Shown: piece after piece, positions 1 to 64,000 of the stretch
Position numbering within the stretch: the stretch's first letter is position 1
How the letters are laid out: each line of letters begins with the position of its first letter
Assembly: GCF_020042285.1 (NCBI RefSeq)
Contig: NZ_CP083388.1
Location: 3,064,001 to 3,128,000 of the forward strand
Direction: 5' to 3'
DNA from: Ferruginibacter albus
Lineage (GTDB): Bacteria; Bacteroidota; Bacteroidia; Chitinophagales; Chitinophagaceae
DNA: 64,000 bases
The notes under the pieces: generated by a model
The model's database searches: none
Seen by the model: only the letters and a program-made list of their open reading frames with translations
Told to the model about the DNA's origin: nothing
Translations under genes and position numbers: made by a program

Positions 1-669
1 GGCAACCTGCACACAATCACGAATAAACTTAGGGCGATCTTCTTTCTTAAATGTTTCTCTGATATCTGAAGTTGCCACCATCACATATCCATGATGCGGA
101 AAATCATTTTGCAACAATGCCTGGCAGTTATCGTAATTAGGCATTCCTGTAATAAGTATTTTACCGGCATTGGTGCCTAACTCTGTAAATTGCTTTTTAT
201 ATCCTTCCGATGCTGCGCAATAAATATCACAGATATTAGCACTACCGTTAAATGCAGTACTTGCTGCAAAATATCCGGGCAAATTAAGCGCATGGGTTAT
301 TTTGCCCCAGGTTGTAATAGGGTCAGTCATTCCTTCCTGTACCCAGATCGTTTTTAATTTTCTCAATTCTTTGGTTACGATAAGATCTGAACAAAGCACT
401 ACCAGGTCGTATTGGTTATTAAAAACAGATGCGGCATAATCGTTGGGTAAATGATGTTCTGTAAGATAAGCATCCGCTTTTCTTCTAAATTCCCCCGCTA
501 AGATGGTTGTATCTAAAAATCCTTTTTTTACTGCAAAATTTACAATAGGATGTTTGCTGTATATCTGACTGTAATAGCAATCATATTCCGAAAGTTCAGA
601 TGCGATTTTGTGCATCTGGGAGGTCTGGTTGGGCGAACCAATGATAAAAAGGATCTTTTTTTTCGACAT
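1..669 (-). CDS. Glycosyltransferase-like (GT-B / UDP-GlcNAc 2-epimerase-like) protein, 3' end cut by window
   Basis: The frame is open for 223 codons from an ATG at 669 to the left edge, so the C-terminal part lies outside the window. The product begins MSKKKILFIIGSPNQTSQMH, a Rossmann-type first strand followed by a glycine-containing turn. Further on it has VVLCSDLIV, IWVQEGM and ILITGMPNYDN; the last resembles the start of the second Rossmann lobe in GT-B enzymes and CDP-glycerol/epimerase-like proteins. No signal peptide or membrane segment is visible, so a cytoplasmic role in glycan or glycolipid synthesis is inferred. It is transcribed away from the B12 riboswitch and btuB. The family assignment rests on the fold pattern only; substrate is unknown. 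Confidence 0.6.
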   Translation of the reverse strand, partial: MSKKKILFIIGSPNQTSQMHKIASELSEYDCYYSQIYSKHPIVNFAVKKGFLDTTILAGEFRRKADAYLTEHHLPNDYAASVFNNQYDLVVLCSDLIVTKELRKLKTIWVQEGMTDPITTWGKITHALNLPGYFAASTAFNGSANICDIYCAASEGYKKQFTELGTNAGKILITGMPNYDNCQALLQNDFPHHGYVMVATSDIRETFKKEDRPKFIRDCVQVA

Positions 670-786
670 AAAAAACTTTGCAAAGGTAGAACCTAAAACG
701 ATTAAAGCGAAGGAATGTTTTAAAATGTCGATAATTCGTAAAATGCCTGCCTATCAGCGTTTTGCGATGAATTTCGTACGAAACAG

Positions 787-816
787 TTGGGTTTAAATAT
801 AATTTCTATACATTCG
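787..816 (+). promoter_or_regulatory. Candidate promoter for the btuB riboswitch transcript
   Basis: TTG at 787-789 and TACATTCG at 809-816 are separated by 19 bases, matching seven of eight positions of the Bacteroidota -7 box TAnnTTTG with a -33 TTG. The predicted start near 822 falls just before the first riboswitch helix. Pattern match by eye only. Confidence 0.4.
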
Positions 817-825
817 CACCGCATT

Positions 826-1048
826 TGGTTCTTAATCGCTGCAAAGCGATGGATTAAAAGGGAATTCCGGTGTAAGTCCGGAGCTATCCCCGTAGCTGTA
901 ATGCCGCAGTTTTATAACAACTTTTGAATAACTGCATTCCACTGTCTGTATTTAAGCAAGATGGGAAGGAAATTCAAAAGGCGGCAAAGCCAGAAGACCT
1001 GCCAGGCGCAAATTTTATTCAACGAGCTTTCGGGTGAAAAGCCGGGAT
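826..1048 (+). promoter_or_regulatory. Cobalamin (AdoCbl-type) riboswitch upstream of btuB
   Basis: Conserved elements are visible in order: AAAAGGGAA at 856-864, the TCCGG...CCGGAGC arm at 866-884, the L5 loop with CCCCG at 888-892 followed by TAGCTGTAATG, and the B12 box GCCAGAAGACCTGCC around 989-1003. A downstream loop TTTCGGGTGAA carries CGGG at 1031-1034, which can pair with L5 as the L5-L13 kissing loop of this class. A possible expression platform follows: AAGTCT (1054-1059) can pair with AGGCTT (1067-1072) before a pyrimidine-rich tract. The gene downstream encodes a BtuB-like receptor, the usual target of this riboswitch, so cobalamin is expected to repress uptake. Confidence 0.93.
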
Positions 1049-1133
1049 GAAACAAGTCTGCTGCAGAGGCTTTCTTTCATTTCACATCTTTCATTTTTGA
1101 AGGTTCATTCTTTAACTTTTAAACTCAAAAAGA

Positions 1134-3065
1134 ATGAGCAGAAAAATTTTAACACTAGTTGCAATGTTTGCAACAGTTCAATCATTTGCACAAACAGACA
1201 CTTTGCCCCTTAAAAACCTGGATGAAGTGATCTTTACCGCTAATAAGGTAGAGCAAAAGCAGAATACCACCGGTAAAGTGGTAACTGTTATTACTAAAGA
1301 TCAGATTGACAAAAGCACAGGAAAATCTGTTGCGGAAGTATTGAATGAACAAGCCGGAGTAGTAATTAACGGCGCTTACAGCTCTCCCGGAACTGTACAA
1401 AATGTTTATATGCGTGGCGCTTCTACCGGACGTGTATTGATATTGATGGATGGCATCCCGGTGAATGATCCATCGCAGATCAATAATGATTTTGATCTAA
1501 ATTTATTTTCTATCAACGATGTAGAACGCATTGAAATTTGTAAAGGCGCTCAATCAACTTTATACGGTAGCGATGCCATTGCCGGTGTGATCAACATTAT
1601 CACCATAAAGAAAAATGTAGATAAGCCATTTAACGTAAATGCAACGGCAGCAGGTGGTTCTTACAATACATGGAAAGGCAATTTGCAACTGTATGGTAAA
1701 GCGGGCAAACTCAGTTATACTGCACGTTATGCTAAATTAAAAACAGATGGATTTTCGGCTGCCTTAGATACTGCGGCTGTTAAAACGTTTGATAAAGACG
1801 GATACAATGGAGATGCCATGAATGGCGCTGTTCAATTCCAGGCTACAAAAAATCTATTGCTTAAATCGTATGTTTTATACAGCCAATATAAAACCGATTT
1901 GGATGCAAGCGGTTTTGTGGATGACAAATTTTATTATGTAAAAAATGACCTGTTATCAACAGGGGGTGGTTTCCAATTTAAAAATGATGTGGTAACGCTT
2001 ACAGGTAATTATCAATTCACGCAAACCAACCGTAAGTTTAACAGGGATAGTTTGGATAAAAATGTATTTGGTTATTTTATCGATAATAAATATTTCGCAA
2101 AAACAAATTTTGTTGAATTGTATGCAAGCATAAAATTAGGCGGAGGATTTACATTGTTACAAGGAGCAGATTATCGTTATGGTTCTATGAATAACGATTA
2201 CTATTCTGTAAGCTCCTACGGACCTTATTCCAGTTCATTCAGCGATACTTCCATGAGTCAGGGCTCTATGTACGCTTCATTGTTGTATAATTCTAATAAA
2301 TTGAATGTTGAGCTGGGCGGAAGGTTAAATGTGCATTCACGTTATGGAACCAACTACACATATACTTTCAATCCATCTTATGCAATTGATCAGCATAACA
2401 GGATTTTTGGAAGTATTGCCAGCGGATTTAAAGCACCAAGCTTGTATCAACTGTTTGTAGCTTATTATGGCAATCCTTTGTTACAGCCAGAAAAATCGGT
2501 TAACTATGAATTGGGCTTTGAACAGCAATATAAAAAGTTCAATCACCGCATTGGATTTTTCTATAGGGATATTGATAATGGTATTGATTTCAATAATGTT
2601 ACTTCACAATATTTTAATTATGTAGGACAGATAGTAAGAGGACTTGAATATGAAGTGAACGTTCATCCTACAAAACAATTAAGCATTTCAGGAAATTATA
2701 CGTATACAAGCGGTACGGAAAACTCTCAAAGTAGATTAACGAATAATGATACTTCATATAGCTATTTATTGAAACGCCCAAAGAACACCTTTAATATCAA
2801 TGTAGGTTATCAGTTATTAAATGGCTTATATGCAAGCATCAACGGTAAATATACCGGCAGCGCTTTTGATCTGGGAGGATACCAGGTGCCTGATGTGCAA
2901 TTGAACAATTATTTCTTACTAAGCTTTTACGCAGAGTATAAATTTAAAAAATACCTTACTGTTTTCGGCAATCTGAAAAACATCACAGATGCTAAATTTT
3001 CAGAAGTGTATGGATACGGTACACAAGGATTTAATTTCCTGGTAGGAGTTAAGTTCAGCTATTAA
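1134..3065 (+). CDS. btuB: TonB-dependent vitamin B12 receptor (BtuB-like)
   Basis: This 643-residue outer-membrane receptor has a signal peptide (about residues 1-20, cleaved after SFAQ). A TonB-box-like LDEVIFTA follows at 29-36. The plug domain covers about 40-155, with DQI.KSTGKSVAEVLN, RGASTGRVLILMDGIPVND and GSDAIAGVINI. A roughly 22-strand barrel ends in the aromatic terminus VGVKFSY. Plug-type receptors of this length without an N-terminal carboxypeptidase-like domain include BtuB and siderophore receptors. The cobalamin riboswitch directly upstream makes corrinoid uptake the likely function. The ATG at 1134 lies about 60 bases after the possible riboswitch terminator. A strong hairpin at 3086-3115 ends the unit. 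Confidence is high for the receptor class and good for substrate because of the riboswitch. Confidence 0.88.
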   Translation: MSRKILTLVAMFATVQSFAQTDTLPLKNLDEVIFTANKVEQKQNTTGKVVTVITKDQIDKSTGKSVAEVLNEQAGVVINGAYSSPGTVQNVYMRGASTGRVLILMDGIPVNDPSQINNDFDLNLFSINDVERIEICKGAQSTLYGSDAIAGVINIITIKKNVDKPFNVNATAAGGSYNTWKGNLQLYGKAGKLSYTARYAKLKTDGFSAALDTAAVKTFDKDGYNGDAMNGAVQFQATKNLLLKSYVLYSQYKTDLDASGFVDDKFYYVKNDLLSTGGGFQFKNDVVTLTGNYQFTQTNRKFNRDSLDKNVFGYFIDNKYFAKTNFVELYASIKLGGGFTLLQGADYRYGSMNNDYYSVSSYGPYSSSFSDTSMSQGSMYASLLYNSNKLNVELGGRLNVHSRYGTNYTYTFNPSYAIDQHNRIFGSIASGFKAPSLYQLFVAYYGNPLLQPEKSVNYELGFEQQYKKFNHRIGFFYRDIDNGIDFNNVTSQYFNYVGQIVRGLEYEVNVHPTKQLSISGNYTYTSGTENSQSRLTNNDTSYSYLLKRPKNTFNINVGYQLLNGLYASINGKYTGSAFDLGGYQVPDVQLNNYFLLSFYAEYKFKKYLTVFGNLKNITDAKFSEVYGYGTQGFNFLVGVKFSY

Positions 3066-3085
3066 TTACTTTCATTTTTTAGTTG

Positions 3086-3115
3086 TCCCCGGGCACAATA
3101 ACCCGGGGATTTTTA
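3086..3115 (+). terminator. Intrinsic terminator after btuB
   Basis: Arms TCCCCGGG (3086-3093) and CCCGGGGA (3102-3109) enclose an 8-base loop and are followed by TTTTTATT. It is GC-rich and has a T-tract on the plus strand, 20 bases after the btuB stop. Confidence 0.85.
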
Positions 3116-3152
3116 TTGCCTTTTTTACGGGAACGTTGCCGTAGCTTATCTT

Positions 3153-3181
3153 TTGCAGAAATGCGATTTTATCTATATTCG
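3153..3181 (+). promoter_or_regulatory. Candidate promoter for the lipoprotein gene at 3201
   Basis: TTG at 3153-3155 and TATATTCG at 3174-3181 are spaced by 18 bases. This resembles the candidate upstream of the btuB riboswitch (TTG-N19-TACATTCG). It would give a leader of about 14 bases. Confidence 0.35.
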
Positions 3182-3200
3182 CTCCATAAATTACTTGACA

Positions 3201-3770
3201 ATGAAAAAACTTTTGCTTCCCGTATTCGGATTACTATGTGTTGCTTACTATGGTTGTGATAAAGATGATACAACCACCAAACCTACAGCTTGTGTTAATG
3301 TAGATGTTGTTGATTCTGTGAAATTAATTCCGGTTATTTCTACATACATCACTGCGCAATTAGATTCATTAGCAGATCAATCTCAAAGAGCTGATGATAG
3401 CGTTTATTTGTATAGCAAATCAGATTCTATAGCAAAGATTGTTATTAATAACGCGGTTGCAGTAAACGATCTTACTCTTTTCAGAAGTCTCGGCGATTTA
3501 GAAGCAGTATATAATCAACCCATCTATTTTACTTATTGCGGAAGCGCTTCTAATTACAAAAGTATTTACACAGGCGATGCAGGACATATATATGCTGATA
3601 CTCTTAATCAACCCAATGCAGGAACGGGCGTAAGCTTTCAGGGAAGCATCTATCCTTATGCTTATGGCTTACCTGATACATTCCGTGTAGCTGTTGTAGC
3701 TACTAATGTTAGCGATATTGGCTCGCAAGTATTGCAAAGTGTAGATGAAAAATCGTTTATCTTAAAATAG
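3201..3770 (+). CDS. Putative lipoprotein of unknown function
   Basis: The product is 189 residues starting at the ATG at 3201 (MKKLLLPVFGLLCVAYYGCD). The open frame extends further upstream, but that part runs through the candidate promoter and lacks a signal sequence, so the internal ATG is preferred. A hydrophobic stretch at 4-18 ends in YYGC, a relaxed lipobox with Cys19, followed by an acidic/threonine-rich linker (DKDDTTTK). The rest is a small soluble domain with no motif that I recognise. It sits between btuB and nrdB with terminators on both sides, so it is probably monocistronic. Its place next to a B12-receptor gene could hint at a surface partner of BtuB, but nothing in the sequence shows that. 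Confidence 0.65.
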   Translation: MKKLLLPVFGLLCVAYYGCDKDDTTTKPTACVNVDVVDSVKLIPVISTYITAQLDSLADQSQRADDSVYLYSKSDSIAKIVINNAVAVNDLTLFRSLGDLEAVYNQPIYFTYCGSASNYKSIYTGDAGHIYADTLNQPNAGTGVSFQGSIYPYAYGLPDTFRVAVVATNVSDIGSQVLQSVDEKSFILK

Positions 3771-3793
3771 ACTATAAAAATATTTGATATTTC

Positions 3794-3830
3794 AAAGGCT
3801 GATTCTTCAAAATCAGCCTTTTTTATTTTG
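3794..3830 (+). terminator. Intrinsic terminator after the lipoprotein gene
   Basis: Arms AAAGGCTGATT (3794-3804) and AATCAGCCTTT (3811-3821) with loop CTTCAA are perfectly complementary and followed by TTTTATTTTG. Confidence 0.88.
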
Positions 3831-3950
3831 TCACATTTGTCAACAACTTCTATTGAATTTGAAAACTCAGGCGGGCAGAGACTTCCGAAAAATTCAATGG
3901 TTTTTTTCAACATTTCGTTAATAAGTCCTTCACGAAAATTTAATATTGTA

Positions 3951-3978
3951 TTGTAACGTTGTAGTGCATTTATGGTTG
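3951..3978 (+). promoter_or_regulatory. Candidate promoter for the nrdBA riboswitch transcript
   Basis: TTG at 3951-3953 and TATGGTTG at 3971-3978 are spaced by 17 bases (seven of eight positions of TAnnTTTG). The predicted start near 3984 lies immediately before the riboswitch. Weak match, supported mainly by position. Confidence 0.3.
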
Positions 3979-3985
3979 CGGCAAG

Positions 3986-4235
3986 TTTTTCAAACAAAGC
4001 CGTATTAAAAGGGAATCCGGTCGTACTCCGGAACTGTCCCCGCAGCTGTGAGTTCTTGGTAAAAGAAGGATCGTTGCAAAACAAATCTTTTACAACTTTT
4101 AATCAACAAGCCACTGTTTATGGTAGTGAGAGCTTGGTAAACGGGAAGGCAATTAAAAGATAGAATAAGTCAGAAGACCTGCCATAAATTCAAAAATCAA
4201 GAGTCATAATGCTTTCGGGTGAAGGGCAATGTACT
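3986..4235 (+). promoter_or_regulatory. Cobalamin riboswitch upstream of class I ribonucleotide reductase
   Basis: The same elements as in the btuB element are present: AAAAGGGAATCCGG at 4007-4020, CTCCGGAAC at 4026-4034, L5 CCCCGC at 4038-4043 followed by AGCTGTGAG, and the B12 box GTCAGAAGACCTGCC at 4169-4183. The loop TTTCGGGTGAA carries CGGG at 4216-4219 for the L5-L13 kissing interaction. Downstream, ATGTA (4229-4233) pairs with TACAT (4238-4242), then GTC/GAC and a T-rich tract at 4254-4265 that could act as terminator. The first gene downstream is nrdB at 4324. Cobalamin would be expected to switch off the B12-independent reductase. Confidence 0.92.
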
Positions 4236-4323
4236 GATACATGTCTAAGGGACTTTTTCTCTTTTGTATTCAGTGGTTTTTCTTCAAGAGCAGTTAGTTT
4301 GTTCAAGTATAAATAATTGTGCT

Positions 4324-5295
4324 ATGCAGTACGAAAATGAGATCTTATTGAAAGAAAACAAAGACCGCTTTGTAATTCTTCCTATCAACTATCCCAAAGT
4401 GTGGGAGTTGTATAAAAAACATGAAGCGAGTTTTTGGACTGCCGAAGAAATTGATCTAAGTGCAGATCTAAAAGACTGGGCAAGCTTGAATGATGGCGAG
4501 CGTCATTTCATTTCGCATGTACTTGCTTTTTTTGCTGCAAGTGATGGAATAGTGAATGAGAACCTGGCAGTGAACTTTATGAGTGAAGTACAGTTACCTG
4601 AAGCAAGATGTTTCTATGGCTTTCAGATAATGATGGAAAATATTCATAGCGAAACCTATGCGTTGCTGATCGATACATATATTAAGAATCCCGATGAAAA
4701 GCATAAGCTGTTTCATGCTATAGATACCGTGCCCGCAGTAAAAAAGAAAGCCGAATGGGCTTTACGCTGGATCGAGAACGGAAGCTTTGCAGAAAGATTG
4801 GTAGCGTTTGCTGCAGTAGAAGGTATTTTCTTCAGTGGAAGCTTTTGTTCTATTTTCTGGTTGAAGAAAAGAGGCTTAATGCCGGGATTGACTTTCAGTA
4901 ATGAATTAATAAGCAGGGACGAAGGGTTGCATTGTGAATTTGCGTGCTTATTATACAGCATGCTGCAAAATAAAATGACGCAGGACGAAGTGTATTCTAT
5001 TATTAAAGATGCTGTAACGATAGAAAAAGAATTCATCACCGAAGCATTACCGGTTGACCTGATCGGAATGAATGCTAAGCTGATGCAACAATATATTGAG
5101 TTTGTTGCTGATCGTTGGTTAAGTGAATTGGGGTATGCTAAGATATACAACACTACTAACCCGTTCGATTTTATGGAGATGATCTCATTACAAGGCAAAA
5201 CCAACTTTTTTGAAAAAAGAGTGGGCGATTACCAAAAAGCCGGAGTGATGAATACCACGGAAACGCAGACGTTCTCATTGGATGAAGAATTTTAG
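4324..5295 (+). CDS. nrdB: Class I ribonucleoside-diphosphate reductase, small (radical) subunit
   Basis: The 323-residue R2 subunit generates the tyrosyl radical that NrdA uses to reduce ribonucleoside diphosphates. Diiron ligands can be read as D74 (FAASDGIV), E105 and H108 ([10 protein letters not shown]), E166 (AVEGIFF), E200 and H203 (RDEGLHCEF). The radical tyrosine is Y112, four residues after H108, so this looks like a conventional Fe-Tyr class Ia enzyme and not a Phe-substituted class Ic one. The acidic C-terminal tail TFSLDEEF fits docking to NrdA. The ATG at 4324 was chosen because the upstream extension (TTG at 4264) runs into the riboswitch expression platform and is not conserved-looking. 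nrdA follows 84 bases later across a hairpin. Confidence 0.96.
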
Positions 5296-5297
5296 AA

Positions 5298-5344
5298 GTG
5301 AATAGTGAATGGTGAAAACAAAGATTTCTCCATTCGCTATTCAC
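5298..5344 (+). repeat. Inverted repeat/hairpin between nrdB and nrdA
   Basis: GTGAATAGTGAATGG (5298-5312) is complementary to CCATTCGCTATTCAC (5330-5344) at all 15 positions counting one G-T pair, with a 17-base loop. The arm itself contains a direct repeat of GTGAAT. There is no T-tract, so it is not an obvious terminator. It could be an mRNA processing/stability element or a copy of a dispersed intergenic repeat. Confidence 0.6.
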
Positions 5345-5379
5345 CATTAATATATACTAAACCATTAAACCCCATTGCT

Positions 5380-7770
5380 ATGCATGTAATTAAAAGAAAC
5401 GGTAAAACCGAGTCCGTAAAATTTGACAAAGTAACTGCACGTATAGAGAAACTTTCCTACGGCTTAAGCCCGATGGTGAATGTAATTGATGTTGCCAAAA
5501 AAACAATTGAAGGTATTTATGAAGGTGTACCTACAACGGAGCTGGATAATCTTGCGGCAGAAACAGCAGCATCATTAACGATTACACATCCTGACTACGC
5601 AATCCTGGCTTCACGTATTGCCATTAGCAACCTGCATAAAAATACAGTAAAATCGTTTTCAGCAACCATGCGTAAGCTGCATAATTATACCGATGATAAA
5701 ACCGGTAAGCTTATGCCATTGATTGCAGATGATGTAATGCAAATAATAGAAGACAATGCTGACTTATTAGACAGCACTATTATATACGATCGTGATTTTG
5801 GTTTTGATTATTTTGGTTTTAAAACCATAGAAAAATCCTACCTCTTACGCATCAACGGAAAAATTGCTGAACGCCCGCAACAAATGTATATGCGTGTAGC
5901 GATCGGTATTCATAAAGCAGACATTGAAAGTGCCATCAAAACCTATCATTTGATGAGCGAACGTTGGTTTACACATGCAACACCAACATTGTTCAACGCA
6001 GGTACACCTAAACCACAGATGAGTTCTTGTTTCTTATTAACAATGAAAGAAGACAGCATTGATGGTATTTACGATACATTAAAACAGACGGCAAAAATTT
6101 CGCAAAGCGCCGGTGGTATCGGTTTAGCTATTCATAACATTCGTGCAACGGGAAGCTATATTGGCGGCACTAACGGAACAAGCAATGGCATCATTCCAAT
6201 GTTGCGTGTTTTCAATGATACGGCTCGTTATGTAGATCAAGGCGGCGGTAAACGCAAAGGTGCATTCGCCGTTTATTTAGAGCCATGGCATGCAGATGTG
6301 TTCGAATTTTTGGATCTGAGAAAAAATCATGGTAAAGAAGAATTAAGAGCAAGAGATTTATTTTATGCACTATGGATCTGTGATCTGTTTATGAAGCGTG
6401 TAGAAGGAAATGGAGAATGGAGTTTGTTCTGTCCGAATGAAGCACCGGGCTTGAGCGAATGTTGGGGCAAAGAATTTGAAGACCTCTATACCAAATACGA
6501 AAAAGAAGGACGTGCAAGAAAAACAATTAAAGCACAAGAGCTTTGGTTTAAAATATTAGAATCTCAAATTGAAACAGGAACACCTTATTTGTTGTATAAA
6601 GATGCTGCCAACAGCAAAAGCAACCAGCAAAATTTAGGAACAATTAAAAGCAGCAATCTTTGTACAGAGATCATCGAATACACTTCTCCTGATGAAGTAG
6701 CGGTTTGTAATTTAGCATCTCTGGCATTACCTCGTTTTGTAATTGATGGGAAATTCGATCATCAAAAATTGTATGATGTTACATACCAGGTTACAAAAAA
6801 TTTGAACGCTGTTATTGACAATAATTATTACCCTGTTGAAGAAGCAAGAAACTCCAACTTGCGCCATCGCCCGGTTGGACTGGGTGTGCAAGGTTTAGCG
6901 GATGTATTCATCTTATTGCGTTTGCCATTTGAAAGTGACCTGGCAAAGATGTTGAATAAGAACATTTTTGAAACCATTTATTTCGCTGCAATGACAGCAA
7001 GTAAAGACCTGGCAAAAATTGATGGCGCTTATGAAACGTTTAAAGGATCACCAACCTCACAAGGCATCTTCCAGTTTGATATGTGGGGTGTAACACCAAG
7101 CGACCGTTGGGATTGGGAAACACTGCGTGAAGAAGTTAAAACACATGGTGTAAGAAATTCTTTATTGGTAGCCCCAATGCCTACTGCATCTACATCGCAG
7201 ATATTAGGCAACAACGAATGTTTTGAACCATATACTTCTAACATCTATACCAGAAGAGTATTGAGTGGCGAATTTATTATCGTAAACAAGCACCTGTTAA
7301 AAGACCTGGTTAGCCTTGGTTTATGGAATAATACAATGAAAAATAAGATCATTGCTGCGAATGGCTCTGTTCAAAACATCGATGAAATACCTTCAGATAT
7401 TAAAGAGTTATATAAAACTGTTTGGGAGATCAAACAACGCAATATCATTGATATGGCCGCAGACAGAGGTGCTTATATCTGTCAATCGCAATCGTTGAAT
7501 TTGTTTGTTGATAGTCCATCAACATCTAAATTAACTTCTATGCATTTTTACGCATGGAAAAAAGGATTGAAAACCGGTATGTATTACCTGCGTTCACAAG
7601 CAGCAACACAAGCAGTACAGTTTACGGTTGAAAAGCAAGCGAACATACAAGTAGAAATCCCAACAGCAAAAGTTAGTGCTCAGACTGAAACAACCAATGA
7701 TGTAGAACCTACACAAGCTGATGGTCCGGTTTGTACCATGCAGGACGGATGTATCAGTTGTGGTTCTTAA
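5380..7770 (+). CDS. nrdA: Class I ribonucleoside-diphosphate reductase, large (catalytic) subunit
   Basis: This 796-residue R1 subunit starts at the ATG at 5380 ([16 protein letters not shown]). The open frame continues upstream through the hairpin, but the ATP-cone that regulates overall activity begins exactly at MHVIKRNG, which fixes the start. Visible active-site segments are SSCFLLTM (first redox cysteine), SNLCTEI (Asn, radical Cys, Glu), [12 protein letters not shown] (second redox cysteine) and [13 protein letters not shown]. The C-terminus [12 protein letters not shown] carries the CxxC pair that passes electrons from thioredoxin or glutaredoxin. Length matches the family. It is cotranscribed with nrdB under the cobalamin riboswitch and ends at a strong bidirectional terminator. 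Confidence 0.96.
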
Positions 7771-7789
7771 TTTATTTTTATCGATAATG

Positions 7790-7819
7790 AAAAAGGCTGT
7801 TCAAATGAACAGCCTTTTT
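7790..7819. terminator. Bidirectional terminator between nrdA and the esterase gene
   Basis: Arms AAAAAGGCTGTTC (7790-7802) and GAACAGCCTTTTT (7807-7819) are perfect over 13 pairs with loop AAAT. A-tract and T-tract on the two sides suit both convergent genes. Confidence 0.9.
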
Positions 7820-7848
7820 GTTAGAATAACTTTTTTCCATCATTTAGA

Positions 7849-8652
7849 CTATAGCTTCTCTTTTAATATTTTTTGCAACGAATATGGAACTTCAGAATTA
7901 TGAGTTTTTCCATTCCAAATATCATATTCAAAAGAAAGATTGGGGTATTTCTTTGTATCGAAGAACTCTTTTGCCTGTTTAGTACTGTTTACTATTTTAT
8001 TGAACTTTTCTTTCGATCCTGCTGTGAAATAGATATATATATTGTTAGTAAAACCGTCGTGGATTTTATTGAATTTATAAATGGAATAATTGTCAACCCA
8101 CAAAGCAGGGCTCAATGCAAAATATTTTGAGAATAAATTATCATCTTTAAATAAACAGTAAAAAGCAAATAACCCACCTAATGAATGCCCGATAATAGAA
8201 TTGCTATCAGTATAGGTTTTAAACTTTTTATTGATGGAAGGCACCAACTCTTCTTTTAAAAAAGAATAAAATTTTTCAGCTTGCCCATAATTTTTATTGC
8301 CTCGGACTATATTATTTTCTTTTATTGAAGGAAATATAAAATCTCTACGACGTAAAACATGATAATTGCCTATGTGTCCTATTCCAACAAAAATAGTAGC
8401 TTTTAAGCTCTCATTAAATTCGGATCCCGCAATAAGCCGTCTTAGATACTTTCCTGATTTTAAACCTGCATCGCAATAATAGACTACTTTATAAGCATTG
8501 TTAGTGTTGAAATTTTGAGGTAGTGATACATAGATATTAAAGCTATCTCCTGCATTTTTGGAGTATATTGTCTCCTTTTGAGTATTAAACTGCCCAAATG
8601 AAACCGAAGCTAAAAGCAAGTTGAAAAATAAAATAGAAATGAATTTCATCAA
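7849..8652 (-). CDS. Secreted esterase, alpha/beta-hydrolase of the enterochelin esterase (Fes)/esterase D type
   Basis: The product is 267 residues with a signal peptide (about 1-21, ending SVSFGQ). Family marks are VVYYCDAGLKSG early in the domain, the nucleophile elbow IIGHSLGGLFAFYC with the catalytic Ser, FALSPALWVDN, and a C-terminal His in GKTHNSE. These fit the putative esterase family that includes Fes, IroE and YbbA-like enzymes; the true substrate (siderophore, sugar ester or lipid) cannot be read. The two leading methionines leave the exact start uncertain by one codon. It lies downstream of truA on the same strand (42-base gap), but an A/T-rich spacer may hold its own promoter. 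Confidence 0.75.
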   Translation of the reverse strand: MMKFISILFFNLLLASVSFGQFNTQKETIYSKNAGDSFNIYVSLPQNFNTNNAYKVVYYCDAGLKSGKYLRRLIAGSEFNESLKATIFVGIGHIGNYHVLRRRDFIFPSIKENNIVRGNKNYGQAEKFYSFLKEELVPSINKKFKTYTDSNSIIGHSLGGLFAFYCLFKDDNLFSKYFALSPALWVDNYSIYKFNKIHDGFTNNIYIYFTAGSKEKFNKIVNSTKQAKEFFDTKKYPNLSFEYDIWNGKTHNSEVPYSLQKILKEKL

Positions 8653-8694
8653 GGCTATATTAATTAAATTTACCTGAACTTTTTTATTGTTTTA

Positions 8695-9432
8695 TTAATA
8701 TTCAACTTTTACCAAAAACAGTGCCTGTGGCGGAACAGAAAAATCTGCTTTAGTTGAATCTTTGCTTTCAATAACTGAAATAAATTCCTCTAAGGATAAT
8801 TTGCCGGTTCCTACTTTCAGCATGGTTCCTGCCAATCCACGAACCATTCCGCGTAAAAAACGATTAGCTTTTACATTATAAACGATCGTATCTTTTTCAA
8901 TTAGCCATTCACTTTTAATAATGCTGCACAAAAAAGTTTTTACTTGCGTATTGCGTTTGGAGAAAGAAGTAAAATCATTATAATCAGTAAGGATATTTGC
9001 GGCTTCCTGTAATAATTCAATATCCAATTTATACGGAAAGTAAAATGCCCTGTCTGCTAAAAATGGCTCTTTATGCTGGTAAACAAAATATTTGTATTCA
9101 CGACTGATCGCATCAAAACGGCAATGAGCATCCACCTTTGCTTCGTAAATTCTTTTTATTACAATATCTTCAGGAAGAATTGCATTTAAGTTATAAATGC
9201 TGTTTTCCAAAACAGATTCTTCAGGAAGATTATCTGCATCAAAATGAAAAAAATTCTGCAACGCATGCACGCCTGCATCGGTGCGTGAAGAGCCCGTCAG
9301 TTCAAAGCTTTCACGAAAAAATATTTGTAACGCCTTCTCTATTTCTGCCTGTATGGAGTTAGCATTTTGTTGGATCTGGAAGCCTGAATAATTAGTTCCT
9401 TTATAAGACAGTTCTATAAAATAACGAGGCAT
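8695..9432 (-). CDS. truA: tRNA pseudouridine(38-40) synthase TruA
   Basis: TruA isomerises U38-U40 in the tRNA anticodon stem. The 245-residue length is normal. The N-terminus RYFIELSYKGTNYSGFQIQ and the motif GSSRTDAGVHAL with catalytic D52 are diagnostic. FLRGMVRGLAGTMLKVG near residue 195 is the second conserved block. The gene starts 3 bases after the stop of the DUF4476 gene, indicating cotranscription, although the two functions are unrelated. Confidence 0.95.
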   Translation of the reverse strand: MPRYFIELSYKGTNYSGFQIQQNANSIQAEIEKALQIFFRESFELTGSSRTDAGVHALQNFFHFDADNLPEESVLENSIYNLNAILPEDIVIKRIYEAKVDAHCRFDAISREYKYFVYQHKEPFLADRAFYFPYKLDIELLQEAANILTDYNDFTSFSKRNTQVKTFLCSIIKSEWLIEKDTIVYNVKANRFLRGMVRGLAGTMLKVGTGKLSLEEFISVIESKDSTKADFSVPPQALFLVKVEY

Positions 9433-9435
9433 TTC

Positions 9436-10680
9436 TTATTGATTTACCAATGCTTTAAACTGGTTGATATAAGAGGATTCTGTTAACTGAGACTGCAAAG
9501 AACCAAAATTTTGCAGATCGGAAGTAAATGAATATGCCACCGTAAAGAACTTATATCTGCCGGCATCATTCAAAAATAAAACGCTTAGGTTTTTGATCTG
9601 CACGGTGTTAAAGCATTTTGTCTTAAAGACTTTTCTTGCCTGATTGATCATATCTTCATCATTCATTTCTGTTGCCATCTTCTTGCGTAGCTTATAAAAG
9701 TCTTCGTCCGATGCAATGTTTTTACAATCATTGCCTGTTATTTTATCGGTAACAACTGTTTTATCGATAGGTTTTGCAGCAGGAGTTAACGTATCTGTTT
9801 TTGCTTTCGCAACAGGAACTTCGATATCAGTAATAAACTTTTTATCCTGAGTAACAACAGAAGCTTTTGTCGCCGTTGTATCTTTTTGCTGAACTGTTTC
9901 TTCAACTTTAGTAAGGGGTTTTGGTTCTTCTTTCTTAACTATTTCTGTTGTTGGTTGAGATGGAGTAACGGCAATGCTTTTATCAGCGGGAATAAATACA
10001 CGTACAGTATCTTTTTTATTATCATCCGTCACTACAAATACCATTTCGGTTCCTTCTGCAGTAGTTCTGTTCAATAATCTTTTAACCGTTGATCGTGTAA
10101 CAATCGTTTGCGACTTGGGGGTTGGTGTTACTGCTATAGTTTCTTTCACTTCTTTTGGTGCAGGAACTGTATCCTTTACTGCTACGGTGGCAGTAGTTAT
10201 TTCTTCTTTAACCGGCTCTTCTTTTTTAATTATTTCTTCCTGCTTGATCCTGGGATCATTCACAACCGTTGCCAGCATATTCGAAAAAGAATCCGTTCTT
10301 TCCTGTACCAACACATTGCTTTTAGGCGCAGGCTTATTTGCCATTACCATATCCAAAGTTTGCAAATTGAACAATCCCCAGCCTTTCTCGCCAAAATCTT
10401 TTAATAAAAATCCAAGGTCTTTTTTACTAACAGTGATGGTAAAATTTTGTTGAGGCGCAGTGTTTCCCGGGAAACCAATAGAAAAATTATAGGTACTGTC
10501 TACCAGCTTACCAAGAATAACATAACCCGATGCTGTAGAACTATAAATAGTTTTATCCGTCCGTACATAGAATGGCTGTTTATTGTCAGTTTGTATGTAA
10601 ACAAAATGGGGCTGTTGTGCGGTAGCTCTAAAAACCAAAAAAAGAGAGAAAATCAGCAATGCAGGTTTCAATAACTTCAT
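9436..10680 (-). CDS. Secreted DUF4476-domain protein
   Basis: The 414-residue protein has a signal peptide (1-21, ending ATAQ). An N-terminal beta-rich domain (about 22-115) includes PFYVRTDKTIYSSTASGYVILGKL. A long low-complexity Lys/Thr/Glu/Val linker (about 125-310) follows. The C-terminal 90 residues (CKNIASDEDFYKLRKKM to the end) show the features of DUF4476: paired short helices and repeated F/L-N-D patterns. DUF4476 proteins are common in Bacteroidota and uncharacterised. The antisense strand carries long open frames caused by the biased linker codons; they are not genes. It is cotranscribed with truA and divergent from the aminopeptidase. A TAGATTTG sequence on the minus strand (10707-10700) could be its -7 box, without a clear -33. 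Confidence 0.8.
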   Translation of the reverse strand: MKLLKPALLIFSLFLVFRATAQQPHFVYIQTDNKQPFYVRTDKTIYSSTASGYVILGKLVDSTYNFSIGFPGNTAPQQNFTITVSKKDLGFLLKDFGEKGWGLFNLQTLDMVMANKPAPKSNVLVQERTDSFSNMLATVVNDPRIKQEEIIKKEEPVKEEITTATVAVKDTVPAPKEVKETIAVTPTPKSQTIVTRSTVKRLLNRTTAEGTEMVFVVTDDNKKDTVRVFIPADKSIAVTPSQPTTEIVKKEEPKPLTKVEETVQQKDTTATKASVVTQDKKFITDIEVPVAKAKTDTLTPAAKPIDKTVVTDKITGNDCKNIASDEDFYKLRKKMATEMNDEDMINQARKVFKTKCFNTVQIKNLSVLFLNDAGRYKFFTVAYSFTSDLQNFGSLQSQLTESSYINQFKALVNQ

Positions 10681-10797
10681 CAGCTTATAACTTTGGTCAC
10701 AAATCTACTCATTAAAATCATCGGTTTACCATTTATCCAAAAAATGGTCTCTATTAATTGTACTAGTCTTATTTTTACACCTTATAAATTTTCCGAT

Positions 10798-13203
10798 ATG
10801 AAAAAAAATCTCGTAGTAGCATTCCTGGTATTTTCCAGTGTATCATTTGCGCAACCGGCAATGGATATTTACCGGGCAAGCGCCACCAAGATCAACGACC
10901 TGGTACATACCAAACTGGATGTAAGGTTTGATTATGCCAAAGCCTACATGTACGGCAAAGCATGGATAACATTAAAGCCTCATTTTTATCCAACGGATTC
11001 ATTAACATTGGATGCAAAAGGCATGGACATTAAGGAAGTAAGCATGGTAAACGGCACTTCACAAAGTCCTTTAAAATACACGTACGACAGTACACAACTG
11101 CACATTAATCTTGGCAGGCTATACACTAACGGAGATAAATACACTATTTATATTGATTATACTTCCAAGCCAAATGAACGCAAAACTCACGGCAGTGCTG
11201 CTATAACAGAGGATAGAGGCTTATATTTTATTAATCCGACAGGAGAAGATAAAACCAAGCCTATTCAAATATGGACACAAGGCGAAACCGAAGCTAACAG
11301 CGTGTGGATGCCAACCATTGATAAACCCAACCAAAAATCAACAGACGAAATTTATATGACAGTGCCTGATAAATATGTTACGCTTAGTAACGGTTTATTG
11401 GTAAGTCAAAAGAAAAATGCAGACGGTACAAGAACGGATTACTGGAAAATGGATCTGCCACATGCCCCCTATTTATTCTTTATGGGTGTAGGCGATTATG
11501 CTATTGTAAAAGACAGCTATAAAGGCAAAGAAGTAAATTACTACGTAACCAAGGATTATGCACCTTATGCAAAAGGCATTTTTGGCAACACACCCGAAAT
11601 GATTGGTTTTTATGAGAAGATACTGGGTGTTCCTTATCCCTGGGCTAAGTACGATCAGATAGTTGGTAAGGATTATGTTAGCGGAGCGATGGAAAACACA
11701 ACTGCTACTTTGCACCAGGAAAGTGCTTATCAAAATGCAAGAGAACTAAAAGATGGCAATAGCTGGGAAACCGTTATTGCGCACGAATTATTTCACCAAT
11801 GGTTTGGTGATCTCGTTACTACTGAAAGTTGGAGTAACATCACTGTAAATGAATCAATGGCGGATTACAGCCAAACGCTTTGGCAGGAATATAAATATGG
11901 TAAAGATGCGGGTGATGAAGAAAACCAGGACGGGTTAAGACAGTATTTATCAGATCCTGAATCTGACACGAAAGATTTGGTTCGCTTTCATTATAGTGAT
12001 AAAGAAGATGTGTTCGATTTAGTAAGCTATCAAAAAGGTGGTCGCGTATTGAACATGTTGCGTAATTATGTTGGCGATAGTGCTTTCTTTAAAGCATTGA
12101 ATTTGTATTTAACCACTAATAAATTTAAAACCGGCGAAGCGCATCAGTTGCGTTTGGCATTTGAAGAAGTAACCGGACAAGACCTGAATTGGTTCTGGAA
12201 CCAATGGTATTACGGAGACGGACATCCTAAATTGACAATTGATTATACTTATGATGATGCGATGGGCAAAGCATGGGTAATTGTTAAGCAAACGCAGGAC
12301 ATGGACAAAGTATTCAAATTGCCTGTTGCTATTGACGTTTACAACGGCTCTAACAAAGTGCGTTATAATGTTTGGTTAAACAATCGTTCAGATACTTTTG
12401 CATTTGCTTACAGCAAACATCCCGACCTAATAAATGTAGATGCCGATAAAGTTTTATTATGTGAAAAAACAGACAATAAATCTTTCCTTAATTATGTGCA
12501 TCAAATAAAATATGCGCCTAAATATTTAGACAGGAAAGAAGCATTGGATTACTTTAAGAAACAAGGTTTCCAGGAATTATCATTAGGATTGAATGATAGT
12601 TATGCGCCTTTGCGTACTTATGCAATTGAAGGGTTGGCAAATTCTAAATTTGTAACAGATGAATTTGTAATTAAACGAATTGAAAGTATTGCAGCCACTG
12701 AACAGAATAAAAAAACACTGGCAGCCGCATTAAGTTTTCTAGCTAAAAGAAATGACGAAAAATACCTGCCGTTGTTTACCAAGAATGTAGATGACTCATC
12801 GTATTCTGTTGCCGGTGCGGCTTTAGCAGGATTGGCAGCGTTACAACCTGATAAAGCTTACGAGTTGGCAAAAAAATACAGCAACGATGCCAAAGGCGAT
12901 CTGGGTTTGGCTGTAGTAGAGATCATTGTTGACAAAGGTAGTGATGCAGATTATGATTACGTGGTAAACACTTTTGATGAATTGCCTGTGGGACAAGCCA
13001 AATTTGACATGGTATATGCATTGAGCGAGTTCTTAAGCAAATTGAACGATAATGCTAAAGTCAAAGCCGGTGTTGATGCTATTGTGAAATTCAAAAAACA
13101 ATTACCGGATAGATATTCCAATTATTTTATGGGAGCTTTGGAAAAAGTTGGTAATGCAAAAGGAAAAGAAATACAGGATTATATTTCCGATAACGTTAAA
13201 TAA
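10798..13203 (+). CDS. M1-family zinc metallo-aminopeptidase, secreted
   Basis: The enzyme removes N-terminal amino acids from peptides, presumably in the periplasm or outside the cell. The 801-residue product starts at the ATG at 10798, which gives a signal peptide ending SFAQ (residue 19). The M1 exopeptidase motif GAMEN is at 296-300. The zinc motif HELFH has H329, E330 and H333, and the third ligand E352 (NESMADY) is 19 residues after H333, as expected. WTQGETEANSVWMP is another M1 block. The C-terminal third (about 560-800) is helical and looks like HEAT-type repeats. A hairpin at 13223-13250 ends the transcript. It is the only gene of its unit. Confidence 0.92.
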   Translation: MKKNLVVAFLVFSSVSFAQPAMDIYRASATKINDLVHTKLDVRFDYAKAYMYGKAWITLKPHFYPTDSLTLDAKGMDIKEVSMVNGTSQSPLKYTYDSTQLHINLGRLYTNGDKYTIYIDYTSKPNERKTHGSAAITEDRGLYFINPTGEDKTKPIQIWTQGETEANSVWMPTIDKPNQKSTDEIYMTVPDKYVTLSNGLLVSQKKNADGTRTDYWKMDLPHAPYLFFMGVGDYAIVKDSYKGKEVNYYVTKDYAPYAKGIFGNTPEMIGFYEKILGVPYPWAKYDQIVGKDYVSGAMENTTATLHQESAYQNARELKDGNSWETVIAHELFHQWFGDLVTTESWSNITVNESMADYSQTLWQEYKYGKDAGDEENQDGLRQYLSDPESDTKDLVRFHYSDKEDVFDLVSYQKGGRVLNMLRNYVGDSAFFKALNLYLTTNKFKTGEAHQLRLAFEEVTGQDLNWFWNQWYYGDGHPKLTIDYTYDDAMGKAWVIVKQTQDMDKVFKLPVAIDVYNGSNKVRYNVWLNNRSDTFAFAYSKHPDLINVDADKVLLCEKTDNKSFLNYVHQIKYAPKYLDRKEALDYFKKQGFQELSLGLNDSYAPLRTYAIEGLANSKFVTDEFVIKRIESIAATEQNKKTLAAALSFLAKRNDEKYLPLFTKNVDDSSYSVAGAALAGLAALQPDKAYELAKKYSNDAKGDLGLAVVEIIVDKGSDADYDYVVNTFDELPVGQAKFDMVYALSEFLSKLNDNAKVKAGVDAIVKFKKQLPDRYSNYFMGALEKVGNAKGKEIQDYISDNVK

Positions 13204-13222
13204 TTCAATCAAACAATTATTT

Positions 13223-13250
13223 AAAACACCTGCCGTATGGCGGGTGTTTT
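13223..13250 (+). terminator. Intrinsic terminator after the M1 aminopeptidase
   Basis: AAAACACCTGCC (13223-13234) pairs with GGCGGGTGTTTT (13239-13250), with one G-T pair and loop GTAT, followed by AATTTTAG. Confidence 0.8.
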
Positions 13251-13268
13251 AATTTTAGGTATGTACGA

Positions 13269-13302
13269 TTGCATGATGCTATGTTAGCGATTGTTATCTT
13301 TG
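13269..13302 (+). promoter_or_regulatory. Candidate promoter for the GH43 gene
   Basis: TATCTTTG at 13295-13302 is an exact TAnnTTTG box. The nearest TTG is at 13269-13271, 23 bases away, at the long end of the accepted spacing. The predicted start is about 25 bases ahead of the ATG at 13336. Confidence 0.4.
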
Positions 13303-13335
13303 ATTTTATTAGAATCATTGTTGAAACATTCTATT

Positions 13336-15042
13336 ATGCTTAGATATTCAATTACTATCGTTCTTTTAATGGCATTCGCCAATAATTTTTTATTTGCACA
13401 GGCACTTCCTCTTACCCAACAAACTACTATTTGCAATCCGCTCAACTTGAATTACCGGTTTTGTTTAGATACTCCTTCCAGGAGAGAAGCAGCAGATCCC
13501 ACTATAATAAATTTTAAAAACGACTACTTTTTATTCGCATCAAAATCAGGCGGGTATTGGCAATCATCCGACCTGGTACAATGGAAATTTATAGCAACAA
13601 GGGATTTGCCTTTAGAAGACTACGCTCCTACTGCAGTGGTAGTTGGGGATACTGTTTATTTCATGGCATCTTCGGGAAAAGATGGAAGCAAAATTTATAA
13701 AACTGCTGATCCTGCAAGTGGCAAATGGCAGATCGCTAATAATAATTTCCCTATCGGCCTGATTGATCCTTGCTTATTTTTGGATGATGATGGAAGGCTT
13801 TATTTGTACTACGGTTGTTCCAACATCAATCCTATTTACGGTATTGAATTAGATAGAAAAACACTAATGCCAATTGGAAAACCAACTGAATGTTTTAATA
13901 GCCACAAAGAAGAATATGGTTGGGAACGTTCCGGCGATTACAATGAAAAGCCCGATGCCCCCTGGATTGAAGGATCGTGGATGACAAAGCATAATGGCAG
14001 ATATTATTTACAATATGCAGCTCCGGGAACACAATTCAAAAGCTATTGCGATGGAATGTATGTTTCAACAAATCCGCTTGGGCCATTTACATTAGCCAAC
14101 AATAATCCGTTTTCATATAAACCCGAAGGTTTTATTGCAGGCGCAGGGCATAGCAGCACATTCAAAGATAAATATGGTAATTACTGGCAGGCTTCTACTA
14201 TGACAATTTCTGTAAAGCATATGTTTGAACGTCGTATCGGGCTATTTCCTGTAACTTTTGATACGACTTATAATGCTTATGTAAATACAAGGTTTGGAGA
14301 TTATCCTTTCTACATGCCAACCGGCATATCAACACAATGGATGTTGCTATCCTACAACAAACTTGTATCTGCTTCATCTTTTAAGCAAGAACATCCTCCT
14401 TTAAATGCTGTAGATGAAAACATACGAACTTATTGGAGTGCTAAAACAGGCAATAACAAGGAATGGATGATCGTAGATCTGTATAAAGCCTCTACTGTAA
14501 ATGCAATTCAATTAAATTTTGCAGAAGATAATACTAAAATACCTGGACGCAGTATAGATATCTATTATCAATATAAAATAGAATGCAGCAATGATAATAA
14601 AACGTGGCAATTGGCTATAGATAAATCATTGAATAAAGAAGATGCCCCACATGATTATATGCAATTTATCAAACCTATAAAAGCCCGTTATTGGCGGATA
14701 AAGAATATTCACGTACCTGATGGGAATTTTGCCATCTCGGACTTCAGGATATTTGGCAACGGTGGTGGTACTCTTCCTTTGAAAGCAGAAGAAGTAGAAA
14801 TTGTTCGGGATAGCGTCGATAGATGCACTGTTTATTTAAAATGGAGATTAGCCAAAACTCCTACTAATTATTATGTACGATACGGAACAGCAAAGAATAA
14901 ATTATACCTTAATTATGAAGTATTGAATTCAAATGAGGTAACTATTCATTCTTTAAATAAAGAACAAAGCTATTATTTCACTATTGATAGCTTTAATGAA
15001 AATGGTGTACAATATGGGACAAAGACCATTTATGTAAAATAA
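13336..15042 (+). CDS. Secreted glycoside hydrolase family 43-like protein with F5/8-type C and Fn3-like domains
   Basis: The 568-residue protein starts at MLRYSITIVLLMAF with a signal peptide ending FLFAQ. A five-bladed propeller domain (about 40-340) carries GH43-like landmarks: AADPTIINF with the expected catalytic base D54, LIDPCLFLDDDG, and a candidate acid Glu in APWIEGSWM. A discoidin/F5-8C module (about 350-485; LNAVDENIRTYWSA, WMIVDLYKAS, RYWRIKN) probably binds glycan. A short Fn3-like region closes the protein. GH43 enzymes act on arabinan, xylan or galactan side chains; which one cannot be told. The gene stands alone between a promoter-like sequence and a hairpin, not in a SusCD locus. 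Confidence 0.78.
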   Translation: MLRYSITIVLLMAFANNFLFAQALPLTQQTTICNPLNLNYRFCLDTPSRREAADPTIINFKNDYFLFASKSGGYWQSSDLVQWKFIATRDLPLEDYAPTAVVVGDTVYFMASSGKDGSKIYKTADPASGKWQIANNNFPIGLIDPCLFLDDDGRLYLYYGCSNINPIYGIELDRKTLMPIGKPTECFNSHKEEYGWERSGDYNEKPDAPWIEGSWMTKHNGRYYLQYAAPGTQFKSYCDGMYVSTNPLGPFTLANNNPFSYKPEGFIAGAGHSSTFKDKYGNYWQASTMTISVKHMFERRIGLFPVTFDTTYNAYVNTRFGDYPFYMPTGISTQWMLLSYNKLVSASSFKQEHPPLNAVDENIRTYWSAKTGNNKEWMIVDLYKASTVNAIQLNFAEDNTKIPGRSIDIYYQYKIECSNDNKTWQLAIDKSLNKEDAPHDYMQFIKPIKARYWRIKNIHVPDGNFAISDFRIFGNGGGTLPLKAEEVEIVRDSVDRCTVYLKWRLAKTPTNYYVRYGTAKNKLYLNYEVLNSNEVTIHSLNKEQSYYFTIDSFNENGVQYGTKTIYVK

Positions 15043-15044
15043 AA

Positions 15045-15074
15045 AAGCCTGTAAAATTTTACTCTTACAGGCTT
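15045..15074. terminator. Terminator between the convergent GH43 and GH65 genes
   Basis: AAGCCTGTAA (15045-15054) pairs with TTACAGGCTT (15065-15074). On the minus strand it is followed by TTTTATTTTAC, so it best terminates the GH65 operon. On the plus strand the T-tract is poor. Confidence 0.75.
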
Positions 15075-15091
15075 GTAATTATAATACTTTC

Positions 15092-17380
15092 TTAAGCTAT
15101 ACTCTCCGTTATCTTTTTTGCCGCTTCAACTGATATTGATTTTCCGGCAATAATAAATGTATGACTTGTTTTATTAGAAGCTGCGGCAACAACCTCAACA
15201 GTAGATTGTGTAATAGTTATTGCAAACCTATCTCCTTTATAGATCAGGTTAAATGTAAGCTGGTTCCATTTTTTGTATAAACGAGGATTGATGTTTACAT
15301 GTGTTGCTGTAGCCTGCACACCTGCAAAGCCAAACACCGCCGTCATCCATGCGCCACCGTTAGCAGCCGGATGCGAACCTCCCATAAAGATCGTTCCTAC
15401 ATATACTTTATACTTCGCTTCAATATCGATCTTAGCTGTACGCAAAAAATAATCATACGCAAAATCCAGGTTACCAAATTCTGTGGCGACCATTGCATAC
15501 GCACAAGCGCTTAAGCTGGAACCGTGTTCTGTACGAGGCTCATAATATTCCCAGTTGGCTTTCTTAATGTCTTTGCTGTAGCGGTCTTTAAACATATTCA
15601 ACATCATCACTACATCCGCCTGCTTAATAACTTTTGTTGGAACTGCCAAGCCTTGTCCTGCTCCCAGGTATTCATTCGGATGGATCATCTTGGCCTTTAA
15701 TTCTTTAATTCCGATATCTTTTAATTTGAAATAAGTATCAAATTGCTCAATTACTTTTTCATTGTTAGGTTGAGGAATGTATAAGAGTTTTTCTGCTTCA
15801 ACAAACAATGGCAATTCGTTTCCAATATTTATCTTCTTCACCAACGTATCTAATGCAGCAGGATAATGTTGCTTAAAATGATGCACTACAGCATTCGCAA
15901 TTTCAAATGTAGCTTTTGCTACCATATTGGTAAACGCATTGTTGTTTACCCGCTCATGGTATTCATCCGGGCCAATTACATCTAAAATCTCATACTGATT
16001 TTTATTTTTATTGAAATACGCATAAGAGAAATAAAAACGAGCACATTCTAAAATAACTTCGGCGCCACCTTCCAATAATAAGCTATCATCTCCGGTTAAT
16101 TTAAAATATTCCCACATAGCAATGGCAACATCGCCACTGATGTGAACTTGTTTATCTCTAAAGTGCGTACGCAGATCTCTTCCCGTATTCGGATCGCCGA
16201 TGTTAAAGTAAGTACAAGCATCATCTCCATCATCCTGGCTTTCCCATGCATAAAATGCTCCTTCAAAACCTACGCTTTCTGTTTTAGCTTTTCTGCGGGC
16301 TCCATCCAATGTTTTAATACGATACCGCATTAATTCCACTGCTTTTTCAGGATAGGTATACAAGAAGAACGGGAACATGAACATTTCTGTATCCCAGAAT
16401 ATCGCTCCTTTGTAAACCTGTCCGGACAAGGCTCTTGCAGGAATAGAATTAGCGCTTCCATTCACCGGCGCTACGATCAATAACTGAAAAATACTGTAAC
16501 GCAATGCTTGCTGCGCCTCTTCATCGCCATCAATAATTACATCGCAGTATTCCCATTTTGTTTTCCATTGTCTGTTATGTGCTGCTAAATTATTTTCATA
16601 TCCTACAGCTTTTGCATCTTCTACTATTTTAGCAGCAGCATCTTTAACAGAATCTACTTTATCATTCTCAGTAACTACAGAAAAGTATTTGTAGAAAGTG
16701 TATGTTTTACCTGCTTCTGTATCCAATTCAATTATATGCAAATTTTTATTCGCTTCAATTGAATGATTGTGTTTCCCGAAATCAATAGCAATAGTTTCTA
16801 CAGCTGCTACTTTTTTTCCTAATTCATTCGTAACAGCATGAACCAATAAAGCATCATTATTTTTTTCTAACTGAAGATCTACTAAATGCTTTCCATTCAG
16901 GTCCCAGATATTACAGTCAATACCGGTTTTGATCTTTACAGATGCTGCTTTATCTGTAACAATACTATACTTTATTACACCCAAATTAGGAACAGCAGCA
17001 CTTAAAAAGCGGGTAGAGCTGACCGTTAGTATCTTTCCGCTTGCTTCATATTGAGTGGTACGCTCAAACAAAGCATTTTCCAAATACAATGTTTGCGAAT
17101 GCTCTTTTATTGGAGTTGTTAATGCAGAAACTTCCTTTCCATCAACTGCCACCGAAGTGTAGCCCCCGTTCGGCGCATTCACAGGCTCTCTCCATGAATC
17201 GCCTACCCTATCAAAAATTCCGGCAATAGTTATCCCTACTAATTCATCAGGACCAAATTCATCCAATGTTCCTCTATAACCCATATAACCATTGGCAATC
17301 TGATAAACATTGCCCATGCGCATGATCGTTTCCTTATCGTTTACAAACTTGTCTGCGCTTACCTTCCAGAGATTACTCAT
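15092..17380 (-). CDS. Glycoside hydrolase family 65 phosphorylase (maltose/trehalose/kojibiose-type)
   Basis: GH65 enzymes use phosphate to split alpha-glucobioses into beta-glucose 1-phosphate and glucose. The 762-residue length is typical. Visible marks are an N-terminal beta-sandwich with NGYMGYRGTLDE, the (alpha/alpha)6 barrel with GAIFWDTEMFMFPFF, and VIGPDEYHERVNNNAF, in which E473 is the expected general acid. TEHGSSLS and MGGSHPAANGGAW are the late phosphate-site blocks. There is no signal peptide, so it acts in the cytoplasm after uptake. The gene starts 5 bases after the MFS transporter stop, and a beta-phosphoglucomutase-like HAD gene is first in the operon; this matches the product beta-glucose 1-phosphate. 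Which disaccharide is used cannot be read. Confidence 0.92.
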   Translation of the reverse strand: MSNLWKVSADKFVNDKETIMRMGNVYQIANGYMGYRGTLDEFGPDELVGITIAGIFDRVGDSWREPVNAPNGGYTSVAVDGKEVSALTTPIKEHSQTLYLENALFERTTQYEASGKILTVSSTRFLSAAVPNLGVIKYSIVTDKAASVKIKTGIDCNIWDLNGKHLVDLQLEKNNDALLVHAVTNELGKKVAAVETIAIDFGKHNHSIEANKNLHIIELDTEAGKTYTFYKYFSVVTENDKVDSVKDAAAKIVEDAKAVGYENNLAAHNRQWKTKWEYCDVIIDGDEEAQQALRYSIFQLLIVAPVNGSANSIPARALSGQVYKGAIFWDTEMFMFPFFLYTYPEKAVELMRYRIKTLDGARRKAKTESVGFEGAFYAWESQDDGDDACTYFNIGDPNTGRDLRTHFRDKQVHISGDVAIAMWEYFKLTGDDSLLLEGGAEVILECARFYFSYAYFNKNKNQYEILDVIGPDEYHERVNNNAFTNMVAKATFEIANAVVHHFKQHYPAALDTLVKKINIGNELPLFVEAEKLLYIPQPNNEKVIEQFDTYFKLKDIGIKELKAKMIHPNEYLGAGQGLAVPTKVIKQADVVMMLNMFKDRYSKDIKKANWEYYEPRTEHGSSLSACAYAMVATEFGNLDFAYDYFLRTAKIDIEAKYKVYVGTIFMGGSHPAANGGAWMTAVFGFAGVQATATHVNINPRLYKKWNQLTFNLIYKGDRFAITITQSTVEVVAAASNKTSHTFIIAGKSISVEAAKKITESIA

Positions 17381-17385
17381 AAAAA

Positions 17386-19116
17386 TTAAACTTTATCTTT
17401 TTCGTCTTTAACAAATAACATTAATATACCCGCAATGATCATTGAGATACCACCTAATACCAACGCATAAATAGAATTACCGTTAAATGCAGTACGTACC
17501 AACAATCCTAATATAGCCGCCGCCAATATTTGTGGTATTACTACAAAATAATTGAACATACCCATATACACTCCCATCTTTTTTTGCGGAACAACACTAC
17601 TTAAAATAGCATAAGGGAATGTCAGCAAACCTGCCCATGCGATACCAATACCGATCATGGATATGATCAATAGCTTAGGACTTCCAAAGAAGTAGATAGA
17701 TATAAAACCAAGTCCACCTAAAAGAAGGCACACAAAATGAGTTTTTACTCTTGTCATTCTTCTGGCGATCACAGGAAGTAAAAATGCAATTAATGCTGCA
17801 ACGCCATTGTACACCGAGTTTAATACACCCACCCAATCAGCACCGTCGTTGTATTCCTTCTGTACCCGCTTTAACTCCATTTTATTAGTGGCAGAAAAAA
17901 CAGTATTGGTGCTATCAGCATAATGGTTTGATAAGTTGACAGAAATTCTTACCGGGTTATCATTAGGTCTGTATTTATCTATTTCTTTTATATCCTCTTG
18001 CAAAGTTTCAAATTGTTTTTTTGTGCTATCGGCAATAGCAGGCCTACTTAACACAGATTGGATATTACTCCTCATTGTATCTACTACCGCTTTATCCACC
18101 TTCATATTGTATTTAGTACTTGTTATTGCGCTGGTGCTGTAGATCCACATAGCAAACAATGCAAACCAGGTCAAAACGGTTATTAGAGATAATTGTTTCA
18201 TTGCGCCCGGCATATTATCCATATCGTATATAATTTCAACCAAGCCCGTTCTGCTACCGCCAACATAAAACTGAGCAGTTACTAATTTTAAAATACCATA
18301 TGCCCCCACTCCGATTGAAAGAATATATAATGCTTTATCCCAGCTGCCATAATAGATAATAATAGTTGCTATGATTCCTGCAATGAGATAGATAAAGCCG
18401 GAAGTATAATATTTTTTAGTGTTAAGAATTAATTCATCGCCTTCTTTTGCAGCAGCTTCAGTTTCATGTCCTTCAAATGCAGCTTGCTCTTCAGGCGAAT
18501 ATTCTTTTACGGTAAAGATCGTCCACAATACAGCGCATATATAAATTATACCGCCGGTATAAAAAGCAAAACGTACCGATGGAGGAATGATACCTTCGGG
18601 AGCTGTATTAGATATACCTGCTATATTGGTAATAAGATAAGGCAACATCGATCCTACAATGGAAGCAGCGCCGATAAAAAAGGTCTGCATAGCAAAACCT
18701 TGCGTTCTTTGTTCATCAGACAACATATCGCCAACAAATGCACGCATGGGTTCCATCGTTATATTAATGGAAGCATCCAACATCCATAACATACCTGCTG
18801 CAACCCATAAAGCCGGCGAGTTGGGCAATATTAATAATGCTGATGATGCCAAAATAGCCCCGGTTAAAAAGTATGGCTTACGACGACCCAAACGGTTCCA
18901 GGTTCTATCGCTCATGTAACCGATAATAGGCTGTATGATCAAGCCTGATAGTGGCGCAGCGATCCATAGGGCCGGGATTTCATCCTGCTTGGCACCTAAT
19001 GTTTCAAATATGCGACTTAAATTACTATTCTGTAAGGCAAAACCAAATTGGATACCGATGTATCCAAAACTCATATTCCATAACTGCCAGAAACTTAATA
19101 AGGGCTTCTTTTTCAT
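17386..19116 (-). CDS. MFS sugar transporter (SLC45/maltose-type) with a large inserted loop
   Basis: The 576-residue protein has 12 predicted membrane segments. The MFS signature between helices 2 and 3, DRTWNRLGRRKPYFLTG, is characteristic of the glycoside-type MFS carriers used for maltose and sucrose. It is about 100-130 residues longer than most MFS proteins: after a helix ending near AMWIYSTSAIT, a hydrophilic segment of roughly 90 residues (with VVDTMRSNIQSVLSRPAIAD and QFETLQEDIKEIDKY) precedes the second bundle of helices. It lies between the HAD and GH65 genes with spacings of 36 and 5 bases, so it very likely imports the disaccharide cleaved by GH65. Confidence 0.87.
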   Translation of the reverse strand: MKKKPLLSFWQLWNMSFGYIGIQFGFALQNSNLSRIFETLGAKQDEIPALWIAAPLSGLIIQPIIGYMSDRTWNRLGRRKPYFLTGAILASSALLILPNSPALWVAAGMLWMLDASINITMEPMRAFVGDMLSDEQRTQGFAMQTFFIGAASIVGSMLPYLITNIAGISNTAPEGIIPPSVRFAFYTGGIIYICAVLWTIFTVKEYSPEEQAAFEGHETEAAAKEGDELILNTKKYYTSGFIYLIAGIIATIIIYYGSWDKALYILSIGVGAYGILKLVTAQFYVGGSRTGLVEIIYDMDNMPGAMKQLSLITVLTWFALFAMWIYSTSAITSTKYNMKVDKAVVDTMRSNIQSVLSRPAIADSTKKQFETLQEDIKEIDKYRPNDNPVRISVNLSNHYADSTNTVFSATNKMELKRVQKEYNDGADWVGVLNSVYNGVAALIAFLLPVIARRMTRVKTHFVCLLLGGLGFISIYFFGSPKLLIISMIGIGIAWAGLLTFPYAILSSVVPQKKMGVYMGMFNYFVVIPQILAAAILGLLVRTAFNGNSIYALVLGGISMIIAGILMLFVKDEKDKV

Positions 19117-19152
19117 ATAGCTGTTTTAGTTAGAAAAATATATTTGCAATCG

Positions 19153-19920
19153 TTAACTCGTTACTTTTTTGGCGGCAATAAGCTTATTAATTTCGTCTAT
19201 GCTTAACTGTGAGAGATCTTCTACCACGATATCTGCACCATTATCTTTTAATTCATCGGCATTATGCTCCCTTGCTATTCCTATTACTAAACCAAAGTTT
19301 CCTTTAGCTCCTGCCTGTACCCCGGATACTGCATCTTCTACGATCACTGCACGATCGTAAGCTACTTCTAAATTATCGGCAGCTGTAGTAAAAATATCCG
19401 GTTCAGGTTTTCCTTTTAATCCAAGGTTTGCAGAAACCACCCCATCAACCTGTGTTTGAAATAAGTTTTGTATACCTGCTTTTCCTAAAATAATATCGCA
19501 GTTTTTGCTGGAAGTTGCGACTCCTACTTTTATTCCTTTAGCAAGCAATTCATTTACCAATGCAATAGTTGAATCGTATAACTCCACTCCATCTTCCTCC
19601 AATATCTTATTAAAAAATTCATTTTTACGATTGCCTAAACCGCAAACTGTTTCTGCATCGGGTGCATCATTGGCATCGCCAAATGGAATATCTATGTTTC
19701 TTGATTTTAAAAAACGGTCAACACCCTGGTATCTTGGTCTGCCATCAACGTAAGGAAGATAGTCGTTAACGTGAGTAAACTCTTTAAAAGGTTCTTTGTA
19801 TTTTTTTTCTCTCGATTGAAGATACTCGTTAAACATTTTTGTCCAGGCTAGAGAATGAACGGTTGCTGTTTTAGTAATTACACCGTCCATATCAAAAATC
19901 ACAGCATCAAAATTCAACAT
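19153..19920 (-). CDS. pgmB: HAD hydrolase of the beta-phosphoglucomutase family
   Basis: The 255-residue HAD protein has the nucleophile motif FDMDGVITKTATVHSLAW (D10 nucleophile, D12 acid/base). It also has YVDGRPRYQGVDRFL in the cap, GVATSSKNCD (motif II), KPEPDIF (motif III region) and VIVEDAVSGVQAGAKG (motif IV). The cap pattern matches the HAD module that is fused to GH65 in some actinobacterial proteins. It would convert beta-glucose 1-phosphate to glucose 6-phosphate, completing the pathway started by the GH65 enzyme. It is first in a three-gene operon (HAD, MFS, GH65). A trehalose-6-phosphate phosphatase role is the main alternative and is less likely here. Confidence 0.86.
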   Translation of the reverse strand: MLNFDAVIFDMDGVITKTATVHSLAWTKMFNEYLQSREKKYKEPFKEFTHVNDYLPYVDGRPRYQGVDRFLKSRNIDIPFGDANDAPDAETVCGLGNRKNEFFNKILEEDGVELYDSTIALVNELLAKGIKVGVATSSKNCDIILGKAGIQNLFQTQVDGVVSANLGLKGKPEPDIFTTAADNLEVAYDRAVIVEDAVSGVQAGAKGNFGLVIGIAREHNADELKDNGADIVVEDLSQLSIDEINKLIAAKKVTS

Positions 19921-20158
19921 TGGGGAAGTCTTTAAATATATATAAAATGCAATCTTATTGATTATAATTAATCATCGGCAGAAACAAATATAAATAAAAG
20001 AAAAGCTATGGTAAGTAATATTTAAAATACCTAACAAATATCAGCTAAAAATTCGATTGTGTCAAAATAACACATTGATTTTAAGTACAATAAAATTAAA
20101 TTATCAATAATAATATATATTGAAATCAAGCTAAAAATATAATAGAGATATTAAAAAA

Positions 20159-21358
20159 TCAATACAGCTGCTCATCAAAATTCAATGATACTTTATCATC
20201 AATTTTATTAGTAAGGAATTTGTTTTTCCATGCGGCAAAGCCCGCTAATAAGGTCATTATTATTAATAAAGAAAGTGCTTTAGAAAGACCTGCCTCTTCC
20301 GAAATAAAGCCAATAATAGATGGTCCTGTAAGAAAACCGATCAGCCCGCCTGTAGTGATCATTGCAAAACCTTCTACTGCTCCTACATTGGGAATATTGG
20401 CAGAAGCTCTGAATAATATTGGAACAGTACAACAACATCCAAAACCAACCAATATATATCCTGCAATGGCCACTGGTATGGCAGGCGCTAACACTACAGC
20501 TAAAAAACCTGCTGCTGCCAAAAGACTTCCGCTTATGACCAATTTTTTATTTCCAAATTTCGCAAAAAGAGCATCGCCATTAAACCTTCCCAATGTCATG
20601 GCACAGGAAAAACCCGCATATCCTAAACTGATGAATGCTTTTGGTGAATGCAATACTTCTTTAAAATAAATAGCACTCCAATCTGCCACACAACCTTCAG
20701 CCATAAAACTAACCATGCAAATAAATGAAAGTCCTAAAATGGTTAAGGAAGGTAATTTTAATTTTGAACCCGAATGAATAATATCCTTGTTGGTCAATAA
20801 ATGTTTTTTGTTGGAAATAATAACAATTATAATTGTAGTAACCACTATTACAATTTGCCACCCCGATGAAATATGGAATGTAAATAATAATGCTGCGATA
20901 CCGGCACTCACGGCTCCGCCTAAACTATACATGGCATGGCACGTACTCATCATTAACGTGTTCCATTTTTTTTCCATGATGTTAACAGTAGCGTTGGTAG
21001 ATACTCCATTCAAAAAACTAACCAGCCCAAAAAAATACAGACAGATCCAAAACATTAGCCGGTTTACAGAATTTATCTGCAAAACCATTAAAATAGAAGT
21101 AATAATATAGCCGAAGAGTAGCCATTTGCCTACCTGTATTTTACTAAACACTTTTGCTGAAATAAGCATACCGGTAATAGCGCCGAGCGGTGATAACAAT
21201 AAGGAAAGTCCGAGGCTGCCATCCGAAAAGCCAAGCCTATATTTAATGCCGGGTATTGATGCCACCCATATACCAAACAATAAACTTGATACTGAGAATA
21301 GAAACCCAACTGCTAATGCAGGTTTATTTTTTATGAACGAAGAAATATTACTGATCAT
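20159..21358 (-). CDS. MFS transporter of unknown substrate
   Basis: The 399-residue protein has about 12 hydrophobic segments, starting with FLFSVSSLLFGIWVASIPGI. MFS-like features include LSLLLSPLGAITGMLI, TLGRFNGDALFAKFGNKK (motif A-like before helix 8) and GFGCCCTVPILFRASANIPN. This family of 390-400-residue carriers in Bacteroidota is usually annotated as fucose-permease-like or general MFS. No operon partner points to a substrate: the upstream gene is a kinase 76 bases away on the same strand. The AT-rich 238-base spacer downstream (19921-20158) shows no clear feature. Confidence 0.75.
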   Translation of the reverse strand: MISNISSFIKNKPALAVGFLFSVSSLLFGIWVASIPGIKYRLGFSDGSLGLSLLLSPLGAITGMLISAKVFSKIQVGKWLLFGYIITSILMVLQINSVNRLMFWICLYFFGLVSFLNGVSTNATVNIMEKKWNTLMMSTCHAMYSLGGAVSAGIAALLFTFHISSGWQIVIVVTTIIIVIISNKKHLLTNKDIIHSGSKLKLPSLTILGLSFICMVSFMAEGCVADWSAIYFKEVLHSPKAFISLGYAGFSCAMTLGRFNGDALFAKFGNKKLVISGSLLAAAGFLAVVLAPAIPVAIAGYILVGFGCCCTVPILFRASANIPNVGAVEGFAMITTGGLIGFLTGPSIIGFISEEAGLSKALSLLIIMTLLAGFAAWKNKFLTNKIDDKVSLNFDEQLY

Positions 21359-21434
21359 GAATGTTTGGCAAAATTATTTTATTCTACCTAAACATAGAGT
21401 GATTTTATACAACACTTACAACATAGCCAATAAA

Positions 21435-23948
21435 TTATGCAGCGCTGTTCTTTCTTTCGTTAATGAATTGTTTAGGTATTTTAAAATCTACTGTAAGCTT
21501 GCAACCTTTGCCCGGACTAGATTTTATCGCAACATTTCCATTGAACAGATCTGCCCGACTTACAATGTTCTGCAATCCTACTCCTTTACTTTTTTGCGTA
21601 GTATCAAAACCTACACCATTATCTTCCACAATTAGCTGCAACTTATCTATATCCTGGTAAATGGTGATGGTTACTTTATCTGCCTGCGCATGTTTAAGAA
21701 TATTATTTACCTGCTCCTGCACAATTCTAAAAATAGCCAAAGTAAGCTTTTCGTCCAGCAGTTCATCATTTATACTATTACAATTCATCCGGAATGAAAT
21801 ATCGTTTACCTTATTAATGCTGGAAATAAAATCATTCAATGCGTCTAACAAACCTATGGCTTTTAAAGACGGCGGCACTAACGATTTAGACAAAGAGCGA
21901 ATTTCATCCATTGCCATATTTAAAAAGCCAATACTATCTACCACAAGGTCTTTACGGAATATTTCCCCGCTGTTTAAGGAACTTAAATATAATTTTACTG
22001 TTGCCAATGTAGGATTAATGTTATCATGCAATTCTTCTCCTAAGAAAACATGTTCTTTTTCCTGGGCGGTAATAACGGCTTCGGTTATCTGCTTTTGTTG
22101 TTGCTTTCTTTCTTCCTGCAAACGTTCTTCCAACATTACTTTATCTGTAATATCCTGCTTAAACCCAAGCACATGCACTACATTTCCCTGTTCGTCTCTT
22201 TCAATAATTAAAGCGGCCTGTATATATTTAACAGCGTTATTAGTATCTATTATGCGAAAACTAAGCTCCTGCGTATCATGATATTTTACCGCATCCTCCA
22301 TTGTTTTATTTACATATTGTACATCATCCGGATGAACGTGCTTGATAAAAAGGCTATACGTTGGCGGTAGTTCATTGGGTTCATATCCGTAAACACGGAA
22401 GGCTTCGTCAGACCAGGTTACTTCGTTTGTTAAAAAATTATTTTGCCAGCTTCCGAAATGCGCCAGCTTCTCTGCGCCCTTCATCAGTTTTTCCTGTGCA
22501 GCTATTTTTTCATAACGTTTTTTTAATTCCATCTCGGCATTCTTTCTTTCTGTAATATCGGTGATGGACATATTAATTGCCAGCGCTTCATTATTATTAC
22601 CGGCAATTTTAAACAGCTGAATAGAATACCATTTCATATCTCCTTCCCTATCTTCATAATTTATTTCATAAGAGATATTATTACCCGCCAAAACATTTTC
22701 CATCCTGGCTTTCATTAAGGCTTTTCTTTCTTCCTGGAAGTAATTCAAAATATTTTCACCTTCCATTAATGTACGATCACCAATATTATTATCGGTAACA
22801 ATTTTTGCTGCTTGCTGGTTAAATGACAGAATGCTTAGATCCGCATTGATCAAAACATATGCAATACTTGTGTTTTCAAAAATATTGCGCAGGTTGGCTT
22901 CTGATTTTTGTAGCGACTCTTCCACCAGTTTCTTTTCGGTGATATCAGTAGTAATACCATCGATGCGTACCAGCACTCTATCTTTATTTAAGGTAGGATT
23001 GATCTTTGTTTGAACCCAGCGTATTGTTTTATCGGTATGAATGATCTTATATTCAAGTGAAAGCGATTTACCGATCAATAACTTTGAAATATTCTTTTCA
23101 ATAATCCCCTGGTGTTCTTTCACGATCACCACCTGCCATAATCTTGAATTGCTTACAAAATCCTGCGGTTCGTAACCATATATTTTGGTACATGCCGGCG
23201 ACATCTGCAAAGCCGTAAAGCAAGGCTTATCTTCTATATAATCAACAGAAAAAGAAAAAAATGCTTCTTCTATATTTTCAAACAGCTTTTTTAATTCATT
23301 ATGCGCCTTGGTCAAATGTTCGTTTGCTGCTTTTAAACTTTGGCTCATTGCAATCAATACTTCACTTTGTTCTTCGGCTTCTATGTTTTTACCGATCTCA
23401 ACTCCCTGTTGTATTTTTTTCTGTGCAGATTTTTTAAATTGATGTGCAAGAATACCGCTAAAGCAAAATACTGCTATAGATAAAGCTGTATGACCATAGG
23501 TTTGCAATACTGCATACTTAGGATGAGCGAAATAATACTTCCAACCCGAAAATTCTATCTTACTTAAAACAATATTATTCAACACCATTACAATTGCTAA
23601 TGGTATTTGAAGTTTCCAATTGCGATACCAGATCAAAACGATGCTTCCGATAAAAGCGAAGAAATACATTTCGATCATTCCATTCATCTGGTATAAGAAC
23701 TGAATAGTGAAAACGCCGAATATAACGCTCAGCACATATCTACATAGATTATTTTGCACCAGAAAATATCTTGCAGAATAATAAGCTATTAATGAAATGC
23801 CCCCAATAAAAATGCCAATTGGCCAGGTATTAAAGAAGAAGGAGAGCAATAAGCCAATAAAGAAAAGGCTAATTACATAATAGTTCACTAACTTGTCGGA
23901 GCGCTTATTCATTTTAGCATAAAACTCGCTCAGCTCACTTTCGCTCAT
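21435..23948 (-). CDS. Membrane-bound multi-PAS sensor histidine kinase (HisKA_3/NarL type)
   Basis: The 837-residue kinase has five or six membrane segments within residues 23-170, then a coiled-coil linker (about 175-225). Three PAS/PAC units follow (about 222-340, 345-470, 490-605), each ending in a DITE or DITD motif. A HisKA_3 dimerisation domain carries the phospho-acceptor H641 (LGEELHDNINPTLATVKL). The ATPase domain has QVNNILKHAQADKV and VEDNGVGFD...KGVGLQNI. The N-terminal membrane domain resembles integral-membrane sensor modules and not a periplasmic ligand pocket. The LuxR-type regulator at 24346 is divergent across a 397-base region and is the likely partner. The C-terminus ends in a basic tail. 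Confidence 0.9.
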   Translation of the reverse strand: MSESELSEFYAKMNKRSDKLVNYYVISLFFIGLLLSFFFNTWPIGIFIGGISLIAYYSARYFLVQNNLCRYVLSVIFGVFTIQFLYQMNGMIEMYFFAFIGSIVLIWYRNWKLQIPLAIVMVLNNIVLSKIEFSGWKYYFAHPKYAVLQTYGHTALSIAVFCFSGILAHQFKKSAQKKIQQGVEIGKNIEAEEQSEVLIAMSQSLKAANEHLTKAHNELKKLFENIEEAFFSFSVDYIEDKPCFTALQMSPACTKIYGYEPQDFVSNSRLWQVVIVKEHQGIIEKNISKLLIGKSLSLEYKIIHTDKTIRWVQTKINPTLNKDRVLVRIDGITTDITEKKLVEESLQKSEANLRNIFENTSIAYVLINADLSILSFNQQAAKIVTDNNIGDRTLMEGENILNYFQEERKALMKARMENVLAGNNISYEINYEDREGDMKWYSIQLFKIAGNNNEALAINMSITDITERKNAEMELKKRYEKIAAQEKLMKGAEKLAHFGSWQNNFLTNEVTWSDEAFRVYGYEPNELPPTYSLFIKHVHPDDVQYVNKTMEDAVKYHDTQELSFRIIDTNNAVKYIQAALIIERDEQGNVVHVLGFKQDITDKVMLEERLQEERKQQQKQITEAVITAQEKEHVFLGEELHDNINPTLATVKLYLSSLNSGEIFRKDLVVDSIGFLNMAMDEIRSLSKSLVPPSLKAIGLLDALNDFISSINKVNDISFRMNCNSINDELLDEKLTLAIFRIVQEQVNNILKHAQADKVTITIYQDIDKLQLIVEDNGVGFDTTQKSKGVGLQNIVSRADLFNGNVAIKSSPGKGCKLTVDFKIPKQFINERKNSAA

Positions 23949-24345
23949 AGGATTTTGTTTTAAACAATTAATAGTATTGCTTGGACTTTAATTTATATAT
24001 AATAGCTGTCAATAAACATGCAAACATCGGTTTCATACATATCGTTTTTTCTCAATGCATTAAAGTTTAAACACTAAACTGTTGAAAAAACCGCTTTGTA
24101 TGCAAAATTGCGCTGAACAAAAATCCAGCGCAACCAGCATTTATAGTGATTTCCGAGGTAAGCTCAGGCCAGCAAGTATGCACTGCTGATATGGATACGA
24201 ATACGTTCTTGTGGCACTGCTCTATCTTATTGCATTGCTATTAGCTGTACAAAGGTGCTGCGAAAATTATTTATGCCAATACATGCAATCCATATGTTTT
24301 ATGTAGAAAAATTATTACTTTTATTAACGTTATACTCTATAAAAG
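23949..24345. other. Divergent intergenic region between kinase and LuxR-type regulator
   Basis: 397 bases with no credible ORF. It holds an inverted repeat TTGCGCTG (24108-24115) / CAGCGCAA (24126-24133) with a 10-base spacer, which could be a regulator site or RNA hairpin. No good TAnnTTTG box was found next to either start codon. Confidence 0.5.
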
Positions 24346-24972
24346 ATGAAAAAGTTTTTGCTTGTAGATGATCATCAAGTGGTTAGGTCCGGTATCAGAT
24401 CATTACTTCTAACAATGTTTAAGCCGGCTGAAATAGAAGAAGCGCCGGGCGGTGACGAAGCTGTTGCTAAATTAAAGAAAAACAGTTTCGACCTGGTCTT
24501 AATGGACGTTCAAATGCCTAATACAGATTCTTTGGGGTTGGTAGAATACATCTGTACGCAATATCCCGGCACTAATATTTTAATGTTTTCAATGAGTGCA
24601 GAAAACATTTATGCAAAACGTTTTTTAAAAGCAGGCGCTAAAGGTTTTCTTTCTAAAGATGCCTCTGCAGATGAGATAGCAAAAGCCATTAACTTAACTA
24701 TTAACGGAAGAAGATATATCAGTGAATCCTTGGCTAATTTATTGGCAGAAGAATCTGTTGCAGATAGAAAATCAAACCCTTTTGACGGACTTTCTAAAAG
24801 AGAATTTGAAATCGTATCTTTACTATTAGCCGGTAACGGCATAAGTGATATATCAAAAGCACTTAGTTTACAGGTATCTACTGTAGGTACTTACAAAGCA
24901 AGGTTATTTGAGAAGCTGAATATTTCAAATATCCTGGAATTAAAAGAATTGGCTACATCTTACAACATTTGA
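24346..24972 (+). CDS. Response regulator, REC plus LuxR-type HTH (NarL/FixJ family)
   Basis: The 208-residue protein has an N-terminal receiver domain (about 1-120) with the acidic pair in FLLVDDHQVVRSG, the phosphorylation site D54 (LVLMDVQMP) and a conserved Lys in GFLSKDAS. The C-terminal LuxR-type HTH (about 145-205) includes LSKREFEIVSLLLAGNGISDIS and STVGTYKARLFEKLN. This pairing is standard for HisKA_3 kinases, and the divergent kinase at 21435-23948 is the likely partner. The TonB-receptor/YfiR operon starts 216 bases downstream, so that operon may be one of its targets (inference only). Confidence 0.92.
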   Translation: MKKFLLVDDHQVVRSGIRSLLLTMFKPAEIEEAPGGDEAVAKLKKNSFDLVLMDVQMPNTDSLGLVEYICTQYPGTNILMFSMSAENIYAKRFLKAGAKGFLSKDASADEIAKAINLTINGRRYISESLANLLAEESVADRKSNPFDGLSKREFEIVSLLLAGNGISDISKALSLQVSTVGTYKARLFEKLNISNILELKELATSYNI

Positions 24973-25147
24973 TCATTTTACAGTTTTAAGAAATTTCCTT
25001 TAAAGACTTTCCTGTTACTAACGGTTAGCAATAGCCTATTTTACACAACTGAATAATTGCTGTTGCAGCAAAAGAATGTTGCTTTTTAAAACATCTTTAG
25101 TTATCTTGCAATACAGCAGCATTTAATTACGGCATAAGTGAGTAAAT

Positions 25148-25162
25148 AAGGCTAAAAGCCTT
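25148..25162 (+). repeat. Short hairpin in the leader of the TonB-receptor/YfiR operon
   Basis: AAGGCT (25148-25153) pairs with AGCCTT (25157-25162), loop AAA, ending 26 bases ahead of the start codon at 25189. It may influence translation of the first gene; it has no T-tract. Confidence 0.35.
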
Positions 25163-25188
25163 ACCACCAAGACTAAAACTATTACTAT

Positions 25189-27126
25189 ATGACCTGTAGA
25201 GAAAATCAACGATCCTGCCAGTGCCATATATTTATTCTAGCAATAACTGTTGGTCTATTATGCTGTAACAGCATTACCGCACAAGTAGCTGACAACTCTG
25301 TTAAGAAGCTGAAAGATCTAAGCCTGGAAGAATTAATGAATATAGAAGTGACTACTGTTTCCAAAAAAGCAGAAAAGCTTGCAGAAGTTGCATCAGCCAT
25401 ACAGGTTATTACACAAGAAGACATTCGACGCTCGGGCGTTACCAATCTTCCGGATGCATTGCGACTTTCTCCCAATTTAGAAGTAGCACAAATAAGCGCT
25501 TATGCATGGATCATAAGTGCAAGAGGTTTTAATGCAGCTTTCTCTAATAAATTATTAGTAATGATAGATGGCAGGGTCGTATATTCTCCACTTTTTGCGG
25601 GTGTTTTTTGGGATGCACAATCTGTTTTACTGGAAGATGTAGATCGTATTGAAATTATAAGCGGTCCGGGAGGCACCATATGGGGCGCAAATGCAGTAAA
25701 TGGCGTTATTAATATTATTAATAAAAAAGCAACCGATACACAAGGATTGTATGCATCTGTTGGCATGGGCGATTTTTTAAAAAATGAAGCATCTATACGT
25801 TACGGCGGAAAAGCGGGAAAGATTTTTTATTACAAAGCATACCTGCAGCGCAATGATTATGGCGCTACCATGCGTTCAACCAATAATACTGTAAATAACG
25901 ATGCATGGTTTTTAACGCAGGGCGGATTTAGATTGGATTGGACATCTTCTGCAAAAAACATTTTTATGTTGCAGGGCAATCTTTATGGAAGTGATGAACA
26001 AACAGCTCCTTCAAAATCTTCTTTCACCGGGCAAAATATAGAAGGGCAATGGGCGCATCAATTTTCGGATAGCTCACAACTGATCATACAGGCGTATTAT
26101 GATCGTACCTGGCGACATGATATTCCAAGCACCATTAGTGATAAACTGGAAACATACGACCTGGATGTGCAACATAATTTCAATTTAAATAAAACAAACA
26201 GTTTGGTATGGGGATTAGGATATCGTTATATGCACAATGAAAGTGAGCACAGTACAACGTTCCTTGCCTTTTTACCTGAAATAAAAGACATGTATTTGTT
26301 CAGCAGTTTTGTGCAGGATGAAATTTCAGTGGCGCATGACGTTAAGGTAACAGTAGGTGCAAAATTGCAAAACAATAATTATACACAATGGGAAGTACAA
26401 CCCAGCGCCCGTTTAGCATGGACTCCCAACGATCAAAATACAGTTTGGGCAGCATGTTCAAGAGCTATACGTGCGCCAAGCCGAATTGATAAAGATTATT
26501 ACTTACCTGCTTACAGGGTAATGTCTCCCGATACTCCTAATGTTGCCGGAGGTCCTAATTTCAAATCAGAATCTGTAATTGCATATGAGTTAGGTTACCG
26601 GGTACAACCGTGTTCAAAATTGTCTTTATCGCTGGCAACTTTTTATAACCAGTATTATAACATATACAGTGTAGAGGCAATACCTAATACGCTTACATAC
26701 CAGATACAGAATGGAACAGAAGCGGACTCAAGAGGTATTGAACTTTCAGGATTATATCAGCCGTTTACTATATGGAAATTACGTGGCGGCTATTCTTATT
26801 GCTTAGTAAACATGTGGATCAAACCCGGTCACGTATATAACAATTATGCTGATTTGGCAAATGATCCGCAACACATTATATCTTTGCAGTCAATGCTTGA
26901 TTTACCGAAGAACTTCCGGTTTAACACCACTATTCGTTATTCCGGTAGTCGTCCGAAACCCGCTACTGCCAAATATTTCACGTATGATGTAAACATTTCG
27001 TGGACTTATAAAAATATTGAGTTGGCAGTGATAGGACAAAATTTATCACAGGCGGAACATGTTGAATACGGGGGACAATCACAAATTCCCCGGTCGGTTT
27101 ACGGTAAACTTACATGCAGGCTTTAA
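25189..27126 (+). CDS. TonB-dependent receptor of the YfiR-associated type
   Basis: The 645-residue receptor has an N-terminal hydrophobic signal (about 12-32). The characteristic segment LKDLSLEELMNIEVTTVSKK follows, then a plug with VITQEDIRRSGVTNLPDALR, ISARGFN, LLVMIDGRVVYSPLFAGVFWD and GGTIWGANAVNGVINI. The barrel is typical. This subfamily is known to neighbour DUF4154/YfiR genes in many Gram-negative bacteria, and here the yfiR-like gene overlaps its 3' end by 13 bases. It differs clearly from the BtuB-like receptor at 1134. Ligand is unknown. It probably acts as outer-membrane input for the signalling operon that follows, though the sequence alone does not prove signalling over transport. 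Confidence 0.88.
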   Translation: MTCRENQRSCQCHIFILAITVGLLCCNSITAQVADNSVKKLKDLSLEELMNIEVTTVSKKAEKLAEVASAIQVITQEDIRRSGVTNLPDALRLSPNLEVAQISAYAWIISARGFNAAFSNKLLVMIDGRVVYSPLFAGVFWDAQSVLLEDVDRIEIISGPGGTIWGANAVNGVINIINKKATDTQGLYASVGMGDFLKNEASIRYGGKAGKIFYYKAYLQRNDYGATMRSTNNTVNNDAWFLTQGGFRLDWTSSAKNIFMLQGNLYGSDEQTAPSKSSFTGQNIEGQWAHQFSDSSQLIIQAYYDRTWRHDIPSTISDKLETYDLDVQHNFNLNKTNSLVWGLGYRYMHNESEHSTTFLAFLPEIKDMYLFSSFVQDEISVAHDVKVTVGAKLQNNNYTQWEVQPSARLAWTPNDQNTVWAACSRAIRAPSRIDKDYYLPAYRVMSPDTPNVAGGPNFKSESVIAYELGYRVQPCSKLSLSLATFYNQYYNIYSVEAIPNTLTYQIQNGTEADSRGIELSGLYQPFTIWKLRGGYSYCLVNMWIKPGHVYNNYADLANDPQHIISLQSMLDLPKNFRFNTTIRYSGSRPKPATAKYFTYDVNISWTYKNIELAVIGQNLSQAEHVEYGGQSQIPRSVYGKLTCRL

Positions 27127-27674
27127 AAAACATATCGTATAAAGTATTGTGCACATTGATTTTATTAATGTGCAGCGACTTCTATTCATTGGCCAAAACA
27201 GAGCAAAGCAGAGAGTTCCAGGTAAAAGCTGTGTTCCTGTTCAACTTTACCCAGTTTGTTGATTGGCCTCCTGCTTCCTTTACATCATCACACTCAAACA
27301 TTGTCATCGGTATTTTAGGAACAGACCCTTTTGGATCTTACCTGGAACAAACAATAGAAGGTGAAAAAGCAAATGGACATCCACTAGTGATCAGGCATTT
27401 TACCAGCACAGATGACATTGGAGCATGCCATGTATTATTTATAAATGTACAGGACAAAAAAAAATTACAACAGGCCATCGCCAGTTTAAAAGGAAAAAAT
27501 ATTCTTACAGTTAGCGATGATGCTGCTATTCTGCCTTCTGGAGGAATGGTGCATTTCATAATTAAGAATGATAAGATACAATTGCAGGTGAACCTTGAAG
27601 CTGTAAAAGCAGCCAATCTTACCATGAGTTCAAAATTGTTGAGGTTGGTTGAAATTTATGAGCCGGAAAAATAA
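27114..27674 (+). CDS. YfiR-family (DUF4154) periplasmic regulator
   Basis: The 186-residue protein has a hydrophobic signal segment (about 8-28, ending SLAK). The YfiR/DUF4154 pattern is clear: EFQVKAVFLFNFTQFVDWP, IVIGILGTDPFGSYLE, CHVLFINVQDKKKLQQAIASLKGKNILTVSD and GGMVHFIIKNDKIQLQVN. In Pseudomonas, YfiR is periplasmic and represses the inner-membrane cyclase YfiN. Here the next gene, 6 bases on, encodes a histidine kinase with a YfiN-like sensory half, so YfiR would be predicted to control a phosphorelay. The start overlaps the receptor gene, suggesting translational coupling. Confidence 0.9.
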   Translation: MQALKNISYKVLCTLILLMCSDFYSLAKTEQSREFQVKAVFLFNFTQFVDWPPASFTSSHSNIVIGILGTDPFGSYLEQTIEGEKANGHPLVIRHFTSTDDIGACHVLFINVQDKKKLQQAIASLKGKNILTVSDDAAILPSGGMVHFIIKNDKIQLQVNLEAVKAANLTMSSKLLRLVEIYEPEK

Positions 27675-27680
27675 TAGAAG

Positions 27681-29111
27681 ATGCTATTTAAAAATTTGCC
27701 CATACAAAAGAAGTTAATGAGGATAAATTTCCTCATCAGCCTCATTATATTAATTGTGATGGGCATCTCTTTTTTAGCATTTGAACTATATGTATTCAAA
27801 AAATCCAACACTGAAAAGTTAATTACTATTGGCAAGATGATCGCTTCGAATAGCTCGGCTGCACTTGCTTTTGACGATGCACAAACAGCCACAGAAATTC
27901 TTAACGGGCTTAAAGAAGAATCTCATATTACCGCCGGTGTTTTGTATAAAAATGAGGTAGTATTTGCAAAATTTTCCATTACTAACAGTGATCCTTTACC
28001 CTTAAAACCCGGTACAGAAGGCATTCATTTTACTTCAAATTCTATCGAGGGATTTGAGCCTGTACTGCAAGGAAATAAAAAACTAGGAACATTATATCTG
28101 CGTTCTGATCTAAAAGGGATCTATACCCGCCTGCAATTGTATGGTATTGTTATACTATTTGTGGTTTTGCTTTCTTTTTCATTAGCTTATTTGCTGGCAA
28201 GGGTTTTACAAAAAAGTGTTTCAACGCCGGTCAAGCTGTTATCGGAAACCGTTAAAAAGATCACAGAAAAAGGAAATTATTCGTTTCGGGCAACCAAAAT
28301 AAGTGAAGACGAGTTGGGTTCTTTAACGGATAATTTCAATAGCATGCTGCAAAAAATTCAAGAGCAAAATCAACTGCTAAGCGACTTTGCACAAAATCTT
28401 GAACAAAAAGTATATGAACGAACCATTGAGCTGGAAACAGCCAATAAAGACATGGAATCTTTTTCCTATTCTATTTCTCACGATCTGCGTGCACCCTTAC
28501 GAAGTATCATTGGCTTTTCTACAATACTGGAGGAAGATTACGCCAACAAATTAGATGACGAAGCAAAAAGGATCACTTCTATCATTAAAACAAATACCAC
28601 TAAAATGGGTTTATTGATAGATGACCTTCTATCTTTTTCAAGAACAGGCAGGCAGGGAATCATTAAAACCAATATCGACTCTGATTTGTTAGTACATGAA
28701 ATTGTTGCTGAGCTGGAAATGAAATCGGAAAATAAAAAGATAGAATGGGTCATTCATTCGTTGCCAAAAATAAATGCGGATATAAATTCATTGCGGCAGG
28801 TATGGGTAAACCTGGTCTCTAATGCCATTAAATACTCTTCCACAAAACCAATACCCCATATCGAGATCGGCTCTTTTTTGCAAGATGAGCAAATTGCTTT
28901 TTTTATAAGAGATAATGGTGTGGGATTTGATGAAAAATATAAGAACAAGTTGTTCAAAGTATTTCAACGGTTACACACAACCGATGAATTTGAAGGAACG
29001 GGCGTAGGTTTGGCCATTGTTGAAAAGGTGATCAGTAAACATGGGGGCAAAGTATGGGTAGAGGCAGCCCTTGACAAAGGGGCTACGTTTTATTTTAGTT
29101 TACCGAATTAA
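27681..29111 (+). CDS. CHASE8-like/HAMP sensor histidine kinase
   Basis: The 476-residue kinase has TM1 at about 16-38. A short periplasmic domain (about 40-148) follows whose ASNSSAALAFDDAQTATEIL and HITAGVLYKN look like the CHASE8 domain of YfiN. TM2 is about 152-173 and HAMP about 174-232 (STPVKLLSETVKKI, ELGSLTDNFNSML). A coiled coil leads into HisKA with H267 (SYSISHDLRAPLRS), then an ATPase domain with WVNLVSNAIKYSS, IRDNGVGFDEKY and GTGVGLAIVEKVI. The cytoplasmic half is of the phytochrome-like kinase type, where classical YfiN has GGDEF. The Rcp1-like regulator 20 bases downstream is the expected phospho-acceptor. Confidence 0.9.
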   Translation: MLFKNLPIQKKLMRINFLISLIILIVMGISFLAFELYVFKKSNTEKLITIGKMIASNSSAALAFDDAQTATEILNGLKEESHITAGVLYKNEVVFAKFSITNSDPLPLKPGTEGIHFTSNSIEGFEPVLQGNKKLGTLYLRSDLKGIYTRLQLYGIVILFVVLLSFSLAYLLARVLQKSVSTPVKLLSETVKKITEKGNYSFRATKISEDELGSLTDNFNSMLQKIQEQNQLLSDFAQNLEQKVYERTIELETANKDMESFSYSISHDLRAPLRSIIGFSTILEEDYANKLDDEAKRITSIIKTNTTKMGLLIDDLLSFSRTGRQGIIKTNIDSDLLVHEIVAELEMKSENKKIEWVIHSLPKINADINSLRQVWVNLVSNAIKYSSTKPIPHIEIGSFLQDEQIAFFIRDNGVGFDEKYKNKLFKVFQRLHTTDEFEGTGVGLAIVEKVISKHGGKVWVEAALDKGATFYFSLPN

Positions 29112-29131
29112 AAACCATTAAAATAAAATTT

Positions 29132-29590
29132 ATGAATCCAAATTCCGTAGAACTGCTATTAGTGGAAGACAGCATCCACGATGCCGAATTAACCATTCGT
29201 GAATTAAAAAAGCACAACATGGCCAACAACCTTTACCATGCTAAAGATGGGGAGGAGGCAATAGACTTTATTTTTTGCACCGGCAAATTTGAAGGCAAAC
29301 GGCAAATAACCAATTCGCCCAAAATGGTACTGTTGGATATTCAGATGCCTAAAGTAAATGGCATTGAAGTATTACAAAAGATCAAGTCGGATGAACGTAC
29401 ACAGGCAATGCCCGTCATCATCTTAACATCATCAAAAGAAGATCCGGATATAAAACGATGTTATGAATTAGGCGCTAACAGTTATATCGTTAAGCCCGTT
29501 AACTTTGAGCGTTTTGCAGAAGCTATCCGGAACCTAGGCTATTATTGGCTATTATTAAATGAACAGCCCATTCCTAAAATCAACAAATGA
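29132..29590 (+). CDS. Single-domain response regulator (Rcp1/CheY-like)
   Basis: The 152-residue protein consists of one receiver domain. LLLVEDSIHDAELTIREL supplies the acidic pocket, D69 (MVLLDIQMPKVNG) is the phosphorylation site, and VIILTSSKEDPD and SYIVKPVNFERF supply the conserved Thr/Ser and Lys. The insertion around FCTGKFEGKRQI before the phospho-Asp is typical of the Rcp1-type regulators paired with phytochrome-like kinases. There is no output domain, so it likely relays phosphate or binds a partner. Its stop codon overlaps the start of the next gene by four bases (ATGA), so the two are probably translationally coupled. Confidence 0.92.
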   Translation: MNPNSVELLLVEDSIHDAELTIRELKKHNMANNLYHAKDGEEAIDFIFCTGKFEGKRQITNSPKMVLLDIQMPKVNGIEVLQKIKSDERTQAMPVIILTSSKEDPDIKRCYELGANSYIVKPVNFERFAEAIRNLGYYWLLLNEQPIPKINK

Positions 29591-31038
29591 GTAAGTTGCT
29601 AAAAATATTAATACTGGAAGATAGTATGCTGGATGCAGAAATGGTTCAGCGTTCGTTGAAAAAAGAAAATCTTGTTTGTGAATTTATCATAGCACAAAGC
29701 AGGCAGGAATATGTTTCTGCACTCAATGAAGAGGATCCTGATGTTATCCTTGCAGATAATTCCTTGCCGCAGTTTGATGCGACCGAAGCGTTGAAATTAA
29801 TACGCCAACGTTCTTTGTACACCCCTTTTATAATGGTTACCGGTTCCATATCGGAAGAGTTTGCGGTGGACATCATCAAACATGGTGCGAATGATTATAT
29901 TTTAAAAGACAGGTTGATACGTTTGCCTTCTGCCATAACAAGTGCATTAAAGCAGGAACAGGCAGAAAGAGAGAAAGAAAAGGCTTTAAAAAAGCTGATA
30001 CAAAGCGAAGAAAAATTCAGGAACCTCTTGGAAAGCGCTCCCGATGCAATGGTTATTGTAAATGAAAAAGGAACGATACTTTTAATTAATGCACAAACAG
30101 AAGAATTATTTGGTTATACAAGAGAAGAAGTAGCCAGCAAGCCATTAGAGGTGTTAATAGATAATGAATTTGATGAGGCGTATTCTTTACGTAATGTAAG
30201 TCATCTTAAAAAATTACAGAAGAAACAACCTAAAGGCGCCTGGGAGTTTTATTGCAGAAAAAAAGAAGGACGAACTTTCCCTGTTGAAATAAGAGTGAAT
30301 CCTTTAGAAACATCAGAAGGACAGCTGATCATTGTTGCCATACGTGATATTACAGAACGAAAAAAATCGGAACAGATACTGCACCAGATGGAGCAGGAAA
30401 TATTGAAGCAACAAATACAGGAACAAAAAAGAATTTCAAGAGCTATTATAAAAGCGCAGGAAAAAGAAAGAAATCATATAGGACAGGAATTACATGATAA
30501 TGTGAACCAGATATTGGTAAGCTCTAAATTGTATTTGGATATTGCAGGTAAGAGTAATGATATTGTAAAAGAGCTGGTAAAATACCCGATCGAATTAATA
30601 GAAAGCTCTATTGCTGAAATAAGACAATTGACAAGAAGATATGTTACGCCTTTAAAAAACATCAATTTAAAAGATTTGATTGTGGCGCTTCTTAGTAATA
30701 TATCAAGCAACACATCTACCAAAACCAATTTAAGCTATAAGCTTACGGAAGAAATTGAAGACGATCTTAAGCTGAATATATATCGCATCATACAGGAACA
30801 ATTAAACAATATCGTTAAACATGCCGATGCCAAAAACATATCTGTGTCTTTAAGTATCAATAAAGAAAATATTGAGATCAATGTAACCGATGATGGAAAA
30901 GGTTTTGATGTTAAAAAGAAAAGAGATGGTATCGGCATTTCAAATATCATCAACAGAATAGAATCTTTTAATGGCAATATCAATATTAAAAGCACTCCGG
31001 GACAGGGTTCTAAAATAGATATATTACTCCCCTATTAA
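29587..31038 (+). CDS. Soluble hybrid kinase: REC-PAS-HisKA_3-HATPase
   Basis: The 483-residue cytoplasmic protein has an N-terminal receiver (about 1-125) with D57 (VILADNSLPQFDA). A PAS/PAC domain spans about 138-260 (LLESAPDAMVIVNEKG ... IRDITERKK), followed by a coiled coil. HisKA_3 carries H303 (GQELHDNVNQILVSSKL), and the ATPase domain has QLNNIVKHADAKN and VTDDGKGFDVKKKRDGIGISNI. Its receiver could take phosphate from the CHASE8-like kinase and so tune a NarL-type kinase. No LuxR-type regulator is in the same operon; the nearest are at 24346 and 33557. It is the last gene of the five-gene receptor/YfiR operon. Confidence 0.9.
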   Translation: MSKLLKILILEDSMLDAEMVQRSLKKENLVCEFIIAQSRQEYVSALNEEDPDVILADNSLPQFDATEALKLIRQRSLYTPFIMVTGSISEEFAVDIIKHGANDYILKDRLIRLPSAITSALKQEQAEREKEKALKKLIQSEEKFRNLLESAPDAMVIVNEKGTILLINAQTEELFGYTREEVASKPLEVLIDNEFDEAYSLRNVSHLKKLQKKQPKGAWEFYCRKKEGRTFPVEIRVNPLETSEGQLIIVAIRDITERKKSEQILHQMEQEILKQQIQEQKRISRAIIKAQEKERNHIGQELHDNVNQILVSSKLYLDIAGKSNDIVKELVKYPIELIESSIAEIRQLTRRYVTPLKNINLKDLIVALLSNISSNTSTKTNLSYKLTEEIEDDLKLNIYRIIQEQLNNIVKHADAKNISVSLSINKENIEINVTDDGKGFDVKKKRDGIGISNIINRIESFNGNINIKSTPGQGSKIDILLPY

Positions 31039-31107
31039 AAGAGTTTTGTAGTAAGTTTACTACACGGCTTGTCGGGATTATTCTATCTCGACTCCTCCTG
31101 CTTCCTC

Positions 31108-31115
31108 TAAATTTG
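31108..31115 (+). promoter_or_regulatory. Candidate -7 box for the XRE gene
   Basis: TAAATTTG is an exact TAnnTTTG match 16 bases before the GTG start at 31132. No TTG lies at the right distance upstream. Confidence 0.35.
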
Positions 31116-31131
31116 TTTGCAAAAATAGATA

Positions 31132-31353
31132 GTGACAGCAGAGCATACCTTATTAATTACATTGGGATTAAGAATAAAAAATATTCGGAAAGACAAAAAC
31201 ATGACCCAATCGGCTCTTTCGCATAAATGCGGTTTCCCAAAAGGCACTTTATCAAGGATAGAAAAAGGAAAAACCAACCTAACCATACGTTCATTATGGA
31301 AAATATGTTCGGCATTGGAAACCGAAATGGGAGAACTGTTTACTAATCTTTAA
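31132..31353 (+). CDS. Small XRE/Cro-C1-type HTH regulator
   Basis: The 73-residue protein is almost entirely one HTH_3 domain: LRIKNIRKDKNMTQSALSHKCG, then PKGTLSRIEKGKTNLTIRSLWKICSALE. The start is a GTG at 31132; the first internal ATG (31201) would cut into helix 1, so GTG is preferred. Proteins of this size in Bacteroidota often act as autoregulators or accompany small modules. It is on the same strand as the signalling genes before and after, but a hairpin (31381-31408) separates it from the next gene. Confidence 0.8.
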   Translation: MTAEHTLLITLGLRIKNIRKDKNMTQSALSHKCGFPKGTLSRIEKGKTNLTIRSLWKICSALETEMGELFTNL

Positions 31354-31380
31354 TTCACTAACTCCTCTACATAAAAAAAT

Positions 31381-31408
31381 CTCCGGTCTTTTAAAAAAAG
31401 AACCGGAG
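31381..31408 (+). terminator. Hairpin after the XRE gene
   Basis: CTCCGGT plus CTTTT (31381-31392) pairs imperfectly with AAAGAACCGGAG (31397-31408). It follows an A-tract but has no T-tract after it on the plus strand, so termination on this strand is uncertain. Confidence 0.45.
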
Positions 31409-31409
31409 C

Positions 31410-31482
31410 GGTATTCGGACCCTAAGTAGCCCACAGGGAAAAGATATAAACGGGCGCCTACTAAAGTATTTTCGTATATACC
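31410..31482 (+). ncRNA. Possible pseudoknotted RNA element
   Basis: CCCT (31420-31423) pairs with AGGG (31435-31438). The loop GCCC (31429-31432) can pair with GGGC (31452-31455), and loop GTA (31426-31428) with TAC (31459-31461) after a small bulge. GGTAT (31410-31414) and ATACC (31478-31482) could close the unit. No known family was recognised and the helices are short, so this is only a candidate. Confidence 0.25.
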
Positions 31483-31543
31483 TTACCGTTGTAAACATAG
31501 ATCGATCACCACTTATTACCGGTGGGGAATTTCTCAATGTAGC

Positions 31544-31587
31544 GGGGAAATTTCCCCTATTGCTTTTTATGTTTTATTTTCATCTTG
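31544..31587 (+). promoter_or_regulatory. Palindromic operator candidate with promoter ahead of the 31622 gene
   Basis: GGGGAAATTTCCCC (31544-31557) is a perfect palindrome. Three bases after its GGGAAATTTCCC core comes TTG (31560-31562), then 17 bases, then TCATCTTG (31580-31587), a partial TAnnTTTG match. The layout repeats at 34443-34488. A degenerate copy, GGGGAATTTCTC, lies just upstream at about 31524-31535. Confidence 0.45.
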
Positions 31588-31621
31588 TAAAATCTTTAAC
31601 CTCAAAAACAAATACTAAACC

Positions 31622-32101
31622 ATGAGTGTTCCAAATCAAATCTCCTTTGCGGGAAAAACAGAGTACACAGTAGGCGATGAGCCAACAGGAATGATTACCT
31701 ACATGCTGGACCCAGACACTACCGGCGGCATGCCCATTACTTCTGATGTTTATCAGAAAGGTGTAGTAGCTTATCTTGAACAGGCAAGCGATACATCTGA
31801 AGACCTAGCTGCCGTTTACTTCAGCAAACAATTATTGTTATTTTTACTGTCGTTTGATGAATGTACAGGGATAACCTTCTCCAGGTATTTAAAACCGGAC
31901 GGGACACAATCTCTGGCAGCATTGGCAGTAGATGAAAACAAAATGAGTCTGGGTTGGAATCCATTAACCAAAGGATTTACAGATGGAAAGTTTGTTGCTG
32001 CCGAATGGGCGCATACAAGCACGCAGGCAACAGCTAAAAAGTTTTTAAAAGCCAGCTTACCTGCAGGATTCGATTTTGAGCGGTTCTTTAAATCGCTTTA
32101 G
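31622..32101 (+). CDS. Conserved-looking protein of unknown function, first gene of a kinase module
   Basis: The 159-residue protein begins MSVPNQISFAGKTEYTVGDE. It has no signal peptide or membrane segment and no motif I recognise. It looks like a compact alpha/beta protein with a hydrophobic helix (YFSKQLLLFLLSFDE) followed by strand-rich sequence and a C-terminal basic/aromatic helix (FDFERFFKSL). Codon use resembles its neighbours. It lies 65 bases ahead of the 7TM gene, which overlaps the kinase gene, so it probably belongs to the module and might be a cytoplasmic cofactor or target. The ATG at 31622 follows a clean AT-rich leader. The function is not known. Confidence 0.7.
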   Translation: MSVPNQISFAGKTEYTVGDEPTGMITYMLDPDTTGGMPITSDVYQKGVVAYLEQASDTSEDLAAVYFSKQLLLFLLSFDECTGITFSRYLKPDGTQSLAALAVDENKMSLGWNPLTKGFTDGKFVAAEWAHTSTQATAKKFLKASLPAGFDFERFFKSL

Positions 32102-32166
32102 TTTCGCCCCATTTGATCCGAAAGAACTTATGAGATTTCTTTTTTTTAACACAAGCAGTACCTGTT

Positions 32167-32826
32167 ATGAAACTGAGTTTGATCATTTATTATATCATAT
32201 TGTTTACGGCCTGCATCCTTTCTGTGATCAGGATAAAACATGATAGGCGGCTGCTTGTGTTTGCTATTTTATTAATTACCTCCCTGTCCGAAGAATTATT
32301 ATTTGAAGTGCTGGAGTATAAAAAAGTAGGAAAGAATTTTTATTTCATTTACCATTTTTTTGCTCCCGTTTATTATGGACTATTTGCCTATTATTTTTCT
32401 TTAGCTGTACCAAAAGGAAAAATTCGCAACAGCATCCGCATTTCAATTCCCCTTTTTACCATTGCTACTTTGGCGATCTCCTTTTCACAGGAAAGTTTTA
32501 AAGTATTTCCCGGTGTACAGTTAAACATCATCGGCGTTCTATTAATTATTAATTCTCTTATTGCTTTATTTCAATTGGATGTACGCGATCGTACACCTCT
32601 TTTGCGTCGTCCTATTTTTTGGATCAGCATCTCTACCTTATTTTTCTATTCCGTTCTTTTTTCTTTAAATGGTTTTTTTAATTATTTGATGAAACACAAT
32701 TTTAATTTGGCAGTGAACCTTTATCAGCTACTCAATAATAATCTTAACTATTTGTACTATCTTCTCATTATTATTGGCATGCTATGTTCAAAACCGATAC
32801 AGAAATACTCATTACAATCCTCCTAG
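32167..32826 (+). CDS. Seven-helix integral membrane protein, putative sensor component
   Basis: The 219-residue protein has about seven hydrophobic segments (about 3-20, 28-45, 56-76, 88-105, 115-135, 150-170, 195-212). Short charged loops such as RIKHDRR, DVRDRTPLLRRP and KKVGKN separate them. There is no signal peptide and no catalytic motif. Its last 43 bases overlap the start of the kinase gene, which has a single membrane segment and no input domain of its own. The arrangement suggests that this protein supplies the sensing part, as small 7TM proteins do beside short kinases in other Bacteroidota. That role is inferred from context only. Confidence 0.7.
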   Translation: MKLSLIIYYIILFTACILSVIRIKHDRRLLVFAILLITSLSEELLFEVLEYKKVGKNFYFIYHFFAPVYYGLFAYYFSLAVPKGKIRNSIRISIPLFTIATLAISFSQESFKVFPGVQLNIIGVLLIINSLIALFQLDVRDRTPLLRRPIFWISISTLFFYSVLFSLNGFFNYLMKHNFNLAVNLYQLLNNNLNYLYYLLIIIGMLCSKPIQKYSLQSS

Positions 32827-33560
32827 GATGTCTGTTGTTTGCAATATTGGCAATTGTTATTATTTGGGTGATCATTAACTATAAGAGAAGACAACAAAAA
32901 CACTTTTTAGAAATTGAGGCTATGAATGAAGAGTTTGAAAAACAATTGATGCGATCACAGATCGAAGTGCAGGAAGCAACATTTTCTGAATTAAGTAAAG
33001 AGCTGCATGATAATATCGGGCAGCTATTAAGCAGCACTAAAATGCTGATAGGGATTACCGAAAGAAAATTGAGCGATCCACCCGAAAGCCTGTTGATAGC
33101 TGATGAAACATTGGCCAAAGCCATTCATGAATTACGTTCTCTTTCAAAATCACTGGATAAAGAATGGTTACAGCAATTTAATTTTATCGACAATTTAACC
33201 AATGAGATCAATCGCATTAATATAGCCGGCGAACTTAAAATAAAATTCATTCACCCTTCCTCGCTTCCGTTAAAAGCAGATGAACAGATCATCTTATTCC
33301 GAATTGTACAGGAAGCTGTTCAAAACGCCATAAAGCACGGACGCTCTAATTCTATCGGCATTACAATTACTGAAAGATCTTTTTTATTATTCATTACCAT
33401 TGAAGATGATGGAAAGGGGTTTGACACCAGCCTTCAATCAAAAGGAATGGGTTTACGCAATATTGAACACCGCACTCATTTATTAAAAGGCACCGTAACG
33501 TGGAAATCTGAAATGGATGCAGGAACAACCATAAACATACAATTACCAATTCAGTCATGA
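32784..33560 (+). CDS. Short membrane-anchored NarL-type histidine kinase
   Basis: The 258-residue kinase has one membrane helix (about 7-32), a charged coiled coil (33-65) and HisKA_3 with H75 (LSKELHDNIGQLLSSTKM). The ATPase domain has FRIVQEAVQNAIKHGRSN and EDDGKGFDTSLQSKGMGLRNI. It has no recognisable periplasmic or PAS input domain. The start at 32784 lies inside the 7TM gene, and its stop overlaps the regulator start as ATGA. The 7TM protein, kinase and regulator therefore form a tightly coupled unit. Confidence 0.9.
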   Translation: MFKTDTEILITILLGCLLFAILAIVIIWVIINYKRRQQKHFLEIEAMNEEFEKQLMRSQIEVQEATFSELSKELHDNIGQLLSSTKMLIGITERKLSDPPESLLIADETLAKAIHELRSLSKSLDKEWLQQFNFIDNLTNEINRINIAGELKIKFIHPSSLPLKADEQIILFRIVQEAVQNAIKHGRSNSIGITITERSFLLFITIEDDGKGFDTSLQSKGMGLRNIEHRTHLLKGTVTWKSEMDAGTTINIQLPIQS

Positions 33561-34201
33561 GAAAAATAGCTATCGGACTTGTAGATGATCATCAATTATT
33601 TTTAAAATCCTTAAGTGTTTTATTAGATGGAATAAGCACATATGAAGTGGTAGTAGAAGCGTTGAATGGAAAAGACCTGCAGGAAAAGCTGCTTGCCAAA
33701 AACAGTACACCGGATATTATATTAATTGATGTGAATATGCCGATAATGAATGGCATTGAAACAGCACAGTGGCTGCACGTCAATTATCCCGCAATGAAAC
33801 TGGTAGCATTGTCAATGAATGATAATGACAGAACCATTATAGATATGATCAAAGCAGGATGTTGCGCCTATCTTTTAAAAGATACACATCCCAACGAATT
33901 GGAAAAAGCCTTAAATGAGATCAACACACAAGGCTATTATAATGGTGATATAGCCAACATTAATTATCGCCGTTTATTAACGTCTGCCAACGAAACTGAA
34001 AACATTTCTTTTACTGAAAAGGAAAAAGAATTTTTGCAACTTGCCTGCAGCGATATGACGTATAAGCAAATTGCAGGCATCATGAACATTACGGAAAGAG
34101 CTGTTGACAAAACACGGGAAACATTATTTGAAAAGCTGCAAGTGCAAAGCCGCGTTGGGCTTGCATTAGAAGCTATCAGAAGAAAGCTTGCCACACTTTA
34201 A
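33557..34201 (+). CDS. Response regulator, REC plus LuxR-type HTH
   Basis: The 214-residue protein has a receiver domain with the acidic pair in IGLVDDHQLFLKS, phosphorylation site D58 (IILIDVNMPIMNG) and Lys in AYLLKDTHP. The C-terminal HTH (about 145-210) has FTEKEKEFLQLACSDMTYKQIAGIM and ITERAVDKTRETLFEKLQV. It is the partner of the kinase at 32784. Two GGGAAATTTCCC palindromes, one before the module and one just after it, are possible binding sites, but no direct evidence links them. Confidence 0.93.
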   Translation: MRKIAIGLVDDHQLFLKSLSVLLDGISTYEVVVEALNGKDLQEKLLAKNSTPDIILIDVNMPIMNGIETAQWLHVNYPAMKLVALSMNDNDRTIIDMIKAGCCAYLLKDTHPNELEKALNEINTQGYYNGDIANINYRRLLTSANETENISFTEKEKEFLQLACSDMTYKQIAGIMNITERAVDKTRETLFEKLQVQSRVGLALEAIRRKLATL

Positions 34202-34407
34202 GTACTCTCTCACTTTCTTTATCTATAAAATAGTTTGTGTAGAAAATTTCTTACACAAAAATATCCCATCTTCTTACATATCAATAACTCAACCTAAAGC
34301 ATCTTTGCATTCCAAAACAATGATAGCTACATATAATGCATTATAACCTAGAAAAACCTTTTTGATTATTAGATTTCATTGTGCTTACCTCTAAACAAGA
34401 AAAAAAT

Positions 34408-34440
34408 AAAAAAGCCGAAGTTTTAGCTTCGGCTTTTTTA
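34408..34440. terminator. Strong bidirectional terminator
   Basis: AAAAAAGCCGAAG (34408-34420) pairs with CTTCGGCTTTTTT (34427-34439), loop TTTTAG, with A- and T-tracts on either side. It lies about 200 bases after the regulator stop. Confidence 0.85.
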
Positions 34441-34442
34441 TG

Positions 34443-34488
34443 ATGGGAAATTTCCCATTATTGTCAATTTGCTTTTATACTATTTTGG
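34443..34488 (+). promoter_or_regulatory. Second palindromic operator candidate with promoter
   Basis: ATGGGAAATTTCCCAT (34443-34458) is a perfect 16-base palindrome. Four bases after its GGGAAATTTCCC core comes TTG (34461-34463), then 17 bases, then TATTTTGG (34481-34488), close to TAnnTTTG. The same layout precedes the gene at 31622. Confidence 0.45.
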
Positions 34489-34492
34489 CTTT

Positions 34493-34558
34493 GGTAATCA
34501 AGCAGTCGATACTTTTACAAGTATCGAGAAGCGTAAGACGTTGTTCTTACGCTTTTTT
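34493..34558 (+). ncRNA. Possible small RNA of two hairpins with terminator
   Basis: TCGATACTT/AAGTATCGA (34506-34527, loop TTAC) and AAGCGTAAGA/TCTTACGCTT (34529-34554, loop CGTTGT) are both perfect stems, and TTTTA follows on the plus strand only. The neighbouring gene is on the minus strand and has no use for a plus-strand terminator, so a short plus-strand transcript starting near 34493 is plausible. The candidate promoter is at 34461-34488. Confidence 0.3.
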
Positions 34559-34562
34559 ACTT

Positions 34563-35960
34563 TTATAATGATTCAACAAATTTGATTATCCTGTTGCGAT
34601 CGTCTTTATTCAATTGCATAAACTGATCTCTGGATTGTTTCGCTTCTCCATCATGCCACAGTATAGCTTCTTCAATAGTTGTAGCACGCCCATCATGTAA
34701 AAAATAAGGAATACCATTTGCTTTATCCAGCAGGCCAACTCCCCAAAGTGGTGCTGTACGCCAGTCTTGTCCACCTGCTAAAAAATCAGGGCGATTATCA
34801 GCTAGCCCGGGTCCCATATCATGCACTAATAGATCTGTATACGGATGTATGCGTTGGTTAGATAATTGTGCCAATGATTGATTAATTTCTGTTTGCATAG
34901 TGGGACGATGACAACCGGAACAATTAACCTGGTTAAATAAATATTCTCCGCGTTTTATATCATCATCTGTAACATTTCGTCTTGCCGGCACAGCCAATGT
35001 CTTTACATAAAAAACTGTATAATTTAAGAGACTGTCCACTATTTCCATGGGAAGTTCTTTGGGCACGGCATTCATTTGCGTTTGCCCAAATGCGCTTTCA
35101 ACCGGTTGCACATAACTGGTAATTCCCATATCCTGCTGGTAAGCGGTAGCTACCTGCGTAAGCAATGTGGCTGTATTTGCTTTCCAGCCAAATCTTCCTA
35201 TTAAAGTTTGATGAGTATATGCATCATATACATAGTTTGCTTTGCCACGTATACCATCATTGTTTGCATCATTTGGATCTTGAAAAGAAAGAATAGTTTG
35301 TTCAGGTACCAACTCCAACAAGCCCATACCTACTACCGGAGGTGCTAAACGAGGTGATAACATATAACCCGCAGGCATTGGAATGTAAGACGATGCAATA
35401 CTATATGTTGGTTTCTTTAATGTCGTTGTATTCCCATCCGGATAAGTCACTGTTACATTATCATACACAATAGGATTGAACGTTACTTCGGGGGCAGCGC
35501 CAAAAATATGCTGATCCTGCAATTGCCCTCCAAAACCATCAGGTGTTAGCGGACCGCCATGAGCATCACTACCGGGAATGCTTATACGAAATAACATTCC
35601 TGAATTGCTGAATCCCATAGTAGGAATTCCTTCACCATCATGGCGATGACAGCTGATACAAGATACATTGTTAAATACAGGCCCTAATCCCGTAAAGTTT
35701 GGACGGGAGTCCACTACAAATGTTTGCGAGAAAGTAGCATCACCTAAATCATGTACACGGGCATCGCGTTCGCTTAAGCCATCAATAGCACTGCTTAAGG
35801 CATGGGAAGTTTCATCAAAAGTAGTGGCCGATCCTCCACTTAAACGACTGTCGTAGCCATCATCGGGAAAAACGCCGGCTTTGTTACACATAGAGAATGT
35901 GCCAACTAATAATGCTAATCCAAATATGATATAAAATTTTCTCAATTTATTACTCTCCAA
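34563..35960 (-). CDS. Di-haem oxidoreductase-like lipoprotein (DUF1111/COG3488 type)
   Basis: The 465-residue protein has a lipoprotein signal (GTFSMC, Cys25). Two c-type haem motifs are seen: CISCH at 101-105, followed by RHDGEGIP, and CSGCH at 347-351. Other family blocks are GLGPVFNNVSC, PRLAPPVVGMGLLELVP, DGIRGKANYV and FLHDGRATTIEEAILWHDGEA, the last similar to MauG/cytochrome peroxidase C-termini. It follows the imelysin gene with no gap. DUF1111 proteins (di-haem thiol oxidoreductase-like) repeatedly accompany imelysins in proposed iron uptake loci. Electron transfer at the outer membrane, possibly to reduce or oxidise a metal, is inferred. Confidence 0.87.
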   Translation of the reverse strand: MESNKLRKFYIIFGLALLVGTFSMCNKAGVFPDDGYDSRLSGGSATTFDETSHALSSAIDGLSERDARVHDLGDATFSQTFVVDSRPNFTGLGPVFNNVSCISCHRHDGEGIPTMGFSNSGMLFRISIPGSDAHGGPLTPDGFGGQLQDQHIFGAAPEVTFNPIVYDNVTVTYPDGNTTTLKKPTYSIASSYIPMPAGYMLSPRLAPPVVGMGLLELVPEQTILSFQDPNDANNDGIRGKANYVYDAYTHQTLIGRFGWKANTATLLTQVATAYQQDMGITSYVQPVESAFGQTQMNAVPKELPMEIVDSLLNYTVFYVKTLAVPARRNVTDDDIKRGEYLFNQVNCSGCHRPTMQTEINQSLAQLSNQRIHPYTDLLVHDMGPGLADNRPDFLAGGQDWRTAPLWGVGLLDKANGIPYFLHDGRATTIEEAILWHDGEAKQSRDQFMQLNKDDRNRIIKFVESL

Positions 35961-37031
35961 TTAGTCTTTCACGTATGTTGTAACAAAAGTGGTCAGGTCA
36001 TTATCCAGCAACACTTTCAATTCACCCAACTTATCCATTGTTTGCTGCACTAATGAGCGTTGCGTATAGATAGCCTGCTCGTATGGCAAGGTGATATTAT
36101 TAAACGAATTGATCGCCTCTGTGATCTTTGCCTGAATTTGATTGTCTAAATTTTTATTCTTCAATGCTACCAGGTCTTTCAAACCTCTACCACCATTCAA
36201 TCCCATGTATACATTTTGAATACCGATGATATTATTTTTAAAATCAGTAGTAGTATTATTGGAATAAGGAGATTCCGTAATGGTTGAATCATGTGCATCA
36301 AAAGGTTCTTTCATTTTTCCTTCTCCAACCTCCCCGCAAATATCGCTCATAGCTCCGATGATTGCTAAAAACACATCTTGCTTGGTTTTAAATTTATTAT
36401 TGCTGCTGCTTGGATTTAATATTTTCTGAGCATAGTTATCTCCACCAGCAGTCCAGCTTTGTAATAAAGGCAATGCATTATTTGTATAAAGATCGTCTGA
36501 TAAGCTTACTGCATATTTTAATAAACGGGGAGTATCTGTAAAATTAGTAACGGTACGTCCGCTTCCTCTACCGAATAAAACGAATTCAATTGGATGATAA
36601 CCACGCAATGATTGCGGCAGGTTGGCAATATCTGATACTTCCAACGGGTTGCTACTTGTTATGATCGAGTCTAATTGAGTATAGTCTGTAGGCCAGGTAT
36701 CAGTGTTAGGATCATAATCATTATCCTCGATGGGCCCAAACAAGAAACCTTCACATTGTTCCCAATTTACACGAACGTTTTTCCAGGCTAATTTTGCTGC
36801 CTGTAAATTAATAGTAGTTGGATTATTATGTAATGTATCTACTGCAATGTTCAATACATTTGCTGCAGCAGCTAAGCCTTGGTATTGTGGGATGGCTGTT
36901 CTGTTTACAAAGTCATTGATAACAGAATCCTCCTGTTGTGTAAAATCAACAGCAGGTGTAGGTGTATCATCTTTGCTACACGCTGTTAACAATAATACCG
37001 TTGCGGCTATTAAGTAGGTTATTTTTTTCAT
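35961..37031 (-). CDS. Imelysin-family (M75/EfeO-like) lipoprotein
   Basis: The 356-residue protein has a lipobox LTAC (Cys18) followed by SKDD. The imelysin core is all-helical and includes WEQCEGFLFGPIEDNDYDP and the GxHxxE motif in RGYHPIEFVLFG, the proposed metal site. It also has EGKMKEPFDAHDSTITESPYS. Imelysins are iron-regulated surface or periplasmic proteins whose protease name is historical; metal binding is better supported than proteolysis. The gene lies between the porin (28-base gap) and the di-haem protein (adjacent stop/start), giving a three-gene operon. Confidence 0.88.
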   Translation of the reverse strand: MKKITYLIAATVLLLTACSKDDTPTPAVDFTQQEDSVINDFVNRTAIPQYQGLAAAANVLNIAVDTLHNNPTTINLQAAKLAWKNVRVNWEQCEGFLFGPIEDNDYDPNTDTWPTDYTQLDSIITSSNPLEVSDIANLPQSLRGYHPIEFVLFGRGSGRTVTNFTDTPRLLKYAVSLSDDLYTNNALPLLQSWTAGGDNYAQKILNPSSSNNKFKTKQDVFLAIIGAMSDICGEVGEGKMKEPFDAHDSTITESPYSNNTTTDFKNNIIGIQNVYMGLNGGRGLKDLVALKNKNLDNQIQAKITEAINSFNNITLPYEQAIYTQRSLVQQTMDKLGELKVLLDNDLTTFVTTYVKD

Positions 37032-37059
37032 ACAGTTATTTTAATTTTAATAGTGAATA

Positions 37060-38286
37060 CTAGAAAGAATACCCGATTCCTAAATTCAGGAATTGATTGT
37101 TTTGCTGATAAGGCAATGCATTCGGCGGCGGATTAATTACCAATGCTGAATTTTGCGGGCCGGTATGCATTAAACGAACATCAGCTTTAATTACAACATT
37201 AGGTATTGGTAAATATCCCAATCCAACTATTATATGAGATTGTTTTTCTGTTCCGTCGTAAATAGAATTCGAAGCTAAAGAACTGTTCAGGTCCAGCATT
37301 TCATAACGTACAAAAGAGATCAGTTCTCCTTTATTTTTCTTTTTATATAACCAATCATAAGCAGCTTCTGCATAAGTACCATACATACCGGTTGCTAAAT
37401 TTTTTGCATACGCAAGGTTTATTTTATTTGCATCAGGATAACTGATGTAAGCAAACAATGCTTTTGCACTGAAGCCTTTATGATTGTATTGAATATCGCC
37501 TTCTCCTAAATAAACAGGTGTACCAAAACCTCCGCTGTTTAAATTCAAACTATCAGCAGCTCTGCGATTCAACCCTACTGTACCGCCTGCATATCCTGAT
37601 ACCTGGAATAGAAAATCGCCCGGCTTGTATTGTACTGAACCTGTTAGTGCTAAATTATTCGCAGTACCATCACGACCTTCTGCCCTGCCATCACGAATAC
37701 CGCTACCATGGTCAAAGCCTGCGCTGTTTAATCCATTTAAAATGCCCAATGTATAATTAACAGGAGCATTTTTAAAAGATCCGTATAAACCAACTCCTAA
37801 TTCCCTCCATGTGGCAGGGATAATTAATTGCTCTACTATCGGGCGTTCTACGCCGTTAAAATTTACCGGCAAATGGTTTTCATTTAATATACCAATACGT
37901 GGAATAAATAAACCCGCTACTAAATATTGCCTGTCGTTTAAATTGAATTTTAAAAATGCCTGTTCCATTGCGGCCTCACCTCCACTGCCATCTACTTTTG
38001 CATCTTCTACTTCCAGTTCAGAAAAGAAAGCTATTTTTTCATTAAAGCGATGACCGACAAAAAGTACCGCTCTATCTAAATTCATCTGCGAAAAACCTGC
38101 ATTGAAATTTCTTTGATAAGAAGCGCTTCCGTAACCGGATATAACTGTTCTATTATTCTGCGATTTACCGGCGTGTAAAGAATCTTCGTTGGTTAGAATA
38201 AGTTGTTGAGCGGGAGTTCTTTGCTGAGCCTTGGTATTACTAAAAACAGTTATTGCCAATAATGCTACAGATAGGAATTTTTTCAT
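37060..38286 (-). CDS. Outer-membrane porin (phosphate-selective porin O/P-like)
   Basis: The 408-residue protein has a signal peptide ending TKAQ (about residue 20). A beta-barrel pattern of alternating hydrophobic strands follows, with VISGYGSASYQRNFNAGFSQMN, HRFNEKIAFFSELEVEDAKV, VAGLFIPRIGILNENHLPVNFNGVERP and a final FLNLGIGYSF. This matches porin O/P-like barrels that are common in Bacteroidota. It is the first gene of the operon with imelysin and the di-haem protein and probably provides the outer-membrane pore. Ion specificity is unknown; the family name does not prove phosphate. Confidence 0.8.
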   Translation of the reverse strand: MKKFLSVALLAITVFSNTKAQQRTPAQQLILTNEDSLHAGKSQNNRTVISGYGSASYQRNFNAGFSQMNLDRAVLFVGHRFNEKIAFFSELEVEDAKVDGSGGEAAMEQAFLKFNLNDRQYLVAGLFIPRIGILNENHLPVNFNGVERPIVEQLIIPATWRELGVGLYGSFKNAPVNYTLGILNGLNSAGFDHGSGIRDGRAEGRDGTANNLALTGSVQYKPGDFLFQVSGYAGGTVGLNRRAADSLNLNSGGFGTPVYLGEGDIQYNHKGFSAKALFAYISYPDANKINLAYAKNLATGMYGTYAEAAYDWLYKKKNKGELISFVRYEMLDLNSSLASNSIYDGTEKQSHIIVGLGYLPIPNVVIKADVRLMHTGPQNSALVINPPPNALPYQQNNQFLNLGIGYSF

Positions 38287-38454
38287 GGCGCAAAATTGAG
38301 GGTACGCGGATCAATAGCGCTTTCTAAATCGGGAAATTTTTGTGCCGTATGAGGAATTTTTTAACTAACTACCTGCTAATGAACGATAAAACGCTACCAA
38401 TACATGCAAAAAATAGCATATTTATTTGTTGCTAAATAAAACAATTGGGCGAAA

Positions 38455-38470
38455 TAATTTTGTAAATTTG
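38455..38470 (+). promoter_or_regulatory. Candidate -7 boxes for the GAF kinase
   Basis: TAATTTTG (38455-38462) and TAAATTTG (38463-38470) are both exact TAnnTTTG matches. The first has a TTG at 38429-38431 at 23 bases; the second has one at 38445-38447 at 15 bases. The first fits better with the start codon at 38485. Confidence 0.4.
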
Positions 38471-38484
38471 TTTACTACCTCTTT

Positions 38485-39699
38485 ATGACAAGCGAACAAT
38501 TGAAATTATTAGTGGATACGGTTCAGCAATTATCGATGGCCCGTAGCCTTACTACAATAATGCAAGTAGTAAGAAAAACTGCCCGAAAACTTACCGGGGC
38601 TGATGGTGCTACCTTTATTTTACGCGACGGGGATCTATGTTATTATGCAGATGAAGATGCGATAGCACCTTTATGGAAAGGGCAGCGCTTCCCCATGTCT
38701 GCCTGTATAAGCGGTTGGGCCATGCTTAACCGTAAGCCTGCCATTATTGAAGATATTTATAAAGATGAACGCATTCCTGTAGAAGCATATCGCCCCACAT
38801 TTGTAAAAAGTTTGGCAATGGTGCCGATAAGAACCGTTAACCCGGTTGGAGCTATAGGAAATTATTGGAGCACTGAACATGCTACCACTAAAGATGAATT
38901 GGAATTACTACAATCATTGGCGGATATAACCTCTGTTTCAATCGAAAATGTATATATATACAAAGAGTTAGATGATAGAGTGAAGCAACGTACGGAACAG
39001 TTAGAGTTTGCCAATAAAGAACTGGAATCGTTTTCTTATTCTGTTTCTCATGATCTGCGTGCGCCATTGCGTGCCATAAGTGGCTATACACAAATATTAA
39101 ATGAAGATTACGGAAAGCAACTGGATAAAGAAGGTAAGCGCATTATGGACAATATCAGCAACAGCACGGTTAGAATGACAACGCTGATTGACGATCTGTT
39201 AGTGTTTTCAAGATTGGGACAAAAAACGATCAACAGGACGTCCGTTAATATGTATGAGCTGGTGAACATGGCAATAGCGGAGCTAAATAAAACCGTTGAT
39301 CATAAAGCTGAAATTAACGTAAACAAACTACCTGTAATTAATGCGGATTATAATTTGATGCACCAGGTAATATTCAATTTAATTTCCAACGCCGTTAAAT
39401 ATTCTTCCAAAAAAGGAAATGCACGGGTCGATATCAGTTGTACAGAGCATGAAACTGAATATATTTTTTCTGTAAAAGATAATGGTGTTGGATTTGATAT
39501 GAAGTATGCCAATAAATTATTCGGCGTATTTCAACGACTTCACTCTAATGATGAATTTGAAGGAACCGGCGTTGGCTTATCATTAGTACAGCGCATCATT
39601 TATAAACATGGCGGCAAAATATGGGCAGATGCAAAGCCCGATGAAGGAGCTACTTTTAATTTCTCTGTTAAGAAAGAAGAAAGTTTTTTAAACAATTGA
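38485..39699 (+). CDS. Soluble GAF-domain histidine kinase (phytochrome-like)
   Basis: The 404-residue kinase has no membrane segment. A GAF domain covers about 10-160 (LTGADGATFILRDGDLCYYADED, GWAMLNRKPAIIEDIY, AMVPIRTVNPVGAIGNYW). A coiled coil leads to HisKA with H189 (SYSVSHDLRAPLRAISGY). The ATPase domain has VIFNLISNAVKYSSKKG, VKDNGVGFDMKYANKLFGVFQRLHS and GTGVGLSLVQRII. No chromophore-binding Cys pattern is evident in the GAF domain, so the ligand is unknown. It is an orphan: no regulator gene is adjacent. Its catalytic half is closely similar to that of the CHASE8-like kinase at 27681. Confidence 0.9.
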   Translation: MTSEQLKLLVDTVQQLSMARSLTTIMQVVRKTARKLTGADGATFILRDGDLCYYADEDAIAPLWKGQRFPMSACISGWAMLNRKPAIIEDIYKDERIPVEAYRPTFVKSLAMVPIRTVNPVGAIGNYWSTEHATTKDELELLQSLADITSVSIENVYIYKELDDRVKQRTEQLEFANKELESFSYSVSHDLRAPLRAISGYTQILNEDYGKQLDKEGKRIMDNISNSTVRMTTLIDDLLVFSRLGQKTINRTSVNMYELVNMAIAELNKTVDHKAEINVNKLPVINADYNLMHQVIFNLISNAVKYSSKKGNARVDISCTEHETEYIFSVKDNGVGFDMKYANKLFGVFQRLHSNDEFEGTGVGLSLVQRIIYKHGGKIWADAKPDEGATFNFSVKKEESFLNN

Positions 39700-40156
39700 T
39701 AATCCCCCTCACTGTTTTATAAAAAGAAGGCTTTCATAAGAAAGCCTTAACTAAAACAAGAACTGGAAAAATTGCTACCTCGTGCCGGGTTAAAGTTGTT
39801 CCAACTGCTCTGCACTATTAGTAGTTAGTTTACCCCGGACTTAATTTTATCAAGCGTTAGCAGTACAAATGTAGGCGCAGCTATATTCTATATTCAGCGA
39901 GATAAGGAAATTGATTTACGTAAAAAGAAAAACAAGTTATTTTCATTTATCAGCGTAAATATTTTACTCCCCTTTTAATACAGTAAAAAAATAAATACGA
40001 TCAGAATCGTTGATAATTATCAAATTCCATTTGAATAATAGCAATTTTTCCGGCAATAGCACGATTATACGTAGTAATTATTCGACAAACAAAAAACTTG
40101 CTGCGTTATATCCAGACAAGTCAATGTTTAACCATTTAAAATCTCTGTGTTAACCT
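39700..40156. other. Long intergenic region with two structured segments
   Basis: 457 bases without a credible ORF. A hairpin AAGGCTTTC/GAAAGCCTT (39727-39748) follows the kinase gene and may be a weak terminator; it has A before and no T-tract after. A possible three-way-junction RNA is at 39785-39838. Short palindromes such as TTTACGTAAA and GATAATTATC occur further on, with no clear promoter for the next gene. Confidence 0.5.
39785..39838 (+). ncRNA. Possible three-way-junction RNA element
   Basis: CCGGGTTAAA (39785-39794) pairs with TTTACCCCGG (39829-39838) with one mismatch. Inside are two small hairpins, GTTG/CAAC (39795-39805) and ACTA/TAGT (39814-39825). No known family was recognised. 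It could belong to the kinase 3' end or the leader of the T9SS gene. Confidence 0.25.
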
Positions 40157-43100
40157 ATGAAAAGCCTGACACACCTATCACCAATAGGTCAAGTATCTCT
40201 ATTAATTATTCTGTTGAGTGTGCTTTATATAAAATCAAATGCACAAATAACAGAGATCTACACCGACTTTGGCGGTTACTGGAAATCCACCACTACAGCA
40301 AACAGTAGTACGCAGCCCAACTTAAGTCATAACGTATTAGCGTTTACATATAGCGGTACAACGTATTCTACAGGTGTAAATGACGCTATACTAACAGCAC
40401 ATTCTGTAACCAATACTGCCGGCACTTTTAAAGCTTTGCCGATTAGCTCTATTGGAGGCACCATTGCTTCAGGCAACAGCACTTTTATTTTATTACCTTC
40501 CTCGGATGATGGAGTAGCTAACGGGACAGCCAATCCATTGCCCTCTGTTCGTATGAATGATGTATTAACAGATGGAACCAATGGCTTGAACATAGGAAGT
40601 GGTGTAACGAATATTCCTGTAAATGCATCCATGAGTTTTCCCGTAAGCAATATCGTTAATTCGGCTATCAGTGATTCCAAACCCGATATATTGTATTCAC
40701 AAATAGCAGCTACCGGTGGCAACTCTGATAGCTTGTATTTTGTGACGGCGTCGGGCACACGAGTGGGGAGCGCTATTGGTGTAGCCTGGGGAGCAGTACC
40801 TTCTTTAGGAAATCACTCTACTGATCTGTATACATTAACAAATGGAGCTACTTGTGATGCAGCTGTGATAACGGGTGTAAATGCAACGGCTAATCAAAAA
40901 GAAATAAGGCTAACTGCTTTTAAATTATCTGAGTTTGGTATCACTGCAGCAAATGCTTCTACTGTTGCTACATTAAAAATAAAACCCGGCGGTGCCAGCG
41001 ATCCGGCATTTGTTGCTTACAATGCAGATGCATTTTTTATAGCAACCCCTGTAATTACTACCAATCCTCAATCACAGGTTGTTTGTCCTTCTTCCAATCA
41101 AAATGCAACATTCACTGTGGTTGCAACAGGAACAGGGCTTACGTATCAATGGAGAAAAAATGGTGTTACTATTTCGGGAGCAACTTCATCAACCTATACT
41201 ATCAGTAATGTTGTAGCAGCAGATGCAGCTTCTTACGATGTAGTGGTTACTAATACTGCAGGCAGCGTTCAAAGCCAGGTAGCTTATTTGAATACATATA
41301 TTACTTCACAACCTTTACCTGCTACACAAACAATTGCTACCGGCAACAGTGTAACGTTAAGTATAACTGCATTCAACGCCAACAGTTATCAATGGAAAAG
41401 AAATGGAGTAGATATTTCCGGAGCAACTTCATCAACATATACTATTAACCCGCTTACTACTACTAATGGAGGAACCTTTACCGTATCCGTTATAAATAAC
41501 AGCAACAGCGGATGTGCTACTTTATTAAGCTCCGCAGCAGTAGTAACGCCAACGACTACACTATATTCAAAAACGACCACATTAAATGCTGTTTCCAACT
41601 GGACAGTTAACTCTGATGGAAGTAACGGAAGCTATCCTGTTGATTTTACAAGAACAGAACATACTTTTATTGTTCGCAGCAATGCTTCTACCAACGCTGA
41701 TCTAACTATTGCAGGAACATTGGACGTAAAAAATGCTGCAGTAACAATAACACCGGGCACCACATTAACTGCCGGAAAAATCACTCGTTCCGGAACTACC
41801 GGCTCATTGATCGGATCATCTACATCAAATATTACAGTTGGTTCATCGGGTGTAACAGGTAATAGTGACCTATATTTTAATTCGGGTAATCAAACACTTA
41901 AAAATCTAACTGTAGCAACAGGCGGAAACGTTACCTTACGCAACGGGTTAAATATTGTAGCAGGCAGTTCATCAGGCACGCTAACAGTAAACAGCGGCGC
42001 CACATTTAACACCTCAGATTCATTAGTATTAAAGAGTGATGCAAGCGGAACAGCAAAAGTAGGCAATTCTGCAGGTACTATTACCGGCAAGGCTACTGTT
42101 GAAAGATATATTACTGCCAAAAGAGCATGGCGCTTATTAACGGCTCCGGTTACCAACTCTAATACTATTTATAATTCATGGCAAAATAATGGCGTATATA
42201 CTTCGGGCAAAGGCACCTTAATTACAATGCCTACTCCTGTTACTGTTAATGGAGGAATGGACCAGGGAATTAACGCCAATTATTCTATGAAGACATTTAA
42301 TACTGCTACCCAGGCATTAAGTAATATTGTAAATACAAATGCAGCTATCTCTCCTACTAATACTGGTAGTGCAGATAATATCGGGTATTTTATATTTGTT
42401 CGCGGAGATAGAAATCCTGCAACAGTTGCTAACCCAACCCTTACAGTAGTGCCCGTTTGTTCTACCACCTTAAGTGCTTTAGGAAACCTGCAAACAGGCA
42501 ACCAGGTATTTGCAGGCAGCAGTGTTGCCGGCAAGCTTGCATTGATCGGTAATCCTTATGCTTCTCCCGTTGATTTTAGTAACCTGACTTTAAAGAATGT
42601 CATTCGCAGGTTTTATGTTTGGGATCCTTCTATCAATGTTTCAGGTGCTTACGTTTTAATGGATGATGCTGATGAAGACGGCATTTACGATAAAACAATT
42701 ACCGCAAGTGCACAAACCAAAGTAATACAATCAGGACAAGCATTTTATGTGCAAAGCATTGCTTCTGCTCCTGCATCGGTAACTTTTACTGAAAGTGCCA
42801 AATCTACTACCAATACACCATTGGTATTCAGACCGGCAAATGCAACAGCAGCTTTACGTGTAAATTTTTCTTTGTCAGAAGATTCATTGGTAGATGCAAC
42901 ATTAGCTCAATTCAATAATTCTTTCAGCCCGGATGTTGACTGGCAGGATGCTTCTAAACTAGCTAACTCTAATGAAGGCGTATCATTGATAAGGAACAAT
43001 AAAAGTCTTTCTATTGAAAGAAGACCAATACTAACGGAAAACGACACACTATTTATTAAGTTAGCAGGAACAACTGCACGCAGTTATCATTTTAATTTTA

Positions 43101-43807
43101 TTCCCGAGAATTTATCGAATGACCTGGAAGGAACATTAGTAGATAATTATCTGCATACAACTATACCTGTTAGCCTTATTGATAGCACATCGGTTGACTT
43201 TGCTGTAACGACAGAAGCTGCCTCTACCGGTGCTAATCGTTTTATGCTCATATTTAAACCTGCAATGACGTTACCTGTAAAATTTGTCTCTGTGCAAGCT
43301 GCAGGTAGCAGTTCCGGAAATACTATTAACTGGCAAATGTCAAACCAGACAGATGTTTCAAAATACGTAGTAGAAAAATCTACAGATGGAAAAACATTTA
43401 TGGACCTAACTATCATAAATGCCACAACTTCTCCTAATTACGCTACAATTGATAAAACAGTTACAGACAAAAACAACTTCTATCGTATAAAAAGTATAGA
43501 ATCAAATGGAACAGTTGACTATAGCAGTATTGTAAAAGTTTCTGCGGATAATACAGGAAGTATCAGCCTCTATCCTAACCCCATCATCAATAACAATACT
43601 GAAATACAAATTTCCAATATGCAAAAAGGAATATATAAATTAAGATTGACAGATGCTTGCGGCAAGACGATCTATTCAAAAGAAATAAAGTATACAGGGG
43701 GTTCTGCTAAGCAATCGCTTTCTCCGGGCACAATTGGAAAAGGGTCGTATCTCTTACAAATTCAAAAACCTGATAACAGCGGCGAAACAATTAAACTTAT
43801 AAACTAG
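40157..43807 (+). CDS. Large secreted T9SS cargo protein with Ig-like domains
   Basis: The 1216-residue protein has a signal peptide (about 1-30, ending SNAQ). Two Ig-like domains lie at about 296-380 and 385-465 (QSQVVCPSSNQNATFTVVATG, TYQWRKNGVTISGATSSTYT; then YQWKRNGVDISGATSSTYT). A beta-rich, Thr/Asn/Ser-rich middle region follows. The C-terminal type IX sorting domain (about 1140-1216) has SISLYPNPIINNNTEIQIS, GIYKLRLTDACGKTIYSKEI and SYLLQIQKP. Such proteins are exported by T9SS and attached to or released from the cell surface. It may be an adhesin or carbohydrate binder; no catalytic domain is visible. A strong terminator follows at 43835-43861. Confidence 0.85.
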   Translation: MKSLTHLSPIGQVSLLIILLSVLYIKSNAQITEIYTDFGGYWKSTTTANSSTQPNLSHNVLAFTYSGTTYSTGVNDAILTAHSVTNTAGTFKALPISSIGGTIASGNSTFILLPSSDDGVANGTANPLPSVRMNDVLTDGTNGLNIGSGVTNIPVNASMSFPVSNIVNSAISDSKPDILYSQIAATGGNSDSLYFVTASGTRVGSAIGVAWGAVPSLGNHSTDLYTLTNGATCDAAVITGVNATANQKEIRLTAFKLSEFGITAANASTVATLKIKPGGASDPAFVAYNADAFFIATPVITTNPQSQVVCPSSNQNATFTVVATGTGLTYQWRKNGVTISGATSSTYTISNVVAADAASYDVVVTNTAGSVQSQVAYLNTYITSQPLPATQTIATGNSVTLSITAFNANSYQWKRNGVDISGATSSTYTINPLTTTNGGTFTVSVINNSNSGCATLLSSAAVVTPTTTLYSKTTTLNAVSNWTVNSDGSNGSYPVDFTRTEHTFIVRSNASTNADLTIAGTLDVKNAAVTITPGTTLTAGKITRSGTTGSLIGSSTSNITVGSSGVTGNSDLYFNSGNQTLKNLTVATGGNVTLRNGLNIVAGSSSGTLTVNSGATFNTSDSLVLKSDASGTAKVGNSAGTITGKATVERYITAKRAWRLLTAPVTNSNTIYNSWQNNGVYTSGKGTLITMPTPVTVNGGMDQGINANYSMKTFNTATQALSNIVNTNAAISPTNTGSADNIGYFIFVRGDRNPATVANPTLTVVPVCSTTLSALGNLQTGNQVFAGSSVAGKLALIGNPYASPVDFSNLTLKNVIRRFYVWDPSINVSGAYVLMDDADEDGIYDKTITASAQTKVIQSGQAFYVQSIASAPASVTFTESAKSTTNTPLVFRPANATAALRVNFSLSEDSLVDATLAQFNNSFSPDVDWQDASKLANSNEGVSLIRNNKSLSIERRPILTENDTLFIKLAGTTARSYHFNFIPENLSNDLEGTLVDNYLHTTIPVSLIDSTSVDFAVTTEAASTGANRFMLIFKPAMTLPVKFVSVQAAGSSSGNTINWQMSNQTDVSKYVVEKSTDGKTFMDLTIINATTSPNYATIDKTVTDKNNFYRIKSIESNGTVDYSSIVKVSADNTGSISLYPNPIINNNTEIQISNMQKGIYKLRLTDACGKTIYSKEIKYTGGSAKQSLSPGTIGKGSYLLQIQKPDNSGETIKLIN

Positions 43808-43834
43808 TTTCATAGTGTTTGTTTTGGATAAAAA

Positions 43835-43861
43835 AAAGGACGATGAACAACATCGTCCTTT
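43835..43861. terminator. Bidirectional terminator
   Basis: AAAGGACGATG (43835-43845) and CATCGTCCTTT (43851-43861) are perfect arms around AACAA, with A-tract before and TATCTTTTTA after. It sits between the T9SS gene and the small convergent gene. Confidence 0.88.
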
Positions 43862-43929
43862 ATCTTTTTAGCTTTTATATTTTTTTTGCGAATTATCTTC
43901 TACAACTTGAGCATGGCGTACTATTTGAT

Positions 43930-44106
43930 TTATGGTCCTTGTGTAGCGGGAGGAATTTCTGTTGGTGGCGTTTTAAAAGGATCTTCATCAGGAATTATAT
44001 CGGGGTCTTCTTTAGGAATAGTCGGCTCTTCCGGAATATGATCAGGAGGAAGCTCAGGGCCCGGCTTAGAAGGAAACTCCTGTGGTTCATTTTTTTTAGG
44101 CTGCAT
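43930..44106 (-). CDS. Small proline/glutamate-rich protein
   Basis: This 58-residue open frame starts MQPKKNEPQEFPSKPGPEL and continues with repeated Pro-Glu-Ile/Asp motifs (PEEPTIPKED, PDIIPDEDPF, PTEIPPATQG). It has no signal peptide or hydrophobic segment and is probably disordered. Short acidic proline-rich proteins of this composition occur widely in Chitinophagaceae and Sphingobacteriaceae as far as I recall. Composition and the divergent position relative to the hydrolase gene at 44156 favour a real gene over a shadow; the overlapping plus-strand frame is rich in Arg/Phe/Trp and implausible. Function is unknown. A longer in-frame extension to 44334 overlaps the next gene and is rejected. 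Confidence 0.55.
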   Translation of the reverse strand: MQPKKNEPQEFPSKPGPELPPDHIPEEPTIPKEDPDIIPDEDPFKTPPTEIPPATQGP

Positions 44107-44155
44107 GTTGCAAAAGTTTATGTAACTTATTAAACACATTAATTGTACCAAAACA

Positions 44156-45166
44156 ATGGATTCTCTTACACATATTGTTTTAGGCGCCTGTATCGGTGAA
44201 GCTTTTTTTGAAAAGGGCTTTGGAAAGAAAGCAATGTTTTGGGGAGCATTGGCACAAAGCATTCCTGACATAGACTTTATTGCTGGTTCATGGTTAAGCA
44301 CTACAGAGAATCTGTTAGCACACAGAGGATTCACACATTCTGTTTTATTTGCGCTCCTTATCTCGCCGGCATTTGCATTAACCGCAGAGCGTGTTCATCG
44401 TCCTCACGATATCTCATATAAAAAATGGCTGTTCTTTTTTCTTACAGAAGTTTTTTTACACTTGTTCCTGGACAGCTTTAATAATTACGGCATAGGCTGG
44501 TTAGAACCGTTTAGTCACCATCGTTTTTCATTTAACATTATTTATGTAGCGGATCCTTTTTTTTCAATAGTTCCGGGAATTGCTTTTATTGCATTGATCT
44601 TTTTGAACCGGTTTCATGCACATAGAAATTTTTGGTGGAAGATCGGTTTACTAATTCCGTTTATTTATTTAAGCTATTGTGCATTCAATAAATTTAACAT
44701 TGATAAAGACATCAAGGAAATTCTTGCTGAAGAGCATATTTCCAGTAACCGCTTTCTAACTACACCTACCTCTTTCAACAATTGGCTTTGGTATATAGTA
44801 AGTGAAAATGATAGTGGTTATTATATTGGTTATAGATCTGTATTTGATACAAAGAAGCAAATAAGCTTTCATTATTTTCCCCGAAACAATTATTTAGCAA
44901 CGGAATATAAAAGCAAGGAGGACTTTCTACGATTACTTCGGTTTTCTCAACATTATTATACCATAGAGAAGTGGCATGATACCACCGTGTTTAACGATCT
45001 TCGTTTTGGGCAAATATTAGGCTGGCAATATCCTTACAACAAATTTGCCTTTCATTATTATTTACAATATCCTGATGAAAACAAAACTGTTGTTCAACGC
45101 GGCAGGTTTGAGCAATGGAATGAAGATGCAATAAAAAATCTTATTACAAGAATAAAGGGTAATTAA
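44156..45166 (+). CDS. Membrane-bound metal-dependent hydrolase-like protein (YdjM/DUF457 type)
   Basis: The 336-residue protein opens with the family signature MDSLTHIVLGACIGEAFFEK, with metal-ligand candidates H6, the DIDF motif in SIPDIDFIAG, and HRGFTHSVLFALL. Several membrane helices follow (about 58-75, 97-115, 140-160, 175-190). The second half (about 200-330) is soluble and aromatic-rich (IGYRSVFDTKKQISFHYFPRN). The YdjM-like family is uncharacterised; reported links to LexA binding concern E. coli annotation only. It is convergent with the cls-like gene, one base between the two stops. Confidence 0.8.
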   Translation: MDSLTHIVLGACIGEAFFEKGFGKKAMFWGALAQSIPDIDFIAGSWLSTTENLLAHRGFTHSVLFALLISPAFALTAERVHRPHDISYKKWLFFFLTEVFLHLFLDSFNNYGIGWLEPFSHHRFSFNIIYVADPFFSIVPGIAFIALIFLNRFHAHRNFWWKIGLLIPFIYLSYCAFNKFNIDKDIKEILAEEHISSNRFLTTPTSFNNWLWYIVSENDSGYYIGYRSVFDTKKQISFHYFPRNNYLATEYKSKEDFLRLLRFSQHYYTIEKWHDTTVFNDLRFGQILGWQYPYNKFAFHYYLQYPDENKTVVQRGRFEQWNEDAIKNLITRIKGN

Positions 45167-45167
45167 T

Positions 45168-46346
45168 TTATTGTCTCTCTTGTTTAAAATAAAAAGTAAA
45201 AAGATAAAAAATTACTCTCACCAGGTTATAACATATTTGCTGCCATATTCTTTTAATAAAATTATTATGCCTGATAAAATCAGCTTCTGTGATCCTTTCG
45301 CAATCTGCTGCAATAATCGCTTGTAACATTTTTTCCGCTTCTTTTACAAATTCACTATCCAACACATCCATATTCAACTCAACACTGGCATAGGCGCTGA
45401 TATTATTCACATTGTACGATCCTACTGTTATCCATTCTCCATCGCAAACACTTAATTTACTATGCAATATATTGGAACGATACTCATACAATTCAATGCC
45501 ATTCTTTAGTAACCATCGATATATATGGCGCTCTGCATGTTTTGCAAGCGTTACATCAGATTTACCGGTAGCGATCACCACTACTTTTACTTTTCTTTTT
45601 GCCGCTAAAGCAAGGCTTCTTTTAATTAGTCTGCCCGGCAAAAAATAACTTGACATGATAATAACATTCGATTGCGCCTCCCTGATCGTTCGTACATAGC
45701 TTTTGGTAATTTCATTCTTACCCCTTACCCAATCATTTCTTCGAATAGCTACCAGGCATTCATTTTCCGTAGACGTATCAATTGTACTAACAGAAGGAAA
45801 ATTTCTTTTTTTACCCCAGCCGGATTTATTCCACAATGCCCGACAGACCTGATACAATTTTTTGTTTACTTCGCCTTCTGAATATAGTGCCCAATCCATC
45901 CATGCATTTTCATTTGGCATATCATTATAGCGATTACTTATGTTAATGCCTCCTACCAAACTATAATAACCGTCTGCCACTACAACTTTATGATGCAGTC
46001 TTCTCCCAAAATAAAAATGCCTGCTACGTAAAACAGGCTCAAACCAACGAAAGAAAATGCCGCTCTGTTTTAATTGTTGCACAAAATGTTTTGAAAGTCC
46101 TTGTGATGCATAACCATCTACTAAAACAAAAACCTTTATTCCTTTTGTTGCAGCCTTTATTAATGCATCCGCCACCAGCCTGCCTGTCTCATCTTCTTCA
46201 AAAATGTAGGTCTGTAAATGAATAGAAAACGCTGCCTTATCAAATAAAGTCAATAGTGTATCAAAATATTCTTTGCCCCCATGAATGAGTTTTATCTTAT
46301 TGTCAGCGGTATATCCTGCTGCTTTATTCTTTTTGGTGGAAAGCAT
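45168..46346 (-). CDS. cls: Cardiolipin synthase-like phospholipase D family enzyme
   Basis: The 392-residue protein has two HKD motifs: H118-K120-D125 (LHHKVVVADGYYSLVGG) and H295-K297-D302 (LHSKLSVCDGEWITVGSYN). The N-terminal half has FSIHLQTYIFEEDETGRLVADALI, and WMDWALYSEGEV is the usual block before the linker. Unlike many ClsA proteins it lacks N-terminal membrane helices; it has a C-terminal hydrophobic stretch (CYNLVRVIFYLFTFYF) that may anchor it. It would join two phospholipids to form cardiolipin at the inner membrane; another PLD-type transferase activity is possible. Confidence 0.87.
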   Translation of the reverse strand: MLSTKKNKAAGYTADNKIKLIHGGKEYFDTLLTLFDKAAFSIHLQTYIFEEDETGRLVADALIKAATKGIKVFVLVDGYASQGLSKHFVQQLKQSGIFFRWFEPVLRSRHFYFGRRLHHKVVVADGYYSLVGGINISNRYNDMPNENAWMDWALYSEGEVNKKLYQVCRALWNKSGWGKKRNFPSVSTIDTSTENECLVAIRRNDWVRGKNEITKSYVRTIREAQSNVIIMSSYFLPGRLIKRSLALAAKRKVKVVVIATGKSDVTLAKHAERHIYRWLLKNGIELYEYRSNILHSKLSVCDGEWITVGSYNVNNISAYASVELNMDVLDSEFVKEAEKMLQAIIAADCERITEADFIRHNNFIKRIWQQICYNLVRVIFYLFTFYFKQERQ

Positions 46347-46438
46347 TGAAGTAAGTTAATACAAATGACAGTATGCTGAACAGTTAGAGGAAAAAATTGT
46401 AATAGCAGATAGAAAGAGGTGATATATCGTATCCTTAC

Positions 46439-48706
46439 TTATCTTAATTCAAACTCATTTTCGCTACAGTTGGCAGAACAGCCGCCAATATAAATTTTAA
46501 ACTTGCCCGGCTCTGATACAAAATGTAAATCTGCATTATAAAATCGAAGATCTTTTTCAGTAATAAGAAATTGCACTTTTTTGCTTTCTCCTTTTTTCAG
46601 ATAGATCTTTTGGAACCCTTTTAATTCTTTTAAAGGACGGGTAATACTGGCACTGATATCCTGTATATACATTTCAGCGGTTTCTTCGCCATCGTAATTT
46701 CCATTATTGGCAATAGTAACACTGGCAGTGATGGAACTATTTTTATCTAAATAATTTTTGTTCAATGTCATGTCACTATAATCAAATGAAGAATAACTTA
46801 ACCCATAACCAAAAGGATATAAAGGCTCGTTAGAAACATCTAAATATTTGGAAGTGTATTTATTTTTATCATCAAAAGGACGACCGGTATTTTTATGATT
46901 ATAATAAACAGGAATTTGTCCAACGTTTTCAGGATAACTCATAGTTATTTTTCCTGAAGGATTATAATCTCCGAATAAAACATCCACAATAGCGGGTCCC
47001 GCCATAGTACCTGCAAACCATGTTTCTACTATCGCATCCACACTATCATTTTCCCAGTCCAATGTTAAGGGCCTTCCATTCATTAAAACCAATACAATAG
47101 GTTTTCCTGTTTGCTTCAATGCTTTTAACAGGTCTTCCTGGTTTTCCGGCAATCCAATATCGCTTCTGCTGGCAGCTTCACCGCTCATAGCAAATGATTC
47201 GCCTAGAACTGCTACTACCACATCCGCTTGCGCTGCCACTTTAACTGCATTGTCAATTAGTTGTTGTGGCGTCAGCGAATCTGTTTCGATTTGTGCATCA
47301 TGAACATTCAATTTTGCGATAAGTTCTTTATCGTCCAATAAATTACATCCTTTCGCATACAAGGTCTCATCCATTTTCTTTTGCAATAAAGCTTCCCAAA
47401 TACTCACAGCATTCTTCCAGTCACCGGCAGCACTCCAACTCCCAATAAGATTTCTTTTATCTTTTACCAATGGTCCGATAAAAGCAATTTTTTCATCTCG
47501 TGATAAAGGCAAAACATGTTGTCTGTTCTTTAATTTTATATTTTTTAATAACACTATGCTTTTCAATGCCGCTTCCTTCGCTAATACCAGCTTATCGGCA
47601 CTCATTATTTCTTTTTTATTTCTTTCTTCGCTGATATAACGATAAGGATCTTCAAATAATCCTAATTTATATTTTGCTTCTAATATTAAACGACAGGCAT
47701 TATCAATCGTAGCTACAGAAACCTTTCCTTGTTTAACAAGATCCGGCAACTCCAACAAAAATAATTCACTGACCATATCCATATCAATGCCTGCATTTAT
47801 TGATTGTTGTGTTACCTGCATGGAATCTCCAATACCGTGATTTATTAATTCACTCACTGCAGTATAGTCTGTAGCAACAAAGCCTTTAAACCCCCATTGT
47901 TTTCTTAACAGATCCGTCATTAACCACTTATCAGCGGTTGCAGGCATTCCGTTTATTTCATTAAACGAACTCATTATAGAACCGGCACCAGCATCCACGC
48001 CTGCTTTATAAGGAGGCAAATAATCATTGTACATTTTTACAGTACTCATATCAACTACATTGTATTCTCTGCCAGCCTCCACTGCACCATATAATGCAAA
48101 GTGTTTAATGCACGCCATTAAAGTAGAATCTGCTGTTAAATTATTACCCTGGTATCCCTGCACCATTGCTTTTGCAATTTGTGATCCTAAAAAAGGATCC
48201 TCTCCTGCTCCTTCTGAAACCCTTCCCCATCGTGGGTCACGTGCTATATCAACCATTGGTGAAAATGTCCAGTTCAATCCATCTGCTGTTGCTTCATCTG
48301 CAGCGGCACGGGCAATTCTGCGTATCAAAGCCGTATCCCAGCTCGCTGCTAAACCTAACGGAATAGGAAAGATGGTTCGATGACCATGTATCACATCATA
48401 ACCAAATAAAAGCGGAATTTTTAAACGGGTTTGTTTAACGGCAATGTCTTGCAACTTACGTACGGCATTCGGTGTAAATGTGTTGAACACACCACCTACT
48501 AAGCCCTTCTGTATCTTAGACTCTACATCTTTGCTTAACACAGGTCCTGTAACATCAAAACCAATGGAAGGAAGATTTAACTGTCCTATCTTTTCCTCTA
48601 GTGTCATCTTTTGCATAAGATCGCTGATAAATTTATTCATCGCTGCATCTTGTGCAAAGCCGACATTCATCATCACTAAAAAGAAAACAGTTACAGTATA
48701 TTTCAT
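46439..48706 (-). CDS. bglX: Glycoside hydrolase family 3 beta-glucosidase (BglX-like)
   Basis: The 755-residue protein has a signal peptide ending GFAQ. The (beta/alpha)8 domain carries ACIKHFALYGAVEAGREYN and the nucleophile D280 (FKGFVATDYTAV). The alpha/beta sandwich includes VVAVLGESFAMSGEAASRS, and a C-terminal Fn3-like domain begins near SVTIANNGNYDGEETAEMYI. It is a periplasmic exo-beta-glucosidase. The GH144-like endo-beta-1,2-glucanase gene lies 10 bases upstream. In Bacteroides and Chitinophaga, GH3 enzymes beside GH144 act on sophorose and short beta-1,2-glucans, so that specificity is likely here. It is the last gene of the locus. Confidence 0.93.
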   Translation of the reverse strand: MKYTVTVFFLVMMNVGFAQDAAMNKFISDLMQKMTLEEKIGQLNLPSIGFDVTGPVLSKDVESKIQKGLVGGVFNTFTPNAVRKLQDIAVKQTRLKIPLLFGYDVIHGHRTIFPIPLGLAASWDTALIRRIARAAADEATADGLNWTFSPMVDIARDPRWGRVSEGAGEDPFLGSQIAKAMVQGYQGNNLTADSTLMACIKHFALYGAVEAGREYNVVDMSTVKMYNDYLPPYKAGVDAGAGSIMSSFNEINGMPATADKWLMTDLLRKQWGFKGFVATDYTAVSELINHGIGDSMQVTQQSINAGIDMDMVSELFLLELPDLVKQGKVSVATIDNACRLILEAKYKLGLFEDPYRYISEERNKKEIMSADKLVLAKEAALKSIVLLKNIKLKNRQHVLPLSRDEKIAFIGPLVKDKRNLIGSWSAAGDWKNAVSIWEALLQKKMDETLYAKGCNLLDDKELIAKLNVHDAQIETDSLTPQQLIDNAVKVAAQADVVVAVLGESFAMSGEAASRSDIGLPENQEDLLKALKQTGKPIVLVLMNGRPLTLDWENDSVDAIVETWFAGTMAGPAIVDVLFGDYNPSGKITMSYPENVGQIPVYYNHKNTGRPFDDKNKYTSKYLDVSNEPLYPFGYGLSYSSFDYSDMTLNKNYLDKNSSITASVTIANNGNYDGEETAEMYIQDISASITRPLKELKGFQKIYLKKGESKKVQFLITEKDLRFYNADLHFVSEPGKFKIYIGGCSANCSENEFELR

Positions 48707-48716
48707 GCGATCAAGT

Positions 48717-50384
48717 TTATTGCAAGTCGGGACTTTGAAAACCGAGGTCTTTCATACCTTTCTTTACTTCTGGGCAACTCATAAATAAGTTCCATAATAA
48801 TCCGCTACGATAATTTTCTATCATTACAATAATAGGTCCCTGGTCTATGGCAAGATAAGAATCTGCAAACCACACATTGGACAAATTAAAAGCATCTTTA
48901 AAACCATAATCGCCCCAAATCTTATCTCCTAACTTGTAATAGAAAAAGCGCAATGCATTCATAGATTCAGTAGGTGTATATGCCATTGATGATAATGCTG
49001 CGGTTGGAGAAATAACGCCATCATCATTAGTGGGCGAATGCGCATCATAGCCATTGTTGTCATCACTTGCCGTTAATCCCCAACATTGACTGCTATAACC
49101 GTTAAATCTTTTTGGATTGTTTACACAATAAGAATAATTGATCTTTGAATGCGCTGTATTCTGCGTCCAGTAATTGGCATACACATCCATTAAATTATTA
49201 GGATTAATTCCTAAAAAAGAATAATGAGAAAAGAACAACGGACCACCATAGTCTGGCCCCAAGGGAAGTGTTATGCCAAAATATTGTTTATTGTTTTTTA
49301 TATTTCCATTCAATGCCCATCCATTTTGATAAACAGCTAAAGGAATATTATAATTGTTAGATGATGCTGCCAATACATAAGTGATCAAAGCCTCATTCCA
49401 TCCGTTGATCTGCATATTCATGGCCCAATCAAAATCAGGACTCCAGTGCCAATACAAAGCATTTTGATTGTTTTGCCTGAACCAGCTCCACTCTACGCCA
49501 TTCCATAAATTATTAATACTGTCCCGCAACTGAATTTCATTATTATCGACAGTGCTGTTAAAAAATTGTCGTGCACATAATAAGCCTTCCATTAAGTAAG
49601 AAGTTTCGACCAAATCAGCGCCATCATCTTTAGGACTAAACGGAACTGTTTCTCCTGTTGCTCCATTTAGCCAGTGTGGAAAGGCACCGTGATAGCGATG
49701 AGCCTTGTTTGTAAGAAAGGATACAATCTTTGTCATTCTACCTAACCCATCTGTCCTGGAAATAAAATTATGGTGTACTCCTACCAATAATGACATGATT
49801 CCAAAACCGCTGCCACCGGTGGTTACAACATCTCCCGATGTATTTCTTTCTCTTGCCAATCCTGAAACAGGATGGCCAAAATCCCAAAAGTATTTTAATG
49901 TTTGTTTTTGTACCAGGTCTAATAAAACGCTGTCGCTTATTCTTGCGAACTTATCGGATGAATCAATAGCTGTAACAATATTGAAAGAAATGTTTTGCTG
50001 TAATAAACTATTGTGTATGGATTTTATACCATTGGAAATTGCTACCGTATAAACTGAAATGGATTGAAGATTACCGGAAGGTTGCACTACTAAAACACTA
50101 TCCATATTTGCCAATCCGTAATTAACAGGCAATGCGGTACCATTGGCATTTTTAATAAGAACACGAGTGTAAATACCGGCAGTATCTATCGGTTCAGAAA
50201 AGAAAATCTTTATCGCCGGCTTATTAGTGGCGTTATAGTAAACAGTACTATTAACCAGCGAATCGTTTACAGTGATCTTTAAGGATTGTAAAGTACCCGG
50301 AGGATTTACAGGCGCTTCCTTTTTACAGAAGGATAATGCCAATAGCATCATTACAAAAAACAATATATGCTTCATAGTAAACAT
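48717..50384 (-). CDS. GH144-like endo-beta-1,2-glucanase lipoprotein
   Basis: The 555-residue protein has a lipoprotein signal (MKHILFFVMMLLALSFC; the start may be the second ATG at 50375). An Ig-like BIG_5-type domain follows (about 30-140; KPAIKIFFSEPIDTAG, VYTVAISNGIKS). The catalytic (alpha/alpha)6 domain runs about 150-545: LVQKQTLKYFWDFGHPVSGLARER, TGGSGFGIMSLLVGV, GAFPHWLNGATGETVPFSPKDDGADLVETSYLMEG and YGGPLFFSHYSFLGINP read in short runs match the glucoamylase-like domain shared by GH144. The founding GH144 enzyme is from Chitinophaga pinensis. Together with the GH3 next door this points to beta-1,2-glucan breakdown. A terminator-like hairpin precedes it. Confidence 0.85.
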   Translation of the reverse strand: MFTMKHILFFVMMLLALSFCKKEAPVNPPGTLQSLKITVNDSLVNSTVYYNATNKPAIKIFFSEPIDTAGIYTRVLIKNANGTALPVNYGLANMDSVLVVQPSGNLQSISVYTVAISNGIKSIHNSLLQQNISFNIVTAIDSSDKFARISDSVLLDLVQKQTLKYFWDFGHPVSGLARERNTSGDVVTTGGSGFGIMSLLVGVHHNFISRTDGLGRMTKIVSFLTNKAHRYHGAFPHWLNGATGETVPFSPKDDGADLVETSYLMEGLLCARQFFNSTVDNNEIQLRDSINNLWNGVEWSWFRQNNQNALYWHWSPDFDWAMNMQINGWNEALITYVLAASSNNYNIPLAVYQNGWALNGNIKNNKQYFGITLPLGPDYGGPLFFSHYSFLGINPNNLMDVYANYWTQNTAHSKINYSYCVNNPKRFNGYSSQCWGLTASDDNNGYDAHSPTNDDGVISPTAALSSMAYTPTESMNALRFFYYKLGDKIWGDYGFKDAFNLSNVWFADSYLAIDQGPIIVMIENYRSGLLWNLFMSCPEVKKGMKDLGFQSPDLQ

Positions 50385-50393
50385 AATTAATAA

Positions 50394-50425
50394 AAAGAGA
50401 GATTGCTCTTCAACAATCTCTCTTT
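50394..50425 (-). terminator. Terminator-like hairpin inside the polysaccharide locus
   Basis: AAAGAGAGATTG (50394-50405) pairs perfectly with CAATCTCTCTTT (50414-50425). Read on the minus strand, it ends in TTTTTATTAATT just before the GH144 start codon. It separates susC-susD-LamG from the two enzyme genes and may attenuate or stabilise the 5' part of the mRNA. Confidence 0.7.
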
Positions 50426-50429
50426 AAAA

Positions 50430-51356
50430 TTATCTTCCAGCTAATTCTAATTGATAAAGCGATCCAATTTCCAGGTCTGACAAAGATTTGTTGTACACTC
50501 TTACTTCATCAATAGACCCTACAAATAAACCCTGCCATGTCTGTGCTGCAGAATTAGTAAAACCGGTTGTTGCGCTCGGCCAACCTCCAATTAACACTTG
50601 TGTGGGAACGGGCATTACTAATGCTCCTAAACCAACGGCAGGAGTGCCTGCACCTCTAAATCTAAAATTGTTATTAGACACTCTTGTACCATTTGCATAG
50701 ATGTCAATATTAGATCCTGCACCATCATAACGCAATACGTAATGCACCCATTTTTTTGTACCCAACACCGTTTGGAAATCAACACCGCGAACTCCGTAAT
50801 CATTAATATTATCACCACCTGCTCTTATCCCTCCGGGATATGTTGCAAAAGCGCCATGTAATACTAATGTATCATCGTAAGTAAGATGATTCTTAACTGT
50901 TTCAACATACATATTGATCGGTCCATCATTCCAATCGGTTTGTGCACTTGTAGTTTTTGTTAATGCAAATACAGAAGAAGCCAGCGTATCTCTGTTATCT
51001 GTATTTATCCATGCACTTACGGTAAAACTTCCCAATGCATTTGCACTGCTTAATGCAGCAATAGTAGGATAAAGAATGTAACCATTGTTAAGAGACAATC
51101 CCTGCCCTTTTATACCGGTTCCAAATGAAGCCCCGTTTGAGGTTGAAGGAGCCGTTCCTGATATGGTTTCATTATTAGTGCCATCAAAAGTCCAGTGTGC
51201 CAGCAAACTTGATGAAGCCACATCATTAGATGCATTGTATCCATTAACCGGCGGCAACGTACTATTATCTTTTGAGCAGGAGGTTCCGAATATTGCTATA
51301 GATAAAATGCTCATCGCAGAAATGAATATTCTATTTTTTATTTTCAGCCATTTCAT
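50430..51356 (-). CDS. LamG/concanavalin-like domain lipoprotein, putative surface glycan-binding protein
   Basis: The 308-residue protein has a lipoprotein signal (IFGTSC, Cys27) and a Ser/Asn-rich linker. A LamG_3-type jelly-roll domain covers about 50-305: LLAHWTFDGTNNETISG, GQGLSLNNGYILYPT, FTVSAWINTDNRD, WVHYVLRYDGAGSNIDIYANG and FVGSIDEVRVYNKSLSDLEI. It has no visible hydrolase residues, so a binding role is favoured. It follows susD by 143 bases and occupies the position of the SusE/SGBP gene in such loci. Confidence 0.82.
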   Translation of the reverse strand: MKWLKIKNRIFISAMSILSIAIFGTSCSKDNSTLPPVNGYNASNDVASSSLLAHWTFDGTNNETISGTAPSTSNGASFGTGIKGQGLSLNNGYILYPTIAALSSANALGSFTVSAWINTDNRDTLASSVFALTKTTSAQTDWNDGPINMYVETVKNHLTYDDTLVLHGAFATYPGGIRAGGDNINDYGVRGVDFQTVLGTKKWVHYVLRYDGAGSNIDIYANGTRVSNNNFRFRGAGTPAVGLGALVMPVPTQVLIGGWPSATTGFTNSAAQTWQGLFVGSIDEVRVYNKSLSDLEIGSLYQLELAGR

Positions 51357-51499
51357 TGTTTCTGTTTTAAATTGTTTAAAAATCGATTTTCGGTTAAGGC
51401 TGTGATAAATCTAATAATAAGGCGAACCTCTTATGTGAAGTATAGAAAAAAGGAAAAACCCTTTTTTGATCACTGATATGTTGCTATTACTTTTCATGA

Positions 51500-53008
51500 T
51501 CAATATCCGGGGTTTTGTTTCAGCGCTCCCCCGCTTAATTGTATTTGTGTGCTCGGTATCGGCAATAATTCATTTTTACCTGCTGCAAAATTTTTGCCTG
51601 CAGCAGTCATTACCTGTGCTGCTCTTCCCTGGCGAACGATATCCCAAAAACGATCATGTTCCATTGCTAATTCTACATGTCGTTCCTGCCAAACGTCATT
51701 TATTGTTACGCTGCCTTTGGGAAAAAGATTGGCACGTGTTCTTATCAGGTTAATATCATCTGCGGCTTGTGCCGGTTGGTTAACATCTGGCTGTAATGCA
51801 GCTTCTGCATTCATCAACAACACTTCTGCATAGCGTAGTATATGTACATTTTTAGGTCGGTCTTTTGTGCCTGCATCTGCAAATTTTTCTTTTGCCTTAC
51901 TGGTGTATGCTTTATAGTTATAATAAAGATTTTGAACAGAATCAGAACTGGGAATACGAAAACCATCCCAGAGAACAGTACCACGATGCGTTCCTGAATT
52001 ATCAATAAAAATGATCGTAGCATCTTTTCTTACATCTCCCGTTTCATACGCAGCAATAAGACTTGGTGTTGGATTACAAAAGCCCCAACCCAAATCATCC
52101 CATCCTCCTAAGCCACCTACCCGTGGCCCCTGGCTTACGGTATAATTAGCAATACCCAAATTGGTATTGTTGAAAGCGCCTGTTTCAATTTCAAAAACTG
52201 ATTCAATGCTGTTATCTCCTGCCTGCCTGAATAAAGTAGCATAATCGGGTAATAATTGATATATGCCTGAAGCGATGACTTGATTTGTAAGATCAAAAAC
52301 TTTTTGCCATTGATTTTGATACATGTAAACTTTTGCCAACATTGATTGTGCAGCTCCTTTCGTAGCATGTCCTGTATTTTGTAACGGAAGATGATCAATG
52401 GCATATTGCAGGTCTGCTTCTATACTATCATACACCAGTGCTGCCGGTGCTCTTACTTTTAATACGCTGTCTGTGAGTGCTTCGTTAAGATCTTGCGGAA
52501 TTTTTAAAACAAGTGGTACGCCACCAAACATTCTTACCATATTAAAATATAAATAGCCTCTTAAAAAACGAACTTCCCCGATCAATTCATTTTTTGTTGC
52601 AGTATCAATATTGGCTATGTATAAATTCTTTAACGCATAATTTGCAGCACCTATGCTATTGTAATGTCCTCTCCATAATGTTGCAGCAAACTCATTGGTA
52701 GAGCTAAGTGTAAAATTATCAAATTCTCCTGCAGTAGTAGCCTGGTCATCCGCATAGCTTCCTTTATCTGCATCATCAGACATAATATCAGTTGCAGCTA
52801 TCAATGCAAATCCATCAACATCTCCCGTATTCCATGAATCACCCTGCAGCAAGCTATTATATGTTCCTACTACTAATTTTTGCGCCAAAGAAGGATCTGA
52901 TATTGGCGTTTCACTTCCCTGTACCGGCACATCTAAAAATTCTTTTGTGCATGAAGAGATTGCTATTAGGAAGATGCCATACAATAATATTTTCAGTTCA
53001 CGTTTCAT
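51500..53008 (-). CDS. susD: SusD/RagB-family glycan-binding lipoprotein
   Basis: The 502-residue protein has a lipobox ISSC (Cys20) followed by TKEFLDVPVQGSETP, the usual SusD start. TPR-like helices with FLRGYLYFNMVRMFGGVPLV, YDSIEADLQYAIDHLP and TKGAAQSMLAKVYMYQNQW are diagnostic, as is the C-terminal block VHILRYAEVLLMNAEAA...NLIRTRAN and WQERHVELAMEHDRFWDIVRQG. It forms the surface lid of the SusC transporter and binds the glycan. The gene starts 10 bases after the susC stop. Confidence 0.95.
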   Translation of the reverse strand: MKRELKILLYGIFLIAISSCTKEFLDVPVQGSETPISDPSLAQKLVVGTYNSLLQGDSWNTGDVDGFALIAATDIMSDDADKGSYADDQATTAGEFDNFTLSSTNEFAATLWRGHYNSIGAANYALKNLYIANIDTATKNELIGEVRFLRGYLYFNMVRMFGGVPLVLKIPQDLNEALTDSVLKVRAPAALVYDSIEADLQYAIDHLPLQNTGHATKGAAQSMLAKVYMYQNQWQKVFDLTNQVIASGIYQLLPDYATLFRQAGDNSIESVFEIETGAFNNTNLGIANYTVSQGPRVGGLGGWDDLGWGFCNPTPSLIAAYETGDVRKDATIIFIDNSGTHRGTVLWDGFRIPSSDSVQNLYYNYKAYTSKAKEKFADAGTKDRPKNVHILRYAEVLLMNAEAALQPDVNQPAQAADDINLIRTRANLFPKGSVTINDVWQERHVELAMEHDRFWDIVRQGRAAQVMTAAGKNFAAGKNELLPIPSTQIQLSGGALKQNPGY

Positions 53009-53018
53009 CGTTTTTTAT

Positions 53019-56000
53019 TTACAAACTAACATTTACACCTACCACCATCGATCGTGTAGTAGGATAAGCATCCAATTCAATTCCTGAGTCAGTTGGTTCG
53101 CCGGGCAATTCGGCAGTAAAGCCGCTATATGCTTTAAGCGTATATATATTTTGTACCGATGCGAATATTCTTAAGCCTGATATCTTTATCCGTTGAAGTG
53201 TTTTTTCAGGAAGAGTAAATCCAATAGTCACATTGTTAAGACGAGCGAAAGAACCCGACTCAACAAAATAAGTAGATGCTAATAGATTTCCGGTATTAGC
53301 AGCAGGTTGTGTTTGGGATTGATTAGTTGGTGTCCATCTGTTATAAGCCAGGTCTGCTTCTACATTATCTGTTCCATAAACACGTACAGCCCTTTTACCA
53401 TTATATACTTTGTTGCCTGCGTTACCATAAATATCAAAACTAAAATCCCAGTTTTTATACGTAACACTTCCATTAATTCCATAATAAGCTACAGGTTGAT
53501 AAGAGCCTGCAAATACTCTGTCATTATCATCAATTTTTCCATCACCATTTTTATCCAAATATTTAAAATCACCGGGATTTGCAGTAGGTTGAATTTTATT
53601 ACCGTTCTTGTCTACATAATTATTTACATCAGCATCCGTATTAAATACGCCCAGCACCTGCAATACATAAAAGCTGCCTACCGGCTGACCAACATCCGTT
53701 AACGTAACCAATCCCTGATTGGCGCCTATATCTCCACCGTATGTTGGCACACCGCCATTTAACGATGTTACCGTGTTGGTATTAAAAGTTATATTACCGC
53801 CAATACTGTATGAAACATTTTTACTGACCTTATCTTTCCAATTCAAAGAAAATTCCCAGCCTTTATTTTGTATGGTTGCAGCATTGGTTAATACCAAACT
53901 ATTTTCATCATATATGGTTGCCAGTATAAATTTATTGATCAGTGCATTGAGCACATTTTTATTATAGTAGTTTATCTCGCCGGTTAACTTTGAATTAAAG
54001 AAAGCAAACTCTAATGCAGCATCATACTCTTCCGTTTCTTCCCATGTTATATTGGGATCTTTAAATTGGGTTATCCTGCTTCCGTTTGTTGCATTATCAG
54101 CAATACCTCCAAAAGGATATCCTAAATTTTGTGCTACAGTAGTAGTGAAGGCTCCTGTTTCTATTTGATCATTACCCACTCTGCCCCAACTGCCTCTCAG
54201 TTTTAAATAATCAAATATTTTTTGGTCACGCATAAAATCTTCTTTGGAAATTACCCATCCTAGACCAACAGAAGGATAGGTACGGTAGCGGTTTTGAGAA
54301 GGAAGTCGTGAACTTCCATCGGAACGAATAGAAGCCGTTAATAAATACTTATTGTCATATGCATAATTAATTCTTCCAAAATAAGATGCTCTTGACCAGG
54401 CATCACCATTTCCATCATTCTGAGAAGAGTTGGCATCACCCACTCCTATATACCATAAATTGGGATCTGCTGGCACATCTTTTCTGCTGGAAGAAATAAA
54501 ACTATATTGAAATTTTTCTGCCGTAGTACCTATCAAAAGCGTTATATCATTCTTTTGAATACGTTTCGTAAACGTTAGTAAATTATCCCACACCCAATGC
54601 AATGTGTTTGAGTTCTTGATATTTAAACTGCTTCGATTATTATATTGATTACCGCCCGCAATTAAAAAGGTAGTAGTATCGGAATTGAATTGATAATTAT
54701 AAGCCCGGTTGGCATTGCTGTACCAATCAGCACCAATAGAAGAGCGATAGGTTACCCATTGAAAAGGTTTTATTTCTACGTAAGCGGCGCCTTGCAACCT
54801 GTTGCTGATCGCTTTTATATTATTATCATTAAGATCGAGCAATGGATTGCCTACATTTTGATAAGCAGAAGTATTACCGTACTTGCCATTTTCGATATTG
54901 GCTATAATGGGTGCAGCACGATATGCGTCATTCAATACAGAACCTGCATTACCCAATGAATCAAGATTTATATTATTAAATCCATTTTGATTAACTCCGT
55001 TACTGTAAGATGCCTGTATTCCAAACTTTATAGCATTGGTGACCTTAAACTCTTCATTAGAACGCAAGGTGAAACGTTTATAATTATTGTTGATGACGAT
55101 ACCATCCTGGTCAATATAGCCTGCGCTGAAAAAATAAACTGCCTTATCATTACCTCCTGATATAGACAGGTTGTGGGTTTGCTGCCATGCATTACGTAAA
55201 ATAGTATTGTACCAATCGGTTGAATAAGGTGTAGAGATAGGAATTTGCCCGGTGGAAGCCTGGTAATAATTATCATACTCTGCTGTATTCGCCATTCGTA
55301 CCAGATTAGCGGCCTGCGATACACCTATGTTATCACTGTAGTTAATTACCATTTTCCCTGATGCTCCCTTTTTAGTAGTGATAATAACTACTCCATTTGC
55401 ACCACGGGATCCATATATAGATGTAGCCGAAGCATCTTTTAATATAGTAATGTCGGTTATATCGGCTGTATTAATATTAGTGATATCATCCGTAAGTATT
55501 CCATCTACTACATACAATGCATGTGTACCACCCAAAGCAGTACCCGTACCTCTTATTCGTATCTGTGGTGCAATACCGGGAGAGCTGCTGGCAATTATTT
55601 GCACACCTGTTGCTTTGCCTTGAAGTGCTTGTGTTGGTGTGTTTACAATTTGTTTTACCAGGTCTGATCCGTTAACGGTAGATGTTGCTCCGGTAACATC
55701 ACGTTTCCGTTGCGTACCATAACCTACTACAATTACCTGTGTCAATTCTTCTGCGCTTGTTGCAAGTGTTACATTGATGCCGGTTTGTCCAGCCACCGTT
55801 ACCATCTGTGTTTTATATCCCACAGAAGAAAAAACCAGTACATCACTGTCCGATGCGATGATTGCAAATTCTCCGGTTGCATTCGTTGTAGTACCTTTAC
55901 TTGTGCCTTGTATTTGAATGGAAACATTGGATAGTGCAAGCCCGGCCTCGCTTGTTACTTTACCTGAAACAGCGTGTTCATGAATTGTATCAATTTGAGC

Positions 56001-56084
56001 CAATCCCTTAACCGGCATTAGAACAATGACAAACAAAATTCTCTTTGCAAGCTTTATTTTGAAATCCGTAAAAAAAGATTTCAT
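53019..56084 (-). CDS. susC: SusC/RagA-family TonB-linked outer-membrane transporter
   Basis: The 1021-residue transporter has a signal peptide (ending KGLAQ), a carboxypeptidase-regulatory-like domain (about 38-115; SGKVTSEAGLALSNVSIQIQ) and a TonB-box-like QVIVVGYGTQRKRDVTGA. The plug has IRIRGTGTALGGTHALYVVDG and SATSIYGSRGANGVVIITTK. The beta-barrel ends VVGVNVSL. There is no N-terminal STN domain, so it is not expected to signal through an anti-sigma factor. It is first in a five-gene locus and imports oligosaccharides with SusD. Its leader holds a short hairpin TCTCAA/TTGAGA (56143-56160) about 60 bases ahead of the start. Confidence 0.96.
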   Translation of the reverse strand: MKSFFTDFKIKLAKRILFVIVLMPVKGLAQIDTIHEHAVSGKVTSEAGLALSNVSIQIQGTSKGTTTNATGEFAIIASDSDVLVFSSVGYKTQMVTVAGQTGINVTLATSAEELTQVIVVGYGTQRKRDVTGATSTVNGSDLVKQIVNTPTQALQGKATGVQIIASSSPGIAPQIRIRGTGTALGGTHALYVVDGILTDDITNINTADITDITILKDASATSIYGSRGANGVVIITTKKGASGKMVINYSDNIGVSQAANLVRMANTAEYDNYYQASTGQIPISTPYSTDWYNTILRNAWQQTHNLSISGGNDKAVYFFSAGYIDQDGIVINNNYKRFTLRSNEEFKVTNAIKFGIQASYSNGVNQNGFNNINLDSLGNAGSVLNDAYRAAPIIANIENGKYGNTSAYQNVGNPLLDLNDNNIKAISNRLQGAAYVEIKPFQWVTYRSSIGADWYSNANRAYNYQFNSDTTTFLIAGGNQYNNRSSLNIKNSNTLHWVWDNLLTFTKRIQKNDITLLIGTTAEKFQYSFISSSRKDVPADPNLWYIGVGDANSSQNDGNGDAWSRASYFGRINYAYDNKYLLTASIRSDGSSRLPSQNRYRTYPSVGLGWVISKEDFMRDQKIFDYLKLRGSWGRVGNDQIETGAFTTTVAQNLGYPFGGIADNATNGSRITQFKDPNITWEETEEYDAALEFAFFNSKLTGEINYYNKNVLNALINKFILATIYDENSLVLTNAATIQNKGWEFSLNWKDKVSKNVSYSIGGNITFNTNTVTSLNGGVPTYGGDIGANQGLVTLTDVGQPVGSFYVLQVLGVFNTDADVNNYVDKNGNKIQPTANPGDFKYLDKNGDGKIDDNDRVFAGSYQPVAYYGINGSVTYKNWDFSFDIYGNAGNKVYNGKRAVRVYGTDNVEADLAYNRWTPTNQSQTQPAANTGNLLASTYFVESGSFARLNNVTIGFTLPEKTLQRIKISGLRIFASVQNIYTLKAYSGFTAELPGEPTDSGIELDAYPTTRSMVVGVNVSL

Positions 56085-56306
56085 AATCGTTAATTATACA
56101 AAAGCAACTTCAATTTTCTTGCCAGTATAGTTAAGGACTGAATCTCAACATTTTTTGAGAGAAAGAATATGGCATGAGAAAAAAATTCCACAGTTGAGAA
56201 TGAATTAGAGGAAAGGGAAGAGCCATTGAGTTAGCAAGTAATAAAAAATAGTTCTGAGCGTGTTGATTAAATTGCACAGTTATTTATCACATTATATAGA
56301 ACCAAC

Positions 56307-57665
56307 CTACTTCCCGATACAAAATTTACTAAACACATAATCCAGCACAGTCTCATTGGTTATAGTACCGGTTATTTCAGAAATGTAGTGAAGACAACGA
56401 TGTATGTCGGGAGTTAACAAGTCGCCGGAAATATTTTTATCCAAACCGGTTTTTATTGCCGCCAAGGATTCGCTTATTTTTTGCAAAGCTGCATGATGAC
56501 GACTATTGGTAACAACAGCATTTTCAGCAATATCATTATGCACAGTAGCTGCAAATAGCTTCTCTTTTAATTCTTTTATGCCTTGTTGCTGCTTGGCTGA
56601 TATTAATAATGCATTTTCAAAATTAGTAGAACCAGTATCTGCCTTATTACCAATCAACAGGTAATTTATTTGTTGACGCTGAAGATCTTTTTCAATTTTT
56701 AATAAGTCTTCGGCAGTATAAGAATTTACATCAAATAAATACAAAACAATATCTGCAGAACGCATTTTTGCCAGGCTTTTCTCTACTCCTATACTTTCAA
56801 TTATGTCAGATGTATGTTCACGAATTCCCGCTGTATCAATCAATCGAAACAAAACATCATTAATATTAATCACTTCTTCAATAGTATCTCTTGTAGTGCC
56901 GGCGATATCGCTTACAATTGCCCTGTCTTCATTCAATAAGGTATTTAATAAGGTTGATTTACCTGCATTGGGTTTACCGATAATGGCAACACTAATTCCA
57001 TTGCGGATAACATTCCCTAATTGAAATGATTCCAATAATTCATTGGTGATTACCTGTGCTTTTTCAATTAGCTCGTAGAATTTTTTTCTGTCGGCAAACT
57101 CAACATCTTCCTGGCTAAAATCCAATTCTAACTCTATCAGGGCTGAGAAAGTGATCAATTCCTCCCGCAGTTGTTTTAATACATCTGAAAAACCTCCCCG
57201 AATATTATGCAATGCTGCCTTCTGTGAAGCGGATGTGTTACTGGCGATCAGATCTGCTACTGCTTCTGCCTGGGTGAGATCTAACTTACCATTCAAAAAA
57301 GCACGTTGCGTGAACTCTCCTGCCTTTGCCAATCTTGCGCCTTTATTAATGCAAGCTTGCAATACCTGTTGTTGTACATAAGGAGAACCATGACAACTTA
57401 TTTCTACCACATCTTCGCCTGTATAACTTTTAGGATTTTTAAACAATGAAACGACTACTTCATCCAGCACTTTATCATCCTCCTTAATAAAACCAACATG
57501 CAATGTATGTGAAGCCTGTTTCAACAGCTCTTTCGAAGGAAATAAAGAATTGATAATACTGAACGATTCTTTACCGCTTAGACGTATAACGCCAATAGCT
57601 CCAATACCGGGCGGCGTTGCCAGTGCAACAATGGTATCATCCCAACCGGAAAGATTATTTAACAT
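56307..57665 (-). CDS. mnmE: tRNA modification GTPase MnmE
   Basis: MnmE, with MnmG, modifies U34 of certain tRNAs. The 452-residue protein has an N-terminal tetrahydrofolate-binding domain (DDTIVALATPPGIGAIGVIRLSG), a helical domain and a G domain. The G domain has GKPNAGKST (231-238), SDIAGTTRDT, DTAG (277-280) and LIGNKAD. The C-terminal FCIGK (448-452) carries the essential Cys. The gene is 63 bases after the third exbD gene on the same strand but is functionally separate. Confidence 0.97.
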   Translation of the reverse strand: MLNNLSGWDDTIVALATPPGIGAIGVIRLSGKESFSIINSLFPSKELLKQASHTLHVGFIKEDDKVLDEVVVSLFKNPKSYTGEDVVEISCHGSPYVQQQVLQACINKGARLAKAGEFTQRAFLNGKLDLTQAEAVADLIASNTSASQKAALHNIRGGFSDVLKQLREELITFSALIELELDFSQEDVEFADRKKFYELIEKAQVITNELLESFQLGNVIRNGISVAIIGKPNAGKSTLLNTLLNEDRAIVSDIAGTTRDTIEEVININDVLFRLIDTAGIREHTSDIIESIGVEKSLAKMRSADIVLYLFDVNSYTAEDLLKIEKDLQRQQINYLLIGNKADTGSTNFENALLISAKQQQGIKELKEKLFAATVHNDIAENAVVTNSRHHAALQKISESLAAIKTGLDKNISGDLLTPDIHRCLHYISEITGTITNETVLDYVFSKFCIGK

Positions 57666-57728
57666 CTATCAAAGATAAATTGTCTGGCGGGATTGAAACG
57701 ATTTTTATGACCTGCTCGCTGTTCGCCA

Positions 57729-58253
57729 TCAGTTCATATTTGCCAGCGCTTTTTCATCCATTTTATCAGGCGTATCTATATAGTAATGTTTGATATCGTT
57801 AATAGACACTTCATCCAGCATATCCATCAAATTTTTATAAGAAGATTCTTTACCGGGTTTTATTATCAATATCATATCTTGTTTTGTTCCTTTTGCCATG
57901 AATACTTTTTGTTGCTTTTGCTGCAATAGCTTGCGTAAACCATTTGATGAAAAAGTAGTTTTTAAAGGAAGGTTGCTCTCACCCGATATGCCTTCATAAT
58001 AATAAAGTTTATTATCGCCTTGCAGTAATAACGTTATAGTGCATGATTCACATACGGGAGTAGTTGCTGGACTATCTTTCGGCATCAACAACTGCGATAC
58101 TGCAGGTTTTGACAATGAGGTAGTAAGAATAAAAAATGTGATCAATAAAAAACCCAGATCAACCATAGGGGTCAGATCAACACCCAACCTTTTTTTAATG
58201 CAGCGTTTAACACCGGCCGTTTTTTTACGGATGCCTGCTTCTATCTCTGCCAT
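57729..58253 (-). CDS. exbD: ExbD/TolR-family protein (third paralogue)
   Basis: The 174-residue protein has one membrane helix (about 31-51) with the ion-coupling Asp D32 in VDLTPMVDLGFLLITFF. The periplasmic domain follows (SQLLMPKDSPATTP ... DMILIIKPGKESSYKNLMDMLDEVSINDIKHYYI). It is close to the ExbD at 59256, suggesting duplication. A terminator (58337-58369) lies between it and tonB, so it may be expressed at a lower level or separately. It energises TonB with ExbB. Confidence 0.9.
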   Translation of the reverse strand: MAEIEAGIRKKTAGVKRCIKKRLGVDLTPMVDLGFLLITFFILTTSLSKPAVSQLLMPKDSPATTPVCESCTITLLLQGDNKLYYYEGISGESNLPLKTTFSSNGLRKLLQQKQQKVFMAKGTKQDMILIIKPGKESSYKNLMDMLDEVSINDIKHYYIDTPDKMDEKALANMN

Positions 58254-58336
58254 AGTAATTAGTTTACTATTTAGATCACTATATCGATCGATTCCATACT
58301 GCTATTTAAATAAACTTTATTGCTGATATTTTTTAC

Positions 58337-58369
58337 AATAAAAAAACCTCTTCATTACTGAAGAGGTTT
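58337..58369 (-). terminator. Intrinsic terminator after tonB
   Basis: AAACCTCTTCA (58344-58354) and TGAAGAGGTTT (58359-58369) are perfect arms. On the minus strand the hairpin is followed by TTTTATTG. It separates tonB from the third exbD gene. Confidence 0.85.
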
Positions 58370-58385
58370 AAAAAACTATTTAAAT

Positions 58386-59210
58386 TTAATTTTCCTGCAC
58401 AACAAACGTTATTGGTTGACGACGGTATGCATTTACGTTACGTCCATTCTGCAATGCCGGGGTCCATTTAGGTCCTCTTTTAATTGCACGGATAGCTTCG
58501 TCTTCCATACCATAGCCAAAGTGTGTTTCAGCTTCTACATCACTAATGCTTCCATCTTTACTCACAATAAATTTCACAATAACAGTATACGTTCCTTCCG
58601 GAGCACCATTATCAATAGGAGCACTTGCATTTAAGTTCTTCTCCAAATAACGTCTCCAGGCTCCATCTCCACCCGGAAATGCTGCCTCTTTTTCAACTTT
58701 TGTAAAAACGGTATTGTCATCTGGTGGAGCTTCTACTACACCCGTTCCTTTTTCTTCAACAGGAGGCGCTACAACACCATTGTCTTTCACACCTTCCTGG
58801 GTGTTAACATCTATTTTAGTGTCTTCCACTTTTGCAATTTCCGGTGGCTTTTCATCCTTCGGAACTTCTTCATCCTTCACCACTTTTGGTGGAGTAAACT
58901 TGATCGTTTCCACTTTAGGAGGTGGGGGTAATTTTGGCGGTGGTGGTGGTGGCGGTAGTGGTTTATCCGGTTTCTTTACATTTGAAAGAGACACATCTTT
59001 TACCTCTATTGCTACTTCTTCTTTTGGTCTAAGTGCATTTGATAAAAAATACACCAGGAAAATCAAAACACCAATGCTCAAAGTAATAAGCGCTGCATTT
59101 CTTAAACGCTTGTTATACGTTTTGCGCAGATCATAAGCTCCATAATCTTTGTTTTTTCCTTCAAAGAGTATGTCTAACAGATCTGCCGATAATATTTTGT
59201 TTGCTTCCAT
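58386..59210 (-). CDS. tonB: TonB energy transducer
   Basis: The 274-residue protein has a cytoplasmic N-terminus, one membrane helix (about 39-57), and a proline-rich spacer (about 80-105; KPLPPPPPPPKLPPPP) followed by an acidic/lysine linker. The C-terminal TonB domain (about 185-274) has AFPGGDGAWRRYLEKNL, YTVIVKFIVSKDGSISDVEAE and EAIRAIKRGPKWTPALQNGR. It transmits the proton-motive force from ExbB-ExbD to TonB-dependent receptors such as those at 1134, 25189 and 53019. The antisense Gly-rich frame over the proline-rich spacer is a shadow. Confidence 0.95.
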   Translation of the reverse strand: MEANKILSADLLDILFEGKNKDYGAYDLRKTYNKRLRNAALITLSIGVLIFLVYFLSNALRPKEEVAIEVKDVSLSNVKKPDKPLPPPPPPPKLPPPPKVETIKFTPPKVVKDEEVPKDEKPPEIAKVEDTKIDVNTQEGVKDNGVVAPPVEEKGTGVVEAPPDDNTVFTKVEKEAAFPGGDGAWRRYLEKNLNASAPIDNGAPEGTYTVIVKFIVSKDGSISDVEAETHFGYGMEDEAIRAIKRGPKWTPALQNGRNVNAYRRQPITFVVQEN

Positions 59211-59255
59211 TTATGTTTTTTTAATCAGCTGAAACAATTTACTGTTTCATACAAT

Positions 59256-59789
59256 TTATTTAATTCCGTTTGCCTGTTCTGTTCTTGTTACTACAAGCTC
59301 TTCAACATCATTCGGATTATCTATTGCATATCGCTTAATATCATTAATGGTCATTTCATCCAATATGTCCACTACATTTTTATAATCCGATTCTTTACCG
59401 GGCTTAATGGTAATGAAAAGGTCATCTACAGGCGTATTGGCTTTTTTAGTCAATACTACTTGTCTTATTTTTTTAAATGTAGAAGATTGCAATTTGGTTG
59501 GATCCATTCCTTCATAATAATAAACCTGGTCGTTCTTACCTAATAAAATGGTCAATGCACCACTTTCTTTAATTTTAGTAAGATCCTTATCCTGTATATC
59601 ATCTTTCGGCATTAGCAGCTTCATAGTAGTAGGCTGACTTAATGTTGTAGTAAAGATGAAAAAGGTTATAAGCAGAAAACCAAGATCTACCATTGGAGTA
59701 AGATCCACACGAGTAGAAAGTTTTTTAGATTTTTTGACGCCGGGGCCTTTCTTATGACCACCACCGGACGACGTATCCATTTCTGCCAT
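59256..59789 (-). CDS. exbD: ExbD/TolR-family protein (second paralogue)
   Basis: The 177-residue protein has a Gly/Lys-rich N-terminus, a membrane helix (about 34-54) with D35 in VDLTPMVDLGFLLITFFIF, and a periplasmic domain with MKLLMPKDDIQDKDLTK and DLFITIKPGKESDYKNVVDILDEMTINDIK. The C-terminal extension (NDVEELVVTRTEQANG) is longer than in E. coli ExbD. It lies between the first exbD and tonB with small gaps, as in the usual Bacteroidota cluster. Confidence 0.93.
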   Translation of the reverse strand: MAEMDTSSGGGHKKGPGVKKSKKLSTRVDLTPMVDLGFLLITFFIFTTTLSQPTTMKLLMPKDDIQDKDLTKIKESGALTILLGKNDQVYYYEGMDPTKLQSSTFKKIRQVVLTKKANTPVDDLFITIKPGKESDYKNVVDILDEMTINDIKRYAIDNPNDVEELVVTRTEQANGIK

Positions 59790-59813
59790 GGTATTCTAAT
59801 TTTTTAAGTTAAA

Positions 59814-60476
59814 CTAATCGTCTTGTTTAATTCCCTGAACACTTTTCTTATATAACTCAGTTCCTGGTGGCACCGCTTCGGGCGATGTCAGTAACTGGTA
59901 TTTAAATACTTCATTCTTTTTAAACGCAGTCAGCACATCGCTTATAAAAGGATACTTAGCCAAATTATCGCCTTTAATAATAAAATGTATGTTATTTACA
60001 TTCCCATTATAAGCCGCTAACCCTGCAGCTATCCAATCTTTCAGCTCCCCTCCCAACGTATCTAACGGTACGCCGGGTAAAGTTGTTTTTTTAACTTGTT
60101 CAGGAGTCATTTGTAAAAATTGTGATAAGCTTCCTACGGGTGCAGGTACCATGCTTGCGTTAACAAACTTGGTTCTTAAGCTGGCAGGTAGCTGGTCTCC
60201 TTTTAGTTTTTCCATTTCATCAAAAACCTTTCCTCTTATACCCGGGTCGCTCAATTCTACAAATGCTTTTCCTTCATGATTGATAGACACCACAAATGCA
60301 TCTGTATTTAGTGAGGCTGCTTTTGAAGCTACAGAGCTGGGTATTTCAATAGGCACTGCTTCTGATGGTTTAAACTGAGCCGTTAATATAAAGAATGACA
60401 ATAAAAGAAAAGCAACATCGCACATCGCCGTCATGTCGATGGACGTTCCTTTACGTTTTACTTTTGCTCTTCCCAT
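59814..60476 (-). CDS. exbD: ExbD/TolR-family protein (first paralogue)
   Basis: The 220-residue protein has a membrane helix (about 18-38) with D20 in IDMTAMCDVAFLLLSFFIL and an unusually long periplasmic domain (about 39-220). That domain includes VPIEIPSSVASKAA, AFVVSINHEGKAFVELSD and NIHFIIKGDNLAKYPFISDVLTAFKKNEVFKYQLLTSP. It is longer and more divergent than the other two paralogues. It follows exbB by 63 bases. Confidence 0.92.
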   Translation of the reverse strand: MGRAKVKRKGTSIDMTAMCDVAFLLLSFFILTAQFKPSEAVPIEIPSSVASKAASLNTDAFVVSINHEGKAFVELSDPGIRGKVFDEMEKLKGDQLPASLRTKFVNASMVPAPVGSLSQFLQMTPEQVKKTTLPGVPLDTLGGELKDWIAAGLAAYNGNVNNIHFIIKGDNLAKYPFISDVLTAFKKNEVFKYQLLTSPEAVPPGTELYKKSVQGIKQDD

Positions 60477-60539
60477 TTGAATTATTTTATGCTTTACAAT
60501 TAAGATTCAAAACCGTTTCCTTTCCATAACCCCGAAGGA

Positions 60540-61382
60540 TTATTTATACAACGATGCAAAACTTTGAGTTAATGTAAAACCTGATTCATCGATCGCATAA
60601 GTAATAGAATCGATCTTGGTAGTGAAAATATTATACATTACAATAGCCAGTGCAGAAGTACCGATACCTAATGCTGTATTATATAACGCTTCAGAAATAC
60701 CTTGAGATAATCCTTTTGCAGCTTCGCTACCAGCAGATTCACCTAAGTTACCGAAGGCACGAATCATACCCATTACCGTTCCTAACAGTCCGAATAAGGT
60801 TGCAATAGAAGCGATAGTAGATAAGAACACCAGGTTCTTTTCCAACATTGGCAATTCCAATGCCGTTGCTTCTTCTACTTCTTTTTGAATAGCCAATACT
60901 TTTTGTTCAGCATCCAAACTGTCCGTACCGATCATTTCTTTATACTTGCGTAAACCCGCTTTCATTACATTACCAACAGAACCTTTTTGTTTGTCAGCTT
61001 CTGAAATAGCAGCATCTACATTTTTATTTGCCAAATGATATTGTACTTTACGAATGAAATCTGCATTAGAACTTGTACCGGCAGCTTTAAGTATGGTTAA
61101 CAATCTTTCAATTGAAAAAGTAATTACAATCAAGAAAGCTGCGATCAAAAGAGGAACAAGGATCCCTCCTTCGTACATTTTTACAAAGTTTCCGATAGGA
61201 CCTTTATGGTCAGGCCAAAAACCGCCATTAGGATCAGGATTAGTAAAGTTTTTATCAGCTCCTAATAAAAAGCGCCAGATAAGATATCCTGCAATGATTG
61301 CCACTACTGGCACTACCCATGAAACATAGTTGCCGGATTTTTTTACCTGTACCGAAGTTGATGTTGGTTTAGTCTCTGCCAT
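60540..61382 (-). CDS. exbB: ExbB/TolQ/MotA-family proton channel protein
   Basis: The 280-residue protein has three or four membrane segments: about 18-38, 78-100, 182-203 and 226-250. The conserved block LERLLTILKAAG follows TM2. The MotA/ExbB signature is in TALELPMLEKNLVFLSTIASIATLFGLLGTVMGMIRAF and GISEALYNTALGIGTSALAIVMYN, read in short segments. It is the first gene of the cluster and forms the stator with the ExbD proteins. Confidence 0.95.
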   Translation of the reverse strand: MAETKPTSTSVQVKKSGNYVSWVVPVVAIIAGYLIWRFLLGADKNFTNPDPNGGFWPDHKGPIGNFVKMYEGGILVPLLIAAFLIVITFSIERLLTILKAAGTSSNADFIRKVQYHLANKNVDAAISEADKQKGSVGNVMKAGLRKYKEMIGTDSLDAEQKVLAIQKEVEEATALELPMLEKNLVFLSTIASIATLFGLLGTVMGMIRAFGNLGESAGSEAAKGLSQGISEALYNTALGIGTSALAIVMYNIFTTKIDSITYAIDESGFTLTQSFASLYK

Positions 61383-61623
61383 AAAAATTCAAGTTTTAAT
61401 GAAAAATTGTAGTTTTTTAAAAATCGTTAATTATTTGCCCACACAATGCTAAGTAAAAATGCGTTGCTGTGAGCATTCTTTGTTCAGAAATTTTTTTTAG
61501 AGGAGGCACAAGGTAATGAAAAATTGAATGAAACAATTACCAACACTGATATTTTTGAGAATAATCGGGAAAAATTTACTGATAGCCTTTGACTATTATT
61601 TAACAAAAAAATCATATCTCTGT

Positions 61624-62901
61624 TTACTCATATCGCAACGCCTCAATGGGATTAAGCGAAGCTGCTTTATAAGCAGGATACAAGCCTGCCAAAATCCCGA
61701 CCAATGTACAAACCGCTATGCCGCCAATAATCCAAAGCCAGGGAATGATAAAGCTTGTTTTTACGAGTATTGCAACCAGGTTTCCGCAGATAACCCCCGC
61801 AATGATCCCAAACAAAGCGCCCATCAAACTGATCAAAATAGACTCCCACAAAAACTGAGCTTTAACGTCAGCCGATTTTCCGCCGATCGCTTTTATCAAG
61901 CCGATCTCTTTGGTACGTTCATTTACTGCAACCAACATAATATTCATTAAACCGATAGCAGCGCCTATCAACGTAATAAAAGCAATTATTAAAGTGGCAA
62001 ATCGCAAAATACCAAAACTATTAATTAAAGTAGATGCGATGCTGTCACTTTTATCGATATAAAAATTATCATCTTCTGTAAGGTCTAATTTACGTATAGG
62101 GCGAAACGCTCCGATAGCTTCCCCTACTGCCACATCCATCATTTTAAAATCATTTACCATGATGGCTATGCTGTATGATTGATTTCCGGTTCCATAAATA
62201 CGCCGGATATTGTTGTAGGTAGTGATCACAATTTTATCCGCATTAAAAAAGGCACTGGAGCCACGGCTTTGCATCACACCTATTACCCGATAATGAATAT
62301 TGGCTACGTTAATAATTTTATCAATCGCTTTTTGAGGGTCATCATATAATTTTTCTGACACTGCCTCGCCTATGATACATACATTCTCTCCATTCTCCAC
62401 TTCCGCTTGATTAAAATTTCTGCCTGTTGCAATAGTGTAACCGCCTAATGCCAAATAGTTTTCATCTCCTCCCATTACTCTTACATCCGGATTGGTTTTT
62501 TTAAGATCGCTATTGACCACTATGTTATTGGGACCGGATAATGCAATGCTGACCTTGGCAGGAAATGAATAATTCTGCTTAAATAATTTTGCCTGGTCAT
62601 AAGTAATTACTCTTCCCTCGCTGGATGCTTTTGCCTTTAAGGAGTTCTTATTTACCAATTTGGTTTCTCCATGTTTACCGCCGCCGAATTGTATCATGCG
62701 TTCTTTATATCGGATGCTGAAGGCATTAGCACCCATGGTAGAAAAGCTTTCCGTTAAGCTGTTATTGACTGCATCTACAGCAGTGATAATGGCGATCAGC
62801 GCCATTATACCCAATGCCATAATAATAACAGTAATGGCTGTGCGAAGGCGGTTGCCCTTAATGGTTCTAAACGATAAAGAGATGGAATCGACCGTTTTCA
62901 T
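61624..62901 (-). CDS. MacB-like ABC transporter permease
   Basis: The 425-residue protein has an N-terminal membrane helix (about 21-43), a large periplasmic MacB core domain (about 45-270; VRVMGGDENYLALGGYTIATGR, NVCIIGEAVSEKLYDDPQKAI) and three C-terminal helices of the FtsX fold (about 300-325, 345-375, 385-405). NERTKEIGLIKAIGGKSADVKAQFLWESILISL is the family signature, read in short segments, and AYKAASLNPIEALRYE is the classic C-terminus. The partner ATPase is not in the window. It probably exports a lipid, peptide or lipoprotein-type substrate. Confidence 0.92.
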   Translation of the reverse strand: MKTVDSISLSFRTIKGNRLRTAITVIIMALGIMALIAIITAVDAVNNSLTESFSTMGANAFSIRYKERMIQFGGGKHGETKLVNKNSLKAKASSEGRVITYDQAKLFKQNYSFPAKVSIALSGPNNIVVNSDLKKTNPDVRVMGGDENYLALGGYTIATGRNFNQAEVENGENVCIIGEAVSEKLYDDPQKAIDKIINVANIHYRVIGVMQSRGSSAFFNADKIVITTYNNIRRIYGTGNQSYSIAIMVNDFKMMDVAVGEAIGAFRPIRKLDLTEDDNFYIDKSDSIASTLINSFGILRFATLIIAFITLIGAAIGLMNIMLVAVNERTKEIGLIKAIGGKSADVKAQFLWESILISLMGALFGIIAGVICGNLVAILVKTSFIIPWLWIIGGIAVCTLVGILAGLYPAYKAASLNPIEALRYE

Positions 62902-63021
62902 TCTTTACTAAAGTTAGGAATGATACTGCAAATGAAAATAAAGTAGTTAAATAAAGAATAAACAGAACAAGTGAGTGACACTACTATGCTTAATAGAAAT
63001 AGTATTGCTAAGTACAAATAA

Positions 63022-64000
63022 TTAATAATGCAATGCTTCTGTAATAATATCAGGATACAATCCTAACACAATAATTAATGCAGCTGTAATGATCAATAAT
63101 ATTTTAAACGCAGGTGTTACATCCCATGTTTGTTGAGCTGTTGTATTTTCTTTAAAGAATATAGCTTGTATGATCTTGAAATAATAATAAGCGCTCACTG
63201 CTGCACATAACACTGCCAAAATGATCAACCAATGAAAGTGTACGCTTTGGGCAGCTGACAACAACATATAAAACTTACTTACAAAACCGGCAGTTAAAGG
63301 AACACCTGTAAGGGATAATAAAAATATTCCGGCAGTAACTGCTAATACAGGTTGCTGCTTGATCAATCCATTAAACCCATCAATGGTGTAATCATTCATT
63401 TTAAGTAAGATAGCGAACATACCAATAGAAGCTAAACTGTACGCTGCTGCATATAACACCAATCCTTCTTTTGCCTGTTGATTTAATGCAAACAAAGCTA
63501 ACAGCATAAACCCGGCCTGCGCAATACTCGAATAAGCCAGCATTCGTTTTACGCTTTGCTGAAATACAGCTGTAATATTTCCTATTAATAAAGTTGCTGC
63601 AGTAATAATTACGATAAGTGCTTGCCATTGTTGTTGCACTTTACCAAAAGCACCTTCAAACAAACGGATAAAGGCCATGAACACTGCAACCTTTACAATG
63701 GTTGCCATAAAGGAAGTAAAAACCGTAGGAGCACCATCATATACATCCGGTGTCCAAAAATGAAAAGGCGCGGCTGACGCTTTGAATGACATGGCAATTA
63801 ATAAAAACACCAAACCAACCGCAATGAGTGTTGGCATTTTGCCGGCTCCCAAATTAATATTAGTGATATTGAAAGAAGCTACGTCCGCATTACCTCCATA
63901 TACAAAGGCAATACCCATCAGCATAATGCCCGTAGAAAAAGCCCCCATCAAAAAATATTTCAATGCAGCTTCGTTGCTCTTTAGATTTCGTTTGTCACTC
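63022..64000 (-). CDS. nuoN: NADH-quinone oxidoreductase subunit N, 5' end cut by window
   Basis: The frame is open from the right edge to a stop at 63022, giving 325 residues of the C-terminal part of NuoN, a proton-pumping membrane subunit of complex I. SNEAALKYFLMGAFSTGIMLMG, FKASAAPFHFWTPDVYDGAPT and VKRMLAYSSIAQAGFMLLAL are family blocks, read in short segments. The TTG at 63963 is not the true start: NEAALKYF continues upstream of it into the window edge. About eight membrane helices are seen. Other nuo genes presumably lie to the right. Confidence 0.95.
   Translation of the reverse strand, partial: SDKRNLKSNEAALKYFLMGAFSTGIMLMGIAFVYGGNADVASFNITNINLGAGKMPTLIAVGLVFLLIAMSFKASAAPFHFWTPDVYDGAPTVFTSFMATIVKVAVFMAFIRLFEGAFGKVQQQWQALIVIITAATLLIGNITAVFQQSVKRMLAYSSIAQAGFMLLALFALNQQAKEGLVLYAAAYSLASIGMFAILLKMNDYTIDGFNGLIKQQPVLAVTAGIFLLSLTGVPLTAGFVSKFYMLLSAAQSVHFHWLIILAVLCAAVSAYYYFKIIQAIFFKENTTAQQTWDVTPAFKILLIITAALIIVLGLYPDIITEALHY

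Follow-up and report, generated by a model that had tools for sequence, protein, structure and literature searches.

Two palindromes that flank a four-gene sensor-kinase module are very probably operators of the response regulator (RR) encoded by the module itself, at 33557, through which the module would activate its own expression and, at the second palindrome, that of a putative small RNA. Both lie in the window, the 64,000-nt stretch of DNA analysed here, and all coordinates are positions within it. In the scheme we propose, the sensor kinase would phosphorylate the RR and dimers of the phosphorylated RR would then bind GGGAAATTTCCC, the core shared by the two palindromes. At the palindrome preceding the module (site 1), a second, weaker RR dimer would be bound 21 bp further upstream, while the proximal dimer, centred at about -42 next to RNA polymerase, would act by class II activation rather than by repression. 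The target promoter would carry a recognisable -7 box but lack a conserved -33 element. Binding to site 1 would result in positive autoregulation of the four-gene module and binding to site 2 in a short terminated transcript beyond the module end, most likely a small RNA.

The module includes, in order, a variable first protein, a membrane protein of about 217 aa, a HisKA_3 kinase and a LuxR-type RR, and this gene order recurs in many relatives. In the window, the four genes are all on the plus strand. The first (31622..32101) and second (32167..32826) encode proteins of 159 and 219 aa respectively, neither of which has a Pfam match; the membrane nature of the second was read from its sequence. 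The third encodes the sensor kinase (32784..33560), with Pfam HisKA_3 and HATPase_c domains, and adjoins the gene of the LuxR/NarL-type RR (33557..34201), forming a HisKA_3-type two-component pair. This RR, the predicted binder of both palindromes, carries the two Pfam domains typical of its type, Response_reg (3.7e-22) and GerE (1.6e-10). Relatives of the membrane protein were found in 55 of 195 family genomes, including that of the window, which also carries a second, paralogous module (L093). No relatives of the 159-aa protein were confirmed in a search of genome contigs; the one weak match among the 195 genomes (G177) is located just upstream of a membrane-protein homologue.

Site 1, GGGGAAATTTCCCC (31544..31557, plus strand), is the predicted RR operator of the module, with its centre at about -41.5, and site 2, ATGGGAAATTTCCCAT (34443..34458, plus strand), is a second predicted RR-binding palindrome. 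Their exact 12-mer core occurs at 31545 and 34445, 2.9 kb apart, and nowhere else in the genome of 3,760,165 bases, for which composition (37% GC, whole genome) predicts about 0.15 copies and in which the reversed control has none. Copies with one mismatch are close to background (8 versus 5 for the control) and seven of the eight are inside ORFs. Across 195 family genomes, the exact core is present in 60 and the reversed control in 38, a weak signal when taken alone. In both units, 3 or 4 bases separate the core from a TTG (31560 for site 1 and 34461 for site 2), which is followed by 17 bases and a box. The -7 box of site 1, TCATCTTG (31580..31587, plus strand), has four of the six fixed letters of TAnnTTTG, and its TTG follows the core at offset 28, which is also found in relatives. 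That of site 2, CTATTTTGG (34480..34488, plus strand), also has its TTG at offset 28, and the box proper, TATTTTGG (34481), has five of the six letters. A degenerate distal palindrome, GGGGAATTTCTC (31524..31535, plus strand), lies 21 bp upstream of site 1. The sequences and positions of the palindromes, TTGs and downstream boxes are those given by an earlier sequence-only reading of this DNA. Its proposal that matching palindrome-plus-promoter units flank the kinase module also holds, to an extent beyond chance, as the exact core is found only twice genome-wide. On the whole-genome counts, together with the shuffles described below, we reject a chance origin of the palindromes.

We defined an RR clade composed of the window's own RR and 53 other full-length RRs with at least 49% identity and an E value of at most 2e-62, the next full-length RRs having at most 48% identity, all among the best candidates (up to seven) of each genome. 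Two partial RRs, in G362 and G128 (65-69% identity over part of their length), were left out of the 54. With the best candidates (up to seven) of each genome scored, a clade RR is present in 54 of 394 family genomes, the window's own included, and in one of ten sampled genomes of the same genus. In a quick tree, a branch with an SH-aLRT support of 99% has all 52 clade members entered on the same side, the other two having too short an upstream sequence. Of these 52, 43 have a site, and the site label requires 16 changes on the tree versus a mean of 36 in shuffles.

The palindrome tracks this clade. A GGG-N6-CCC sequence with at least five A/T inside is found 60-2800 bp upstream of the RR in 43 of the 54 clade loci versus 8 of 56 paralogous module loci (Fisher 3.3e-12). 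In 50 shuffles, resampled from dinucleotide frequencies, it occurs in a mean of 3.2 and a maximum of 8 of the 54 loci. Near copies are retained in the count of 43, and two of its sites (L196 and L203) are far from the gene called next to them, which gives 41 of 54 without these. A qualifying palindrome is missing from 11 clade loci, and the upstream sequence is shorter than 2 kb in only three of these (L174, L193 and L211). When palindromes were counted without a seed, 18 of 51 clade loci contained GGGAA-N2-TTCCC and 16 contained CGGGA-N4-TCCCG; the paralogues favour ACCGT-N6-ACGGT (13 of 56). Base counts over 38 clade sites yield TACGGGAAWWTTCCCGTA, an inverted hexamer repeat with a four-base spacer, ACGGGA-N4-TCCCGT, from which the two sites of the window differ in the outer two bases. 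Genome-wide, ACGGGWWWWWWCCCGT is present in 24 of the 54 clade genomes versus 30 of 340 others (p 1e-9); it is absent from the window's own genome because the flanks there differ from those of the clade. In one genus, g25, the spacer between two genes which we take to be korB and tsaC offered a natural experiment, which failed: the palindrome there does not agree with the presence of the RR, being strong in G190 and G024 and absent both from G121, in which no clade RR was found, and from the RR-bearing G238 and G278.

Six clade loci are without a kinase homologue in the stretch examined around the RR. Five of these (L202, L208, L209, L210 and L212, of which L208 and L209 are near copies of each other) still have the palindrome upstream of the RR gene, at a distance of 114-155 bp, and the sixth, L192, has no qualifying palindrome. 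The persistence of the palindrome beside RRs without a kinase implicates the RR and not its fellow module genes. The sequence-only reading had argued from the matching geometry for a shared regulator, either the LuxR-type RR at 33557 or the XRE protein at 31132. The distribution of the palindrome over clade and paralogous loci, its retention by the kinase-less RRs and its predicted class II distance from a conserved -7 box (below) all point to the RR.

The -7 box is phased with the palindrome. Among 38 loci, 20 have the TTG that closes the box 28-30 bases downstream of the core and another 13 have it at 50-53 bases, near copies (L175, L207 and L209) and far sites (L203 and L196) having been dropped from the phasing and box counts. 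Against these 33 of 38 loci, 2000 shuffles that keep single-base composition only average 4.7 and never exceed 13; no phased box is present at L163, L167, L169, L200 and L213. In a set of 39 sequences, the -7 TTG is at offsets 28-30 in 21 and at 51-52 in 14, and a TTG just after the core, which occurs at offsets 1-4 in seven of them, is not conserved. The TTG-N17-box geometry reported previously is thus present at both window sites, but the core-adjacent TTG with its 17-base spacing is not conserved in relatives.

The two core-to-TTG distances differ by one operator spacing. The palindrome is often doubled in relatives, the partner copy peaking at 22-23 bp; it is distal (22-23 bp) when the box is at 24 and proximal (23 bp) when the box is at 47. 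Together, the phased distances and the side on which the partner lies indicate a common plan of two copies 22-23 bp apart, of which the proximal one keeps a constant distance to the -7 box. In the window, the spacing between site 1 and its distal copy is 21 bp. Class II activators, such as LuxR, are positioned at about -42. The promoters can be placed by analogy with Flavobacterium psychrophilum, whose TAnnTTTG box is given at -12 to -5 in the available part of PMC9723704. With this box position and the observed offsets, the proximal palindrome would be centred at about -41.5 (offset 28, as at both window sites) or -42.5 (offset 29), and the site 1 transcript would start near 31592. The corresponding start for site 2 is predicted near 34492-34493. 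On these predicted starts, the proximal palindrome would occupy the class II activator position.

This arrangement also bears on whether the RR would activate or repress. It might bind the palindromes but cover the -33 region and so exert negative autoregulation: the core lies just upstream of the contact region of the polymerase at -33, and a TTG does follow it closely in a minority of loci (seven of the 39 sequences, at offsets 1-4). We consider this unlikely, since the proximal palindrome would end at about -36/-37 and leave the -7 box free, and since three features fit activation better: the second copy at 22-23 bp, the absence of a conserved TTG at -33 and a nearly constant spacing to the -7 box. 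A different regulator binding both palindromes is less probable still. One candidate, the XRE protein at 31132, is encoded close by, its gene ending about 190 bp before site 1, and small XRE proteins bind palindromes. Against this, no homologue of it was detected at E 1e-3 in 60 clade or nearby RR loci or in 51 other module loci, and the palindrome follows the RR clade, including RRs without a kinase, so that the XRE protein is unsupported as the regulator.

Slightly more remote still is the idea that the palindromes mark the boundaries of a mobile element, belong to a terminator or are chance repeats that happen to flank the module. In favour of this idea, they lie on both sides of the module, and the RR clade occurs in a single one of ten same-genus genomes (among the best candidates, up to seven, of each), which is compatible with transfer or with loss elsewhere. 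Nevertheless, counterparts of site 1 occupy the same promoter position in many genera, and a site-like sequence within 700 bp downstream of the RR occurs in only 4 of 56 loci, that of the window included. Autoactivation by the RR is therefore the reading we retain.

Beyond the module, site 2 plausibly heads a terminated unit of about 70 nt that resembles a small RNA. A terminator-like hairpin (34406..34441), called by the scan on the minus strand only and with a T run also on the plus strand, separates the module from site 2. The putative small RNA itself (34493..34564, plus strand) would fold into two hairpins (MFE -23.6 kcal/mol, z -4.98, a score which the terminator alone raises), the second of which is an intrinsic terminator; a terminator-like hairpin was located 3' of site 2 at 34526-34557. 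As judged from sequence, a promoter and an intrinsic terminator thus bound a short non-coding unit, and the gene after site 2 is convergent, so that a small RNA would be the natural product. A search of 146 other genomes (genus plus order sample) gave no convincing match to the body of this RNA, the stronger hits covering the hairpin upstream of it. The 53 other clade loci likewise yielded none (best E 0.048, across 20 bases). The region has no Rfam match at the gathering score, and the relaxed-threshold matches near 34400-34560 stay below gathering scores. The small RNA anticipated beyond the module is therefore supported as a bounded unit of about 70 nt but not by conservation in relatives. 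Of the loci with site-like sequences downstream of the RR, L199 carries two copies in tandem, with a TTG at offset 29. Elsewhere, in two genomes of another genus (L053 and L008), a tandem site is followed by a structured unit that includes a terminator-like hairpin. Part of this sequence is common to all five genomes of that genus, but only two of them have the strong palindrome.

In the window's genome, GGGWWWWWWCCC occurs in 12 places versus 4 for its reversed control: seven are in ORFs, two (L058 and L252) are in hairpins, read by eye from the sequence, two are the window sites and the last is L253 (GGGAAAAATCCC). L253, beside a Gpr1/Fun34/YaaH gene, combines a terminator-like hairpin with a perfect TATATTTG box, which lies at offset 23, and so could represent an additional unit. 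The pattern GGG-N6-CCC-N28-TTG is found in 13 places versus 4 for the control, six of them intergenic, including L253 and both window sites.

The RRs of the clade differ from their paralogues at positions of the recognition helix, such as E180 and E188 (54 clade sequences versus 43 others). Among the clade loci, the base following the core is G in 31 of 34 with a glycine at position 185 and in one of seven with another residue there; the window's own RR has K185, and two of these seven loci are near copies, which were retained. In a scan of 63 HTH columns, 185 ranked first and 182 second in association with the core-adjacent base, and both lie in the recognition helix. A tree-aware pair test of this covariation gave no significance and cannot reach it; column 185 needs only four changes on the tree. 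Because there are just four such changes, the covariation of columns 185 and 182 with the operator base is suggestive only.

From these results, an operator code can be read for a two-component family that is widespread and whose first two proteins have no Pfam family. Palindrome, recognition helix and promoter distance are open to comparison across dozens of genomes, which makes the specificity of the RR and its regulon, possibly including small RNAs, directly testable. We would tentatively extend the picture, with rather less than even confidence, to a large undescribed set of four-gene sensor modules in the bacterial family, probably Chitinophagaceae, in which each RR clade has its own 16-bp palindrome (here ACGGGA-N4-TCCCGT, in the paralogues ACCGT-N6-ACGGT). 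The module of the window would then be self-contained, with a regulon comprising little beyond the operon itself and a small RNA or two (that at 34493 and possibly one near G000:C1:1424628). Our literature search retrieved no paper on this operator, and the papers containing the 12-mer were, from the portions available, judged unrelated.

The predicted operator is new, and the system to which it belongs is of a known kind but has not been described before. LuxR acts at the lux box by class II activation, from a palindrome centred near -42.5 next to the polymerase, the position predicted here from sequence. The quorum-sensing LuxR is, however, not a response regulator, and the promoter here has a TAnnTTTG-like -7 box. 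NarL of Escherichia coli shares the Response_reg domain and GerE output domain, and its kinase partners NarX and NarQ are of the HisKA_3 class, as is the partner kinase here; the NarL heptamers are not GGGAAA. ComA of Bacillus subtilis has the same type of HTH, that of NarL/LuxR-type response regulators. In the sections available of PMC4797271, NarL is described as dimeric on an inverted repeat and probably monomeric on a single element, and the ComA operator as inverted TTGCGG hexamers with a four-base spacer and a degenerate second element beside the canonical one. The sites described here share with that account of ComA both the inverted hexamers with a four-base spacer, in this case ACGGGA-N4-TCCCGT, and a second, more degenerate element beside the canonical one. 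They differ from it in the half-site, TTGCGG for ComA versus (T)ACGGGA for the clade, and in the second element, a direct repeat with 5-base spacing for ComA versus a palindrome-like copy at 22-23 bp here. The partner genes also differ from those of ComA, and the promoter is of the TAnnTTTG type.

Genome G066 (loci L035-L042) carries 12 exact copies of the core, the 12-mer palindrome predicted to be the operator of the LuxR-type response regulator of the module. Some of these are arranged in tandem with a spacing of 22 bp and are followed, approximately 21 bp further on, by a CCGTT..AACGG palindrome. Some are located 5′ of a gene pair including a D12 methyltransferase, others 5′ of a C-5 DNA methylase gene or of an AAA_21/DUF4435 gene, and these downstream genes look like defence genes. 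In G249 (locus L165), the gene of a clade regulator, that is, one grouping with the regulator of the module, contains an in-frame TGA but has retained both the operator and the downstream -7 promoter box; the TGA reflects either a pseudogene or a sequence error.

The first gene of the module (31622-32101) is extremely variable among the 38 versions compared from the window and its relatives. When read by eye, many of these share an RIYF-like core and carry a C-terminal CPP-x-C-like motif or a short (W/F)P tail. Pfam searches with four versions, including that of the window, returned no significant match.

An additional imperfect palindrome in the window's own genome (L253; G000:C1:1424581) is accompanied by a perfect TATATTTG box and a terminator-like hairpin. 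On one side it is bordered by a gene of the YaaH family and on the other by one for a trypsin/PDZ protease, and the unit is a possible second small RNA. A structured RNA-like element, also with a terminator-like hairpin, occurs at L053:2590-2880 and at L008 and L273-L276. It is partly common to five genomes of one genus and is flanked by genes which we take to be korB and tsaC. In G238 and G278 the element is split by extra sequence, in which a small gene of lipoprotein-like type appears to be encoded.

The window also includes two plus-strand cobalamin riboswitches (809-1020 and 3956-4200) and, on the minus strand (34563-37031) and convergent to site 2 (the core copy at 34443-34458), a di-haem oxidoreductase (DHOR) gene adjoining a 356-aa gene, whose product has the appearance of an imelysin-type protein.

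Finally, the ACGGGWWWWWWCCCGT pattern occurs 19 times in G324 where, among the matches listed, the sequence is ACGGGTTTTAACCCGT or its complement. This form is likewise found in several other genomes without a clade regulator, and the G324 copies are a different repeat or operator family.
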